Shown: positions 1 to 41,279 of the stretch, in pieces | Layout: every line of letters starts with the position of its first letter | Numbering within the stretch: the first letter of the stretch is position 1 | NCBI GenBank assembly: GCA_017381475.1 | Contig: JAFOCD010000062.1 | Location: 1-41,279 of the forward strand | Direction of reading: 5' to 3' | Length of the DNA stretch: 41,279 nucleotides | From: Bacteroidaceae bacterium | GTDB taxonomy: Bacteria; Bacteroidota; Bacteroidia; Bacteroidales; Bacteroidaceae | Made by a program: the position numbers and the translations under genes | The notes under the pieces: generated by a model | Databases searched by the model: none | The model's input: only the letters and a program-made list of their open reading frames with translations | What the model was told of the DNA's origin: nothing

Positions 1-303
1 CCTGCGTGGATTGTCAACAAGAATTTGGGCATCTGGGTAGCCCTCCATTGGCTGTGGGTCGCGTACAATACCACCGTTGATGTCGCGGAACATGCGGAAG
101 ATGTTATCACCATAGAAATCGATGGTCACTCTATGACCGTCATTCAGGCGCAATTCAACTGTCGTGGGGTTGATTTTCTCAACCGCAACAACGCCAATGG
201 TCTCTTCGCTGTCATTTGTCGCGAACACCTGTGTGGGCATGCCGGTAGCCAACATTGCAGCCGACAACAGGATGGTTTTGATGCATTTTCTGGTAAATCT
301 CAT
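1..303 (-). CDS. Glycoside hydrolase family 31 protein, N-terminal part (cut by window edge)
   Basis: Reading the minus strand from ATG at 303 gives 101 codons open to the window edge. The protein begins with a Sec signal peptide (MRFTRKCIKTILLSAAMLA, probable cleavage after VFA), then a beta-rich segment with the stretches VTIDFYGDNIFRMFRD and AQILVDNPR. From memory of the family, these resemble the N-terminal beta-sandwich (DUF4968-type) that precedes the TIM barrel of GH31 alpha-glucosidases and alpha-xylosidases in Bacteroidales. The catalytic domain lies outside the window, so the substrate cannot be named. It is divergent from mutS2, and the 219 bp between them hold both promoters. The family call is inference from a short fragment; the existence of a secreted protein gene here is much surer. 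Confidence 0.7.
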   Translation of the reverse strand, partial: MRFTRKCIKTILLSAAMLATGMPTQVFATNDSEETIGVVAVEKINPTTVELRLNDGHRVTIDFYGDNIFRMFRDINGGIVRDPQPMEGYPDAQILVDNPRR

Positions 304-380
304 AGTTGCAGTTTTATAATTGTTTTATGTTTTTCTCTCGTCATTGGCGGTACTGTTCTGCACAATGCTCCACCAAAATG

Positions 381-388
381 CAAAATTA
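381..388 (-). promoter_or_regulatory. -7 element for the GH31 gene
   Basis: On the minus strand this reads TAATTTTG, an exact match to the Bacteroidetes -7 consensus TAnnTTTG. It lies about 77 nt before the ATG at 303. No clear TTTG -33 box was seen at the usual spacing. Confidence 0.45.
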
Positions 389-458
389 TAAAATTAATTA
401 TATTAATATATTGTATTACGCAAAAACTTTGTCAAAAAAGGTGCTTTGCAGCAATAAT

Positions 459-480
459 CGCTCCCGACCGGGGCGTTTTT
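459..480 (+). terminator. Terminator-like hairpin ahead of mutS2
   Basis: CGCTCC (459-464) pairs with GGGGCG (470-475) around a 5-nt loop, and five T residues follow. It lies just upstream of the mutS2 -7 box, so it would stop transcripts entering from the left rather than the mutS2 transcript. There is no gene on this strand upstream inside the window, so its client is unknown. Confidence 0.3.
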
Positions 481-493
481 GCGCTTTTTGATG

Positions 494-501
494 TATCTTC
501 G
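494..501 (+). promoter_or_regulatory. Probable -7 element for mutS2
   Basis: TATCTTCG matches TAnnTTTG with one change and lies 22 nt before the chosen mutS2 ATG at 523. This placement supports that start over any in-frame start further upstream. Confidence 0.4.
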
Positions 502-522
502 CACTCCGAAACAAAAACAGCA

Positions 523-3045
523 ATGATATATCCGCAGAATTTTGAGACAAGAATTGAGTTCGATGCCATTCGCCGCATGCTCAAGGAGGAGTGCCTCTGC
601 CCGTTGGGCAGGGAGCGCGTCGATGACATGCAGTTCCTCACCGATTTCGACACCATCGGACGGCGACTCGACGAGGTGGTGGAGTTCTTGCAGATACTGC
701 GGACCGAGGACGGTTTCCCGTCCGACTTCTACTTCGATGTGCGCGAGCCGTTGCAGCGCATTCGCATCGAGGGCATGTACATGGCGGCCGAGGAACTCTT
801 CTCCCTGCGACGTTCACTCGACACCATTGGACGCATCCTCGCGCTACTGCGCAAGCAGAGTGGCAATGCTGCCGATGGCGACGATTCGCCCTTGTACCCC
901 TCTTTGAGGGCACTTGCCGGCGATGTCGAGGCATTCCCGCGCATTATCCGCGACATTGATATAATCATTGACAAGTTCGGTACCGTGAAGGACAGTGCAT
1001 CGCCTGCACTGGCACGCATCCGTGGCGACCTTGCACGCACATCGAGCGGCATCTCGCGCACGCTCAACAGCATTCTGCGCAAGGCACAAGCCGATGGCCT
1101 GGTCGAGAAGGATGCCTCGCCAACCATGCGCGACGGTCGTCTTGTAATCCCTGTCGCGCCGGCACTCAAACGCAAGATGGGCGGTATTGTGCACGATGAG
1201 TCGGCCAGCGGAAAAACTGTCTTCATAGAGCCAGCCGAGGTGGTCGAGGCCAACAACCGCATACGCGAGCTCGAGGCCGAGGAGAAGCGCGAAATCATTG
1301 CCATCCTCACCGCTTTCTCGCAGGAACTGCGCCCCCAGGTGCCACAGTTGCTGCTTGCCTACGAGTTTCTTGGCGAGATGGATTTCATACGCGCTAAAGC
1401 CGAGCTTGCAGCCTGCTTCGATGCTGTGAAGCCATCGCTTGAGAACCGCCCCATGATGGACTGGGGAACAGCCATACATCCGTTGCTCGAGATGTCGCTG
1501 CGCAAGCATGGCCGCAAGATGTCGGCACTCGACATTGAGCTCGACGGCGAGCGCCGCATACTGCTCATCTCGGGCCCCAACGCCGGTGGTAAATCGGTCT
1601 GTCTGAAGACCGCAGGTCTCCTGCAGTATATGCTGCAGTGCGGTCTTCTCATCCCTGTGCACGAGCGTAGCAAGGCCGGTATTTTCAGGAGTCTCTTCAT
1701 TGACATTGGCGACCAGCAGAGTATCGAGGACGACCTGAGTACCTACTCGAGCCACCTGCTCAACATGAAACATACGCTCCGTAACTGCGACAGACATTCA
1801 CTGATTCTAATTGATGAGTTCGGTGGCGGAACCGAGCCACTCATAGGTGCTGCAATTGCCGAGGCACTGCTCAAGCGTTTCAACGAGCGCGGAGCATTCG
1901 GCATCATCACCACTCACTATCAGAACCTCAAGCATTTTGCCGATGCCACCCCCGGCATTGTCAACGGAGCCATGCTCTATGACCGTGGCGAGATGCGCCC
2001 ACTCTTCCAGTTGCAGATAGGCAACCCCGGCTCATCGTTTGCCGTTGAGATTGCACGCAAGATTGGCTTGCCCGAGGAGGTTATTGCCGATGCATCGCAG
2101 ATTGTGGGCAGCGACTACATACAGAGCGACAAGTACCTGCAGGACATTGTGCGCGACAAGCGCTACTGGGAGAGCAAGCGCAAGAATGTGCACCAGAAAG
2201 AGAAGGAACTCGATGAAATCCTGGGCAAGGTTCAGGAGCAGGGCGATGAACTCAAGAAGAGCCGCAAGCAGATTCTCAAGGAGGCACGCGAGGAGGCCGA
2301 GCGTCTGTTGCGCGAGGCCAATGCAAAGATAGAGAATACTATACGCGCCATTGTTGAGGCTAAGGCCGAGAAAGAGCGCACTCGCCAGGCACGTCTGGAA
2401 CTGAGCGATTTCAGCAAGCAGCTTGAAGAACTTGCAAAGCAGAAACTGCAGATGCAGACCGACCGCGAGATGGCAAAAATTCTCGCACGCCAGGAGCGCA
2501 AGAAGAACGGCAAACAGCAAAAGGGAAACAACGCCCCGGCAACCGGCGAAAGCAAACCGCAGCAGCCCGAGCGCAAGCAGCCACAGATTACTGTCGGCAT
2601 GTATGTGCGCATTGATGGGCAGCAGGCCGTGGGCGAGGTCATGACACTCAAGCAGAATGCAGCTATTGTGCGTTTTGGAGCTATAAAATCAACCGTTTCA
2701 CTTGACCGTCTTGTACCGGGTGAAGCACCCAAGGAAGAGGTGCGCAAGGTATCGTTCCTCACAAGCGAGACCCAGGAACAATTGCATAACAAACGCCTTA
2801 ATTTCAAGGAAGATATCGACATCCGCGGAATGCGTGGCGAGGAGGCTGTGCAGACTGTGGGCTATTTTCTTGACGATGCCGTTGTGTGCAATGTTCACCG
2901 CCTGCGCATTCTTCACGGAACAGGCAACGGCATACTGCGTACACTCGTGCGCCACTACCTTAGCACCATGCCGTTCGTGAAGCATTTCCACGACGAGCAT
3001 GTACAGTTCGGCGGCGCCGGAATCACAGTAGTGGAACTTGAATAA
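523..3045 (+). CDS. mutS2: Endonuclease MutS2 (MutS-type ATPase with Smr domain)
   Basis: 840-aa protein of the MutS2 family, in which a MutS-like clamp and ATPase are joined to a C-terminal Smr nuclease. Family members act on branched DNA to suppress recombination or on collided ribosomes; which role applies here cannot be read from sequence. Visible features are Walker A GPNAGGKS (351-358), a Q-loop/signature region with STYSSH, Walker B LILIDEFGGGTEP (427-439), a charged coiled coil at about 545-670, and a Smr domain with DIRG (766-769) and HGTGNG (798-803). There is no MutS mismatch-recognition domain. The frame stays open upstream to the window edge, but ATG at 523 is chosen because the preceding residues look like translated intergenic DNA, the start MIYPQNFETRIEFDAIR fits the family, and a -7 box lies just upstream. 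It converges on menA, with 18 bp between the stops. Confidence 0.95.
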   Translation: MIYPQNFETRIEFDAIRRMLKEECLCPLGRERVDDMQFLTDFDTIGRRLDEVVEFLQILRTEDGFPSDFYFDVREPLQRIRIEGMYMAAEELFSLRRSLDTIGRILALLRKQSGNAADGDDSPLYPSLRALAGDVEAFPRIIRDIDIIIDKFGTVKDSASPALARIRGDLARTSSGISRTLNSILRKAQADGLVEKDASPTMRDGRLVIPVAPALKRKMGGIVHDESASGKTVFIEPAEVVEANNRIRELEAEEKREIIAILTAFSQELRPQVPQLLLAYEFLGEMDFIRAKAELAACFDAVKPSLENRPMMDWGTAIHPLLEMSLRKHGRKMSALDIELDGERRILLISGPNAGGKSVCLKTAGLLQYMLQCGLLIPVHERSKAGIFRSLFIDIGDQQSIEDDLSTYSSHLLNMKHTLRNCDRHSLILIDEFGGGTEPLIGAAIAEALLKRFNERGAFGIITTHYQNLKHFADATPGIVNGAMLYDRGEMRPLFQLQIGNPGSSFAVEIARKIGLPEEVIADASQIVGSDYIQSDKYLQDIVRDKRYWESKRKNVHQKEKELDEILGKVQEQGDELKKSRKQILKEAREEAERLLREANAKIENTIRAIVEAKAEKERTRQARLELSDFSKQLEELAKQKLQMQTDREMAKILARQERKKNGKQQKGNNAPATGESKPQQPERKQPQITVGMYVRIDGQQAVGEVMTLKQNAAIVRFGAIKSTVSLDRLVPGEAPKEEVRKVSFLTSETQEQLHNKRLNFKEDIDIRGMRGEEAVQTVGYFLDDAVVCNVHRLRILHGTGNGILRTLVRHYLSTMPFVKHFHDEHVQFGGAGITVVELE

Positions 3046-3063
3046 AGTGCAAACTGAAAGCTT

Positions 3064-3939
3064 TCAGTTTGCAACTATTGTTGCCACAATCAGCATCAAC
3101 GAAAAGACAAGCAATGTAACAGCAGTCTTGCCAAGCAGGGGGTTGAGCGCAGCGCCCTGCGCTTTCTTCAGATATAGCCAATTCTTCAGGTGCAATGCGG
3201 TGTAGACCAATACAACGGGCAGGCTCCACAACTGTAGTACCCTCCACACGGGAACCATTGCCACCATGGCAACCAACCCTGCCAGCAGGTAGCACCAAGC
3301 CATGGTCTTGCGGCCGAAGATAACCACGGTTGTGTTCTTGTTTACCGCCTTGTCATCCTCCATATCCCTGTAGTTGTTTACAATGAGCACATTTGCGGCA
3401 AGCAATCCCACTGCAAATGCAGTCGATAGCGTTATGCCCGTGTTGTCGAACTTGCCGGCCTGTAGGTAACAGGTGAATGTCACAGGTACAATTCCAAAGA
3501 ATATTATTACTGCCACATCGCCCAGTCCGTGGTGCGACAAGGGGTAAGGCCCTGCACTGTATCCCAGTGCAAAGAGTGCTATTACCGCACCCACAAGCAA
3601 CAGCCACCAAGGGCCATGAAACAGCATGGTACAGCCCACGGCTATTGCTGCCAGCAGGGTAGTGTATGTGGCGCGTTTCATTGCCTGTGGCGAAATCTCA
3701 CCCTCGGTCACTCCGCGGCGGAATCCCTCGCGCCCTTTCCTGTCAATGCCGTTCCTGTAGTCATAGTATTCGTTCCCGAAGTTGGATGCAATCTGCGCCA
3801 GAGCTGCGAACAGCATGCACTGCAGCGCGATAACTGCGTCGAACGACCCGAGCAGCAGGGCGCATCCAGTGCCACAAATGACTCCGGCAAGGCTCACCGG
3901 CAGCGTTCTCAGGCGCATCGCTTCAACCCACTTCTTCAT
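3064..3939 (-). CDS. menA: 1,4-dihydroxy-2-naphthoate polyprenyltransferase
   Basis: 291-aa UbiA-superfamily membrane prenyltransferase. MenA attaches the polyprenyl tail to 1,4-dihydroxy-2-naphthoate in menaquinone synthesis at the inner membrane. The two Asp-rich motifs that bind Mg-diphosphate are visible: N56-E-Y-Y-D60...D66 (NEYYDYRNGID), and the second around NNYRDMEDD (188-196). About eight or nine hydrophobic segments fit the fold, and the signature YSAGPYPLSHHGLGD is typical of MenA rather than UbiA. It is the second gene of a minus-strand pair, 13 nt after the bile acid:Na+ symporter family gene, so the two are probably cotranscribed. No other men gene is present in the window. Confidence 0.93.
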   Translation of the reverse strand: MKKWVEAMRLRTLPVSLAGVICGTGCALLLGSFDAVIALQCMLFAALAQIASNFGNEYYDYRNGIDRKGREGFRRGVTEGEISPQAMKRATYTTLLAAIAVGCTMLFHGPWWLLLVGAVIALFALGYSAGPYPLSHHGLGDVAVIIFFGIVPVTFTCYLQAGKFDNTGITLSTAFAVGLLAANVLIVNNYRDMEDDKAVNKNTTVVIFGRKTMAWCYLLAGLVAMVAMVPVWRVLQLWSLPVVLVYTALHLKNWLYLKKAQGAALNPLLGKTAVTLLVFSLMLIVATIVAN

Positions 3940-3952
3940 CCTGCATTGCTGT

Positions 3953-4819
3953 TTATGCGGCGGCTTTCTCCTTGCGCCTTATGAAATAGACATACACAAG
4001 CAGAATCACATTCATGAGTAGGGCATATATGATTGCCGGCAGGGCCATCTCGCCGCTGTTGAAAATGAACGGCGACGATGCAATGGCAATGGCCTGTGCA
4101 GCGTTCTGCATTCCCACCTCAATTACAATGGTGCGTCTCACCGCCTTGCCTGCACCGCTCATGCGCGACAATCCTCCACTGCACAGCATGGCAAGCAGGA
4201 TGAGCAATGCGCCCGATGCTCCAAGCACGGCAAAGTTATCGGCAATCTCACGGCGGTATTGTAGGAAGAACACTGCAGCAAGTGTCATCAACGCAGGGAA
4301 AGCCAGTTTACCAAGTACACGCGCCGTCTTTGCTGCTGTCTGGGGCTTTACCTTGCGGAAAAGACTGCCTGCCAATAGCGGAACAAACAGCATTACAATG
4401 TTCTGCACCAGTAGCTTGCCAATGGGCAAGTGAATATCCATACCGTTTGTACTCGATACAAACTCGGCAACAAAAGCCATTATCATAGGCAAGGTGAACA
4501 GGGTAATTATGCTGCTCAGCGCAGTGAGCGTTACCGACAAGGCAACATCACCCTTGGCAAGCATGGAGAAAACATTGGACGAACTGCCACCAGGACAACA
4601 TGCCACCAGCACCAGACCCATGAAATATATTGGCGGTAAATCCATAATCCATGCCACGGCAAACGCAATGAGCGGCAGCAGGAACAATTGTCCCACCATG
4701 CCCAGCAGCACTGCTTTAGGTTGTTTGGCGACATTGGCAAACGACTTACTGTTCAGGTCTATACCCAGCAGAAACATCAATACAATGAGTATTGGCATCA
4801 CAATCCATATTGTATTCAT
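3953..4819 (-). CDS. Bile acid:sodium symporter family (BASS) transporter
   Basis: 288-aa polytopic membrane protein with about ten hydrophobic helices. The family hallmark CCPGGSSSNVFSMLAKGDVALS starts near residue 74; the conserved PGG/SN crossover region contributes to Na+ and substrate binding in BASS proteins. Bacterial members carry a range of organic anions (bile acids, pantoate and other keto acids), so the substrate is not determinable. It starts at 4819 and is followed after 13 nt by menA. A well-formed promoter lies upstream. The C-terminus ends in a short basic tail (RRKEKAAA). Identity as a BASS-family transporter is clear; a role connected to quinone synthesis would be a guess from position only. 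Confidence 0.9.
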   Translation of the reverse strand: MNTIWIVMPILIVLMFLLGIDLNSKSFANVAKQPKAVLLGMVGQLFLLPLIAFAVAWIMDLPPIYFMGLVLVACCPGGSSSNVFSMLAKGDVALSVTLTALSSIITLFTLPMIMAFVAEFVSSTNGMDIHLPIGKLLVQNIVMLFVPLLAGSLFRKVKPQTAAKTARVLGKLAFPALMTLAAVFFLQYRREIADNFAVLGASGALLILLAMLCSGGLSRMSGAGKAVRRTIVIEVGMQNAAQAIAIASSPFIFNSGEMALPAIIYALLMNVILLVYVYFIRRKEKAAA

Positions 4820-4846
4820 AAACGGAATCTTTTTTCAGTCATTTTA

Positions 4847-4887
4847 TTGCACGTGCAAAAGTAAGACGAATATTCGGTTTCATCAAA
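4847..4887 (-). promoter_or_regulatory. Promoter of the BASS-menA operon with overlapping palindrome
   Basis: On the minus strand, TTTG (4884-4887), a 20-nt spacer and TACTTTTG (4856-4863) form a near-perfect Bacteroidetes promoter. The perfect 12-bp palindrome TTGCACGTGCAA (4847-4858) overlaps the end of the -7 box and the expected transcription start. That is a typical place for a repressor operator, but no regulator is known. Confidence 0.6.
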
Positions 4888-4929
4888 TTGATTGCATAGT
4901 TATCTCTTTGTTGAAAATAGCCTGTTTGC

Positions 4930-4979
4930 AGGAAAACGCACCTTTTTGAGGCTCGTTTTTATAGGAAAACGCACCTTTT
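4930..4979. repeat. 17-bp direct repeat, two copies
   Basis: AGGAAAACGCACCTTTT occurs exactly at 4930-4946 and again at 4963-4979, a period of 33 bp. A partial reverse-complement relative (AAAAAGGTGC, 435-444) lies upstream of mutS2. It sits between the BASS-menA promoter and the repeat-rich region to its right. Function unknown; it may be a paired protein-binding site or part of a dispersed repeat. Confidence 0.6.
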
Positions 4980-5014
4980 GTAAGAAAAATACGAGATTAA
5001 AACTTATAGATTTG

Positions 5015-5095
5015 TATCTTTGCCTATGCGAAGATGTTCTTTGCTCGTTGTAAAATCAAAGCAAGCTTTGTGTTTCACTCGCTTATGAACATCTT
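5015..5095 (+). repeat. -7-like box followed by a hairpin-forming repeat
   Basis: TATCTTTG (5015-5022) matches the -7 consensus. Just after it, AAGATGTTC (5031-5039) is perfectly inverted as GAACATCTT (5087-5095). Inside lies a second hairpin, CAAAGC-AA-GCTTTG (5057-5070). The intervening sequence (GCTCGTTGTAAAATC...CTCGCTTA) resembles the copy at 5511-5552. A transcript from this box would begin with a stem-loop. I see no convincing coding sequence: short open frames here have no recognisable features. Confidence 0.4.
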
Positions 5096-5222
5096 TGAAA
5101 TATCAAATACACCCACTCGCTGTTGTTATATCAATCACAATAAGGATTATTCCGTTGTGAAAACATTCAAGGTGGAGCGCAAGTGCCTTTTTTATATATT
5201 GATAATCTCTTTTCAATTCTTT

Positions 5223-5829
5223 CGGTTCAGTAGAAAAAGGGTGTGGGTAAATCTTGAATTTTAGGCAGTAGATTTTACCCTTAATCAGTTGTCTTATATT
5301 CTTATTGTTTTCGTTCTATCTTGTACTTTTTAGAAAAAAAGTACGAAAAACTTCGGCACACGGGAAAGGCTTTAGCCTTCGACAACATGAGCGGCGAATG
5401 GTCAAACGTAGTACGGGCGTAGCTCGTACCGTTTGGGTCGCTAAAAGCGAGTGTTGTCAAAAACAGTATTATTCAAATATTGGATTTTTAACTTGGTTGA
5501 AATTGCTTGCGCTCGCTGCAAAATCTCAAACTAGTTTGGTTTTTGCTCACTTACGCGTAACTTTCCGCCGTTGGAGGGGAATTACATTTGCAAAGGGATA
5601 CTCCGCGAACTTTGCTGCGTACAATGGTAATATCAAAGAAAAACCGGCACTGTGTGAGCAACAGTCGTTGTTGGCGGCAAATGAGGAAAAAGAATGGGTG
5701 ATTTTTAGTTATGAAAAGAATATATAAAACGACTACAAAGAAAATACAAGTGAACGATTAAGGTTGAGATTAGCCGTTGAATTAAATGGAGAGCGAAAGC
5801 GATATCCACACTAAATTTCTACTGAACCG
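5223..5829. mobile_element. Putative non-autonomous element bounded by 27-bp inverted repeats
   Basis: CGGTTCAGTAGAAA (5223-5236) is repeated exactly in inverted orientation at 5816-5829. Extending inward to 27 bp (5223-5249 against 5803-5829) gives 22 matches. The 607-bp interval contains stacked hairpins: about 5245-5280 (GGGTAAATC/GATTTTACCC), 5323-5344 (GTACTTTTT/AAAAAGTAC), 5366-5379 (AAGGC/GCCTT), a branched fold closed by GACAACA (5381-5387) and TGTTGTC (5452-5458), and 5518-5546 around the palindrome CAAACTAGTTTG. An open frame of 140 codons (5305-5727) runs through these hairpins and has no recognisable domain, so I do not call it a gene. The architecture fits a MITE or remnant transposon. 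No clear target-site duplication was found. Confidence 0.45.
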
Positions 5830-5961
5830 TAAAAAGCCCGGCTTGCTAATATCTTTCGGGTAAATATCACATATTTGTGGAAAATATGTTCTTTATTCAT
5901 AACATATACCTCTTATATATAATTTTTAATGGAAATGTAATTCGATTATAAAAAAAAAGAC

Positions 5962-5969
5962 TAATTTTG
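5962..5969 (+). promoter_or_regulatory. -7 element of the ilv operon
   Basis: TAATTTTG is an exact match to TAnnTTTG. Transcription would begin near 5975, giving a leader of roughly 108 nt before ilvD that contains the leader peptide and the terminator described below. Confidence 0.6.
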
Positions 5970-5982
5970 CGCCAGTTTTAGA

Positions 5983-6021
5983 ATGTGTCCGGTAGTCGTT
6001 GAAAACAATGACATTCAGTGA
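5983..6021 (+). CDS. ilv leader peptide (MCPVVVENNDIQ)
   Basis: A 12-codon open frame starts a few bases after the predicted transcription start and encodes MCPVVVENNDIQ. It has three consecutive valine codons (GTA GTC GTT, 5992-6000) and one isoleucine codon near the end. Valine and isoleucine are end products of the pathway encoded directly downstream. Ribosome stalling at the Val run when valyl-tRNA is short would change folding of the leader. The Val codons lie inside a small hairpin, GTCGTTG (5995-6001) with CAATGAC (6006-6012), loop AAAA, and TCCGG (5988-5992) can pair with CCGGA (6025-6029). Translation is not demonstrated; the call rests on codon content and context. Confidence 0.6.
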   Translation: MCPVVVENNDIQ

Positions 6022-6034
6022 TTTCCGGAACTCT

Positions 6035-6065
6035 CCTTTCTCCCAAATAGAGAAGGGCGTTTTTT
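6035..6065 (+). terminator. Attenuator terminator in the ilv leader
   Basis: CCTTTCTC (6035-6042) pairs over 8 bp, including one G-U pair, with GAGAAGGG (6050-6057) around a 7-nt loop, followed by CG and six T residues (6060-6065). It ends 18 nt before the ilvD start. With the Val-rich leader peptide upstream, it is best read as an attenuator. I could not identify one unambiguous antiterminator pairing. Confidence 0.65.
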
Positions 6066-6083
6066 ATTATAAAATTAAGTAAT

Positions 6084-7886
6084 ATGAAAATAAAATTAAG
6101 GAGCGCACAGTGTACCGAGGGCCGTCGAATGGCGGGAGCGCGTGCACTGTGGATTGCCAACGGCATGAAGCGCGAAATGTTCGGTAAACCAATCATTGCC
6201 ATTGCCAATTCTTTTACTCAACTTGTTCCTGGTCACACTCATCTGCACGAGGCCGGTCAGATTGTAAAGGCCGAGATTGAGAAACTTGGTTGCTATGCTG
6301 CCGAGTTCAATACCATTGCCATTGACGATGGTATTGCTATGGGACACGACGGCATGCTCTATTCATTGCCATCGCGAGACATCATAGCCGATAGCGTTGA
6401 ATATATGTGCAATGCCCACAAGGTAGATGCGTTGGTGTGCATCTCAAACTGTGACAAGATTACTCCGGGTATGCTCATGGCTGCAATGCGCCTGAATATC
6501 CCTAAAATCTTCGTGTCGGGTGGTCCTATGGAAAAGGGTACTTGGAAAAACGAGAACCTTGACCTTGTAATCGCAATGGTAAAGGCTGCCGACAAGAGTG
6601 TGGGGGACGATGAACTTGCAGAGATTGAGAAGCGTTCATGCCCCGGTTGCGGTAGTTGCTCCGGCATGTTCACTGCTAACTCCATGAACTCGCTCACCGA
6701 GGCTATCGGTCTTTCATTGCCCGGTAACGGAACAATCCTTGCAACCCATGCCAACCGTGTGCAATTGCTAAAGGATGCTGCAAAGCAGATTGTTGCCAAT
6801 GCAATGAAATATTATGGCGAGGGTGACGAGAGTGTCCTGCCACGCAGCATTGCATCACGCGCGGCGTTCATCAACGCAATGACTTTAGATATTGCCATGG
6901 GTGGCTCAACAAATACAATCCTTCACCTGTTGGCAGTTGCCGGCGAGGCTGGTGTCGACTTTACAATGACAGACATTGATGCACTTAGTCGTCGTGTACC
7001 TTGTCTATGCAAGCTTGCACCAAACAGCACCAAATACTCAATGCAGGATTGTGGCCGTGCCGGTGGTATAATCGGTATCCTTGGCGAGTTGGCCAAGGGT
7101 GGTCTGCTTGATACAACTGCAGTGCGTGTCAATGGTTCTACACTTGGCGAGGATATTGAAAGATACTGTATCACCGGCGATAGCATTGACAGCGAGGCAA
7201 AGCGCATCTACAGCACAGCGCCAGCAAATGTATTCTGCAACACAATGGGTGCGCAGGAGTGCACTTACGAGACACTTGACACTGACAGGGAAAACGGTTG
7301 CATCCGTTCGTTGGAGCATGCCTACACCCGTGATGGTGGCCTTGCAATCCTCTTTGGTAACATTGCTGCCAATGGTTGTGTGGTCAAGACTGCCGGTGTT
7401 GATGAGAGCATCTGGAAATTCAGTGGCAAGGCAAAGGTGTTCGACTCGCAGGAGGCTGCCGTTGAGGGAATCCTTGGCGGTGCAGTGCAGGCAGGCGACG
7501 TGGTAGTCATTGTATACGAAGGACCAAAGGGTGGCCCTGGTATGCAGGAGATGCTCTATCCCACATCGTACATCAAATCGCGTCATCTTGGCAAGGAGTG
7601 TGCACTCATTACCGACGGCCGTTTCAGCGGCGGAACATCGGGCTTGAGCATTGGTCACATCTCGCCCGAGGCTGCTGCTGGTGGGAATATCGGCAAGTTG
7701 CGCGACGGCGATATAATTGACATTGATATTCCTGCACGTACCATCAATGTTAGACTCACCGATGAGGAACTTGCGGCGCGTACAATGTTCCCATTGACAC
7801 GCGACCGCGTTATCTCAAAGAGCCTCAAGGCATATGCCTCAATGGTAAGTTCTGCCGACAAGGGTGGTATAAGAATAATAGAATAA
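6084..7886 (+). CDS. ilvD: Dihydroxy-acid dehydratase
   Basis: 600-aa enzyme converting 2,3-dihydroxy-isovalerate and 2,3-dihydroxy-3-methylvalerate to the 2-keto acids in valine, isoleucine and leucine synthesis; cytoplasmic. Motifs visible are [11 protein letters not shown] near the N-terminus, [10 protein letters not shown] (Cys123), [17 protein letters not shown] (Cys186/189/192), and C-terminal [11 protein letters not shown] and [10 protein letters not shown]. The segment [10 protein letters not shown] lacks the extra cysteine of [2Fe-2S]-type enzymes and resembles the E. coli type, which carries an oxygen-labile [4Fe-4S] cluster; that inference is from family knowledge. It is the first gene of ilvD-ilvB-ilvN and lies just behind the putative attenuator. 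Confidence 0.97.
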
Positions 7887-7893
7887 TGTATAT

Positions 7894-9591
7894 ATGAACA
7901 ACAAAGAAATGATAACTGGTAGTGAAGCGCTTCTGCGCTCACTCATAAACGAGGGCGTTGATACCATCTTCGGTTATCCCGGCGGTTCAATCATGCCGGT
8001 CTTCGATGCTCTGTATGACTATCGCAACAAATTCCGCAATGTGCTTGTCCGTCACGAACAGGGTGCTGTGCATGCAGCGCAGGGTTTTGCCCGCAGTTCG
8101 GGTAGGGTGGGTGTCTGCATTGTGACAAGCGGCCCCGGAGCTACAAACACACTTACAGGTATCAGTGATGCCATGCTCGACAGTACACCGGTAGTTGTCA
8201 TTGCCGGCCAGGTTAGCTCATCTGTGCTTGGTACCGATGCTTTCCAGGAGATTGACTTCGTAGGTATCACACAGCCTATTACCAAATGGAGCTATCAGGT
8301 GCGCCGTCCCGAGGATGTTGCTTGGGCTGTAGCGCGTGCCTTTTATATTGCAGGCACAGGCCGCCCAGGTCCTGTTGTCCTTGACTTTACAAAGGATGCA
8401 CAGGTGTCTATGGTTGATTATCAGCCTGCGACAGTAGACAGCGTACGTAGCTATATCCCTTATCCAACCCCCTCAAACAGTGCTATGGAAGAGGCTGCAC
8501 GCCTCATCAATGAGGCCGAGCGCCCACTCATGCTTGTTGGTCAGGGTGTTGAGCTTGGCGAGGCACACGAGGAACTCAAGACATTCGTGGAGAAAAGCGG
8601 TATCCCCGTTGCACGCACACTCATGGGACTTTCAGCTTTCCCTACAGACCATCCGCTTTGTGTGGGTATGCTGGGAATGCATGGAAACTATGGTCCTAAT
8701 GTCAATACCAACAAATGTGATCTGCTCATTGCTGTCGGTATGCGTTTCAGCGACCGCGTGACAGGCAAGCTCTCTACATATGCAAAGCAGGCCAAGGTAA
8801 TACACATTGACATTGACCATGCCGAGATAAACAAGAACGTCAGGGCAGATGTGCCCATCGTTGGCGATTGCAAGGAGGTGCTCGCGGGGCTAACAGCTCT
8901 TGTACAGCCAAGAGAACACAGTGAGTGGGTAAAGAGTTTTGCCGAATATAATGCAATAGAGTACGACAAAGTCATCGACAAGGCGTTGAACCCGACTGAA
9001 GGCCCGTTGCTGATGGGTGAGGTTGCCCGCAAGGTGAGCGAGGCCACTGCCAACAGTGCGATACTTGTTACCGATGTAGGCCAAAACCAAATGATGTCGA
9101 GCCGCTATTTCAAGTTTAAAAAGCCACACAGCATTCTCACATCGGGTGGTCTTGGAACAATGGGCTACGGATTGCCTGCAGCAATAGGTGCGAAGATGGC
9201 AATGCCCGAGCGTACCGTATGTCTCTTTACCGGTGACGGCGGTTTCCAGATGAACATTCAGGAACTGGGAACAATTATGGAACAGGGTGTCGGCGTGAAG
9301 ATGATATTGCTCAATAATAACTATCTGGGCAATGTGCGCCAGTGGCAGGAACTCTTCTTCAACCATCGCTATTCATGGACTCCAATGCTCAACCCCGAAT
9401 ACTCACTCATTGCCCAGGGCTACGGTATCCCATCGCGCCTTGTAATAGAGCGCAGCGAGCTCGATGAGGCTATTCAGGAGATGCTTGCGACCGATGGTCC
9501 ATTCCTCCTTCATGTTGCAGTAAAGGAAGAGGACAATGTAATGCCAATGACAGAACCGGGTGCGACAATCAGTGATATGAGATTTGAATGA
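7894..9591 (+). CDS. ilvB: Acetolactate synthase, large (catalytic) subunit
   Basis: 565-aa ThDP-dependent acetohydroxyacid synthase catalytic subunit. It condenses pyruvate with pyruvate or 2-ketobutyrate, the first common step of branched-chain amino acid synthesis. Domain order is a ThDP-binding N-terminal domain with the cofactor-activating Glu55 in LVRHEQGAVH, a central FAD-binding domain, and a C-terminal ThDP domain with GDG (447-449) through NNN (474-476), binding Mg-diphosphate. Length is normal. It starts 7 nt after the ilvD stop and ends 7 nt before the ilvN ATG, so it is cotranscribed with both. It requires the small subunit encoded next for full activity and feedback control. Confidence 0.97.
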   Translation: MNNKEMITGSEALLRSLINEGVDTIFGYPGGSIMPVFDALYDYRNKFRNVLVRHEQGAVHAAQGFARSSGRVGVCIVTSGPGATNTLTGISDAMLDSTPVVVIAGQVSSSVLGTDAFQEIDFVGITQPITKWSYQVRRPEDVAWAVARAFYIAGTGRPGPVVLDFTKDAQVSMVDYQPATVDSVRSYIPYPTPSNSAMEEAARLINEAERPLMLVGQGVELGEAHEELKTFVEKSGIPVARTLMGLSAFPTDHPLCVGMLGMHGNYGPNVNTNKCDLLIAVGMRFSDRVTGKLSTYAKQAKVIHIDIDHAEINKNVRADVPIVGDCKEVLAGLTALVQPREHSEWVKSFAEYNAIEYDKVIDKALNPTEGPLLMGEVARKVSEATANSAILVTDVGQNQMMSSRYFKFKKPHSILTSGGLGTMGYGLPAAIGAKMAMPERTVCLFTGDGGFQMNIQELGTIMEQGVGVKMILLNNNYLGNVRQWQELFFNHRYSWTPMLNPEYSLIAQGYGIPSRLVIERSELDEAIQEMLATDGPFLLHVAVKEEDNVMPMTEPGATISDMRFE

Positions 9592-9598
9592 CAACGAT

Positions 9599-10153
9599 AT
9601 GGAAAAGAAACTATATACAATTATTATATATACCGAGAATATAGCCGGTATGCTCAACCAGGTAACAGCAGAGTTTACCCGTCGAATGATGAACATTGAT
9701 ACCATTACAGCGTCATCATCGTCAATCGAGGGTGTACACCGCTATACAATCTCATTGTGGGGCGAGGAGGATTCTGTAAACAAGGTAACCAAGCGCATTG
9801 AAAAGAAGGTCGATGTGCTAAAGGCCGATTACTACACAGACAAGGAGATCTTCTTCCAGGAGGTAGCCCTCTACAAACTCTCGACTCCAAAGATTCTTGA
9901 GAACAGTGAGATTTCAAGAGTAATACGCCATAGCAATGCGCGTGTCATGGAGGTTAATGCAAACTACACCGTTGTCGAGATTACCGGTTCAACCGATACC
10001 GTGGTGAACCTATACAACGAATTTGTCTCCCTGCAGTGTATGTTGCAGTTCGTTAAGTCGGGTCGTGTGGCAGTGCCACGTGCCCTGCACGACAACCAGG
10101 CCGATCTGCTCTTCAATGAAGACTATAAACGCAAGTCGATAGATAAAAGATAA
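9599..10153 (+). CDS. ilvN: Acetolactate synthase, small (regulatory) subunit
   Basis: 184-aa regulatory subunit. An N-terminal ACT domain (about 4-78, starting LYTIIIYTENIAGMLNQVTA) binds the feedback inhibitor valine, and a C-terminal ACT-like domain (about 85-165) includes VVEITGSTDTVVNLYNEF. The long form of 160-190 aa is usual in Bacteroidetes. I chose ATG at 9599 (MEKKLYTI) rather than an in-frame TTG at 9584 that overlaps the ilvB stop, because the family starts at this position and an ATG is available. It is the last gene of the operon; a strong terminator follows. ilvC, often the next gene in related genomes, is not here. Confidence 0.95.
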   Translation: MEKKLYTIIIYTENIAGMLNQVTAEFTRRMMNIDTITASSSSIEGVHRYTISLWGEEDSVNKVTKRIEKKVDVLKADYYTDKEIFFQEVALYKLSTPKILENSEISRVIRHSNARVMEVNANYTVVEITGSTDTVVNLYNEFVSLQCMLQFVKSGRVAVPRALHDNQADLLFNEDYKRKSIDKR

Positions 10154-10159
10154 GAATCA

Positions 10160-10190
10160 ACAAGTTCCGCCAGCGGAACTTGTTTTGTTA
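10160..10190 (+). terminator. Terminator of the ilv operon
   Basis: ACAAGTTCCGC (10160-10170) pairs perfectly with GCGGAACTTGT (10173-10183), followed by TTTGTTATT. It begins 6 nt after the ilvN stop. Confidence 0.85.
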
Positions 10191-10205
10191 TTGCTGTAAT
10201 TCAAA

Positions 10206-10271
10206 TAGGGAAATTCCTCCCTTTTTGTAGGATTTTTCCCTATTCTCTCCCTTTTTTTGTATATATTTTTG
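10206..10271 (+). promoter_or_regulatory. Twin GGA-N4-TCC sites and -7 box upstream of the repeat-rich secreted protein
   Basis: Two copies of TAGG-N5-TCC lie at 10206-10217 (TAGGGAAATTCC) and 10228-10239 (TAGGATTTTTCC), starting exactly 22 bp apart. Each is nearly dyad-symmetric (GGA/GGG-N4-TCC). Together they also form a 10-bp perfect inverted repeat (AATAGGGAAA 10204-10213, TTTCCCTATT 10235-10244). The -7 box TATTTTTG is at 10264-10271. The same arrangement, with the same 22-bp period and nearly the same distance to the -7 box, occurs at 20561-20627. This suggests a common activator binding two sites on one DNA face. Confidence 0.55.
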
Positions 10272-10303
10272 TACCAGGAAAAAAGAACTAAATATATACA
10301 GCT

Positions 10304-11674
10304 ATGAAAAAGTTTGCTTTATTATTAATGTTGGTTTACCCCGTTCTTACTTGGGCGCAGGCAGATGATGTATACTTTGTGCCAAAGAAAGAGAAGAAGG
10401 TGCTCGTTGTAAAGAGTGCTGAGGAGGTATATTTTGTAGATGACAATGATGTGTTGGTAGAGGATGTGTACGAAGCGGATTTGGTAGACACATACTACAC
10501 CAATGACCTTTATGATGTCGTCGATGACTACACCTATTCTAACCGAATCATCAGATTCCGTTCACCTCGCAGGTCGCTTTCAAGTAATCTTTTCTGGGAT
10601 TTGAGGTTTGATTATGGTATATACGACTGGTATATCTATGATACCGGTTATTCAATAGACATATATCCAACCTATAGCAATCCATATTACTACTCTTATT
10701 CCTACAATAACTATTGGTGGAACAGATGGAACTGGAGTTCATACTATTATAGTTGGTACAATCCTCACTATCCACACCACAATAGGTGGCACTGGGGCTG
10801 CAATGACTGGTATGCACACAACTGGCACAATCATAACTGGTATGGGCACGGTTCACACCACTTCAACAAGTATCCCAAATACAACAATCACTATTTGCGA
10901 ACCAATGGCATGCTTTCAACAACAAGAGTAGGAACTCCAGCTCGCAACGATCGCGCAACCCGTCCAACCAATGGTGGCAATAATTCACGTAATGGACATA
11001 ATGCAATAAATGGTAATAACAATCCAGGCCGCGAGCAACAGACACGCACGGCCAATGGCAACAGCAATCCACGCCGCGAGCAACAGACACGCACGGCCAA
11101 TGGCAACAGCAACCCACGCCGCGAGCAGCAGACACGCACAGCCAATGGCAACAGCAACCCACGCCGCGAGCAGCAGACACGCACAGCCAATGGCAACAGC
11201 AACCCACGCCGCGAACAGCAGGCCCGCACAGCCAATGGCAACAGCAGCCCACGCCGCGAACAGCAGACTCGCACAGCCAATGGCAACAGCAATCCACGTC
11301 GTGAGCAGCAGGCCCGCACTGTAAATAGGAACAATGAATCAAGCCGCGGAAATGGTTCTTCAGGAACAATGCGTCGTCAACAGCAGGCAAGAACATCTGT
11401 CAACAGCAGCAATGTACAACGTAACTCGCGTTCTTCAAACAATGGAAGTAGCAGTACTTCTTCTCGCAGCAGTTCATCGTCAGGATACAGCCGCCCAAGC
11501 AGTACTGGTGCATCCCGCAGTTCGGGTTCATCATATTCAAGCGGCTCATCATCAAGCCGCAGTAGCAGTGGCGGCGGTGGTTCAAGCCGTAGTAGCAGTG
11601 GCGGCGGTAGATCTCGCAGCGGCGGTGGTGGCGGTGGATCCCGCAGTGGCAGTGGCGGCGGTGGTCGCAGATGA
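10304..11674 (+). CDS. Secreted Tyr/Trp/Asn/His-rich protein with tandem NGNSNPRREQQTRTA repeats
   Basis: 456-aa protein of unknown function. Residues 1-20 are a Sec signal peptide (MKKFALLLMLVYPVLTWAQA). An acidic segment, about 21-85, is rich in Val, Asp and Tyr. Residues about 106-205 are extraordinarily rich in Tyr, Trp, Asn and His (for example HHNRWHWGCNDWYAHNWHNH). Seven 15-residue repeats run from 236 to 340, basic and Gln/Asn/Arg-rich, followed by a Ser/Gly/Arg-rich tail to 456 that looks disordered. No enzymatic motif is visible. The composition suggests a periplasmic or surface protein that binds metal, DNA or polysaccharide, but that is speculation. It has its own promoter region after the ilv terminator and is followed after 45 nt by a FadL-like outer-membrane protein, probably in one transcript. 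Confidence 0.8.
   Translation: MKKFALLLMLVYPVLTWAQADDVYFVPKKEKKVLVVKSAEEVYFVDDNDVLVEDVYEADLVDTYYTNDLYDVVDDYTYSNRIIRFRSPRRSLSSNLFWDLRFDYGIYDWYIYDTGYSIDIYPTYSNPYYYSYSYNNYWWNRWNWSSYYYSWYNPHYPHHNRWHWGCNDWYAHNWHNHNWYGHGSHHFNKYPKYNNHYLRTNGMLSTTRVGTPARNDRATRPTNGGNNSRNGHNAINGNNNPGREQQTRTANGNSNPRREQQTRTANGNSNPRREQQTRTANGNSNPRREQQTRTANGNSNPRREQQARTANGNSSPRREQQTRTANGNSNPRREQQARTVNRNNESSRGNGSSGTMRRQQQARTSVNSSNVQRNSRSSNNGSSSTSSRSSSSSGYSRPSSTGASRSSGSSYSSGSSSSRSSSGGGGSSRSSSGGGRSRSGGGGGGSRSGSGGGGRR
11009..11323 (+). repeat. Seven 45-bp in-frame tandem repeats
   Basis: Seven units of 45 bp, each coding for a variant of NGNSNPRREQQTRTA. The third and fourth units (11099-11143 and 11144-11188) are identical at the DNA level, while the first and last are the most diverged. 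This points to recent expansion by slippage or unequal recombination, so the copy number probably varies between strains. Confidence 0.95.
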
Positions 11675-11719
11675 AAACAGAATATTGGGTGAACTGTATA
11701 TTTAAACTGAAAAAACTAA

Positions 11720-13255
11720 ATGAAACCGACAATGAAACGCTTATTATATATCCTTTTTGTGCTTCCGCTATGTATGAACGCACAGAATATGTACAATGTG
11801 TCATCAATGTTTGAGAACGATCTCAATGGTACTGCACGCTTTGTTGGTATGGGTGGTTCAATGAGTGCTTTGGGTGCTGACCTCTCTACAATTGGTACCA
11901 ATCCTGCCGGTATGGCAATGTACCGCCGCAATGATGTATCATTGACAGCCGGTGTCAACTTCAATACAGCAAAAGCCAATTACGAAGGTACTGTAACTAA
12001 ATCGAATGATGCTAACGCTTTTCTTGGAAATGCTTCTATAGTCTGTTCTATTGAGCGTGACAGTGAATTGCTCAAGTACCTGAATATCGGTCTGGCCTAT
12101 CGCCGCAATAATAATCTTGCCGGTGAATTTGAGATGGCAGCCCCAACCAATGGCTTTTCACAGCAGTTTGTGATGAAACAGCTCTATGACAATAGCGGCA
12201 GGTTCCAATACAACAATCTCAGCAGCGCTCTTTACACAGATTTGTATATAAGTTGGTTGCCACTTCTTGCTGCCGATGCTTGGTTGTGTGATGAGGCTGG
12301 CGAGAACTTCCTGACATATCCAGGTGACACAATCCTAATATGGTATCCCGATGATATGGCCTATTATGAGGAGACCCGTGGTGGCGTACATACCGTAGAT
12401 TTCAATGTCTCGGCAAATATCAAGGATAGGGTTTATCTTGGTGCGACATTGGGCGTTTCAAGTGTAGACTACAGTCGCTATACAGCCTACAGTGAGTCTG
12501 ACGAAATGGGTGCAATTTATACACTTGAGAACAATATGATGCTCAAAGGTAGTGGTTGTAACCTGAAGCTGGGTGCAATCTTCCGCCCATTCAAGTACTC
12601 TCCTTTCAAGATTGGTGTTTCTGTACACACACCAACATGGTACAACCTTAACCAGTATACGTGGGCTGTAATTACCGATCCTTGGAACAAGAGCTTCAGC
12701 ACGGTCGATGCAGACAGGTATGGAAGCGATATGCAGATAAGAAGCAAGCTGCGTACACCATGGCGTTTCAATGCATCAATGGCGTATACTTTTGGAACAT
12801 ATCTGGCACTGAATGCAGAGTATGAGTATGCCGACTATAGTATTTCTAAGTTTACCAACCGCGGCTCTGTTACTAAGGCTCAGAACGAGGAGATAAATTA
12901 TAATATGCAATCGCAGCACATAGCACGCATAGGTGCAGAATTGAATGTCGACGGCTTTGCGGTACGCTTAGGTTACAACTACATATCAGCTCCGTTTAAG
13001 ACCGATGCTTACAAGGATTTAATGAATGCAAGTGTTGTTGAGACATCTACCGAATACATGAACCGTTACGAGAAGGATGTTCTGACATGCGGTCTTGGTT
13101 ATCACGGCGAGATATTCTATTTTGACATGGCCTACAAACTGGAGATGCAAAAAGCCGATTTCTATCCCTACTATGATGCAGAGGTTCCAAATCCCGGAGC
13201 ACAGGTTAATTTATTCAACCACACAGCATTGGCAACAGTAGGTATGAGATTCTGA
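11720..13255 (+). CDS. OmpP1/FadL-like outer-membrane beta-barrel protein
   Basis: 511-aa outer-membrane protein. A signal peptide (KRLLYILFVLPLCMNAQ) precedes a segment that resembles the start of FadL/OmpP1/TodX-family transporters: LNGTARFVGMGGSMSALGADLSTIGTNPAGMAMYRRNDVSLT. The rest alternates like a beta-barrel and ends in an aromatic residue (TALATVGMRF), as barrels do. FadL relatives move hydrophobic compounds across the outer membrane; the substrate here is unknown. An alternative start at 11732 (MKRLLYIL) would also give a proper signal peptide. It follows the repeat-rich protein by 45 nt and ends before a hairpin repeat and a bidirectional terminator. Confidence 0.85.
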   Translation: MKPTMKRLLYILFVLPLCMNAQNMYNVSSMFENDLNGTARFVGMGGSMSALGADLSTIGTNPAGMAMYRRNDVSLTAGVNFNTAKANYEGTVTKSNDANAFLGNASIVCSIERDSELLKYLNIGLAYRRNNNLAGEFEMAAPTNGFSQQFVMKQLYDNSGRFQYNNLSSALYTDLYISWLPLLAADAWLCDEAGENFLTYPGDTILIWYPDDMAYYEETRGGVHTVDFNVSANIKDRVYLGATLGVSSVDYSRYTAYSESDEMGAIYTLENNMMLKGSGCNLKLGAIFRPFKYSPFKIGVSVHTPTWYNLNQYTWAVITDPWNKSFSTVDADRYGSDMQIRSKLRTPWRFNASMAYTFGTYLALNAEYEYADYSISKFTNRGSVTKAQNEEINYNMQSQHIARIGAELNVDGFAVRLGYNYISAPFKTDAYKDLMNASVVETSTEYMNRYEKDVLTCGLGYHGEIFYFDMAYKLEMQKADFYPYYDAEVPNPGAQVNLFNHTALATVGMRF

Positions 13256-13290
13256 TAATGAATGAGGATTACCAAAAAGGCTCTTTTGTT

Positions 13291-13357
13291 GTTACGCTTG
13301 TCTCCAAAATCCTCATTTAATTCGAGTAAACTGTGGTATTTGGAGCCTATGCAAGCC
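13291..13357. repeat. Dispersed hairpin repeat, copy A
   Basis: A 67-bp imperfect palindrome running from GTTACGCTTG to GCAAGCC, with stem parts GCTTG/CAAGC and CTCCAAA/TTTGGAG. It is clearly homologous to 39855-39920; similarity extends to a shared CTTTTTATTCA on the right. It lies just downstream of the FadL-like gene. Noncoding. Confidence 0.7.
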
Positions 13358-13388
13358 TAAAAATAACTCTTTTTATTCAAACCTCAAC

Positions 13389-13495
13389 AAAATGGGGGTG
13401 ACCCAAAAGTCCCTTTTAAAGACACCACACCCTCGCTAGAAACTCTAGCGAGGGTGTTTACTTTGTATATATTGCTTTTGGGTCACCCTCATTTT
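13389..13495. terminator. Nested bidirectional terminator between convergent genes
   Basis: The inner stem ACACCCTCGCTAGA (13427-13440) pairs perfectly over 14 bp with 13444-13457 around loop AAC. Outside it, 13389-13409 and 13475-13495 form a 21-bp inverted repeat with one mismatch (core GGGTGACCCAAAAG). The outer right arm covers the stop codon of the DUF4421 gene (13489-13491). Either strand would end in a T-rich tract. It separates the FadL-like gene (plus) from the five-gene operon (minus). Confidence 0.8.
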
Positions 13496-14550
13496 TTACG
13501 CCAGAAATAGAACCCGGCATATACCTGCAGGACTCCAAAACCATCCCTGATGTATAAGTCGTTCTTGTCGAAACAATAAGTGTGTGATTCAAGTGTTGCT
13601 CCGGCATAGTATTTGTTGTTGTTGTATGTCAATGCCGCACGTGTCATAAAGTCCAGGCTCAGGTCTTTCTGCGAACTGTTGTAGTCAGTGTACTCAAGTT
13701 TAACCTTCTTGTAGCTTATTGCAGGCTCGAACGATATTCCTGCCAATAGATTTCTTGAGAGAACCCAGTTGTATCCATATCCCACGCTGATGCTGAAATC
13801 GTGGAATTTTGCTTGCTTGAATTTGAGTTCATCTTTCAGTTCTGCCTTGAGAATAGGGTCAAGTTTGTCGTGGTTGAATGTCAATTTCTGCCAGTTGTAT
13901 CCTGCACCTAATATGAATGAACCGGCGCTTGAGCGTTGTACGGTCGATTGTCCCATTGCTGCTGCATAGGAGAATCTCTTATTCCATGCATAGCTTACTC
14001 CTAATCCCAACTGTTTTATAGTTGTAAGTCCATCGCATTCCCAGTCCTCTCCTTGTAACAGTTTATCTCCGCTCTCGAAGCCATCAAGCCTGCTTATTTT
14101 GTATCCTTCGCTTCCTTTGCGATAGAAAAGGTCAAGGGCGAATCTTGTAGAGTAAAGGCTTGTGTTGAACTCAGTCATTGGGCGATTGTTGTCCAGGTCA
14201 AAGCTATATCCCACAATGAGCCATCTCCAACCGATGTTCAGTGTCAACAAATTCCGTCCATCGGGCGCAATTCCCATGCTTTGTCCGTTCTTTCCCGTTG
14301 TTCCAATGCTGTAATGCTCGTAACGGTATGAATACTCAGGCATGATTGTCATGTTGTATTCGTTCTTCTCAATGTATGTGGTATCAATATCATTCAGAAC
14401 ATAATCAACAAAGTCAACCGTTTCCTGTACTATTTTATTGAACTTGCTGCCTGTTTTCTCCTGTGCAGTTGAGTGTAATGAAAACAACAGGGCAACAATT
14501 AAAATTGTTGCTCTGATACCGTATGTATGTCTACAGCCTTTTGTTCTCAT
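13489..14550 (-). CDS. DUF4421 family outer-membrane protein
   Basis: 353-aa protein with a signal peptide (ATILIVALLFSLHSTAQ) after a short basic N-terminus, then about 300 residues of amphipathic beta-strand pattern ending in AGFYFWRKK. The overall pattern (NMTIMPEYSYRYEHYSI..., repeated GYG/GYS strands, ALTYNNNKYYAGAT) matches the Bacteroidetes DUF4421 family, whose function is unknown; a small outer-membrane barrel is likely. ATG at 14550 is chosen because it lies 2 nt after the preceding gene's stop and precedes the signal peptide; a longer frame would start at 14619 inside that gene. Last gene of the minus-strand operon. Confidence 0.75.
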   Translation of the reverse strand: MRTKGCRHTYGIRATILIVALLFSLHSTAQEKTGSKFNKIVQETVDFVDYVLNDIDTTYIEKNEYNMTIMPEYSYRYEHYSIGTTGKNGQSMGIAPDGRNLLTLNIGWRWLIVGYSFDLDNNRPMTEFNTSLYSTRFALDLFYRKGSEGYKISRLDGFESGDKLLQGEDWECDGLTTIKQLGLGVSYAWNKRFSYAAAMGQSTVQRSSAGSFILGAGYNWQKLTFNHDKLDPILKAELKDELKFKQAKFHDFSISVGYGYNWVLSRNLLAGISFEPAISYKKVKLEYTDYNSSQKDLSLDFMTRAALTYNNNKYYAGATLESHTYCFDKNDLYIRDGFGVLQVYAGFYFWRKK

Positions 14551-14552
14551 TT

Positions 14553-15533
14553 TTAGATGATTTTCCCAAGAATCTTGTCTAGAACCCAGTTTGTCGCTGT
14601 CGCGCTTACACTGTCGCACTCGCAGTGCCCTTTCTGTTGGATATGTTCAACAATGCTGCGTATGAGCGGTAACTGCACGTATGGTGGGTTGGGGATGTTG
14701 AAAGTCTTTATGCCATCAACGGTGCGTAGTTCAATAGGCTCGAATGTGAATACCGAGAACTTCAGACAACCCTTGCTGCCGAAAATCTCAATGTGATCCT
14801 CTTTCGACGACTCGTCCGAGACAAAGCACCACGATCCCGAACCAGGAATGCCGCTCTCGAACTTGAAGCATGCACTCACTGTATCCTCGGTCTTGTATAG
14901 ACCACCACGGTTTGTACTGTAGCCCTCGGCATACAATATGCAGCCGAACATCTCTTGCAACAGGTCAATCTGGTGCGGAGCAAGGTCATAGAAATAGCCA
15001 CCACCGGCGATATTGGGGTTTACTCGCCAAGGCAGGTTCTCGCGGTTGTAGTCGAGGTCGCGTGGAGGAACGGCAAAACGTATCTGTACATTAAGTACAT
15101 TGCCAATAAGTGGCAACAGCTCCCTCACCTTCTGGAAGTATGGCAAATAGCGGCGGTAGTATGCGACAAAGCATGGTACGCCGGTCTCCTTTGAAACCCT
15201 GTTTATGCGTGTGCAGTCCTCGTAGTTCGCAGCAAGTGGCTTTTCTACATACACGGGCTTGCCCGCCTTCATGGCCATTATGGCAAATGTGGCGTGTGAC
15301 GATGGCGGTGTGGCAATGTAGACTGCATTCACTCCTGGATCGTCAATCAGAGCTTGAGCATCGGTATACCAGTGCGGAATGTTGTGGCGCTTGGCATATT
15401 CCTTTGTCTTCTCCTTGTCGCGTCCCATAACGGCAATGACCTCCGATCCTTTTACCAATGGAAATGCAGGGCCGCTCTTCTTTTCAGTGGCCTCACCGCA
15501 ACCTATAAAACCCCATTTTACGGTAATGTTCAT
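14553..15533 (-). CDS. Gfo/Idh/MocA family oxidoreductase
   Basis: 326-aa NAD(P)-dependent oxidoreductase. The N-terminal Rossmann fold has the nucleotide-binding GFIGCGEA (8-15). The catalytic-region motif VEKPL (96-100) supplies the conserved EKP lysine. The C-terminal substrate domain includes GGGYFYDLAPHQIDLL, with the conserved Asp and His. Family members act on sugars, inositols, sugar nucleotides or biliverdin-type substrates; the specific one cannot be read here. It lies between the porin (13 nt upstream) and the DUF4421 gene (2 nt downstream), so it is cotranscribed with envelope proteins, which is a somewhat unusual neighbourhood for a cytoplasmic dehydrogenase. Confidence 0.9.
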   Translation of the reverse strand: MNITVKWGFIGCGEATEKKSGPAFPLVKGSEVIAVMGRDKEKTKEYAKRHNIPHWYTDAQALIDDPGVNAVYIATPPSSHATFAIMAMKAGKPVYVEKPLAANYEDCTRINRVSKETGVPCFVAYYRRYLPYFQKVRELLPLIGNVLNVQIRFAVPPRDLDYNRENLPWRVNPNIAGGGYFYDLAPHQIDLLQEMFGCILYAEGYSTNRGGLYKTEDTVSACFKFESGIPGSGSWCFVSDESSKEDHIEIFGSKGCLKFSVFTFEPIELRTVDGIKTFNIPNPPYVQLPLIRSIVEHIQQKGHCECDSVSATATNWVLDKILGKII

Positions 15534-15546
15534 GATTAGTGCAGTT

Positions 15547-17643
15547 TTAGTTATAGAAATTCCATGACAGGCCGAACCACAGCACCGCCGGTGTCAATGG
15601 GTGGTGCGGAACGAGGAATGAATTTCTGTTGCCTGTGCCATTGTTTACATGGTAGTATTTTACATAGAAGCGTGTCTGCTTAAGCAGAAAGTTTGCGTAT
15701 ACGCTCACTACAGGGTAGTTGCCAATTTCAATCTTGTCGGCCTGGTTCTGCTGTACGAACTGTCCAAGTGCCGGCATATATTCCGGTGCATAGTAACTTG
15801 TGAAGTACCATGCATCGGCACCGACTTCAGTGTGCAGTACCTTGGCAATCCTGAACTTCAAGAAAATGTTGGCGTATGCGTTGAATGCGGGCAGTGGCAG
15901 AACCGTCTGGTTGCTGCTGTACTGGTATGTGAGCTCGGTATTGAAGTTGAATATGCCAAACTCGAAATCCTGTTTCAAACCCGCTGACAGGATATTTACA
16001 ATCCCGTCGGCCTGTTGTACACTGAAACGGTTTCTGTAGTCTTTGCCGTTTGGAGCCAATACGGAGTTATTGGCAATGTAGGTGTAGTTCTTTATAGTTT
16101 CGAATTGTACACTAAGCCTGGTCTTCCATGACGGTATCTCAATGTCTCCTTCAATTCGTGTCTTGAACTCCTTGTCTATTCCATCGTTATCCCACCAGAA
16201 ATGTTCCGAATGGAAGTGGCGGTAGTAGAACGATGGCAAATTGTTCTTCATGAAAGCCTTGGCCGTGATGTTGATATCCCTTTTCCACAATTTGAAGTTC
16301 AGGTCAACGGTTCCGTCAATCGAAAAAGCTCCCAGTTCATTGCCAAGCACGGCTGTCTTGCCATTTACATTATAGCGCAGATATTTGCCGTGTGAACTTG
16401 AGATTGAACCGCCCACGAATACCGAATTCTCATTGTATGCCTTTACATATTCCTGTTGGTTGCCCGGCAGTGTGTCCGGCAACTGATAGCGGTCATATTT
16501 GTACTCTGCAAAAGCCGTGATGTCAGCAAAAGCCCATTTTTTGAAGCCTTCGCAAAGAGAAAGAGCCACTCTGTTGTCTATTGACAAGTGTTTTGTCTGG
16601 TCGAGAGAGTCGAATGGCAGATATGTGTCGGCGTAGTAATTGTTATGTCGTCTGTAGCTTATGTAGCTATGGTCAAGATGTGTGATGTCTGCGGTATGTG
16701 TCAGCCTGGCGACATTTATAAATTCAGTAATGACAGAGTCTTTTGCAGCAGTGTTGTCAGCCTCTTCCGGGTTTGCGGTATCGGTTACCGGTTTTTCGCG
16801 GTAGTAGCCCCAGTTGTAGTTGTGCGTGAAGAATAGGTCATATACTCCATTCCTGCTCCATGTGTCATTCAGCTTCACCGGAATATCCGAACTGCTCATG
16901 TTGCTGCTTGCGCCATCGGTTTCCTCGGGGCGAGTAATGTAACGGTCATCTGTTATACCGCCGTTCTCGCGCTGTTTCATGTAATCGCGGCTTGCCAGCA
17001 GATGATAATTGTATTTGTCACTTCTGTAGAAAGAGAAGATGGAAAAGTCCATAAGTGATGTTGACTGCATGTCATAACGGCCACGGGCATAGAGGTAGTC
17101 GAACATTCCGCCAATGCCAAAATGCTTTCCGGCATTTGTGCTGAAATATGCCCTGAAACGGTCATCGCCTGTTACCGTATTGCCCGATGAGTGGTAGCTC
17201 AGGTTCGTGTAGGGCGATTTTGTGTCATTGAAGATGAACTTGTCCGGCGTGGTGTAGAAATAATCGTATGGCTGCAGATAATTGAACTCCGTGTTTGTGG
17301 GGCGGTTGAAAAATAGCCTGCTCTCTCGCGGAGTACCCATGCTACCAAGGAAGTTGTATTCTCCGTTCTCGCCTTCGGTGAGATGCCAGTTCTGGAACAT
17401 GAACTGCAGCGTGTCGGCGTTTATCTCAATCTTCTTGCCAAAATCCCTGTCAACCCTCCACTGGTGTATCTCCTTGGGTACAGCGATATTGCTCTTTGTA
17501 GAGTCTTTGTCGTGATTCTTGAACGGACTGAAAACTTCTCCATGCCCCAAACCGCCTTCGCTGTCCGGGTTTTTCTTGAAACTCTGTCCGTTTGCAATGA
17601 AAGGCACAGCAAGAAGTATAAGGAAAATTAATTTTCTAGTCAT
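15547..17643 (-). CDS. Putative porin (large outer-membrane beta-barrel)
   Basis: 698-aa protein with signal peptide MTRKLIFLILLAVPFIANGQ and strong alternating beta-strand pattern, ending in aromatic AVLWFGLSWNFYN, a typical barrel C-terminus. The N-terminal segment (HQWRVDRDFGKKIEINADTL...) and strand content resemble the Bacteroidetes 'putative porin' family. Substrate unknown. It follows the 56-aa membrane protein by 9 nt and precedes the oxidoreductase by 13 nt. Length is normal for the family, and no disruption is visible. Confidence 0.85.
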   Translation of the reverse strand: MTRKLIFLILLAVPFIANGQSFKKNPDSEGGLGHGEVFSPFKNHDKDSTKSNIAVPKEIHQWRVDRDFGKKIEINADTLQFMFQNWHLTEGENGEYNFLGSMGTPRESRLFFNRPTNTEFNYLQPYDYFYTTPDKFIFNDTKSPYTNLSYHSSGNTVTGDDRFRAYFSTNAGKHFGIGGMFDYLYARGRYDMQSTSLMDFSIFSFYRSDKYNYHLLASRDYMKQRENGGITDDRYITRPEETDGASSNMSSSDIPVKLNDTWSRNGVYDLFFTHNYNWGYYREKPVTDTANPEEADNTAAKDSVITEFINVARLTHTADITHLDHSYISYRRHNNYYADTYLPFDSLDQTKHLSIDNRVALSLCEGFKKWAFADITAFAEYKYDRYQLPDTLPGNQQEYVKAYNENSVFVGGSISSSHGKYLRYNVNGKTAVLGNELGAFSIDGTVDLNFKLWKRDINITAKAFMKNNLPSFYYRHFHSEHFWWDNDGIDKEFKTRIEGDIEIPSWKTRLSVQFETIKNYTYIANNSVLAPNGKDYRNRFSVQQADGIVNILSAGLKQDFEFGIFNFNTELTYQYSSNQTVLPLPAFNAYANIFLKFRIAKVLHTEVGADAWYFTSYYAPEYMPALGQFVQQNQADKIEIGNYPVVSVYANFLLKQTRFYVKYYHVNNGTGNRNSFLVPHHPLTPAVLWFGLSWNFYN

Positions 17644-17652
17644 TACAGGTGT

Positions 17653-17823
17653 TCAATTTACGAAACGAAGGATGAATTCCATCATCTTGAGCGCCAAGGC
17701 TGCAAAACCGGCAATCTTGAAACTATTGCCTCCGCTGTCAAATATAAACAGAATGAATGCAATTGCGGCTCCGGTCAGGAACAGTACGTTGAGTATGTAT
17801 CTTATTTTGTCAACAGTTCTCAT
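17653..17823 (-). CDS. Small membrane protein, 56 aa
   Basis: Reading from ATG at 17823 gives MRTVDKIRYILNVLFLTGAA followed by IAFILFIFDSGGNSFKIAGF and AALALKMMEFILRFVN, then TGA. It has two hydrophobic segments (about 9-28 and 37-53) separated by a short polar turn, so probably two transmembrane helices. It fits tightly between its neighbours, 7 nt after the DUF4468 stop and 9 nt before the porin start, on the same strand. That spacing is the main evidence that it is a real gene. Function unknown; a role with the porin or in the inner membrane is only suggested by position. Confidence 0.75.
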   Translation of the reverse strand: MRTVDKIRYILNVLFLTGAAIAFILFIFDSGGNSFKIAGFAALALKMMEFILRFVN

Positions 17824-17830
17824 CTGTTTG

Positions 17831-18427
17831 TCAGTTTAATACATTGGTAAGTTCTTCGATAAGCATCTCCTTCAGGTCAATGGTCTTGCGTCTGAACTTG
17901 CCTTCGAACTTCTTCATCTTGCCCTTTTTGTCAAATGCATTCTCGTCGGTAATCCAATCTTCGGCAATCATCTTTACGCCGCCTTTTTCATCTTCGTCAT
18001 CATACCAGTATGTGATACGTGACAGGTTGAACTGGCAACAGCCATCGCCTGGGGTCAATGTCAGATAATAGTACATCCTTGCTCTACTCAACACAAAGAA
18101 AGTGTTCTTGAAAGTGATGTACTCCTCGCCTTTTATGATGATTGTACCTGGTTTTTCGCTTTCAAAACGCTTCACTGATATCACAGTTGGCTTTACATAG
18201 CGTCCGTCAATCCATTGGTTTACCTTTTCTTCGACTTCCTTTGCGGTCATGCCCTTGGCTTCAATCGTCTTTTCGAATGTCACCTTGCCGTTTATGACGG
18301 GTACAGTTCCTGCAGCATATATTGTCTCCTCGGCATTGTTCTTCTTGCTGTTTTTCTTTTCAGTCTGAGCCTGGCTTACAACGGCCGGCAGCAGTGCGAG
18401 GACGAGGATATACAGTAATTTTTTCAT
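17831..18427 (-). CDS. DUF4468 domain-containing secreted protein
   Basis: 198-aa protein with signal peptide MKKLLYILVLALLPAVVSQA followed by a basic Lys/Asn linker and a DUF4468 domain (about 42-120): PVINGKVTFEKTIEAKGMTAKEVEEKVNQWIDGRYV. In this family the domain has a TBP-like fold and unknown function, usually in exported proteins. The C-terminal region, about 125-198, has charged strands and ends in a helix. The start at 18427 is chosen for the signal peptide; the open frame extends 48 codons upstream without sense. First gene of the five-gene operon, divergent from the PASTA gene. Confidence 0.8.
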   Translation of the reverse strand: MKKLLYILVLALLPAVVSQAQTEKKNSKKNNAEETIYAAGTVPVINGKVTFEKTIEAKGMTAKEVEEKVNQWIDGRYVKPTVISVKRFESEKPGTIIIKGEEYITFKNTFFVLSRARMYYYLTLTPGDGCCQFNLSRITYWYDDEDEKGGVKMIAEDWITDENAFDKKGKMKKFEGKFRRKTIDLKEMLIEELTNVLN

Positions 18428-18455
18428 TTTGATATGTGGTATAAGTTTAACCTTG

Positions 18456-18463
18456 CGAAGATA
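18456..18463 (-). promoter_or_regulatory. -7 element of the DUF4468-porin operon
   Basis: On the minus strand this reads TATCTTCG, one change from TAnnTTTG, 28 nt before the ATG at 18427. A -33 box is not clear. Confidence 0.4.
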
Positions 18464-18586
18464 ATAAAAAAGTAAAAAGAAAACAAGAAAAAAGCGCCGT
18501 CTGAATGGCTTGTAAATGTTGCATTTTGTTAAAAGGAAAGCTTGGCTCATTTTCCATGCCCGGCAGAACAAAAAATAAGGCTTATT

Positions 18587-18618
18587 ATTGTGTTTGCTGG
18601 CACTTTGTATTACTTTTG
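18587..18618 (+). promoter_or_regulatory. Promoter of the PASTA-rluD operon
   Basis: ATTG (18587-18590), a 20-nt spacer and TACTTTTG (18611-18618) match the Bacteroidetes promoter pattern; the ATG is at 18677. It is divergent from the DUF4468 operon. Confidence 0.5.
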
Positions 18619-18676
18619 CATTTAAATGGCAGAGAATGTTTCAAAAGCATGGTTTTGTCGTTAAAGTGAATTTGCT

Positions 18677-19447
18677 ATGGAAAAGAAAGATACAGCTTTG
18701 GAGGTTAAGAAAGCCCTTTCAAAAGGCCGGAAAAAAAGGAGTGGGGCGCAGTCATTCAAGAAAAGAATGAATATCTTCTGGTTGAAAATAAAGTCTTTTT
18801 TCACTGGAAAAAAGAGTGCCGGAAAAAAGAAAAAGGCCGTAAAGCCCAACGAAGTAAAAGTCCCGTTTGGCAAGAAATTGCAGGTGGTGTCGCTGAATCT
18901 CTTGGGAATGGGAGCCTTGGTTTTTATTGTGCCTTATATTGCTTTGGTGTGGCTTGACTATTATACCAATCATGGCGAGGAAATTCAGGTTCCCGATGTC
19001 TGCGGTATGACCTTTGATAAAGCAGTGAATGTTCTTGAAAGTAGGGAACTTACCGGACACGTCACTGAATACATATATTGTGAAGATGCTGATGAAGGTC
19101 AAATATTGAAACAACACCCCGAGCCCGGCTCTTATGTTAAGGAGGGCCGCAGCATCTCGTTCAAGGTCAATACCACTGTAAAGCCACGTAAAGCCTTTCC
19201 GTCTGTAATCGATAACCTTACATACCGTGCCGCAGAATCGCACATCAAGGCTGCCGGCTTTGTCATTGAGCGAGTTGAGACTATTGACGGTGAGCAGGAT
19301 TGGGTCTATGAGGTTCGTTATGAGGGCCGATCATTGTCGAATGGAGAACTTGTTCCCGAAGGTTCTAGAATAACGGTGTTTGTTGGTAATGGCAAGGATT
19401 CTGTCGAAGAGGATGAGCCTGTTTTTGATTCTGATTACGATATTTGA
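18677..19447 (+). CDS. PASTA domain membrane protein without kinase
   Basis: 256-aa bitopic protein. A 70-residue cytoplasmic tail is very basic (many Lys, e.g. KKSAGKKKKAVKPNEVKV). One transmembrane helix spans about 71-93 (VSLNLLGMGALVFIVPYIALVW). Two PASTA domains follow: about 103-172 (IQVPDVCGMTFDKAVNVL...) and about 176-245. PASTA domains bind muropeptides or act as spacers in Ser/Thr kinases and penicillin-binding proteins; here there is no catalytic domain. Single-helix PASTA proteins next to rluD are, to my knowledge, common in Bacteroidales. It is 11 nt upstream of rluD and clearly cotranscribed. Its function is unknown; a cell-envelope sensing or scaffold role is inference. Confidence 0.88.
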   Translation: MEKKDTALEVKKALSKGRKKRSGAQSFKKRMNIFWLKIKSFFTGKKSAGKKKKAVKPNEVKVPFGKKLQVVSLNLLGMGALVFIVPYIALVWLDYYTNHGEEIQVPDVCGMTFDKAVNVLESRELTGHVTEYIYCEDADEGQILKQHPEPGSYVKEGRSISFKVNTTVKPRKAFPSVIDNLTYRAAESHIKAAGFVIERVETIDGEQDWVYEVRYEGRSLSNGELVPEGSRITVFVGNGKDSVEEDEPVFDSDYDI

Positions 19448-19458
19448 TTTGCGTAGCT

Positions 19459-20529
19459 ATGTCTTTGGATGAGATAAATCCCGAATTGCTTGATGCCGAG
19501 GAACTTGATGCCGAGGAGACCTTGTTCCGTGAACTTCATATTACTGCCGACAGAGGGCAGGCTCCGGTGCGTATCGACAAGTTTCTTGTCGACCATGTTG
19601 CCAATACTTCGCGTAACAAGATACAGCAGGCGGCCGATGCAGGTTCAATATCGGTAAACGGCAAGGTTGTAAAGAGTAACTACAAGGTGAAACCAGGTGA
19701 TCAGGTTGTCATAACATACAATACTCCGGCGTATGACAATACTATTGTCCCCGAGGATATTCCGCTTGATGTTGTATACGAGGACGATGACCTCATGGTG
19801 GTTAACAAGCCTGCAGGTCTTGTAGTGCATCCGGGTTGTGGAAATACCCATGGAACGCTCATCAATGCAGTAGCATGGCATCTTAAGTCAAACCCCGATT
19901 TTGATCCCAATGACCCTCAGGTCGGTCTTGTGCACCGTATCGATAAGAATACATCCGGTCTGCTCGTCGTTGCAAAGACTGCTTTTGCGAAGGCGCATCT
20001 GGGCATGCAGTTCTTCAACAAGACAACCAAACGAACCTATAATGCAGTGGTGTGGGGTAGTCTAAAGGATGATACAGGGACTGTCGTTGGTAACATTACA
20101 CGTAATCCGCGAAACAGGTTGCAGATGTGTGTTTCGTCAGATGAGAGCATTGGTAAACATGCCGTCACTCATTACCGCGTGCTTGAACGCATGAGTTATG
20201 TGTCACTTGTGGAATGTAACCTTGAGACCGGCCGTACACACCAGATTAGGGTACACATGAAACACATCGGTCACATCCTGTTCAATGACGATGTCTATGG
20301 TGGTGATGAAATCTTGAAAGGAACCAATTTTAGCAAGTACAGCCAGTTTGTACGTAATTGCTTCAAACTCTGTCCACGTCAGGCGCTCCATGCCAAGACT
20401 TTAGGTTTTGTACATCCAACAACCGGTAAGGAGATGTATTTCGATTCGGAACTGCCTGCCGATTTCATTGCAATGGTCGATGCTTGGCGCCGCTATTCAA
20501 GCGCCAGCGCAGCATTTCTGGAAGAATAG
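19459..20529 (+). CDS. rluD: Ribosomal large subunit pseudouridine synthase, RluD type
   Basis: 356-aa pseudouridine synthase. An N-terminal S4 RNA-binding domain (about 36-85, VRIDKFLVDHVANTSRNKIQ) is followed by the RsuA/RluA catalytic domain with the motif HRIDKNTSGLLVVAK (catalytic Asp162). RluD isomerises uridines in helix 69 of 23S rRNA in E. coli; the exact target here is inferred from family only. NLETGRTHQIRVHM is also typical. I chose ATG at 19459 over an in-frame TTG at 19444 that overlaps the PASTA stop. The N-terminus has an acidic extension (about 1-30, PELLDAEELDAEE) before the S4 domain. Confidence 0.92.
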   Translation: MSLDEINPELLDAEELDAEETLFRELHITADRGQAPVRIDKFLVDHVANTSRNKIQQAADAGSISVNGKVVKSNYKVKPGDQVVITYNTPAYDNTIVPEDIPLDVVYEDDDLMVVNKPAGLVVHPGCGNTHGTLINAVAWHLKSNPDFDPNDPQVGLVHRIDKNTSGLLVVAKTAFAKAHLGMQFFNKTTKRTYNAVVWGSLKDDTGTVVGNITRNPRNRLQMCVSSDESIGKHAVTHYRVLERMSYVSLVECNLETGRTHQIRVHMKHIGHILFNDDVYGGDEILKGTNFSKYSQFVRNCFKLCPRQALHAKTLGFVHPTTGKEMYFDSELPADFIAMVDAWRRYSSASAAFLEE

Positions 20530-20560
20530 ACCACCTGTTTGAATTGCGCGTATTCACAAA

Positions 20561-20627
20561 TAGGATTTGTCCTAAAACACTATAGGATAAATCCCTCTTT
20601 TCCCTTTATCCCGTTTGCCGATATTTG
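20561..20627 (+). promoter_or_regulatory. Twin GGA-N4-TCC sites and -7 box upstream of the DUF4476 gene
   Basis: TAGGATTTGTCC (20561-20572) and TAGGATAAATCC (20583-20594) are two copies of TAGG-N5-TCC starting 22 bp apart. They can also pair as a hairpin (GGATTTGTCCTA with TAGGATAAATCC). A near-match -7 box, GATATTTG, is at 20620-20627. Both copies are preceded or followed by sequence shared with 10206-10271 (CAAATAGG before; TCCCT and CCCTTT after). A shared regulator is inferred. Confidence 0.55.
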
Positions 20628-20646
20628 CAAAAAGAATTTCAGGACT

Positions 20647-21087
20647 ATGAAAAGAATCAGTTTCTCAATCGTGCTTTTTGCAATGTTGCAGTTGCCGCTT
20701 TATGCAGCATCTTCAGTTTTAAATGCCAACGTCGGAAATGCCGCAGTTCTTCCAGTCGGGGATCACTCCAATATGCCGCGCATGCGTGCTGCAGCTATGG
20801 ATAGATCCGATTTCAAATTGTTGTGTTCATTGTTGAAAGAGGAGTCTTTTGACAAGAATTGTGTCAAAATGATACGTATTGCCTGTATCGGTAACTATTT
20901 CACATCGCGCCAGTGTGCCGATATGCTCTCGCTCTTGAGCTTTGACTCAAATAGGTTGGAGGCTCTTGAATATATTGCGCCACGTGTCATTGACAAACAT
21001 GCGTGCGATGTGATATTGAAGGAGTTTTCGTTTATTTCAAACAGAGAAAAGGCCGAGGATTTGCTTAGGGGGCGTAAACGCCGTTGA
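20647..21087 (+). CDS. DUF4476 domain secreted protein
   Basis: 146-aa exported protein: signal peptide MKRISFSIVLFAMLQLPLYA, a short linker, then a helical domain of about 90 residues (56-143) with the repeated pattern FKLLCSLLKEESFDKNCVKMI, FTSRQCADMLSLLSFDSNRLEALEYI and VILKEFSFISNREKAEDLL. This matches DUF4476, a Bacteroidetes family of unknown function. The start at 20647 is chosen for the signal peptide and the -7 box about 20 nt upstream; the open frame extends upstream to 20539 through the regulatory repeats. Its stop is 1 nt from the stop of the convergent GH25 gene, leaving no room for a separate terminator. Confidence 0.82.
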   Translation: MKRISFSIVLFAMLQLPLYAASSVLNANVGNAAVLPVGDHSNMPRMRAAAMDRSDFKLLCSLLKEESFDKNCVKMIRIACIGNYFTSRQCADMLSLLSFDSNRLEALEYIAPRVIDKHACDVILKEFSFISNREKAEDLLRGRKRR

Positions 21088-21088
21088 G

Positions 21089-21952
21089 TTATTTTATCCT
21101 CAACTTCTCCAACTCTTCCAATGTACCGTTGAAGACATTTATATCCACCTTTTCCTTGATTCCGGGAAGTCTGCCGTCTTCTGAAAATTGCCATATAATC
21201 CACTCCTTGTTTATTCCGGGGTCAGATACATCGTACCTTGCAATCCATAATGGATAATCATCAAAATGATTTTCGATGTATTTGTCATGAAATTTCTTGT
21301 AGGTGTATATGATAGGCTTTACACCGTAGTGTTTTTCTATGGTTTCAATGAATTTCTTCAATTCTTTCCTGTACTTGACTGTGTCTTTAGGCTTCTCCTC
21401 GACATCAATCATCGGTGGTAAGTCGCCTGGTTCCAGTTTTACCAAGCTAATAAACTTGCGGGCTTGCTTTTCGCCCTGTGTCTGTGTGCTGAAATAGTGA
21501 TATGCACCGCGCATGAATCCATGCTTTTTTGCAGCTTTCCAATTGTTCGTGAATTGCGTGTCGGTGTGGCTGCAGCCTTCGGTAGCCTTGATGTAGGCGA
21601 AACTTATTGCCGGGCCACTCTGTTCCCCGCTCTTTAACTTCCCCCAGTTGATATTCCCCTGATGGTGTGAAATGTCAACACCATATACTGAATATCCCTC
21701 AGGGACGCATATCCCAAAAATATTCTCACCGCTGCAGTTGGTGAATCGGTTTAATGTCTGGCGTATGATTGGGTATGCAAGTGTAAGTGTTCCAATGGTT
21801 ATCAGTGTCGCGATTGTGATATATTTCCAACGCGGCATGACACGGTTGTCTCGCCGTGTAGAAGACGATCCTCGCCGTGTAGAAGATGATCGGCGGGTTG
21901 AACCTCTCTTCGACCCGCCGATCTTTTTGATTATCTTTCTGGCATCAGCCAT
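21089..21952 (-). CDS. Membrane-anchored GH25 lysozyme
   Basis: 287-aa glycoside hydrolase family 25 protein, a muramidase fold cleaving peptidoglycan beta-1,4 bonds. A basic Ser/Thr/Arg-rich N-terminus (residues about 14-36, three copies of STRR) precedes a transmembrane helix (about 44-64), so the catalytic domain is probably periplasmic. GH25 motifs are GVDISHHQG with Asp93, AYIKATEG with Glu125, YHYF, and MIDVEE with Asp183 and Glu185, the expected active-site acids. The C-terminus has LWIARY and WIIWQFSEDG, typical of the family. It starts 16 nt after the pfp stop on the same strand, so it may be transcribed from the pfp promoter. Confidence 0.9.
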   Translation of the reverse strand: MADARKIIKKIGGSKRGSTRRSSSTRRGSSSTRRDNRVMPRWKYITIATLITIGTLTLAYPIIRQTLNRFTNCSGENIFGICVPEGYSVYGVDISHHQGNINWGKLKSGEQSGPAISFAYIKATEGCSHTDTQFTNNWKAAKKHGFMRGAYHYFSTQTQGEKQARKFISLVKLEPGDLPPMIDVEEKPKDTVKYRKELKKFIETIEKHYGVKPIIYTYKKFHDKYIENHFDDYPLWIARYDVSDPGINKEWIIWQFSEDGRLPGIKEKVDINVFNGTLEELEKLRIK

Positions 21953-21968
21953 TCAGATTCTACTTTTA

Positions 21969-23612
21969 TTACTTCTGCTGCTCAAGCGCAAGAGTCTTTG
22001 TTGTCTGGTCGCATACCTCTGTTGGGCCAAAGTACTGGATTGGGCCTGGGTATACATAGCAAGTCTCTTTTGCCCACTGCTCTCTGTTTGCAGCGAAAGT
22101 CTTGAAAGGTGCACCGTTGAGGTCAACGAGAGCCTTCTGGATAACAGGCTTCATCTCGCCGTGACGACGCTCCATGTTCATCATCATAGTGATGGGGATA
22201 CCACCGGCAACCCACTCAGCAGCAGGAGCTGTAGTATTGCGTACTGATGACATGTAACCGGTCTTGCCTGCAGCGATGAGCTGTGAAGCGTTGTAACCGA
22301 GAGCGTAGCAGTAGTCAGCATCGTAGTTTGATGGAGCTGCGCAACGTCCCTCGTAACCGAAGAAGTGGTGCTGAGCGTTGAACTTACCGTTGTACTTGCC
22401 CTCAGCCTTCCAAGCAGCGAGCTTGTTTGATACCATCTCAGAGAGCAACTTCTCTGTCTCGATGAGAGATACCTGAACGTTGCCGTGTGGGTCGCGATCC
22501 ATTGTCAACTGGCGTGCAACACCTGCTGGGAGGCTTGCGTAAACAGCTGCATTGTCGCTTGAGAGCTGGTTGATGATGTACTGACGCTGCTCCTCGGGAG
22601 CTACAGCGTTGTACTCCTCGCCCTTGTGAGCCAGCAGGTCGTTGAGCTCGGCGATGAGAGCCTTCATTGCAGGAACGAACTCGATGAGACCCTCTGGGAT
22701 GAGGACTGTACCGAAGTTGTTGCCCTCGGCAGCGCGGTCAGCAACAGCCTGTGCAATTGATGTAACGATGTTGTCGAGTGAAAGAGCCTTCTGTTCAACC
22801 TCCTCAGAGATGATACAGTAGTTAGGCTGTGTCTGCAAAGCACACTCAAGAGCGATGTGTGAAGCCGAGCGACCCATCAACTTGATGAAGTGCCAGTACT
22901 TCTGTGCAGAGTTACAGTCGCGCTGGATGTTGCCGATAACCTCAGAATATACCTTACATGCAGTGTCGAAACCGAATGAAGTCTCAATGTAAGCGTTCTT
23001 CAAGTCGCCGTCGATAGTCTTTGGACAGCCGATAACCTGAACACCAGTGTTCTTTGCAGCGTAGTACTCAGCAAGTACGCAAGCGTTAGTGTTAGAGTCG
23101 TCACCACCGATGATTACCAATGCCTTGATGTCGAGCTGCTTGATAATCTCGAGACCCTTGTCGAACTGCTCTGTCTTTTCGAGCTTTGTACGGCCAGAAC
23201 CGATGATGTCGAAACCACCGGTGTTGCGGTACTCGTCCATAATCTCGGCTGTAATCTCCATATATTTGTGGTCAACCAAACCGCCGGGACCCATGAGGAA
23301 ACCATAGAGGCGGCTGTTAGGGTTGAGCTTCTTTACGCCATCGAACAAACCTGCGATAACATTGTGACCGCCGGGAGCCTGACCACCCGAAAGGATAACA
23401 CCTACATTGATTGCAGGATACTCCTGAGCTTCACCGCCCTTTTCAAATGTAACGATTGGCAAACCATAAGTGTTGGGGAACATGGCCTTGATTGCCTCCT
23501 GGTCTGCTACAGACTCTGTTGCAGCACCCTCACACAATTTTACAGTCCCGGTCAATGCCTGGGGAAGTTTAGGCTGGTAAGCAGCCCTTGCTATTTGCAA
23601 TGCACTTTTCAT
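21969..23612 (-). CDS. pfp: Diphosphate--fructose-6-phosphate 1-phosphotransferase (PPi-PFK)
   Basis: 547-aa long-form PPi-dependent phosphofructokinase, interconverting fructose 6-phosphate plus PPi with fructose 1,6-bisphosphate plus Pi in cytoplasmic glycolysis/gluconeogenesis. Motifs are [15 protein letters not shown] (71-85), GGDDSNTNA (169-177), where the second Asp marks PPi rather than ATP use, and PKTIDGDL (197-204) with the catalytic Asp. Length and the C-terminal [11 protein letters not shown] are typical of the long form. Codon use (many GGT, CGT, AAC and GAG) suggests high expression. A -7-like box (minus strand GAAATTTG, 23649-23656) lies upstream. GH25 lysozyme follows after 16 nt. 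Confidence 0.96.
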
Positions 23613-23798
23613 ATTAGATAAATATTAATTGAGAATTCTATTTATCGGCAAATTTCGCTTTTTTTTATGAATTTTAAAAGCTCTTTTCTCTTTTTTATCC
23701 ATTATGAATTAAAATATATTGTTTTTCTTTGTGGCTGTTGTTTATATCGGTGGAAACTCTTATCTTTACAATCAGATATTTGCCGTGCGGGTAATTGA

Positions 23799-23865
23799 AA
23801 TACTTCGCTTTGCTCAGTATGACAAATATCATGTGATATGTCATTCTGAACGCAGTGAAGAATCT
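23799..23865. repeat. CATTCTGA-type hairpin repeat
   Basis: The 299-319 bp between pfp and the next gene hold little else. The left arm (23799-23824, TTCGCTTTGCTCAGTATGACA) and right arm (23839-23865, TGTCATTCTGAACGCAGTGA onward) form a long imperfect hairpin, and the loop side itself pairs (ATATCA-TG-TGATAT). The 'GTCATTCTGA..GAAGAATCT' wording is familiar from dispersed intergenic palindromes in many bacterial genomes. It is noncoding. Confidence 0.7.
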
Positions 23866-23924
23866 CTATACTGTATTCTGGAATCTGTAGTAAAATTAAA
23901 ATTATTCAACAAAACCAAATTATT

Positions 23925-24200
23925 ATGGCAAGTAGAAAGAATTTAAAGAAGGTGATTACATTTGTTGTTGACGAGTTGGCAACTGAGGCATTCTTGCTCT
24001 CATACGATGCGCAGGGCAATACCGAGGATTGGGTAGCTTTGTTCAATAAGATTTTCAGTCTCAACAATGAGTATATAGCACGCGTTAACCATGTAGAACC
24101 AGGTATGCCTGCCAAGAAATATTTCAATACACTCTGCGATTCGTTCAATGCTGATGCAAAGGCCTTGCTTGGCGAAATCAGCACTCTCGCAGGCAAGTAA
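23925..24200 (+). CDS. Small conserved-looking hypothetical protein
   Basis: 91-aa predicted soluble helical protein (MASRKNLKKVITFVVDELAT...), without signal peptide, transmembrane helix or recognised domain. The start is ATG at 23925; the stop is 15 nt before the next gene, so the two are probably in one operon. Composition and helical periodicity look like a real protein, and codon use matches the neighbours. I cannot name a family. It could be a small regulator or a partner of cytoplasmic proteins; no evidence favours one. Confidence 0.65.
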   Translation: MASRKNLKKVITFVVDELATEAFLLSYDAQGNTEDWVALFNKIFSLNNEYIARVNHVEPGMPAKKYFNTLCDSFNADAKALLGEISTLAGK

Positions 24201-24215
24201 AACCCTGTACAGACT

Positions 24216-27143
24216 ATGCCAAGGCGTATATTAGCAATATTCTTTTGCTTCTTGGGAATATCGGTTTTGTCGGCACAAAGTGTCGACAAAACTGTTTCAC
24301 GCGCCTTGGCCGAGTATTTCAAGAATTATAAGTCCGACAGGACGCAGCTCCGTTATTCAGCGCTTGACAAACGCAAGAACAACATCGTTGTGAACAACAA
24401 GGCCAAGAAGGTGACCATCTATGTAAATGAGGCGTTTGCCGGCCAGGCCTTTACATCCGATGAGGTAAAGCGCATATACAAGGATGTCCGTGCAATCCTT
24501 CCATCCAAATTAAGGAAATATTCCATTGATATAGTCTATGACGGCCGGAGCATAGATGAGCGCGTTCCTAATATCATACGCAGCGGAAAGGTCGACAAAT
24601 CAAGGCTTTGGGGCAAGATTGAATATGATGGTACGCCATGGGTGCGCAATGCAAGCCGTCCCTTTGAGGTGCACGCCGGGTTGGATGGCCGTCACTTGGC
24701 TGTTTGGCAAAGTCACGGCAACTACTACAATATGGAACTTAATGTCTGGAAATGGCAGCGTCCATTGCTCTATTGCACTGTCGAGGATCTGTTTACCCAG
24801 TCGATAGTCGTGCCGTTCCTCATGCCAATGCTCGAGAATGCCGGTGCGGTGGTCTACACACCGCGCGAGCGCGACTGGCAACCCAATTGTGTCATTGTAG
24901 ACAACGACAAATGTGCCTATGGCTCAAAATACATTGAGCAGAATGGGCGTGACCGTAAATGGAGCACCTGTGCTCCGGGCTATGCGCCTGCAAAGGATGT
25001 CTATTATGACCTTGATGACCCGTTCGTGATGGGAACGTCACGTGTGGTCGATGCAATGCGTAGCAAAAAACGTAATGCCAAGGTCGTTTGGCGTCCCGAT
25101 ATTCCTGAGAGTGGCGATTATGCGGTCTATGTGTCATACGAGACCTTTGAGAATTCAATACCCGATGCTCTTTATACCGTAATGCACAGCGGTGGCGAAA
25201 CCAGTTTCGAGGTAAATCAGACAATGGGTGGCAGCACTTGGGTCTATTTGGGGACTTTCCATTTTGACAAAGGCGTAGATGAGGCGCAAGGTGTTGTCCT
25301 CACCAACTATAGCCGCCACGAGGGCGTTGTCAGTGCCGATGCGGTGCGCTTTGGTGGAGGAATGGGCAATGTTGCCCGTGGCGTCGAGTCAAAGACAAGC
25401 GGGATGCCGCGTTATCTTGAGGCTGCACGCTATAATTTGCAGACAAGTGGTTTCCCGTTCGATGTCTATTCGGCATACAAGGGCGAGAATGACTACCGCG
25501 ACGATGTCGTGGGTCGTCCACATTCAGTGAATTATCTTTCTGGTGGTTCGGTATATAACCCCGATACAACGGGACTCAAGGTTCCTCTTGAACTCTCTTT
25601 CGGTTTTCATTCAGATGCCGGAGTCCTTCCGGGCAATGAGGTCGTCGGTTCCTTAGGTGTGGTGACTACCAGATTTAATGGCGATACTCTTGAAACCGGA
25701 CTTTCGCGTCAAATGTCGCGCGACCTAGTATCTTACCTTCTTAATAATGTTCAGGATGATATTACAGCCCGTTATGGTGGGCATTGGCCTGTGCGTGGAA
25801 TTCTTGACAGAAATTATGGCGAGACGCGCGTGCCATATATCCCTTCGGTGATTTTTGAATCGCTGTCGCATCAGAACTTCATGGACATGGTCTACGGACA
25901 TGACCCCGATTTCAAGTTTACAATTGCGCGTGCAGTCTATAAGTCTCTGCTCAAGCACCTTTGCTATGTTCACGACCGTGAATTTGTAGTCCAGCCGTTG
26001 CCCGTGAGCAATTTCTCAATGTCGATGCTCCAGAATGACGAGGAGATCGAACTTCGCTGGCGCCCGGTGGAGGATCCGCTTGAACCCACAGCTGTCCCTG
26101 ACAAATACATTGTATATAAAAGCATTAATGGAGGCGGCTATGATAACGGTACTGTAGTCAAGGAGCCATGTTGCATTATGCCTGTGGAAAAGGGGGTGAT
26201 ATATTGCTTCAAGGTTGCTGCACTTAATGCAGGCGGTTGCAGCCTGCCGTCCGAGGAACTCTCGCTGTATCTTGCGAAGAATGAAAAGGCGAGGGTTCTT
26301 GTGGTGAACGGTTTCCATCGTTTGAGCGGTCCCGAGGCGGTTTCTACCGATGAACAGGCAGGCTTTGATCTTGACCAGGATCCGGGTGTCCCTTATATGC
26401 GTACGCCGGAGTACAGTGGCAGGCAGCTCGATTTTATGCGCGAGAATATCAATATAGAGGATGGGTTGGGCCTGAGCGGCCGTGAGTACGAAGGTATACT
26501 GATTGCCGGCAATACATTCGACTATCCGTTTGTCCATGGCAGGGCGTTGGCCGACAATGGTTACAGTTTCTTGTCATGTGGCAGCGAGGCTGTGATCGAC
26601 GGCGAAGTGAATATGTCTGATTATGCGGTTGTTGATTTGATACTTGGTGCAGAAAAGCAGGGTGGTGACGGCTCTTTTCTGCATTATAACCGCCCTTATA
26701 AAACCTTCCCTGCTACATTGCAGGAAAAATTGACCGCATATTGTCAAGGTGGTGGCAAACTTTTTGTCAGCGGTGCATTCATAGCCGGTGATATGCAGGG
26801 TAGTGATTCCGATAAAAACTTTATTCGCGATGTGCTGCACTATGATTATGGCGGAACAATTTCAGATGTCAGTGATGATGTCATAAGTGGTTCCGGCTTG
26901 CGTTTCTCTATCTCGCGTGAAGTCAATGAGGCTTGCTATGCGGTATCCCGCCCCGATGTGCTTGTTCCAGTTAATGGGGCATTTGTCTCTTTTGTTTTCG
27001 CTGGTAGCAAGGAGAGTGCTGCAGTTGCATATTCGGGCGAAGACTACCGTGTCCTGTCTGCTAGTTTCCCCTTTGAAGCTGTACTCTCCCCAATGCAACG
27101 TGCCAAACTCATGGGCGCAGTCATGAGGTTTCTTTTGAAGTAA
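24216..27143 (+). CDS. Large secreted protein: amidase_3-like fold interrupted by golvesin-type domain, plus FN3
   Basis: 975-aa exported protein (signal peptide MPRRILAIFFCFLGISVLSA). Around 160-220, LAVWQSHGNYYN...TVEDLFTQSIVVPFLMPMLENAGAVVYTPRERD resembles the first half of an N-acetylmuramoyl-L-alanine amidase (amidase_3) with His167 and Glu190 as possible zinc ligands. About 285-385 is a beta-sandwich like the golvesin C-terminal domain (VVWRPDIPESGDYAVYVSYE). The amidase-like fold seems to resume at about 455-570 with FGFHSDAG (His465) and VIFESLSHQNFMDM (Glu548, a candidate catalytic residue), then an FN3-like domain (about 590-690) and a C-terminal alpha/beta region (about 695-975). 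Relatives are often labelled 'xanthan lyase' in databases; the sequence favours a peptidoglycan amidase, which is inference. Follows the 91-aa protein by 15 nt. Confidence 0.75.
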   Translation: MPRRILAIFFCFLGISVLSAQSVDKTVSRALAEYFKNYKSDRTQLRYSALDKRKNNIVVNNKAKKVTIYVNEAFAGQAFTSDEVKRIYKDVRAILPSKLRKYSIDIVYDGRSIDERVPNIIRSGKVDKSRLWGKIEYDGTPWVRNASRPFEVHAGLDGRHLAVWQSHGNYYNMELNVWKWQRPLLYCTVEDLFTQSIVVPFLMPMLENAGAVVYTPRERDWQPNCVIVDNDKCAYGSKYIEQNGRDRKWSTCAPGYAPAKDVYYDLDDPFVMGTSRVVDAMRSKKRNAKVVWRPDIPESGDYAVYVSYETFENSIPDALYTVMHSGGETSFEVNQTMGGSTWVYLGTFHFDKGVDEAQGVVLTNYSRHEGVVSADAVRFGGGMGNVARGVESKTSGMPRYLEAARYNLQTSGFPFDVYSAYKGENDYRDDVVGRPHSVNYLSGGSVYNPDTTGLKVPLELSFGFHSDAGVLPGNEVVGSLGVVTTRFNGDTLETGLSRQMSRDLVSYLLNNVQDDITARYGGHWPVRGILDRNYGETRVPYIPSVIFESLSHQNFMDMVYGHDPDFKFTIARAVYKSLLKHLCYVHDREFVVQPLPVSNFSMSMLQNDEEIELRWRPVEDPLEPTAVPDKYIVYKSINGGGYDNGTVVKEPCCIMPVEKGVIYCFKVAALNAGGCSLPSEELSLYLAKNEKARVLVVNGFHRLSGPEAVSTDEQAGFDLDQDPGVPYMRTPEYSGRQLDFMRENINIEDGLGLSGREYEGILIAGNTFDYPFVHGRALADNGYSFLSCGSEAVIDGEVNMSDYAVVDLILGAEKQGGDGSFLHYNRPYKTFPATLQEKLTAYCQGGGKLFVSGAFIAGDMQGSDSDKNFIRDVLHYDYGGTISDVSDDVISGSGLRFSISREVNEACYAVSRPDVLVPVNGAFVSFVFAGSKESAAVAYSGEDYRVLSASFPFEAVLSPMQRAKLMGAVMRFLLK

Positions 27144-27163
27144 TCTCTTTTTAGTGTATTAAT

Positions 27164-27355
27164 GCCTAAAAGGCCTAAAAGGGCTTGAATGCCCAAAAGG
27201 CCTGTGGCTCTTTCCGCTTCCCGCTTTCCGTTTTCCGTTTTCCGCTTTCCGTTTTCCGTTTTCCGCTTTCCGTTTTCCGTTTTCCGCTTTCCGTTTTCCG
27301 TTTTCCGCTTTCCGTTTTCCGCTTCCCCCTTTTCGCCCTTTTGGCCCTTTTAGCC
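27164..27355. repeat. Heptamer-based minisatellite flanked by 21-bp inverted repeats
   Basis: From 27224 to 27321 there are 4.7 copies of a 21-bp unit made of the heptamers CTTTCCG, TTTTCCG and TTTTCCG. One strand is almost pure pyrimidine. Outside it, GCCTAAAAGGCCTAAAAGGGC (27164-27184, written here as one 21-bp arm beginning GCCTAAAAGG) is inverted at 27335-27355 with 18 of 21 matches. A 74-codon open frame (27185-27409) reads through it as FRFPLSV repeats, but it is probably fortuitous because the repeat length is a multiple of three. The structure is downstream of the amidase-like gene. Confidence 0.85.
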
Positions 27356-27714
27356 TTTATATTATATATTATAATGTACGCGCGTAGCGTGCATTCTTCT
27401 TTATGTTAAAAAGTGTAGAAACTGTAATCATTTTAAAAATATCTCATTGTGCGCTTTCTGTTTATTTTGACTAACTTTTTGTAAAAAATGCAGTTTTTGC
27501 CTGTTTTTTTATTTTGAATGTTGATAATCAATGTAATAGTGCGGTGGTTTGATGTTGTTGGTGTAGAAAAGTTTGCTATAAAGCCCTGTTAAAGTTGTTG
27601 CACATAATGGGTGTAAATGAGCAAAAAGAGCGAAAAAATGCCATTTTGATGCAATTTTATCACATTTGTTGAAAAAAAGTGCTTAACTTATTTTAAACTT
27701 TGAAAATAAAATTA
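27356..27714. other. AT-rich intergenic region upstream of susC
   Basis: About 360 bp with no convincing open frame on either strand. It is A+T-rich with many short T and A runs and carries no recognised RNA gene. It probably holds upstream control sequence for the SusC operon. Confidence 0.6.
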
Positions 27715-27753
27715 TACTTTCGCGCCATTCATTCCCTTTAGTTTGGGAGTGAA
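27715..27753 (+). promoter_or_regulatory. Probable -7 box and 5' leader hairpin of the SusC operon
   Basis: TACTTTCG (27715-27722) is one change from TAnnTTTG. Just after it, TTCATTCCC (27728-27736) pairs with GGGAGTGAA (27745-27753) over 9 bp, including one G-U pair, around an 8-nt loop. The transcript would thus begin with a stem-loop, followed by an A/T-rich 50-nt stretch before the SusC ATG at 27805. The hairpin may stabilise the message; this is inference. Confidence 0.5.
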
Positions 27754-27804
27754 GTTTACAAAAAGACACAATTTCATTATTATTATTAACTTAAATTCAT
27801 TATT

Positions 27805-30800
27805 ATGAAAAGAGTGCTATTTCTATTGACCTTTATCTGTATGGGTATAGGTATGGCAACAGCGCAAACCTCAACTATCAAGGGTAGAGTATACTCTGAG
27901 GCTGACGGTGAGCCTGTTTTCAGTGCCTCTGTGTTCGTGATTGGTACTACTGTTGGTGCCAGCACAGATATGGATGGTAATTTTACAATTGAAAATGTGC
28001 CTGCAACTGCAACAACTATCCGTGTATCATACGTTGGTATGACAACACAGGAGGTTAAGATCCTTCGCGACAAGCCAATGAGAATTGCTCTTGTTGAGGA
28101 TGGTGTGTCACTCGATGAGGTGATGGTCGTTGCTTACGGTACAGCTAAGAAATCGGCGTTTACCGGTTCGGCGGCAGTAGTAAAATCTGAGGAGATCGGT
28201 AAGATCCAGACCTCAAACGCTGCAAATGCTCTTACAGGTAAGATGGCCGGTGTGCAGTTGACAAACGCATCAGGTCAGCCTGGTGCAACAACTCCAACTA
28301 TCCGCGTACGTGGTATTACCTCAATCAACGCAGGTAATGCTCCTTTGATTATCGTTGACGGTGTTCCTTTTGAAGGCGACTTGAACAACATCAGTACACA
28401 GGATATCGAGTCTATGACAGTGTTGAAGGATGCTGCTTCAAATGCACTTTACGGTGCACGTGGTGCCAACGGTGTTATGATTATTACTACAAAGAAGGGT
28501 CAGAGTGGTTCGGCACGTGTTACATTCGATGCAAAGTGGGGTTCTAACTCTCGCGCATCACAGAACTACAACTACATCACAGACCCAGCTCAGTACTACG
28601 AGGTTTACTACCAGGCATTGAAGAACTATTATATGAGCAGTGGCAAGAGCGAGCGTGAGGCTTACGTTGCAGCCAATGCCGGCCTTATCAATGGTTCTAC
28701 AGGTTTGGGTTACAATGTGTTCTCTGTTCCTGAGGGCCAGTATATGATTGGTTCTAACGGCAAGTTGAACCCTAACGCAACACTCGGTAACCTTATCACA
28801 TATAAGGGACAGCAGTATCTTCTTACTCCCGATGACTACATGGATGAGGCTTACAACAACAGCTTCCGTCAGGAGTACAACCTTAACGTATCTGCCGGTA
28901 ACGACAAGTCTTCTTTCTATGCATCTGTCAATTACTTGGACAATGAGGGTATCACAGCAAACTCTGATTATGAGCGTCTGACAGCTCGTTTGAAGGCTGA
29001 TTACAAGGTGAAGAACTGGTTGAAGGTTGGTGCAAACATGGCTTATACACACTTCGATGCGAACTCACTTGGCGAGGATGGTGCTTCAAACTCAAGCGGT
29101 AACATCTTTGCTTATGCTACCCAGATTGCTCCTATCTATCCATTGTTCATGCGTGATGCCAATGGTAACATCATCAAGGACGAGAGAGGTATGGCACGTT
29201 ACGATTATGGTGATGGTGACTATGCAGGTTTGGAACGTCCTCACCTACCTGGCGGTAACCCTTATTCTGCAAACTTGCTCGACAAGAACCACAGCGAGGG
29301 TAATGCAATGACAGCAAATGGTTTTGCCGAGATTACATTCCTCAAGCACTTCAAGTTTACTTGGATTAGCAGTGCCGATTTGACAGAGTCACGTTCAACA
29401 AGTACTACAAACCCCTACTATGGTTCATATGCAAGCTCTAACGGTATTGTAAACAAGGCTCACAGCCGTTCATTGGCAACTACTCATCAGCAGATTTTGA
29501 ACTGGGAGCAGTCTTTCGGCGACAACAACTTCAATGTTATGGCCGGTCACGAGTACTTCCGCCGCCACTACTACTATCTCTATGCTAGCCGCAGCAATCA
29601 GTTCGATCCAACAAATACTGAGCTTGCCGGTGCAATCACAGAGAGCGGTAGTAATTCTTACACAACAGATTACAATAACGAGGGCTTCATCGGCCGTGTA
29701 ATGTATGACTATGCAAATAGATACTATTTGCAGGCATCTTTCCGTCGTGATGCTTCTTCTCGTTTCCATCCCGATAACCGTTGGGGTAACTTCTGGTCAG
29801 CTTCATTTGCTTGGGATATCACAAAGGAGAGTTGGTTCACTGCAAGCAAGGTGAATATGTTGAAGCTTAAGGCTTCTTACGGTGAGCAGGGTAACGACCA
29901 GATTAACAACTACCTCTATACAAATATCTATAACATTGTGAACGCCGGTGGTCATCCAGCAGCTGTTCCTTCATCAATGGGTAACAAGGATATCAGCTGG
30001 GAGAAACAGGGTAACTTCAATGCCGGTTTCGACTTCGAGTTCTTCAATGGCCGTTTGGGCGGTTCTGTAGATTACTTCTACCGTAAAACATCAGACCAGC
30101 TCTTCTTCTTCCCATTGCCACCTTCAATGGGTTACACCGGTTATTTTGCCAATGTCGGTGATATGAGCAACAATGGTGTTGAGGTTGATTTGAGGGCAAC
30201 TCCTGTAAAGACAAAGGATTTCGAGTGGAACATCAACTTGAACTTTACAAGCTACAAGAACAAGATTACTTATCTGCCCGAGGAGCGTAAAACTATGGAG
30301 GTTGACGGTGTGAAAGGTTTCTCAAGCGGTAGCTACTTCTATGGCGAGGGTCAGCCTATCTACACAATGCACTTGAAAGACTATGCAGGCGTTGACGAGA
30401 AAGGTCAGTCTTTGTGGTGGATGAATAAGGAACAGGCAGTTGTGGATGCTAATGGTAATCCAATGATGGATGCTGATGGTAAGCCAATGATGGAGACTGT
30501 TAAGGTAAAGACAGACAATTATGATGCAGCAAGCTACTACCTCTGCGGTACTACATTGCCCGATGCATATGGTGGTTTCGGTACTTCATTGACTTGGAAG
30601 GGCTTTGACTTCTCTATTGATTTCGCATACCAGATTGGTGGTCAGACCTATGATAGCGACTACGCTTCACTTATGGCTTCTCCAACATCAACTTCTCGCG
30701 GTACAAACATCCACGCTGACGTCCTGAACTCTTGGACAGAGAGCAACAACAGCAGCATTCCACGTTGGCAGTATAACGATGAGTTCTCATCTGCATCTTC

Positions 30801-31047
30801 AACACGTTTCTTGACAGATGCCTCTTATTTGAGCTTGCAGAACATCAATATCGGTTATACATTGCCAAGAATGCTTACCAAGAAGATGGGTATTGAGAGA
30901 TTGCGTATTTATGCTGCTGCTGACAACATCTGGTACTGGTCACAGCGCCAGGGACTCGACCCACGTCAGAGCATCAGCGGTGGTGCAACAGCATCTTATT
31001 ACTCACCAATCCGCACAATTTCAGGTGGTTTGACATTGACATTCTAA
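27805..31047 (+). CDS. SusC/RagA-type TonB-dependent outer-membrane transporter
   Basis: 1080-aa outer-membrane importer. Domain order: signal peptide (1-20, MKRVLFLLTFICMGIGMATA), carboxypeptidase-regulatory-like domain (about 24-98, IKGRVYSEADGEPVFSASVFV), TonB box DEVMVVAYGT (104-113), plug (about 112-225, with IRVRGITSINAGNAPLIIVDGV and NALYGARGANGVMIITTKKG), then a beta-barrel to the C-terminus ending SGGLTLTF. SusC proteins form a lidded complex with the SusD lipoprotein encoded next and import glycans or peptides using TonB energy. The substrate is unknown; no glycosidase or peptidase is adjacent. Codon use is strongly biased (GGT, AAC, CGT), implying high expression. A 24-bp tandem pair inside the barrel (about 30446-30493) gives DANGNPMM DADGKPMM. 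Confidence 0.97.
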   Translation: MKRVLFLLTFICMGIGMATAQTSTIKGRVYSEADGEPVFSASVFVIGTTVGASTDMDGNFTIENVPATATTIRVSYVGMTTQEVKILRDKPMRIALVEDGVSLDEVMVVAYGTAKKSAFTGSAAVVKSEEIGKIQTSNAANALTGKMAGVQLTNASGQPGATTPTIRVRGITSINAGNAPLIIVDGVPFEGDLNNISTQDIESMTVLKDAASNALYGARGANGVMIITTKKGQSGSARVTFDAKWGSNSRASQNYNYITDPAQYYEVYYQALKNYYMSSGKSEREAYVAANAGLINGSTGLGYNVFSVPEGQYMIGSNGKLNPNATLGNLITYKGQQYLLTPDDYMDEAYNNSFRQEYNLNVSAGNDKSSFYASVNYLDNEGITANSDYERLTARLKADYKVKNWLKVGANMAYTHFDANSLGEDGASNSSGNIFAYATQIAPIYPLFMRDANGNIIKDERGMARYDYGDGDYAGLERPHLPGGNPYSANLLDKNHSEGNAMTANGFAEITFLKHFKFTWISSADLTESRSTSTTNPYYGSYASSNGIVNKAHSRSLATTHQQILNWEQSFGDNNFNVMAGHEYFRRHYYYLYASRSNQFDPTNTELAGAITESGSNSYTTDYNNEGFIGRVMYDYANRYYLQASFRRDASSRFHPDNRWGNFWSASFAWDITKESWFTASKVNMLKLKASYGEQGNDQINNYLYTNIYNIVNAGGHPAAVPSSMGNKDISWEKQGNFNAGFDFEFFNGRLGGSVDYFYRKTSDQLFFFPLPPSMGYTGYFANVGDMSNNGVEVDLRATPVKTKDFEWNINLNFTSYKNKITYLPEERKTMEVDGVKGFSSGSYFYGEGQPIYTMHLKDYAGVDEKGQSLWWMNKEQAVVDANGNPMMDADGKPMMETVKVKTDNYDAASYYLCGTTLPDAYGGFGTSLTWKGFDFSIDFAYQIGGQTYDSDYASLMASPTSTSRGTNIHADVLNSWTESNNSSIPRWQYNDEFSSASSTRFLTDASYLSLQNINIGYTLPRMLTKKMGIERLRIYAAADNIWYWSQRQGLDPRQSISGGATASYYSPIRTISGGLTLTF

Positions 31048-31065
31048 TCAAAAAAACAGATTATT

Positions 31066-32679
31066 ATGAGAACTAATATAACAAAAATATTTGCAGGTAT
31101 GTGCTGCGTTGCAAGTTTGTTTACAGCAACAAGCTGCGTCGAAGAAACATTTCCTACAAACGCTGCGACTGAGGATCAGTTGCGTGACGCCGGTGCAAAG
31201 GGAACCGAGGCTCTTCTTTGGGCCATGCCGGCATTCTTGAATAACTTTAACACTCAGGGTGGTGAAGCCCACTGGGATTGGGGTTACGGTTCTATAATGC
31301 ACATTCGTGACGTTATGACTGCCGATATGACTGTTGTTGCCACCAGTTACGACTGGTATCAGTCTTGGGCTCTCAACCAGAATATCGGTGAGGCTTATGC
31401 ATCTACCCAGTTCTTGTGGAACTACTATTATCAGTTCATCCAGACATCAAACAACCTTTTGGCAACTGTTGATTCAACAACAGCATCTACCAACGATGAG
31501 CTTGGTATGGTTGGTGCAGCACACGCATTCCGTGCACACGCATACCTCGAGGCTTCTCAGATGTATGAGTTCTTGCCAAATGACAAAATTGATACCATTA
31601 ACATTGCAGGTAACAGTGTCCACAAACTTACAATGCCTATCGTTCGCGAGGGTATGGCCGAGGCCGAGGCACGCAACAACCCACGTGCAACACGTGAGCA
31701 GATGGCTGCGTTCATCCTTGCCGACCTTGACGCTGCCGAAAAACTCATCGGTAACCTCAAGATTGCAAGCAAGACAATTCCTCACTTGGATGTTGTCTAT
31801 GGTTTGAAGGCACGTTACTATATGTGGTTGGGCGATTACGAGAATGCCAAGAAGTATGCTCGTCTTGCCATCGACAATAACACCGGTGCTGTGATGACAC
31901 GCGAGGATTGCTTGAGCACAACATCTGGCTTCAACGATCCAACCAAGTGGATGTGGGCTTCTACAACACAGAAAGAGGATGATGTTGTCAGCACAGGTAT
32001 CATCAACTGGACATCTTGGATGTCTCCCGAGGCACGCTATGGTTATAGCGCTGCGGGCGCAGTGTCGATGATTGATGCTGCGTTGTACAACCGTATCAAG
32101 GATACCGACTTCCGTAAGCTTATGTACAAGGCTCCAGAGGGTGGTGCTCTTGCAGGAAAGGAACCTTTTATCGATGCTGAATGGGGTGCAGAACTTCCTG
32201 AGTATGCAGCTATCAAGTTCCGTCCTAACGAGGGTAACACCGAGGAGTACACTGTTGGTTCTTCATCAGCATTCCCATTGATGCGTGTCGAGGAGATGTA
32301 CTTCATCGAGGCTGAGGCTGCCGAACACATTGCTCCTGGTGCTGGTATCGCTCTCCTTACTGACTTTATGGTTGCTAACCGTGACTCAAAGTATGCATAT
32401 GCTGCTATCAACGAGAACGCAGGTGTTGAGGAGATCTTGTTCCACAAGCGTGTTGAACTTTGGGGTGAGGGATTGTCATTCTTCGACTACAAGCGTTTGA
32501 ATATGTCGGTAACACGTGCTTACGAAGGCTCAAATGTTGACCCACAGCGTATGTATAACACCGATGGTCGCCCTGCTTGGATGAACTTCTGTATTGTTCG
32601 TAGCGAAAAGAACAATAATGCAGCTTTGATTGGCTTTGAGAACCCCGACCCATCAGGCGCTTATAAGCCAGTAGAGTAA
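31066..32679 (+). CDS. SusD/RagB-type nutrient-binding outer-membrane lipoprotein
   Basis: 537-aa surface lipoprotein. The lipobox ends at Cys24 (SLFTATSC), followed by VEETF, compatible with the acidic surface-export signal of Bacteroidetes lipoproteins. The middle has the helical TPR-like pattern of SusD (WNYYYQFIQTSNNLLATVDS, GAAHAFRAHAYLEASQMYEF, LKARYYMWLGDYENAKKYARLA), and the C-terminal region has FPLMRVEEMYFIEAEAAEH and RVELWGEGLSFFDYKRLNM, both typical. It partners the SusC transporter 18 nt upstream and forms the lid that binds ligand. Highly biased codon use, as in SusC. Confidence 0.96.
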   Translation: MRTNITKIFAGMCCVASLFTATSCVEETFPTNAATEDQLRDAGAKGTEALLWAMPAFLNNFNTQGGEAHWDWGYGSIMHIRDVMTADMTVVATSYDWYQSWALNQNIGEAYASTQFLWNYYYQFIQTSNNLLATVDSTTASTNDELGMVGAAHAFRAHAYLEASQMYEFLPNDKIDTINIAGNSVHKLTMPIVREGMAEAEARNNPRATREQMAAFILADLDAAEKLIGNLKIASKTIPHLDVVYGLKARYYMWLGDYENAKKYARLAIDNNTGAVMTREDCLSTTSGFNDPTKWMWASTTQKEDDVVSTGIINWTSWMSPEARYGYSAAGAVSMIDAALYNRIKDTDFRKLMYKAPEGGALAGKEPFIDAEWGAELPEYAAIKFRPNEGNTEEYTVGSSSAFPLMRVEEMYFIEAEAAEHIAPGAGIALLTDFMVANRDSKYAYAAINENAGVEEILFHKRVELWGEGLSFFDYKRLNMSVTRAYEGSNVDPQRMYNTDGRPAWMNFCIVRSEKNNNAALIGFENPDPSGAYKPVE

Positions 32680-32702
32680 TAGTTTTTTTAAAAGATAATA
32701 TT

Positions 32703-34580
32703 ATGAAAAAAATATTCAAAAATAGTTTTATGGCACTTGCTGTACTTGCACTGGGTTTCAGTGCTTGTACAGAGGAAGTGGAGTACACTCCGGTACAAGC
32801 TCCGGCAAATGACCAAGTGTATTTCTCAAATACAAACAGTGCGAAAATTGAGTTGATGAAAGAGGCTACTTCTTTGGCAATCACTCTCAAGCGTCAGACA
32901 GCAGGAGCCGAGTTGGAAGTGCCCATTACATTCGACGGCGACAGTCTTGCTCAGGCATTGTGTGTCGCACCGGACTTTGTGAAATTTGATTCTGCTGCCA
33001 CCGAGGCAAACTATGTAATTGAGTTGAACGGCCTTGCAGAATTTGTTAACGGTGCTGATGGCAGCGGTAGCGGTTATGACCAGTTCTTTAATGTGTCATT
33101 GGCTATTGACGATGCATTGGGTCTTTACACAACTCCTTATGGTGATGCTACATTTGCTTTCTCAGCAGGTGTTCCGGCACCTTGGACTGAGTGGGAAGAG
33201 ATGAAAGGTACTTATAACTTTGCATTGTATGTAAGTGGTGCTTTTGAAATCCCTGTGTACTACAGAGAGCACTTGCTTGATGACACAAAAGCACAGTTCT
33301 TGTTGGGCGTGACAGAGATTGGTGCAAACGAGGATATCACCATAGAGTACAACAAGGAGACCAATGCTTGCCAGGTAGGTATCCACTACTTCCTTGACAA
33401 TGCGAACTATGGTCCTGTTTTTGTATCGGATTTCCCACACAATCCTTTCGACCTTAACAAAGATGGTCTGCGTGAGACATACGAGGATCATCCTTGCACC
33501 TATGACCCAGAAACTGGTTTGTTTACTTTAGAACTTGTGTATTTCGTTTACACAGGCTTGGGTTCATCAGCGAGCGGTACATTCGGTACAGGTGTAGAGA
33601 CTATTCAGCTCGATGGTTTTACACAGTATGACTATAGTTTTACAATGAACCATGTTGGAAACTACGTTGACAAAGCAGGTACCAATAATGCGGTAATCAA
33701 TGTTGCCAAGGGTGCCGATGTGTCTCAGTATCTTATGACTGTTGTTAGCGCTGATGAGGATGCAAACGCAGCCGTTCAGGGTATGCTCGCAGGTACTGTT
33801 CCTTGCGATACTTTGACCGAGAGTGGTTACTATGCTTATCCTATCACTGCAAGCGGCAACTACAAGGCTCTTGCAATTACATTCGATGCCGAGGAGAACC
33901 CACTTGAGGCACACTCAACAGACTTCGAGTTCTGGGTAGCAGGCGACAGCAACCCATGGGAGTCACTCGGTTATGCAAAATATACAGATGACTTGGTTTT
34001 GCCTTTGTTCAGTAATCCTGCCATGTCATACTATGTAGAGGTTCTTGAGAACAAGGAGCAGCCAGGTCTCTTCCGCCTGGTAGACCTTTACGGCCCTGAG
34101 CACCCATTGTATCCTTATAGCACATATGAGGAGAGCTACATTGAGATTGATGCAACAGACCCTGACGGCGTTTGGTTTGAGGGAATACAGAGCACCGGCA
34201 TGGATGTCAGCGGTAATGGTCTTATGAGTCTTATGTCACTGGGCTGGTATCAGGTTCAGACAACTGTGGGTGCAACAAAAGAAGATGCCAAGGCAGCCGG
34301 TCTTCTCGGTGTTTACGCTGACGGTGTAATTACATTCCCTGTTGATGGTGTTGCAGTTGTAATTGGTAACAAGATGTACTACCAACAGGTAACTACAGGC
34401 TTCCATCTTGACATGACTAACTTGCTCGATGAGATTCCTGCTGAGGAAGGTGGTGAATCAGCTGCTCCTGCTGCTCGTATGGAGAAGAAAGTGAAGGCTG
34501 AGGCTGCGGGTAAGGTTACACGTTTCAAGAAGATTGACAATTCTTACCTTGTTCCAGTAGAAAAGCCTATGGCTTGGTAA
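32703..34580 (+). CDS. SusCD-associated surface lipoprotein, paralogue 1
   Basis: 625-aa lipoprotein of unknown function. The lipobox ends at Cys22 (ALGFSAC) and is followed by TEE, a likely surface-export signal. Residues about 35-160 look like a Calx-beta/Ig-like beta-sandwich (AITLKRQTAGAELEVPITFDGDSLA...), ending near GVPAPWTEWE; the rest is beta-rich with no catalytic motif. It shares with the protein at 34887-36674 the motifs GMLAGTVPCDTLT, LENKEQPGLFRLVD-YGPE and the C-terminal KVTRFKKIDNSYLVPV. It lies 23 nt after SusD and ends before a terminator, so it is the third gene of the operon. By position it corresponds to the SusE/SusF-like glycan- or ligand-binding slot, an inference. Confidence 0.85.
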   Translation: MKKIFKNSFMALAVLALGFSACTEEVEYTPVQAPANDQVYFSNTNSAKIELMKEATSLAITLKRQTAGAELEVPITFDGDSLAQALCVAPDFVKFDSAATEANYVIELNGLAEFVNGADGSGSGYDQFFNVSLAIDDALGLYTTPYGDATFAFSAGVPAPWTEWEEMKGTYNFALYVSGAFEIPVYYREHLLDDTKAQFLLGVTEIGANEDITIEYNKETNACQVGIHYFLDNANYGPVFVSDFPHNPFDLNKDGLRETYEDHPCTYDPETGLFTLELVYFVYTGLGSSASGTFGTGVETIQLDGFTQYDYSFTMNHVGNYVDKAGTNNAVINVAKGADVSQYLMTVVSADEDANAAVQGMLAGTVPCDTLTESGYYAYPITASGNYKALAITFDAEENPLEAHSTDFEFWVAGDSNPWESLGYAKYTDDLVLPLFSNPAMSYYVEVLENKEQPGLFRLVDLYGPEHPLYPYSTYEESYIEIDATDPDGVWFEGIQSTGMDVSGNGLMSLMSLGWYQVQTTVGATKEDAKAAGLLGVYADGVITFPVDGVAVVIGNKMYYQQVTTGFHLDMTNLLDEIPAEEGGESAAPAARMEKKVKAEAAGKVTRFKKIDNSYLVPVEKPMAW

Positions 34581-34600
34581 ATAAATAGATATACTATGCA

Positions 34601-34632
34601 AAGGGTGCGCTTTTTTCAGGCGCACCCTTTTT
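34601..34632 (+). terminator. Terminator after lipoprotein paralogue 1
   Basis: AAGGGTGCGC (34601-34610) pairs perfectly with GCGCACCCTT (34620-34629), followed by a T run. The 10-bp stem is identical to that at 36703-36726. Confidence 0.85.
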
Positions 34633-34886
34633 GTATTATGTATTACATCAACCGTGGGGTTTGTATTTTCCATTTCTGTTGCTGTTGCATCAAAAAACGT
34701 GCCTAACTTACCTACATTACGGGATTTTTCAGTAACTTTACCAACTGATAACATGGCAGTAATGGCAGGATGGCTTGGTATCATTCATGGAACGATACTC
34801 CAACTCCACACGCACGGCTTTGTGGCTCCTTGTTGTCATCGTGTTGATATTTAAATTGTTGAATCTGATTTTTTGTAATTATAGTT
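34633..34886. other. Intergenic between the lipoprotein paralogues, possible gene remnant
   Basis: About 250 bp. Open frames of about 66 codons occur on both strands here (34654-34854 plus; 34458-34784 minus, which runs into the terminator and the gene), and a short plus frame from 34787 encodes a hydrophobic stretch (TALWLLVVIVLIFKLLNLIF). None is convincing as an intact gene. It may be decayed coding sequence or the upstream region of paralogue 2; no clear -7 box was seen. Confidence 0.3.
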
Positions 34887-36674
34887 ATGAAAAAATTATT
34901 GAAAAACGGTTTTTTGGTACTTGTCGCAGTTTTGCTGTGCTTCACTGCTTGTAAAGAGCCTGCCGACGAAACTCTGGCTCAGGTGTATTTCCCTAAAGAT
35001 AACGGTAGCAAGGTGGAAATTGCTATTGATGCAAAATCCTTTGATGTTGCAGTGAACCGCGTGGCAGCCGAAGGTAGTGCCCGCGTACCTGTGACCGTTA
35101 CGGCCGATAGCCTTGCTGGTGTGTGGTTTGAATTGCCTACAGAGGTGGAGTTTGCCGATGCAGCCTCGTCGGCTGTGTATACCGTTAAGGTAAAGGATGG
35201 CGCGGTGCTTGAGTATGACAAGTATGCTAAAATATCGCTTGCCATTGGCAGTGAATATGTTGCGGCTCTTGGCGATGCAGTATACTCTTTTGAGGTTGGC
35301 GTTCCTGCGCCTTGGAGCGAGTGGGAGAAGGTTGGTGAAGGAACATATTATCCAACGGTGTACTGGAGTGGTGAACAGACCGGCCTGGAGGTGTACTATC
35401 GTGAATGTCTGGTCAATGAAACCGATGCGCAGTACTGCATACGCGGTATACAGAATACAATGAACCTCACAGTGGAGTATGATAGACTGTCGGGTGATTG
35501 CCAGGTGCTCCCGCAGTATGCTGCAACGAACTACAAATATGGCGAGGTTACAGTGACCGACATACCTCACTCTTCTTTGGAAGGTGTGCAGGGAACGTAT
35601 GAGGATTATCCTTGTATATATGATAAGGAGAAGGGGCTTTTTGAATTTAATCTTGCTTATATTTCCGGCACAGACGATGCCGGTGAATCATTCGGCTGTG
35701 GCGTTGAGAGATTTCAGCTCGATGGCTATGTCGATCCTGACTACAGTTTCTCAATGCAGTTCAGAGGGCATTATATTGATGCCAATGGAATCGACAATGC
35801 TGTAATTTCGGTTTCTAAGGGAGCCGGTGTTGCAAAGTATCTTATGGCTGTTGTCGGCGCCGCTGAGAATACAAATGTTGTAAAGCAGGGTATGCTTGCG
35901 GGTACGGTTCCTTGTGATACTTTGACTGCGGGTGGATTCTATGCTTGCCCTATGACTGCAAGCGGTGATTATAAGGCGGTTGCAATTACATACACCGAAA
36001 AAGGAAGTCCCATAGAAACTCACACATTTGAGTTTGATTTCTGGGTGGCTGCAGACAGCAATCCATGGCAACCTATCGGCTATGCGCTTTATACCGAGGG
36101 CGTGATTGCACCTCTGTTTGGTGTTCCGGTTTCTACATGCTATGTAAAAGTGCTTGAGAACAAAGAGCGTCCGGGGCTTTTCCGTTTGGTCGATCCTTAT
36201 GGCCCCGAGTTCCCGTTGTACTCTCAGGCAAACTCTTACAAGAAAGGTAGCCACATAGATATAGATGCTACGGACCCACAAGGCGTGTGGATTGCAGGCT
36301 GGCAGAGCACCGGTCTTGATATAAAGGAAAAAGGGGTTGTGAGCATCACTTCCTATGCCTGGTATAGGGCCGATGAACTAGGTGCTACAAAGGAGGAAGT
36401 CAAGGAGGCCGGTCTCTGCGGTACTTATGCCGATGGCGTAATTACATTCCCGGTCAAAGGACTTGTTGCTGTAAATGGCGCAGGCAAGGCATACTATGCA
36501 AATATCAATGGTGAATTTGCTCTTGACATGAGCAATTTGATTGAGACGCTTCCAGAGAATGAAGGCAATGAGGCCGCTCCTGCAGCTCGTGTAGGGGTGA
36601 ATTTCAAGGGCGAGGCAATGGGTAAGGTTGCACGTTTCAAGAAGATTGACAACTCTTTCATCGCCCCTATGTGA
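34887..36674 (+). CDS. SusCD-associated surface lipoprotein, paralogue 2
   Basis: 595-aa lipoprotein paralogous along its length to the protein at 32703-34580. The lipobox ends at Cys22 (VLLCFTAC), followed by KEPADE. Like paralogue 1 it has an N-terminal sandwich ending GVPAPWSEWE, then a beta-rich body with GMLAGTVPCDTLT, LENKERPGLFRLVDPYGPE and a C-terminal KVARFKKIDNSFIAPM. Start codon context and the first 20 codons are also similar. Codon use is less biased than in paralogue 1, suggesting lower expression. It is separated from the SusC operon by a terminator and a 250-bp gap, so it may have its own promoter or be reached by read-through. Function unknown. Confidence 0.85.
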   Translation: MKKLLKNGFLVLVAVLLCFTACKEPADETLAQVYFPKDNGSKVEIAIDAKSFDVAVNRVAAEGSARVPVTVTADSLAGVWFELPTEVEFADAASSAVYTVKVKDGAVLEYDKYAKISLAIGSEYVAALGDAVYSFEVGVPAPWSEWEKVGEGTYYPTVYWSGEQTGLEVYYRECLVNETDAQYCIRGIQNTMNLTVEYDRLSGDCQVLPQYAATNYKYGEVTVTDIPHSSLEGVQGTYEDYPCIYDKEKGLFEFNLAYISGTDDAGESFGCGVERFQLDGYVDPDYSFSMQFRGHYIDANGIDNAVISVSKGAGVAKYLMAVVGAAENTNVVKQGMLAGTVPCDTLTAGGFYACPMTASGDYKAVAITYTEKGSPIETHTFEFDFWVAADSNPWQPIGYALYTEGVIAPLFGVPVSTCYVKVLENKERPGLFRLVDPYGPEFPLYSQANSYKKGSHIDIDATDPQGVWIAGWQSTGLDIKEKGVVSITSYAWYRADELGATKEEVKEAGLCGTYADGVITFPVKGLVAVNGAGKAYYANINGEFALDMSNLIETLPENEGNEAAPAARVGVNFKGEAMGKVARFKKIDNSFIAPM

Positions 36675-36702
36675 TATTGATGTATGTGATATATTTTGCT
36701 TG

Positions 36703-36727
36703 AAGGGTGCGCCAAAGCGCACCCTTT
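36703..36727 (+). terminator. Terminator after lipoprotein paralogue 2
   Basis: AAGGGTGCGC (36703-36712), loop CAAA, GCGCACCCTT (36717-36726), then TTT. The stem is identical to the one after paralogue 1, so gene and terminator appear to have been duplicated together. Confidence 0.85.
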
Positions 36728-36820
36728 TGCATTGTCTCAGCCGTGTAAGTTCGCATCAGCCGTTGAGGCAGACCGGTGTGTCTGCCCAATATTGCGATGA
36801 TATGGTGCTGCCGGTTTTCG

Positions 36821-36862
36821 AAAATGCCCAAAAAGACGACAAGGGCTAAAAGGGCAAAAAGG
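36821..36862. repeat. Short AAAAGGGC-type intergenic repeat
   Basis: AAATGCCCAAAAAGACGACA followed by AGGGCTAAAAGGGC resembles the flanks of the minisatellite at 27164-27355 and a short sequence at 40028-40055 (AAAAGGCCTAAAATGGCGAC). It lies between the lipoprotein terminator and the rpmH terminator. Noncoding and weakly conserved. Confidence 0.3.
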
Positions 36863-36886
36863 ATGCTCATGAATGTCCATGCAATA

Positions 36887-36928
36887 AAACCAAAGCGGTG
36901 AACAGGATTCTGTTCACCGCTTTGGTTT
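36887..36928 (-). terminator. Terminator of rpmH
   Basis: A 19-bp perfect stem (36887-36905 with 36910-36928, core AAAGCGGTGAACAG) with loop GATT; on the minus strand it is followed by TTTTATTG. It lies 36 nt after the rpmH stop. Confidence 0.85.
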
Positions 36929-36964
36929 GCAAACTTATATTGCCAGGCGTGAGCCTGTATGCAA

Positions 36965-37126
36965 TTACTTCTTCTTGCCGTTGTACTCGTCTGAAACTGT
37001 CAACTTTGCACGTCCCTTTGCGCGACGAGCTGCCAATACGCGACGGCCATTCTTTGTAGCCATTCTCTCACGGAAACCGTGCTTGTTCTTTCTCTTTCTG
37101 TTAGAGGGTTGGAATGTTCTTTTCAT
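36965..37126 (-). CDS. rpmH: Ribosomal protein L34
   Basis: 53-aa basic protein, a small component of the 50S subunit. Translation from ATG at 37126 gives [20 protein letters not shown] followed by [20 protein letters not shown] and a short tail ending NGKKK, which is an unmistakable L34. The C-terminal tail ([13 protein letters not shown]) is slightly longer than in Proteobacteria. It stands alone with its own strong promoter and terminator; the usual rnpA/dnaA neighbours of other phyla are not here. Codon use is highly biased, as expected. Confidence 0.98.
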
Positions 37127-37185
37127 CGTCTTATATATTTTAATTGTTTATATTCGCTCTTTTAGACTTTTTGCTTTTCAGCTTG

Positions 37186-37216
37186 CAAAATTACTCTTTT
37201 TTTTCATATCGGCAAA
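37186..37216 (-). promoter_or_regulatory. Promoter of rpmH
   Basis: On the minus strand TTTG (37213-37216), a 19-nt spacer and TAATTTTG (37186-37193) form a textbook Bacteroidetes sigma-ABfr promoter. The leader is about 55 nt. Confidence 0.8.
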
Positions 37217-37382
37217 GTTTTCGCAAGGTATTTTTCTTTGAACTTTCTTAATTTATGCACTTGTCGCTCTGCAATCCTGCTCTTGCCCAAAAAAGAGCTG
37301 CTTATTATGGTGTTCTCTATGGTTTTCTTTGTTATTTTTGTAATTGCATATGTGATGTTTTGGAGATTGTCCGTTAGTATCT

Positions 37383-38168
37383 ATGAGAGATGAGAAAAAA
37401 AATAAGGCAATACGTCTGTTTGCCATGTTGTTGCTTGCACTGCCGGTGTTCTTGTCAACGCTGGGAGCAGATAGTCTGTTCTCTTCTTTGCTGGGTGCTG
37501 TGTTGGGAGTTGGCGGCGACGAGGCGGTGCTGGCTTTCAGGGCAAATGTATGCGCCGAGCTGCTGGGCGCTCTCTTCTCGGTTGTAGCCTTTCTTCTTCT
37601 ACTAAAAAATGCTATGGATAGAATGGTGCGCCGCGGATTGTGGTTGCTGTTGCTCACAGAACTGTATATGCTCTATTATTGGTCGGTTGCATTTATCTCT
37701 CCAGGCGAGCATGCTATGGGTGTTGAGCTGTGTGGTAATACCTTGCTGTTGCTTGCGGTTGTGGTGTGTTGTTATGCCTGGTCCTTGTTGTGGCGTAACA
37801 ACAGGCTCACGGGGGAGGAGCGTGCGTGGATGTTGTTCCTCTTTATGCCATACGCCTTGAGTTTTGTAGCATTCTTTGCTCCTATGTGGCAACGGTATGT
37901 TCCCGAAGGTAGTAGTATGTATTTGTTGCCCGAGAATAATCCTGTATATATATTGGTCGCTTTTGTGATGAATGTGATGCGTGTCGTCGCCATTTGGTTC
38001 TTTGTCAATTCACGGCTCTTTACTGCCGGGCATGAGGAAAAAGATGTGCCTGAGAATGATGGCACTGCACTAAACAGATGCGTGCTTGGTGTGATGCTTT
38101 CGGCATTTTTTATTATAAATGGTTTGGCGTTGGTGTACAGGAAAGCCCATTTGTTTATTGATCTATAA
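37383..38168 (+). CDS. Polytopic membrane protein of unknown function
   Basis: 261-aa hydrophobic protein with about seven predicted transmembrane segments (near 9-28, 52-74, 86-106, 119-138, 147-167, 188-209 and 232-252). Charged residues (Lys, Arg) lie at the start and between segments. No motif I recognise. It starts at ATG 37383, and a -7-like box TATTTTTG (37333-37340) lies 42 nt upstream. It is followed by a second membrane protein after 9 nt, so the two form an operon and may act together. Bias toward TTG/CTG Leu and GTG Val codons differs from the strongly expressed genes nearby. Confidence 0.65.
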   Translation: MRDEKKNKAIRLFAMLLLALPVFLSTLGADSLFSSLLGAVLGVGGDEAVLAFRANVCAELLGALFSVVAFLLLLKNAMDRMVRRGLWLLLLTELYMLYYWSVAFISPGEHAMGVELCGNTLLLLAVVVCCYAWSLLWRNNRLTGEERAWMLFLFMPYALSFVAFFAPMWQRYVPEGSSMYLLPENNPVYILVAFVMNVMRVVAIWFFVNSRLFTAGHEEKDVPENDGTALNRCVLGVMLSAFFIINGLALVYRKAHLFIDL

Positions 38169-38177
38169 TTTTGTCTC

Positions 38178-38582
38178 ATGCGCAGTAGGGTGTTGTGGTT
38201 TAATCTGCTTGAAAGGAAACTGTGGGGCGATTCTCTACAGGGAAATGTCTATTTTGCTTCGCTGGTTGTCTCCCTGTCTATGCTTGCAGGGGCTGCGCTT
38301 TGTGAACGCAGTATGTTGATGGAGGTGATTCCCGCTTTCGTTGCCCTCAATGGCGTGGCGCTTGCCGGCCTGCTTGTCATGTTGTTCGGTTTTATCCTGT
38401 GCGAGAGTGTATGTGTGGGAAAGGGGGTAGATATAATTATTATAAGGACTCTTTCCGTGCAGCTGGTGTCGGTTATTGCTGCGGTGCTTGGCTATCTGCT
38501 GGGCTGGCCGTTGTTGCTGTTCTCAATAGTTTGGCTACTGTCGATTCTTGTATTTATTTTTATTGATTTGAGGCGTCGATAG
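38178..38582 (+). CDS. Small polytopic membrane protein of unknown function
   Basis: 134-aa protein with about four hydrophobic segments (near 25-43, 49-75, 86-108 and 109-128) and a basic end (DLRRR). The N-terminus MRSRVLWFNLLERKLWGDSL looks cytoplasmic. No recognised family. It starts 9 nt after the stop of the previous membrane gene. No clear terminator follows; the next plus-strand gene has its own promoter-like sequence at 38632-38664. Confidence 0.55.
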   Translation: MRSRVLWFNLLERKLWGDSLQGNVYFASLVVSLSMLAGAALCERSMLMEVIPAFVALNGVALAGLLVMLFGFILCESVCVGKGVDIIIIRTLSVQLVSVIAAVLGYLLGWPLLLFSIVWLLSILVFIFIDLRRR

Positions 38583-38631
38583 TACTGTTTGCGCTCAGTT
38601 TTGCGTGCTGTGCAATATTTTTTACATTTAA

Positions 38632-38664
38632 TTTGCATAAATTCAATATTAAATTGTACCTTTG
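38632..38664 (+). promoter_or_regulatory. Promoter-like sequence upstream of the nucleotidyltransferase
   Basis: TTTG (38632-38635), a 21-nt spacer and TACCTTTG (38657-38664) match the Bacteroidetes pattern. The gene starts at 38919, so the leader would be about 245 nt and would include the inverted-repeat element at 38709-38863. Confidence 0.45.
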
Positions 38665-38708
38665 GGGAGTATGTGTGCCCCAATGGGGTAATTGACAGGA
38701 CTAATAAT

Positions 38709-38863
38709 TAGAAGCTGTTTTAATTTATATCGCCATTTTTTTTATAGAGCAAAAATGAAATGTTTATTTATTTTTTCAAGGGCGCATAGCGGGCTATGTA
38801 ACCGCAAAAAAGGAAGAAACAGGCATTTTTGAACATAAAAAACGGCGAAACATTCAGCTTCTA
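38709..38863. mobile_element. MITE-like 155-bp inverted-repeat element
   Basis: TAGAAGCTG (38709-38717) is exactly inverted as CAGCTTCTA (38855-38863). Similarity of the arms continues inward with gaps (CGCC-A/G-TTTTTT on both). The interior is A/T-rich with a small hairpin (CATAG/CTATG near 38788-38800) and no open frame of note. The shape suggests a miniature transposable element or a structured leader. No clear target-site duplication was found. Confidence 0.45.
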
Positions 38864-38918
38864 TAGACATTATTTTTTTAGAAATTCAAACAACTTCTAA
38901 ACTTTAATATTATAAAAA

Positions 38919-39824
38919 ATGAAACCTACACTTTTTGTTTTGGCTGCAGGTATGGGCAGCCGTTATGGTGGTTTGAAACAGCTCGATGGTCTTGGCCCAA
39001 ATGGCGAGACAATCATGGACTATTCTATCTATGATGCTATCCGTGGTGGCTTCGGCAAGTTGGTATTCGTTATCCGTAAGGATTTTGAGCAGGATTTCCG
39101 CGACAAAGTATTGAGCAAGTACGAGGGTCACATCCCAACAGAGTTGGTTTTCCAGGCTATTGATAACCTCCCAGAGGGATTTGCAGTTCCCGAGGAGCGT
39201 ACAAAACCTTGGGGTACAAACCATGCTGTGCTCATGGGTAAGGATGCTATCAAGGAGCCATTTGCTGTAATTAACGCCGATGACTTCTATGGACGCGATG
39301 CTTTTGCTGTTATGGGCAAGTGGTTGAGCGAACTTCCCGAGGGTAGCACAGGCAAGTACTCAATGGTAGGTTTCCGCATCTGCAACACACTTAGCGAGAA
39401 CGGTAGCGTTGCACGCGGTGTTTGCGAGAAGAACGAGCAGAACATGTTGACAGGCGTTGTTGAGCGCACTGAGATTATGCGCGTTGATGGCCCTATCTGC
39501 TTCAAGGACGAGGAGGGTGCATGGCAGCCAGTTGCAGAGGAGACTCCTGTGTCAATGAATTTCTGGGGTTTCACTCCCGACTATTTCCAGCACTCAGAGG
39601 AGCAGTTTGTTGACTTCTTGAAGGCTAACATTGACAAGCCAAAGGCTGAGTATTTCATCCCATTGGTTGTAAACAACTTGACAACTACAGGTAAGGCTTC
39701 TTGCGAGGTTCTTGATACCACTGCTAAGTGGTTTGGTGTAACATATGCAGCTGACCGTCCTGCAACTGTTGAGAAGATCCAGTCATTGGTAGATGCTGGT
39801 GAGTATCCTGAGAAGTTGTTCTAA
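38919..39824 (+). CDS. Sugar nucleotidyltransferase (NTP_transferase family)
   Basis: 301-aa cytoplasmic protein of the nucleotidyltransferase family that makes NDP-sugars from NTP and sugar 1-phosphate. The N-terminus LFVLAAGMGSRYGGLKQLDGLG (5-26) holds the nucleotide-binding GMGSRYGG loop; FAVINADDFYG is the metal-binding Asp region typical of the fold. It lacks the extra domains of GlmU or ManC. Similar Bacteroidetes proteins are labelled UTP--glucose-1-phosphate uridylyltransferase or simply nucleotidyltransferase; the exact sugar is not certain, so no symbol is given. Codon use is strongly biased. Its leader contains a MITE-like repeat, and a hairpin repeat and strong terminator follow. 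Confidence 0.88.
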   Translation: MKPTLFVLAAGMGSRYGGLKQLDGLGPNGETIMDYSIYDAIRGGFGKLVFVIRKDFEQDFRDKVLSKYEGHIPTELVFQAIDNLPEGFAVPEERTKPWGTNHAVLMGKDAIKEPFAVINADDFYGRDAFAVMGKWLSELPEGSTGKYSMVGFRICNTLSENGSVARGVCEKNEQNMLTGVVERTEIMRVDGPICFKDEEGAWQPVAEETPVSMNFWGFTPDYFQHSEEQFVDFLKANIDKPKAEYFIPLVVNNLTTTGKASCEVLDTTAKWFGVTYAADRPATVEKIQSLVDAGEYPEKLF

Positions 39825-39854
39825 TATTGTTAATGACTAAAAGCGGATTTCTGC

Positions 39855-39920
39855 GTTACGCTTGCCCTTAAAATCCTCATTTACGCTCGGTAAACTGCGG
39901 TTTTAAGCTCTTCGCAAGCC
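39855..39920. repeat. Dispersed hairpin repeat, copy B
   Basis: A 66-bp imperfect palindrome (GTTACGCTTGCCC...CGCAAGCC) homologous to copy A at 13291-13357. Stem arms are GCTTGCCCTTAAAATCC and the matching GGTTTTAAGC...GCAAGC. As with copy A, it lies just downstream of a plus-strand gene and before a terminator. Confidence 0.7.
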
Positions 39921-39946
39921 TTGAACTCCATCTTTTTATTCATTTA

Positions 39947-40002
39947 CTAAGAAACAGAAAAACAAAGCCTCGCATGCGAGGCTTTGTTTTTCTGTTTCTT
40001 AG
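39947..40002. terminator. 56-bp perfect palindrome, bidirectional terminator
   Basis: Positions 39947-39974 are exactly inverted in 39975-40002, a palindrome with no spacer. The centre is AAAGCCTCGCATGCGAGGCT and the flanks are A-rich on the left and T-rich on the right, so either strand gives a GC stem followed by a T run. It lies between the convergent nucleotidyltransferase (plus) and asparaginase (minus) genes. Such a long spacerless palindrome is unusual for a terminator. Confidence 0.85.
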
Positions 40003-40118
40003 CTTTGGGATTCTACAAAGCAGAAGCTCAAAAGGCCTAAAATGGCGACAAGGCATCTGTTATTCTTCTTCTTGCTTAAAGAGGAGGGCCGCTTGCAGTG
40101 GATTGGGCTGTAAATTTC

Positions 40119-41159
40119 TTACTCTGTAATCTCTCCTTCGAGGCTCTTGCCCATAAGGCGGCGCACCTCCTCTGTGGGGAGTCCTTTGCCCAGCAGGTAC
40201 ATCAGTTTTGTGATTGCTGCTTCTACAGTTGAGTCTTTGCCGCTGATGACACCGGCTTCAAGCAGTTGCATTCCGGTTTCGTAAAGTTCCATGTGTACAC
40301 TGCCGCCTGCGCATTGTGTGATGTTGATGATTATCTTCCCTTCGGCTGTGGCTTTTGACAGGGAGTCGATGAGCCATTTCTTCTGTGGGGCGTTACCGGC
40401 ACCAAAGGTGCGGAAGATGATGCCTTTAAGATCTTTGTCGCCGAGTACTTTCTCTATAATATCTTTTCTTATGCCCGGAAAGAGCGACAGGATGATGATA
40501 TTGTTGTTGTATTCGTGGTGTGCCTTTAGCTTGCGTCCCGGTATATATTTCTTTATGTTGTTGCTGTAATACTGTATGCTGGTGCCGGCAACTCCAAGTG
40601 GTGGGTAGTTGTTTGAACCGAATGCGCCGAAACTCTCGGAGTTGATTTTGGTTGTGCGGTTGCCGCGCATGAGTTTTTCCTGGAAGAAGACGCATACCTC
40701 GGGGACAACGGGAGTCCCGTCGGGGTTCTTTGCTGCTGCAATCTCTATGGCGGTGATGAGGTTTTCCTTGCCGTCGGTACGCAGTACGCCTATGGGTAAC
40801 TGGCTGCCTGTGAGGATGACGGGTTTCATAAGGTCTTCGAGCATGAAACTGAGTGCCGATGCTGTGAATGACATGGTGTCGGTTCCATGTAGTATGACGA
40901 ATCCGTCATATTTCTCATAGTTCTCCTCGATGATGGTTACGATGCGGCTCCATAACTCGGGCTCCATGTCCGATGAGTCGATGGGGGGAGTAAATGTTAT
41001 GGACTCGATGTTCAGGTTGAACTGCTTCAACTCGGGAACATTGCTGAGCAGGTGGTCGAAATTGAAACTCTCCAATGCTCCTGTATCGGCATTCTGTATC
41101 ATGCCGATTGTTCCACCGGTATATATGATGAGTATTGATGTGCTGGCCTTGCTGCTCAT
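40119..41159 (-). CDS. ansA: Type I L-asparaginase
   Basis: 346-aa cytoplasmic asparaginase hydrolysing L-asparagine to aspartate and ammonia. Motifs are IIYTGGTIGM (Thr14, Thr17) and FVILHGTDTMSF with Thr93 and Asp94, the paired Thr residues of the family, followed by VILTGSQLPIG. There is no signal peptide, which with length favours type I (AnsA) over the periplasmic type II. It starts 6 nt after the stop of the upstream HAD hydrolase, so the two are in one operon. The nearest terminator is the 56-bp palindrome beyond its 3' end. Confidence 0.94.
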   Translation of the reverse strand: MSSKASTSILIIYTGGTIGMIQNADTGALESFNFDHLLSNVPELKQFNLNIESITFTPPIDSSDMEPELWSRIVTIIEENYEKYDGFVILHGTDTMSFTASALSFMLEDLMKPVILTGSQLPIGVLRTDGKENLITAIEIAAAKNPDGTPVVPEVCVFFQEKLMRGNRTTKINSESFGAFGSNNYPPLGVAGTSIQYYSNNIKKYIPGRKLKAHHEYNNNIIILSLFPGIRKDIIEKVLGDKDLKGIIFRTFGAGNAPQKKWLIDSLSKATAEGKIIINITQCAGGSVHMELYETGMQLLEAGVISGKDSTVEAAITKLMYLLGKGLPTEEVRRLMGKSLEGEITE

Positions 41160-41165
41160 AATCTT

Positions 41166-41279
41166 TTATAATATATCTTTTATATCCAACAAATGTCTGA
41201 CCTCGTATGTTGGGGCGAACGGGTGTCCGCTCTTTCCTTTCGGGTTGTAGTACATGCTGTCCATACCAAAGTTTGCCGC
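41166..41279 (-). CDS. HAD-superfamily hydrolase, C-terminal end (cut by window edge)
   Basis: The last 37 codons, reading toward TAA at 41166, include ANFGMDSMYYNPKGKSGHPF and PTYEVRHLLDIKDIL. The GMD-S-x-Y-x-NPKG pattern followed by PTYE resembles the end of YjjG-type HAD pyrimidine nucleotidases, where this segment follows motif IV. The core motifs lie outside the window, so the class is a guess. The start and most of the gene are missing. It is upstream of and cotranscribed with the asparaginase. Confidence 0.5.
   Translation of the reverse strand, partial: AANFGMDSMYYNPKGKSGHPFAPTYEVRHLLDIKDIL

Follow-up and report, generated by a model that had tools for sequence, protein, structure and literature searches.

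A probable remodelled, switch-less descendant of a branched-chain amino acid attenuator upstream of ilvD in a Bacteroidaceae genome

The stretch of DNA analysed here (41,279 nucleotides from a Bacteroidaceae bacterium, hereafter the window) carries an ilvD-ilvB-ilvN leader that we regard, with moderate confidence, as a remodelled and probably switch-less descendant of a Bacteroidales attenuator for branched-chain amino acid (BCAA) genes, whose terminator would today serve as a brake, fixed or leaky, or else be relieved in another way. Judged from their sequences, many gut and rumen Bacteroidales appear to keep BCAA genes under the classic ribosome-sensing RNA switch from which this leader would derive.

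Ribosome-mediated transcription attenuators are known at ilv, leu, his and trp operons of Proteobacteria and Actinobacteria. The parts of the window leader and the genes behind it are the following:

5962 to 5969, + strand: -7 promoter box TAATTTTG, read from the sequence
5983 to 6021, + strand: 12-codon frame MCPVVVENNDIQ, with ATG at 5983 and stop TGA at 6019 to 6021
5985 to 6031, + strand: hairpin H1, 15 bp plus a 2-bp foot, from the minimum-energy fold and a five-genome alignment
6035 to 6065, + strand: intrinsic terminator CCTTTCTC-loop-GAGAAGGG followed by T6, from a terminator scan and conservation
6084 to 7886, + strand: ilvD, dihydroxy-acid dehydratase, 600 aa (ORF)
7894 to 9591, + strand: ilvB-like acetolactate synthase large subunit, the next gene (ORF)
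9584 to 10153, + strand: ilvN-like acetolactate synthase small subunit (ORF)

The gene at 6084 to 7886 is presumed to be ilvD, the name given by the sequence-only reading that preceded this work, and the presumed ilvB-like and ilvN-like genes are named from their sequences. TAATTTTG is taken to be a -7 promoter motif of the Bacteroidota type, and transcription of the leader would start near 5976. The box, the 12-codon frame, its three Val codons (GTA GTC GTT, 5992 to 6000) and the terminator were confirmed, by sequence and terminator scan, where the sequence-only reading had put them. The terminator consists of an 8-bp stem with a loop of 7 (6035 to 6057) and six T residues at 6060 to 6065, the last of which lies 18 nt 5' of the ilvD ATG at 6084. 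A promoter, with its presumed start, and an intrinsic terminator thus precede a cognate biosynthetic gene. Right behind ilvN, at 10159 to 10184, there is an 11-bp inverted repeat that is terminator-like on either strand. Elsewhere, the window holds a 45-base repeat (NGNSNPRREQQTRTA) in 6.9 copies at 11009 to 11319, inside an ORF for a predicted protein (10304 to 11674), and an array of about 18 copies of the 7-base unit CTTTCCG at 27210 to 27336, with a higher period of 21 bases.

The earlier proposal that the Val codons lie in a hairpin at 5995 to 6012 was borne out in part: this hairpin can form, but the minimum-energy fold favours a longer one with the same 5' arm, H1, in which 5988 to 5992 and 5994 to 6003 pair with 6014 to 6023 and 6025 to 6029, and which holds the Val codons inside its 5' arm. 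The energy of H1 is -14.8 kcal/mol (z -3.2), with 1 of 200 shuffles being equally good, and the terminator lies directly 3' of its 15-bp part (5988 to 6029) in the favoured fold. When only the stretch from promoter to terminator was shuffled, with dinucleotides preserved, ATG frames with three Val codons in succession were rare (p 0.002), and four Ile/Leu/Val codons within 10 codons had p 0.019. Tested over 170 nt of this leader, the Ile/Leu/Val content of the peptide was not unusual (p 0.32). The bare terminator scan was rejected as support, as the 8 terminator-like patterns in the 8 kb scanned were about what chance predicts (7.8). The stem at 6035 to 6057 is nevertheless conserved in relatives, though its pattern occurs at chance frequency. 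A known riboswitch or T-box (ppGpp or another Rfam element) was also rejected: the best scores of Rfam covariance models on 5700 to 6300 of the window were far below gathering, and 10 other loci gave a single sub-threshold match, to a plastid family.

ilvD was found at 78 places in 77 of 101 relatives, and the upstream stretches of 71 of these places were read (G067, G070, G076, G082, G086, G092 and G098 were left out). At many loci outside the window's clade, the region 5' of ilvD follows one plan, namely a leader peptide (for example MKIQSLFINLVLVVVVLLEMVG in L019, MLHIILVVILLVISKDARKVCR in L060 and MKNLLNIVLVVVVVISEMK in L065), a GUGAGAAAGG-type segment, a GCCUUUCUC-loop-GAGAAAGGC hairpin and a U run. 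Leader frames rich in Ile, Leu and Val reached p<=0.05 against dinucleotide shuffles at 19 of the 21 loci in the rest of the genus (L036 and L037 fail) and at 18 of 28 ilvD loci outside the genus, and at none of 12 ilvC upstream regions tested as a control. Pairing between an upstream segment and the terminator arm, i.e. the antiterminator, beat shuffles at p<=0.05 in all 21 loci in the rest of the genus, which also have the terminator and switched in all 20 cases simulated. Among the matches listed for 80 named contigs, 67 were assigned to a Bacteroidota type by their titles; 37 of these 67 had the frame at p<=0.03 and 30 had both the frame and the antiterminator (p<=0.10), compared to a frame in 0 of the other 13, both thresholds having been chosen post hoc. 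Bacteroides graminisolvens, Phocaeicola faecalis, Odoribacter laneus and Alistipes are among the listed contigs with both features. The named contigs overlap with the set of relatives (e.g. G041 and L071, with a matching leader).

For the simulation of ribosome stalling, the RNA was folded up to the 5' arm of the terminator and the bases covered by the ribosome were omitted; the energy model is blind to pseudoknots, proteins and folding kinetics. The input consisted of 44 loci, four of them from the window's subclade, with leaders picked by the analyst from frame listings. L037 and L064 had leaders and were omitted, the former because its leader is nearly identical to that of L036. At the 20 loci in the rest of the genus, the terminator arm paired upstream with probabilities of 0.71 to 0.89 when the ribosome was stalled on the codon run versus 0.01 to 0.40 when it stood at the stop codon. 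The same pattern was obtained for 17 loci outside the genus, with the exceptions of L057, which remained almost unchanged (0.71 versus 0.67), and of L049 (0.96/0.52, stalled/stop) and L067 (0.89/0.59), which switched partially. When full-length transcripts were folded, the terminator won at equilibrium despite the stalled ribosome in 4 of 5 intact loci re-tested, with values for L010 varying from 0.15 to 1.0; the model therefore works only if antiterminator pairing precedes that of the terminator, which is also how classic attenuation proceeds. In the window's subclade, stalling on the Val codons gave 0.29 for the window (L001), 0.23 for L002, 0.20 for L003 and 0.01 for L004; L151 gave 0.28 to 0.31. 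Varying the stalled codon and the footprint raised the maximum to 0.30 in the window and 0.31 in any of the five genomes, so the position of the ribosome hardly alters the fate of the terminator arm in the simulated window copy. The ribosome-mediated attenuation proposed by the sequence-only reading is thus supported by frame, antiterminator and simulated switch for the order and the rest of the genus, but not for the window copy itself.

In an ilvD tree of 50 rows made by a quick method, 22 rows including the window formed one clade (SH-aLRT 100) adjoining 15 canonical rows, with six further canonical rows of the genus outside both groups. L001 to L004 formed a subclade with support of 100, and L151 fell elsewhere within the 22 rows, a place that is unsure because only 537 bases of it are available. 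The antiterminator test was passed at p<=0.05 by 1 of 21 clade loci tested (L010) compared to 21 of 21 in the rest of the genus, and an Ile/Leu/Val-rich leader frame at p<=0.05 was found at 1 of 22 versus 19 of 21 loci. L015 was left out of the former test since no terminator was found upstream of its ilvD; L006, L012, L024 and L035 showed weak or displaced hairpins only. The first test of L006, L007, L012 and L024 had used a hairpin other than the family stem. With that stem, L007 and L024 gave p 0.11 and 0.37, respectively, and none was seen by eye in L006 and L012. Loss of the attenuator is patchy, as Ile-rich leaders of the same 22-row clade still switched in the simulation in L010 (0.88/0.26, stalled/stop), L039 (0.75/0.03) and L008 (0.45/0.07); of these three, only L010 passed both the frame and antiterminator tests, L008 and L039 missing p 0.05. 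Since the switch is kept around the clade and mostly absent within it, the canonical attenuator is likely ancestral and was likely lost or turned over in this clade.

The leader version of the window is carried by five genomes only, i.e. L001 to L004 and L151, the ilvD proteins of which are 96 to 98% identical to that of the window (L151 over 179 residues). They have in common the promoter (TAATTTTG in L001 to L004 and TATTTTTG in L151 in the alignment), the 15-bp hairpin and the terminator. In the computed five-genome alignment, 94% of the cells of H1 and 97.5% of those of the terminator are paired. Two H1 pairs changed on both sides, five on one side, and two depart only by unpaired cells; since 70 of 500 shuffles matched the number of two-sided pairs and 12 of 500 the covariation score, H1 covariation alone provides modest support. 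The mean pairwise difference was 0.165 for the stem of H1 and 0.05 for that of the terminator, with 0.30 and 0.57 for the respective loops, and four-fold ilvD sites diverge by 0.41 to 0.61, far above both stems. The leaders are constrained and therefore do something.

The frame and the antiterminator are missing from this group. Folding of the window leader, as the sequence-only reading had suggested, revealed no antiterminator partner for the terminator arm: the best upstream duplex has -3.3 kcal/mol (p 0.97 versus shuffles), and p values were 0.56, 0.63, 0.61 and 0.42 for L002, L003, L004 and L151, respectively. The 12-codon ATG-to-stop frame, whose absence from relatives that reading had named as evidence against its own proposal, is kept in none of the four nearest relatives. 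The stop is lost in L002, a one-base gap in the hairpin loop makes the frame run into ilvD, in frame, in L003 and L004, and TTG replaces ATG in L151, where the remaining 12-codon frame is open. With start, stop or frame changed in all four, the window ORF was rejected as a conserved peptide. Val-Val is found in all five genomes and the triple Val in three of five; as the Val codons lie within one arm of a conserved hairpin, constraint on that hairpin suffices to account for the shared Val-Val. A second frame, read by eye, starts at 6008 and crosses the terminator in the direction of ilvD. It shares the reading frame of ilvD in L002 to L004 and not in the window or L151, and lacks an ATG in L003 and L151.

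Our preferred reading of these data starts from the intact form, in which the Ile/Leu/Val codons of the leader peptide would overlap segment 1, and segment 2 (the GUGAGAAAGG type) would pair either with segment 1 or with the 5' arm of the terminator (segment 3), segment 4 being a predicted near second copy of segment 2. A stalled ribosome would free segment 2, which would then hold segment 3, and transcription would go on. The window and its four relatives would have retained the promoter, a 1:2-like hairpin, of which H1 is the remnant or equivalent, and the 3:4 terminator; the 2:3 antiterminator and the constrained frame would be gone, so that stalling on the Val codons should not relieve termination. 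The window terminator would today most likely be a fixed or leaky brake, or be relieved by a factor other than a stalled ribosome. The parts of this leader, their conservation, the lack of an antiterminator and of a kept frame, and the clade concerned come from computation; where transcription starts, which way evolution went and what the leader does today are our inferences.

A possible, although clearly less probable, account is that the attenuator simply decayed, having been freed from selection as the clade lost amino acid pathways, and left behind a leaky terminator, an account that shares the leaky brake with the preferred reading. Of the 21 clade genomes, none yielded hisG and 6 yielded leuA, compared to 19 and 21, respectively, of the 21 genomes from elsewhere in the genus; these counts omit G006 and G027, where no ilvD was found, and the second ilvD of G002, identical to that of G037 in a genome with 7% contamination. 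The absence of a terminator in L015 and the weak or displaced hairpins in L006, L012, L024 and L035 fit decay as well. The clade genomes are, however, 55 to 97% complete, and the association with pathway loss comes from one clade and is thus not independent evidence; moreover, the H1 and terminator stems of the window's group are far more conserved than four-fold sites, and nearly the same terminator stem precedes ilvC in 4 of the 5 genomes (not G028). In some clade genomes there appears to be a second ilvB/ilvN/ilvC set near leuA (L244 to L247 and L255, in G026, G024, G019, G028 and G022, respectively), with genes recognised by eye.

The ilvC locus bears on a further reading. Elsewhere in the genus, 19 of 21 genomes have ilvC on the ilvD contig, within a few kilobases; it is on a separate contig in G000, G003, G011 and G023, which include the window's genome, where this is the sole ilvC found. 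In these four, a TACTTTCG box is followed by a terminator, CCTTTCTC-loop-GAGAGAGG, the stem of which begins 15 to 16 nt past the presumed start site:

G000, C116, 24436 to 24459: ilvC terminator (L257, L267)
G003, C19, 21652: ilvC terminator
G011, C39, 19933: ilvC terminator
G023, C65, 21461: ilvC terminator

Four-fold sites of ilvC diverge by 0.40 to 0.60 among the three genomes compared. No leader peptide fits ahead of the ilvC stem, and G023 has an ATG within the terminator loop. The stem is also present in G033, with a 94-nt leader; it was not seen by eye in G004, G020, G031 and G040, and ilvC of G028 (L151) lies near leuA, behind an ilvN-like gene, without that terminator. In the window's genome, a strict pattern of the stem occurs at ilvD only and a looser one at three places, namely ilvD, ilvC and one coding site, the last judged by eye to be inside the long coding frame of a phage-like gene; the loose pattern was found in neither G001 nor G007. 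In these four genomes, ilvD and ilvC both have a promoter-proximal terminator of nearly the same stem (CCUUUCUC/GAGARRGG type) and no conserved leader peptide. Provided that these terminators are regulated at all, peptide-free control, for example by a protein or small RNA acting on the shared stem, might have replaced ribosome sensing, giving a two-locus regulon evolved from an attenuator, which we think doubtful.

It is unlikely that the window copy is still a working Val attenuator, in which stalling at GTA GTC GTT would open an antiterminator and let ilvD be transcribed. The promoter, frame, hairpin and terminator stand in the proper order, the frame is intact in the window with a Val run that is rare by chance in the short leader (p 0.002), homologous leaders of the order switch in the simulation, all five genomes share Val-Val, and L151 keeps a 12-codon frame if TTG can start; yet no upstream segment serves as antiterminator partner for the terminator arm (p 0.97), the pairing of this arm under stalling stays at 0.30 or below, and 0 of 4 nearest relatives keep the ATG-to-stop frame. 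Finally, translation of a short frame might suppress the terminator, with a ribosome near or through the stem blocking the hairpin and ilvD thereby coupled to general translation rather than to valine, as the stop lies 13 nt 5' of the stem in the window and L151, the frame passes through the terminator in L002 to L004, and the available part of one report describes a terminator almost silenced several base pairs behind a gene (PMC4824070), but this is hardly likely, since frame length varies, L151 lacks the ATG, frames are open through the terminator also in canonical loci, and valine shortage would turn the operon off and not on.

Lopatovskaya et al. (2010), who compared amino acid attenuation across bacteria, may already list attenuators of Bacteroidetes. 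Among the papers found in the open library, none describes an ilvD or hisG attenuator in Bacteroidales, judged by titles and abstract openings. The ilv, leu, his and trp attenuators share with the window a promoter, a short frame with cognate codons, a hairpin over these codons and a terminator before the biosynthetic gene, here one for BCAA. The leaders of the relatives also share the mutually exclusive antiterminator with classic attenuators, unlike the window copy, which has neither an antiterminator nor a conserved frame. Papers on attenuators of this kind include PMC1262725, PMC1183508 and PMC11857589. Within the phylum, the passages available report strong clues that amino acid operons of Flavobacterium psychrophilum are preceded by leader-peptide attenuators (PMC9723704), so that the class of attenuator is not new there, and describe short ORFs in long 5' UTRs of B. 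thetaiotaomicron (PMC7366714). The same mechanism is proposed in these cases, but ilvD, antiterminators and the loss or remodelling of such leaders are not mentioned in the passages. The ilvD motif WRC-18-2 of Veillonella, in the portion of PMC8632094 available a proposed weak riboswitch candidate reported in Veillonella only, resembles the window in having a structured leader and a possible terminator before ilvD.

Similar leaders were observed at other genes. Upstream of hisG (L172 to L189, 300 bases), His-rich short frames (up to HHHHHH; e.g. MRFYSRHRVHHHHHHLSG and MTMQTVHHHHHHSLT) were present at 17 of 18 Bacteroidales loci at p<=0.015, with L177 failing, and a terminator-like hairpin was near hisG at 16 of 18, sometimes away from the frame. 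On sequence grounds, these leaders likely represent a his attenuator. A search of the window's own genome yielded no hisG. At leuA, loci outside the genus (L192, L204 and L208) have short Ile/Leu/Val-rich frames and a terminator upstream, which in L204 and L208 is of the GCCTTTCTC stem type, as at ilvD, and a leu attenuator of the same kind is possible at these three. Among the genus loci examined, none combined a Leu-rich leader and a terminator upstream of leuA; L205 has a Leu count at p 0.02 without a terminator, and L198 has no start to test.

With these leaders, Bacteroidales gain concrete predicted attenuators of the classic type at ilvD and also at hisG. One genus offers a natural series in which the switch was kept, turned to isoleucine codons, or stripped to a hairpin and a terminator, and this series makes the loss and replacement of attenuators directly testable with reporters.
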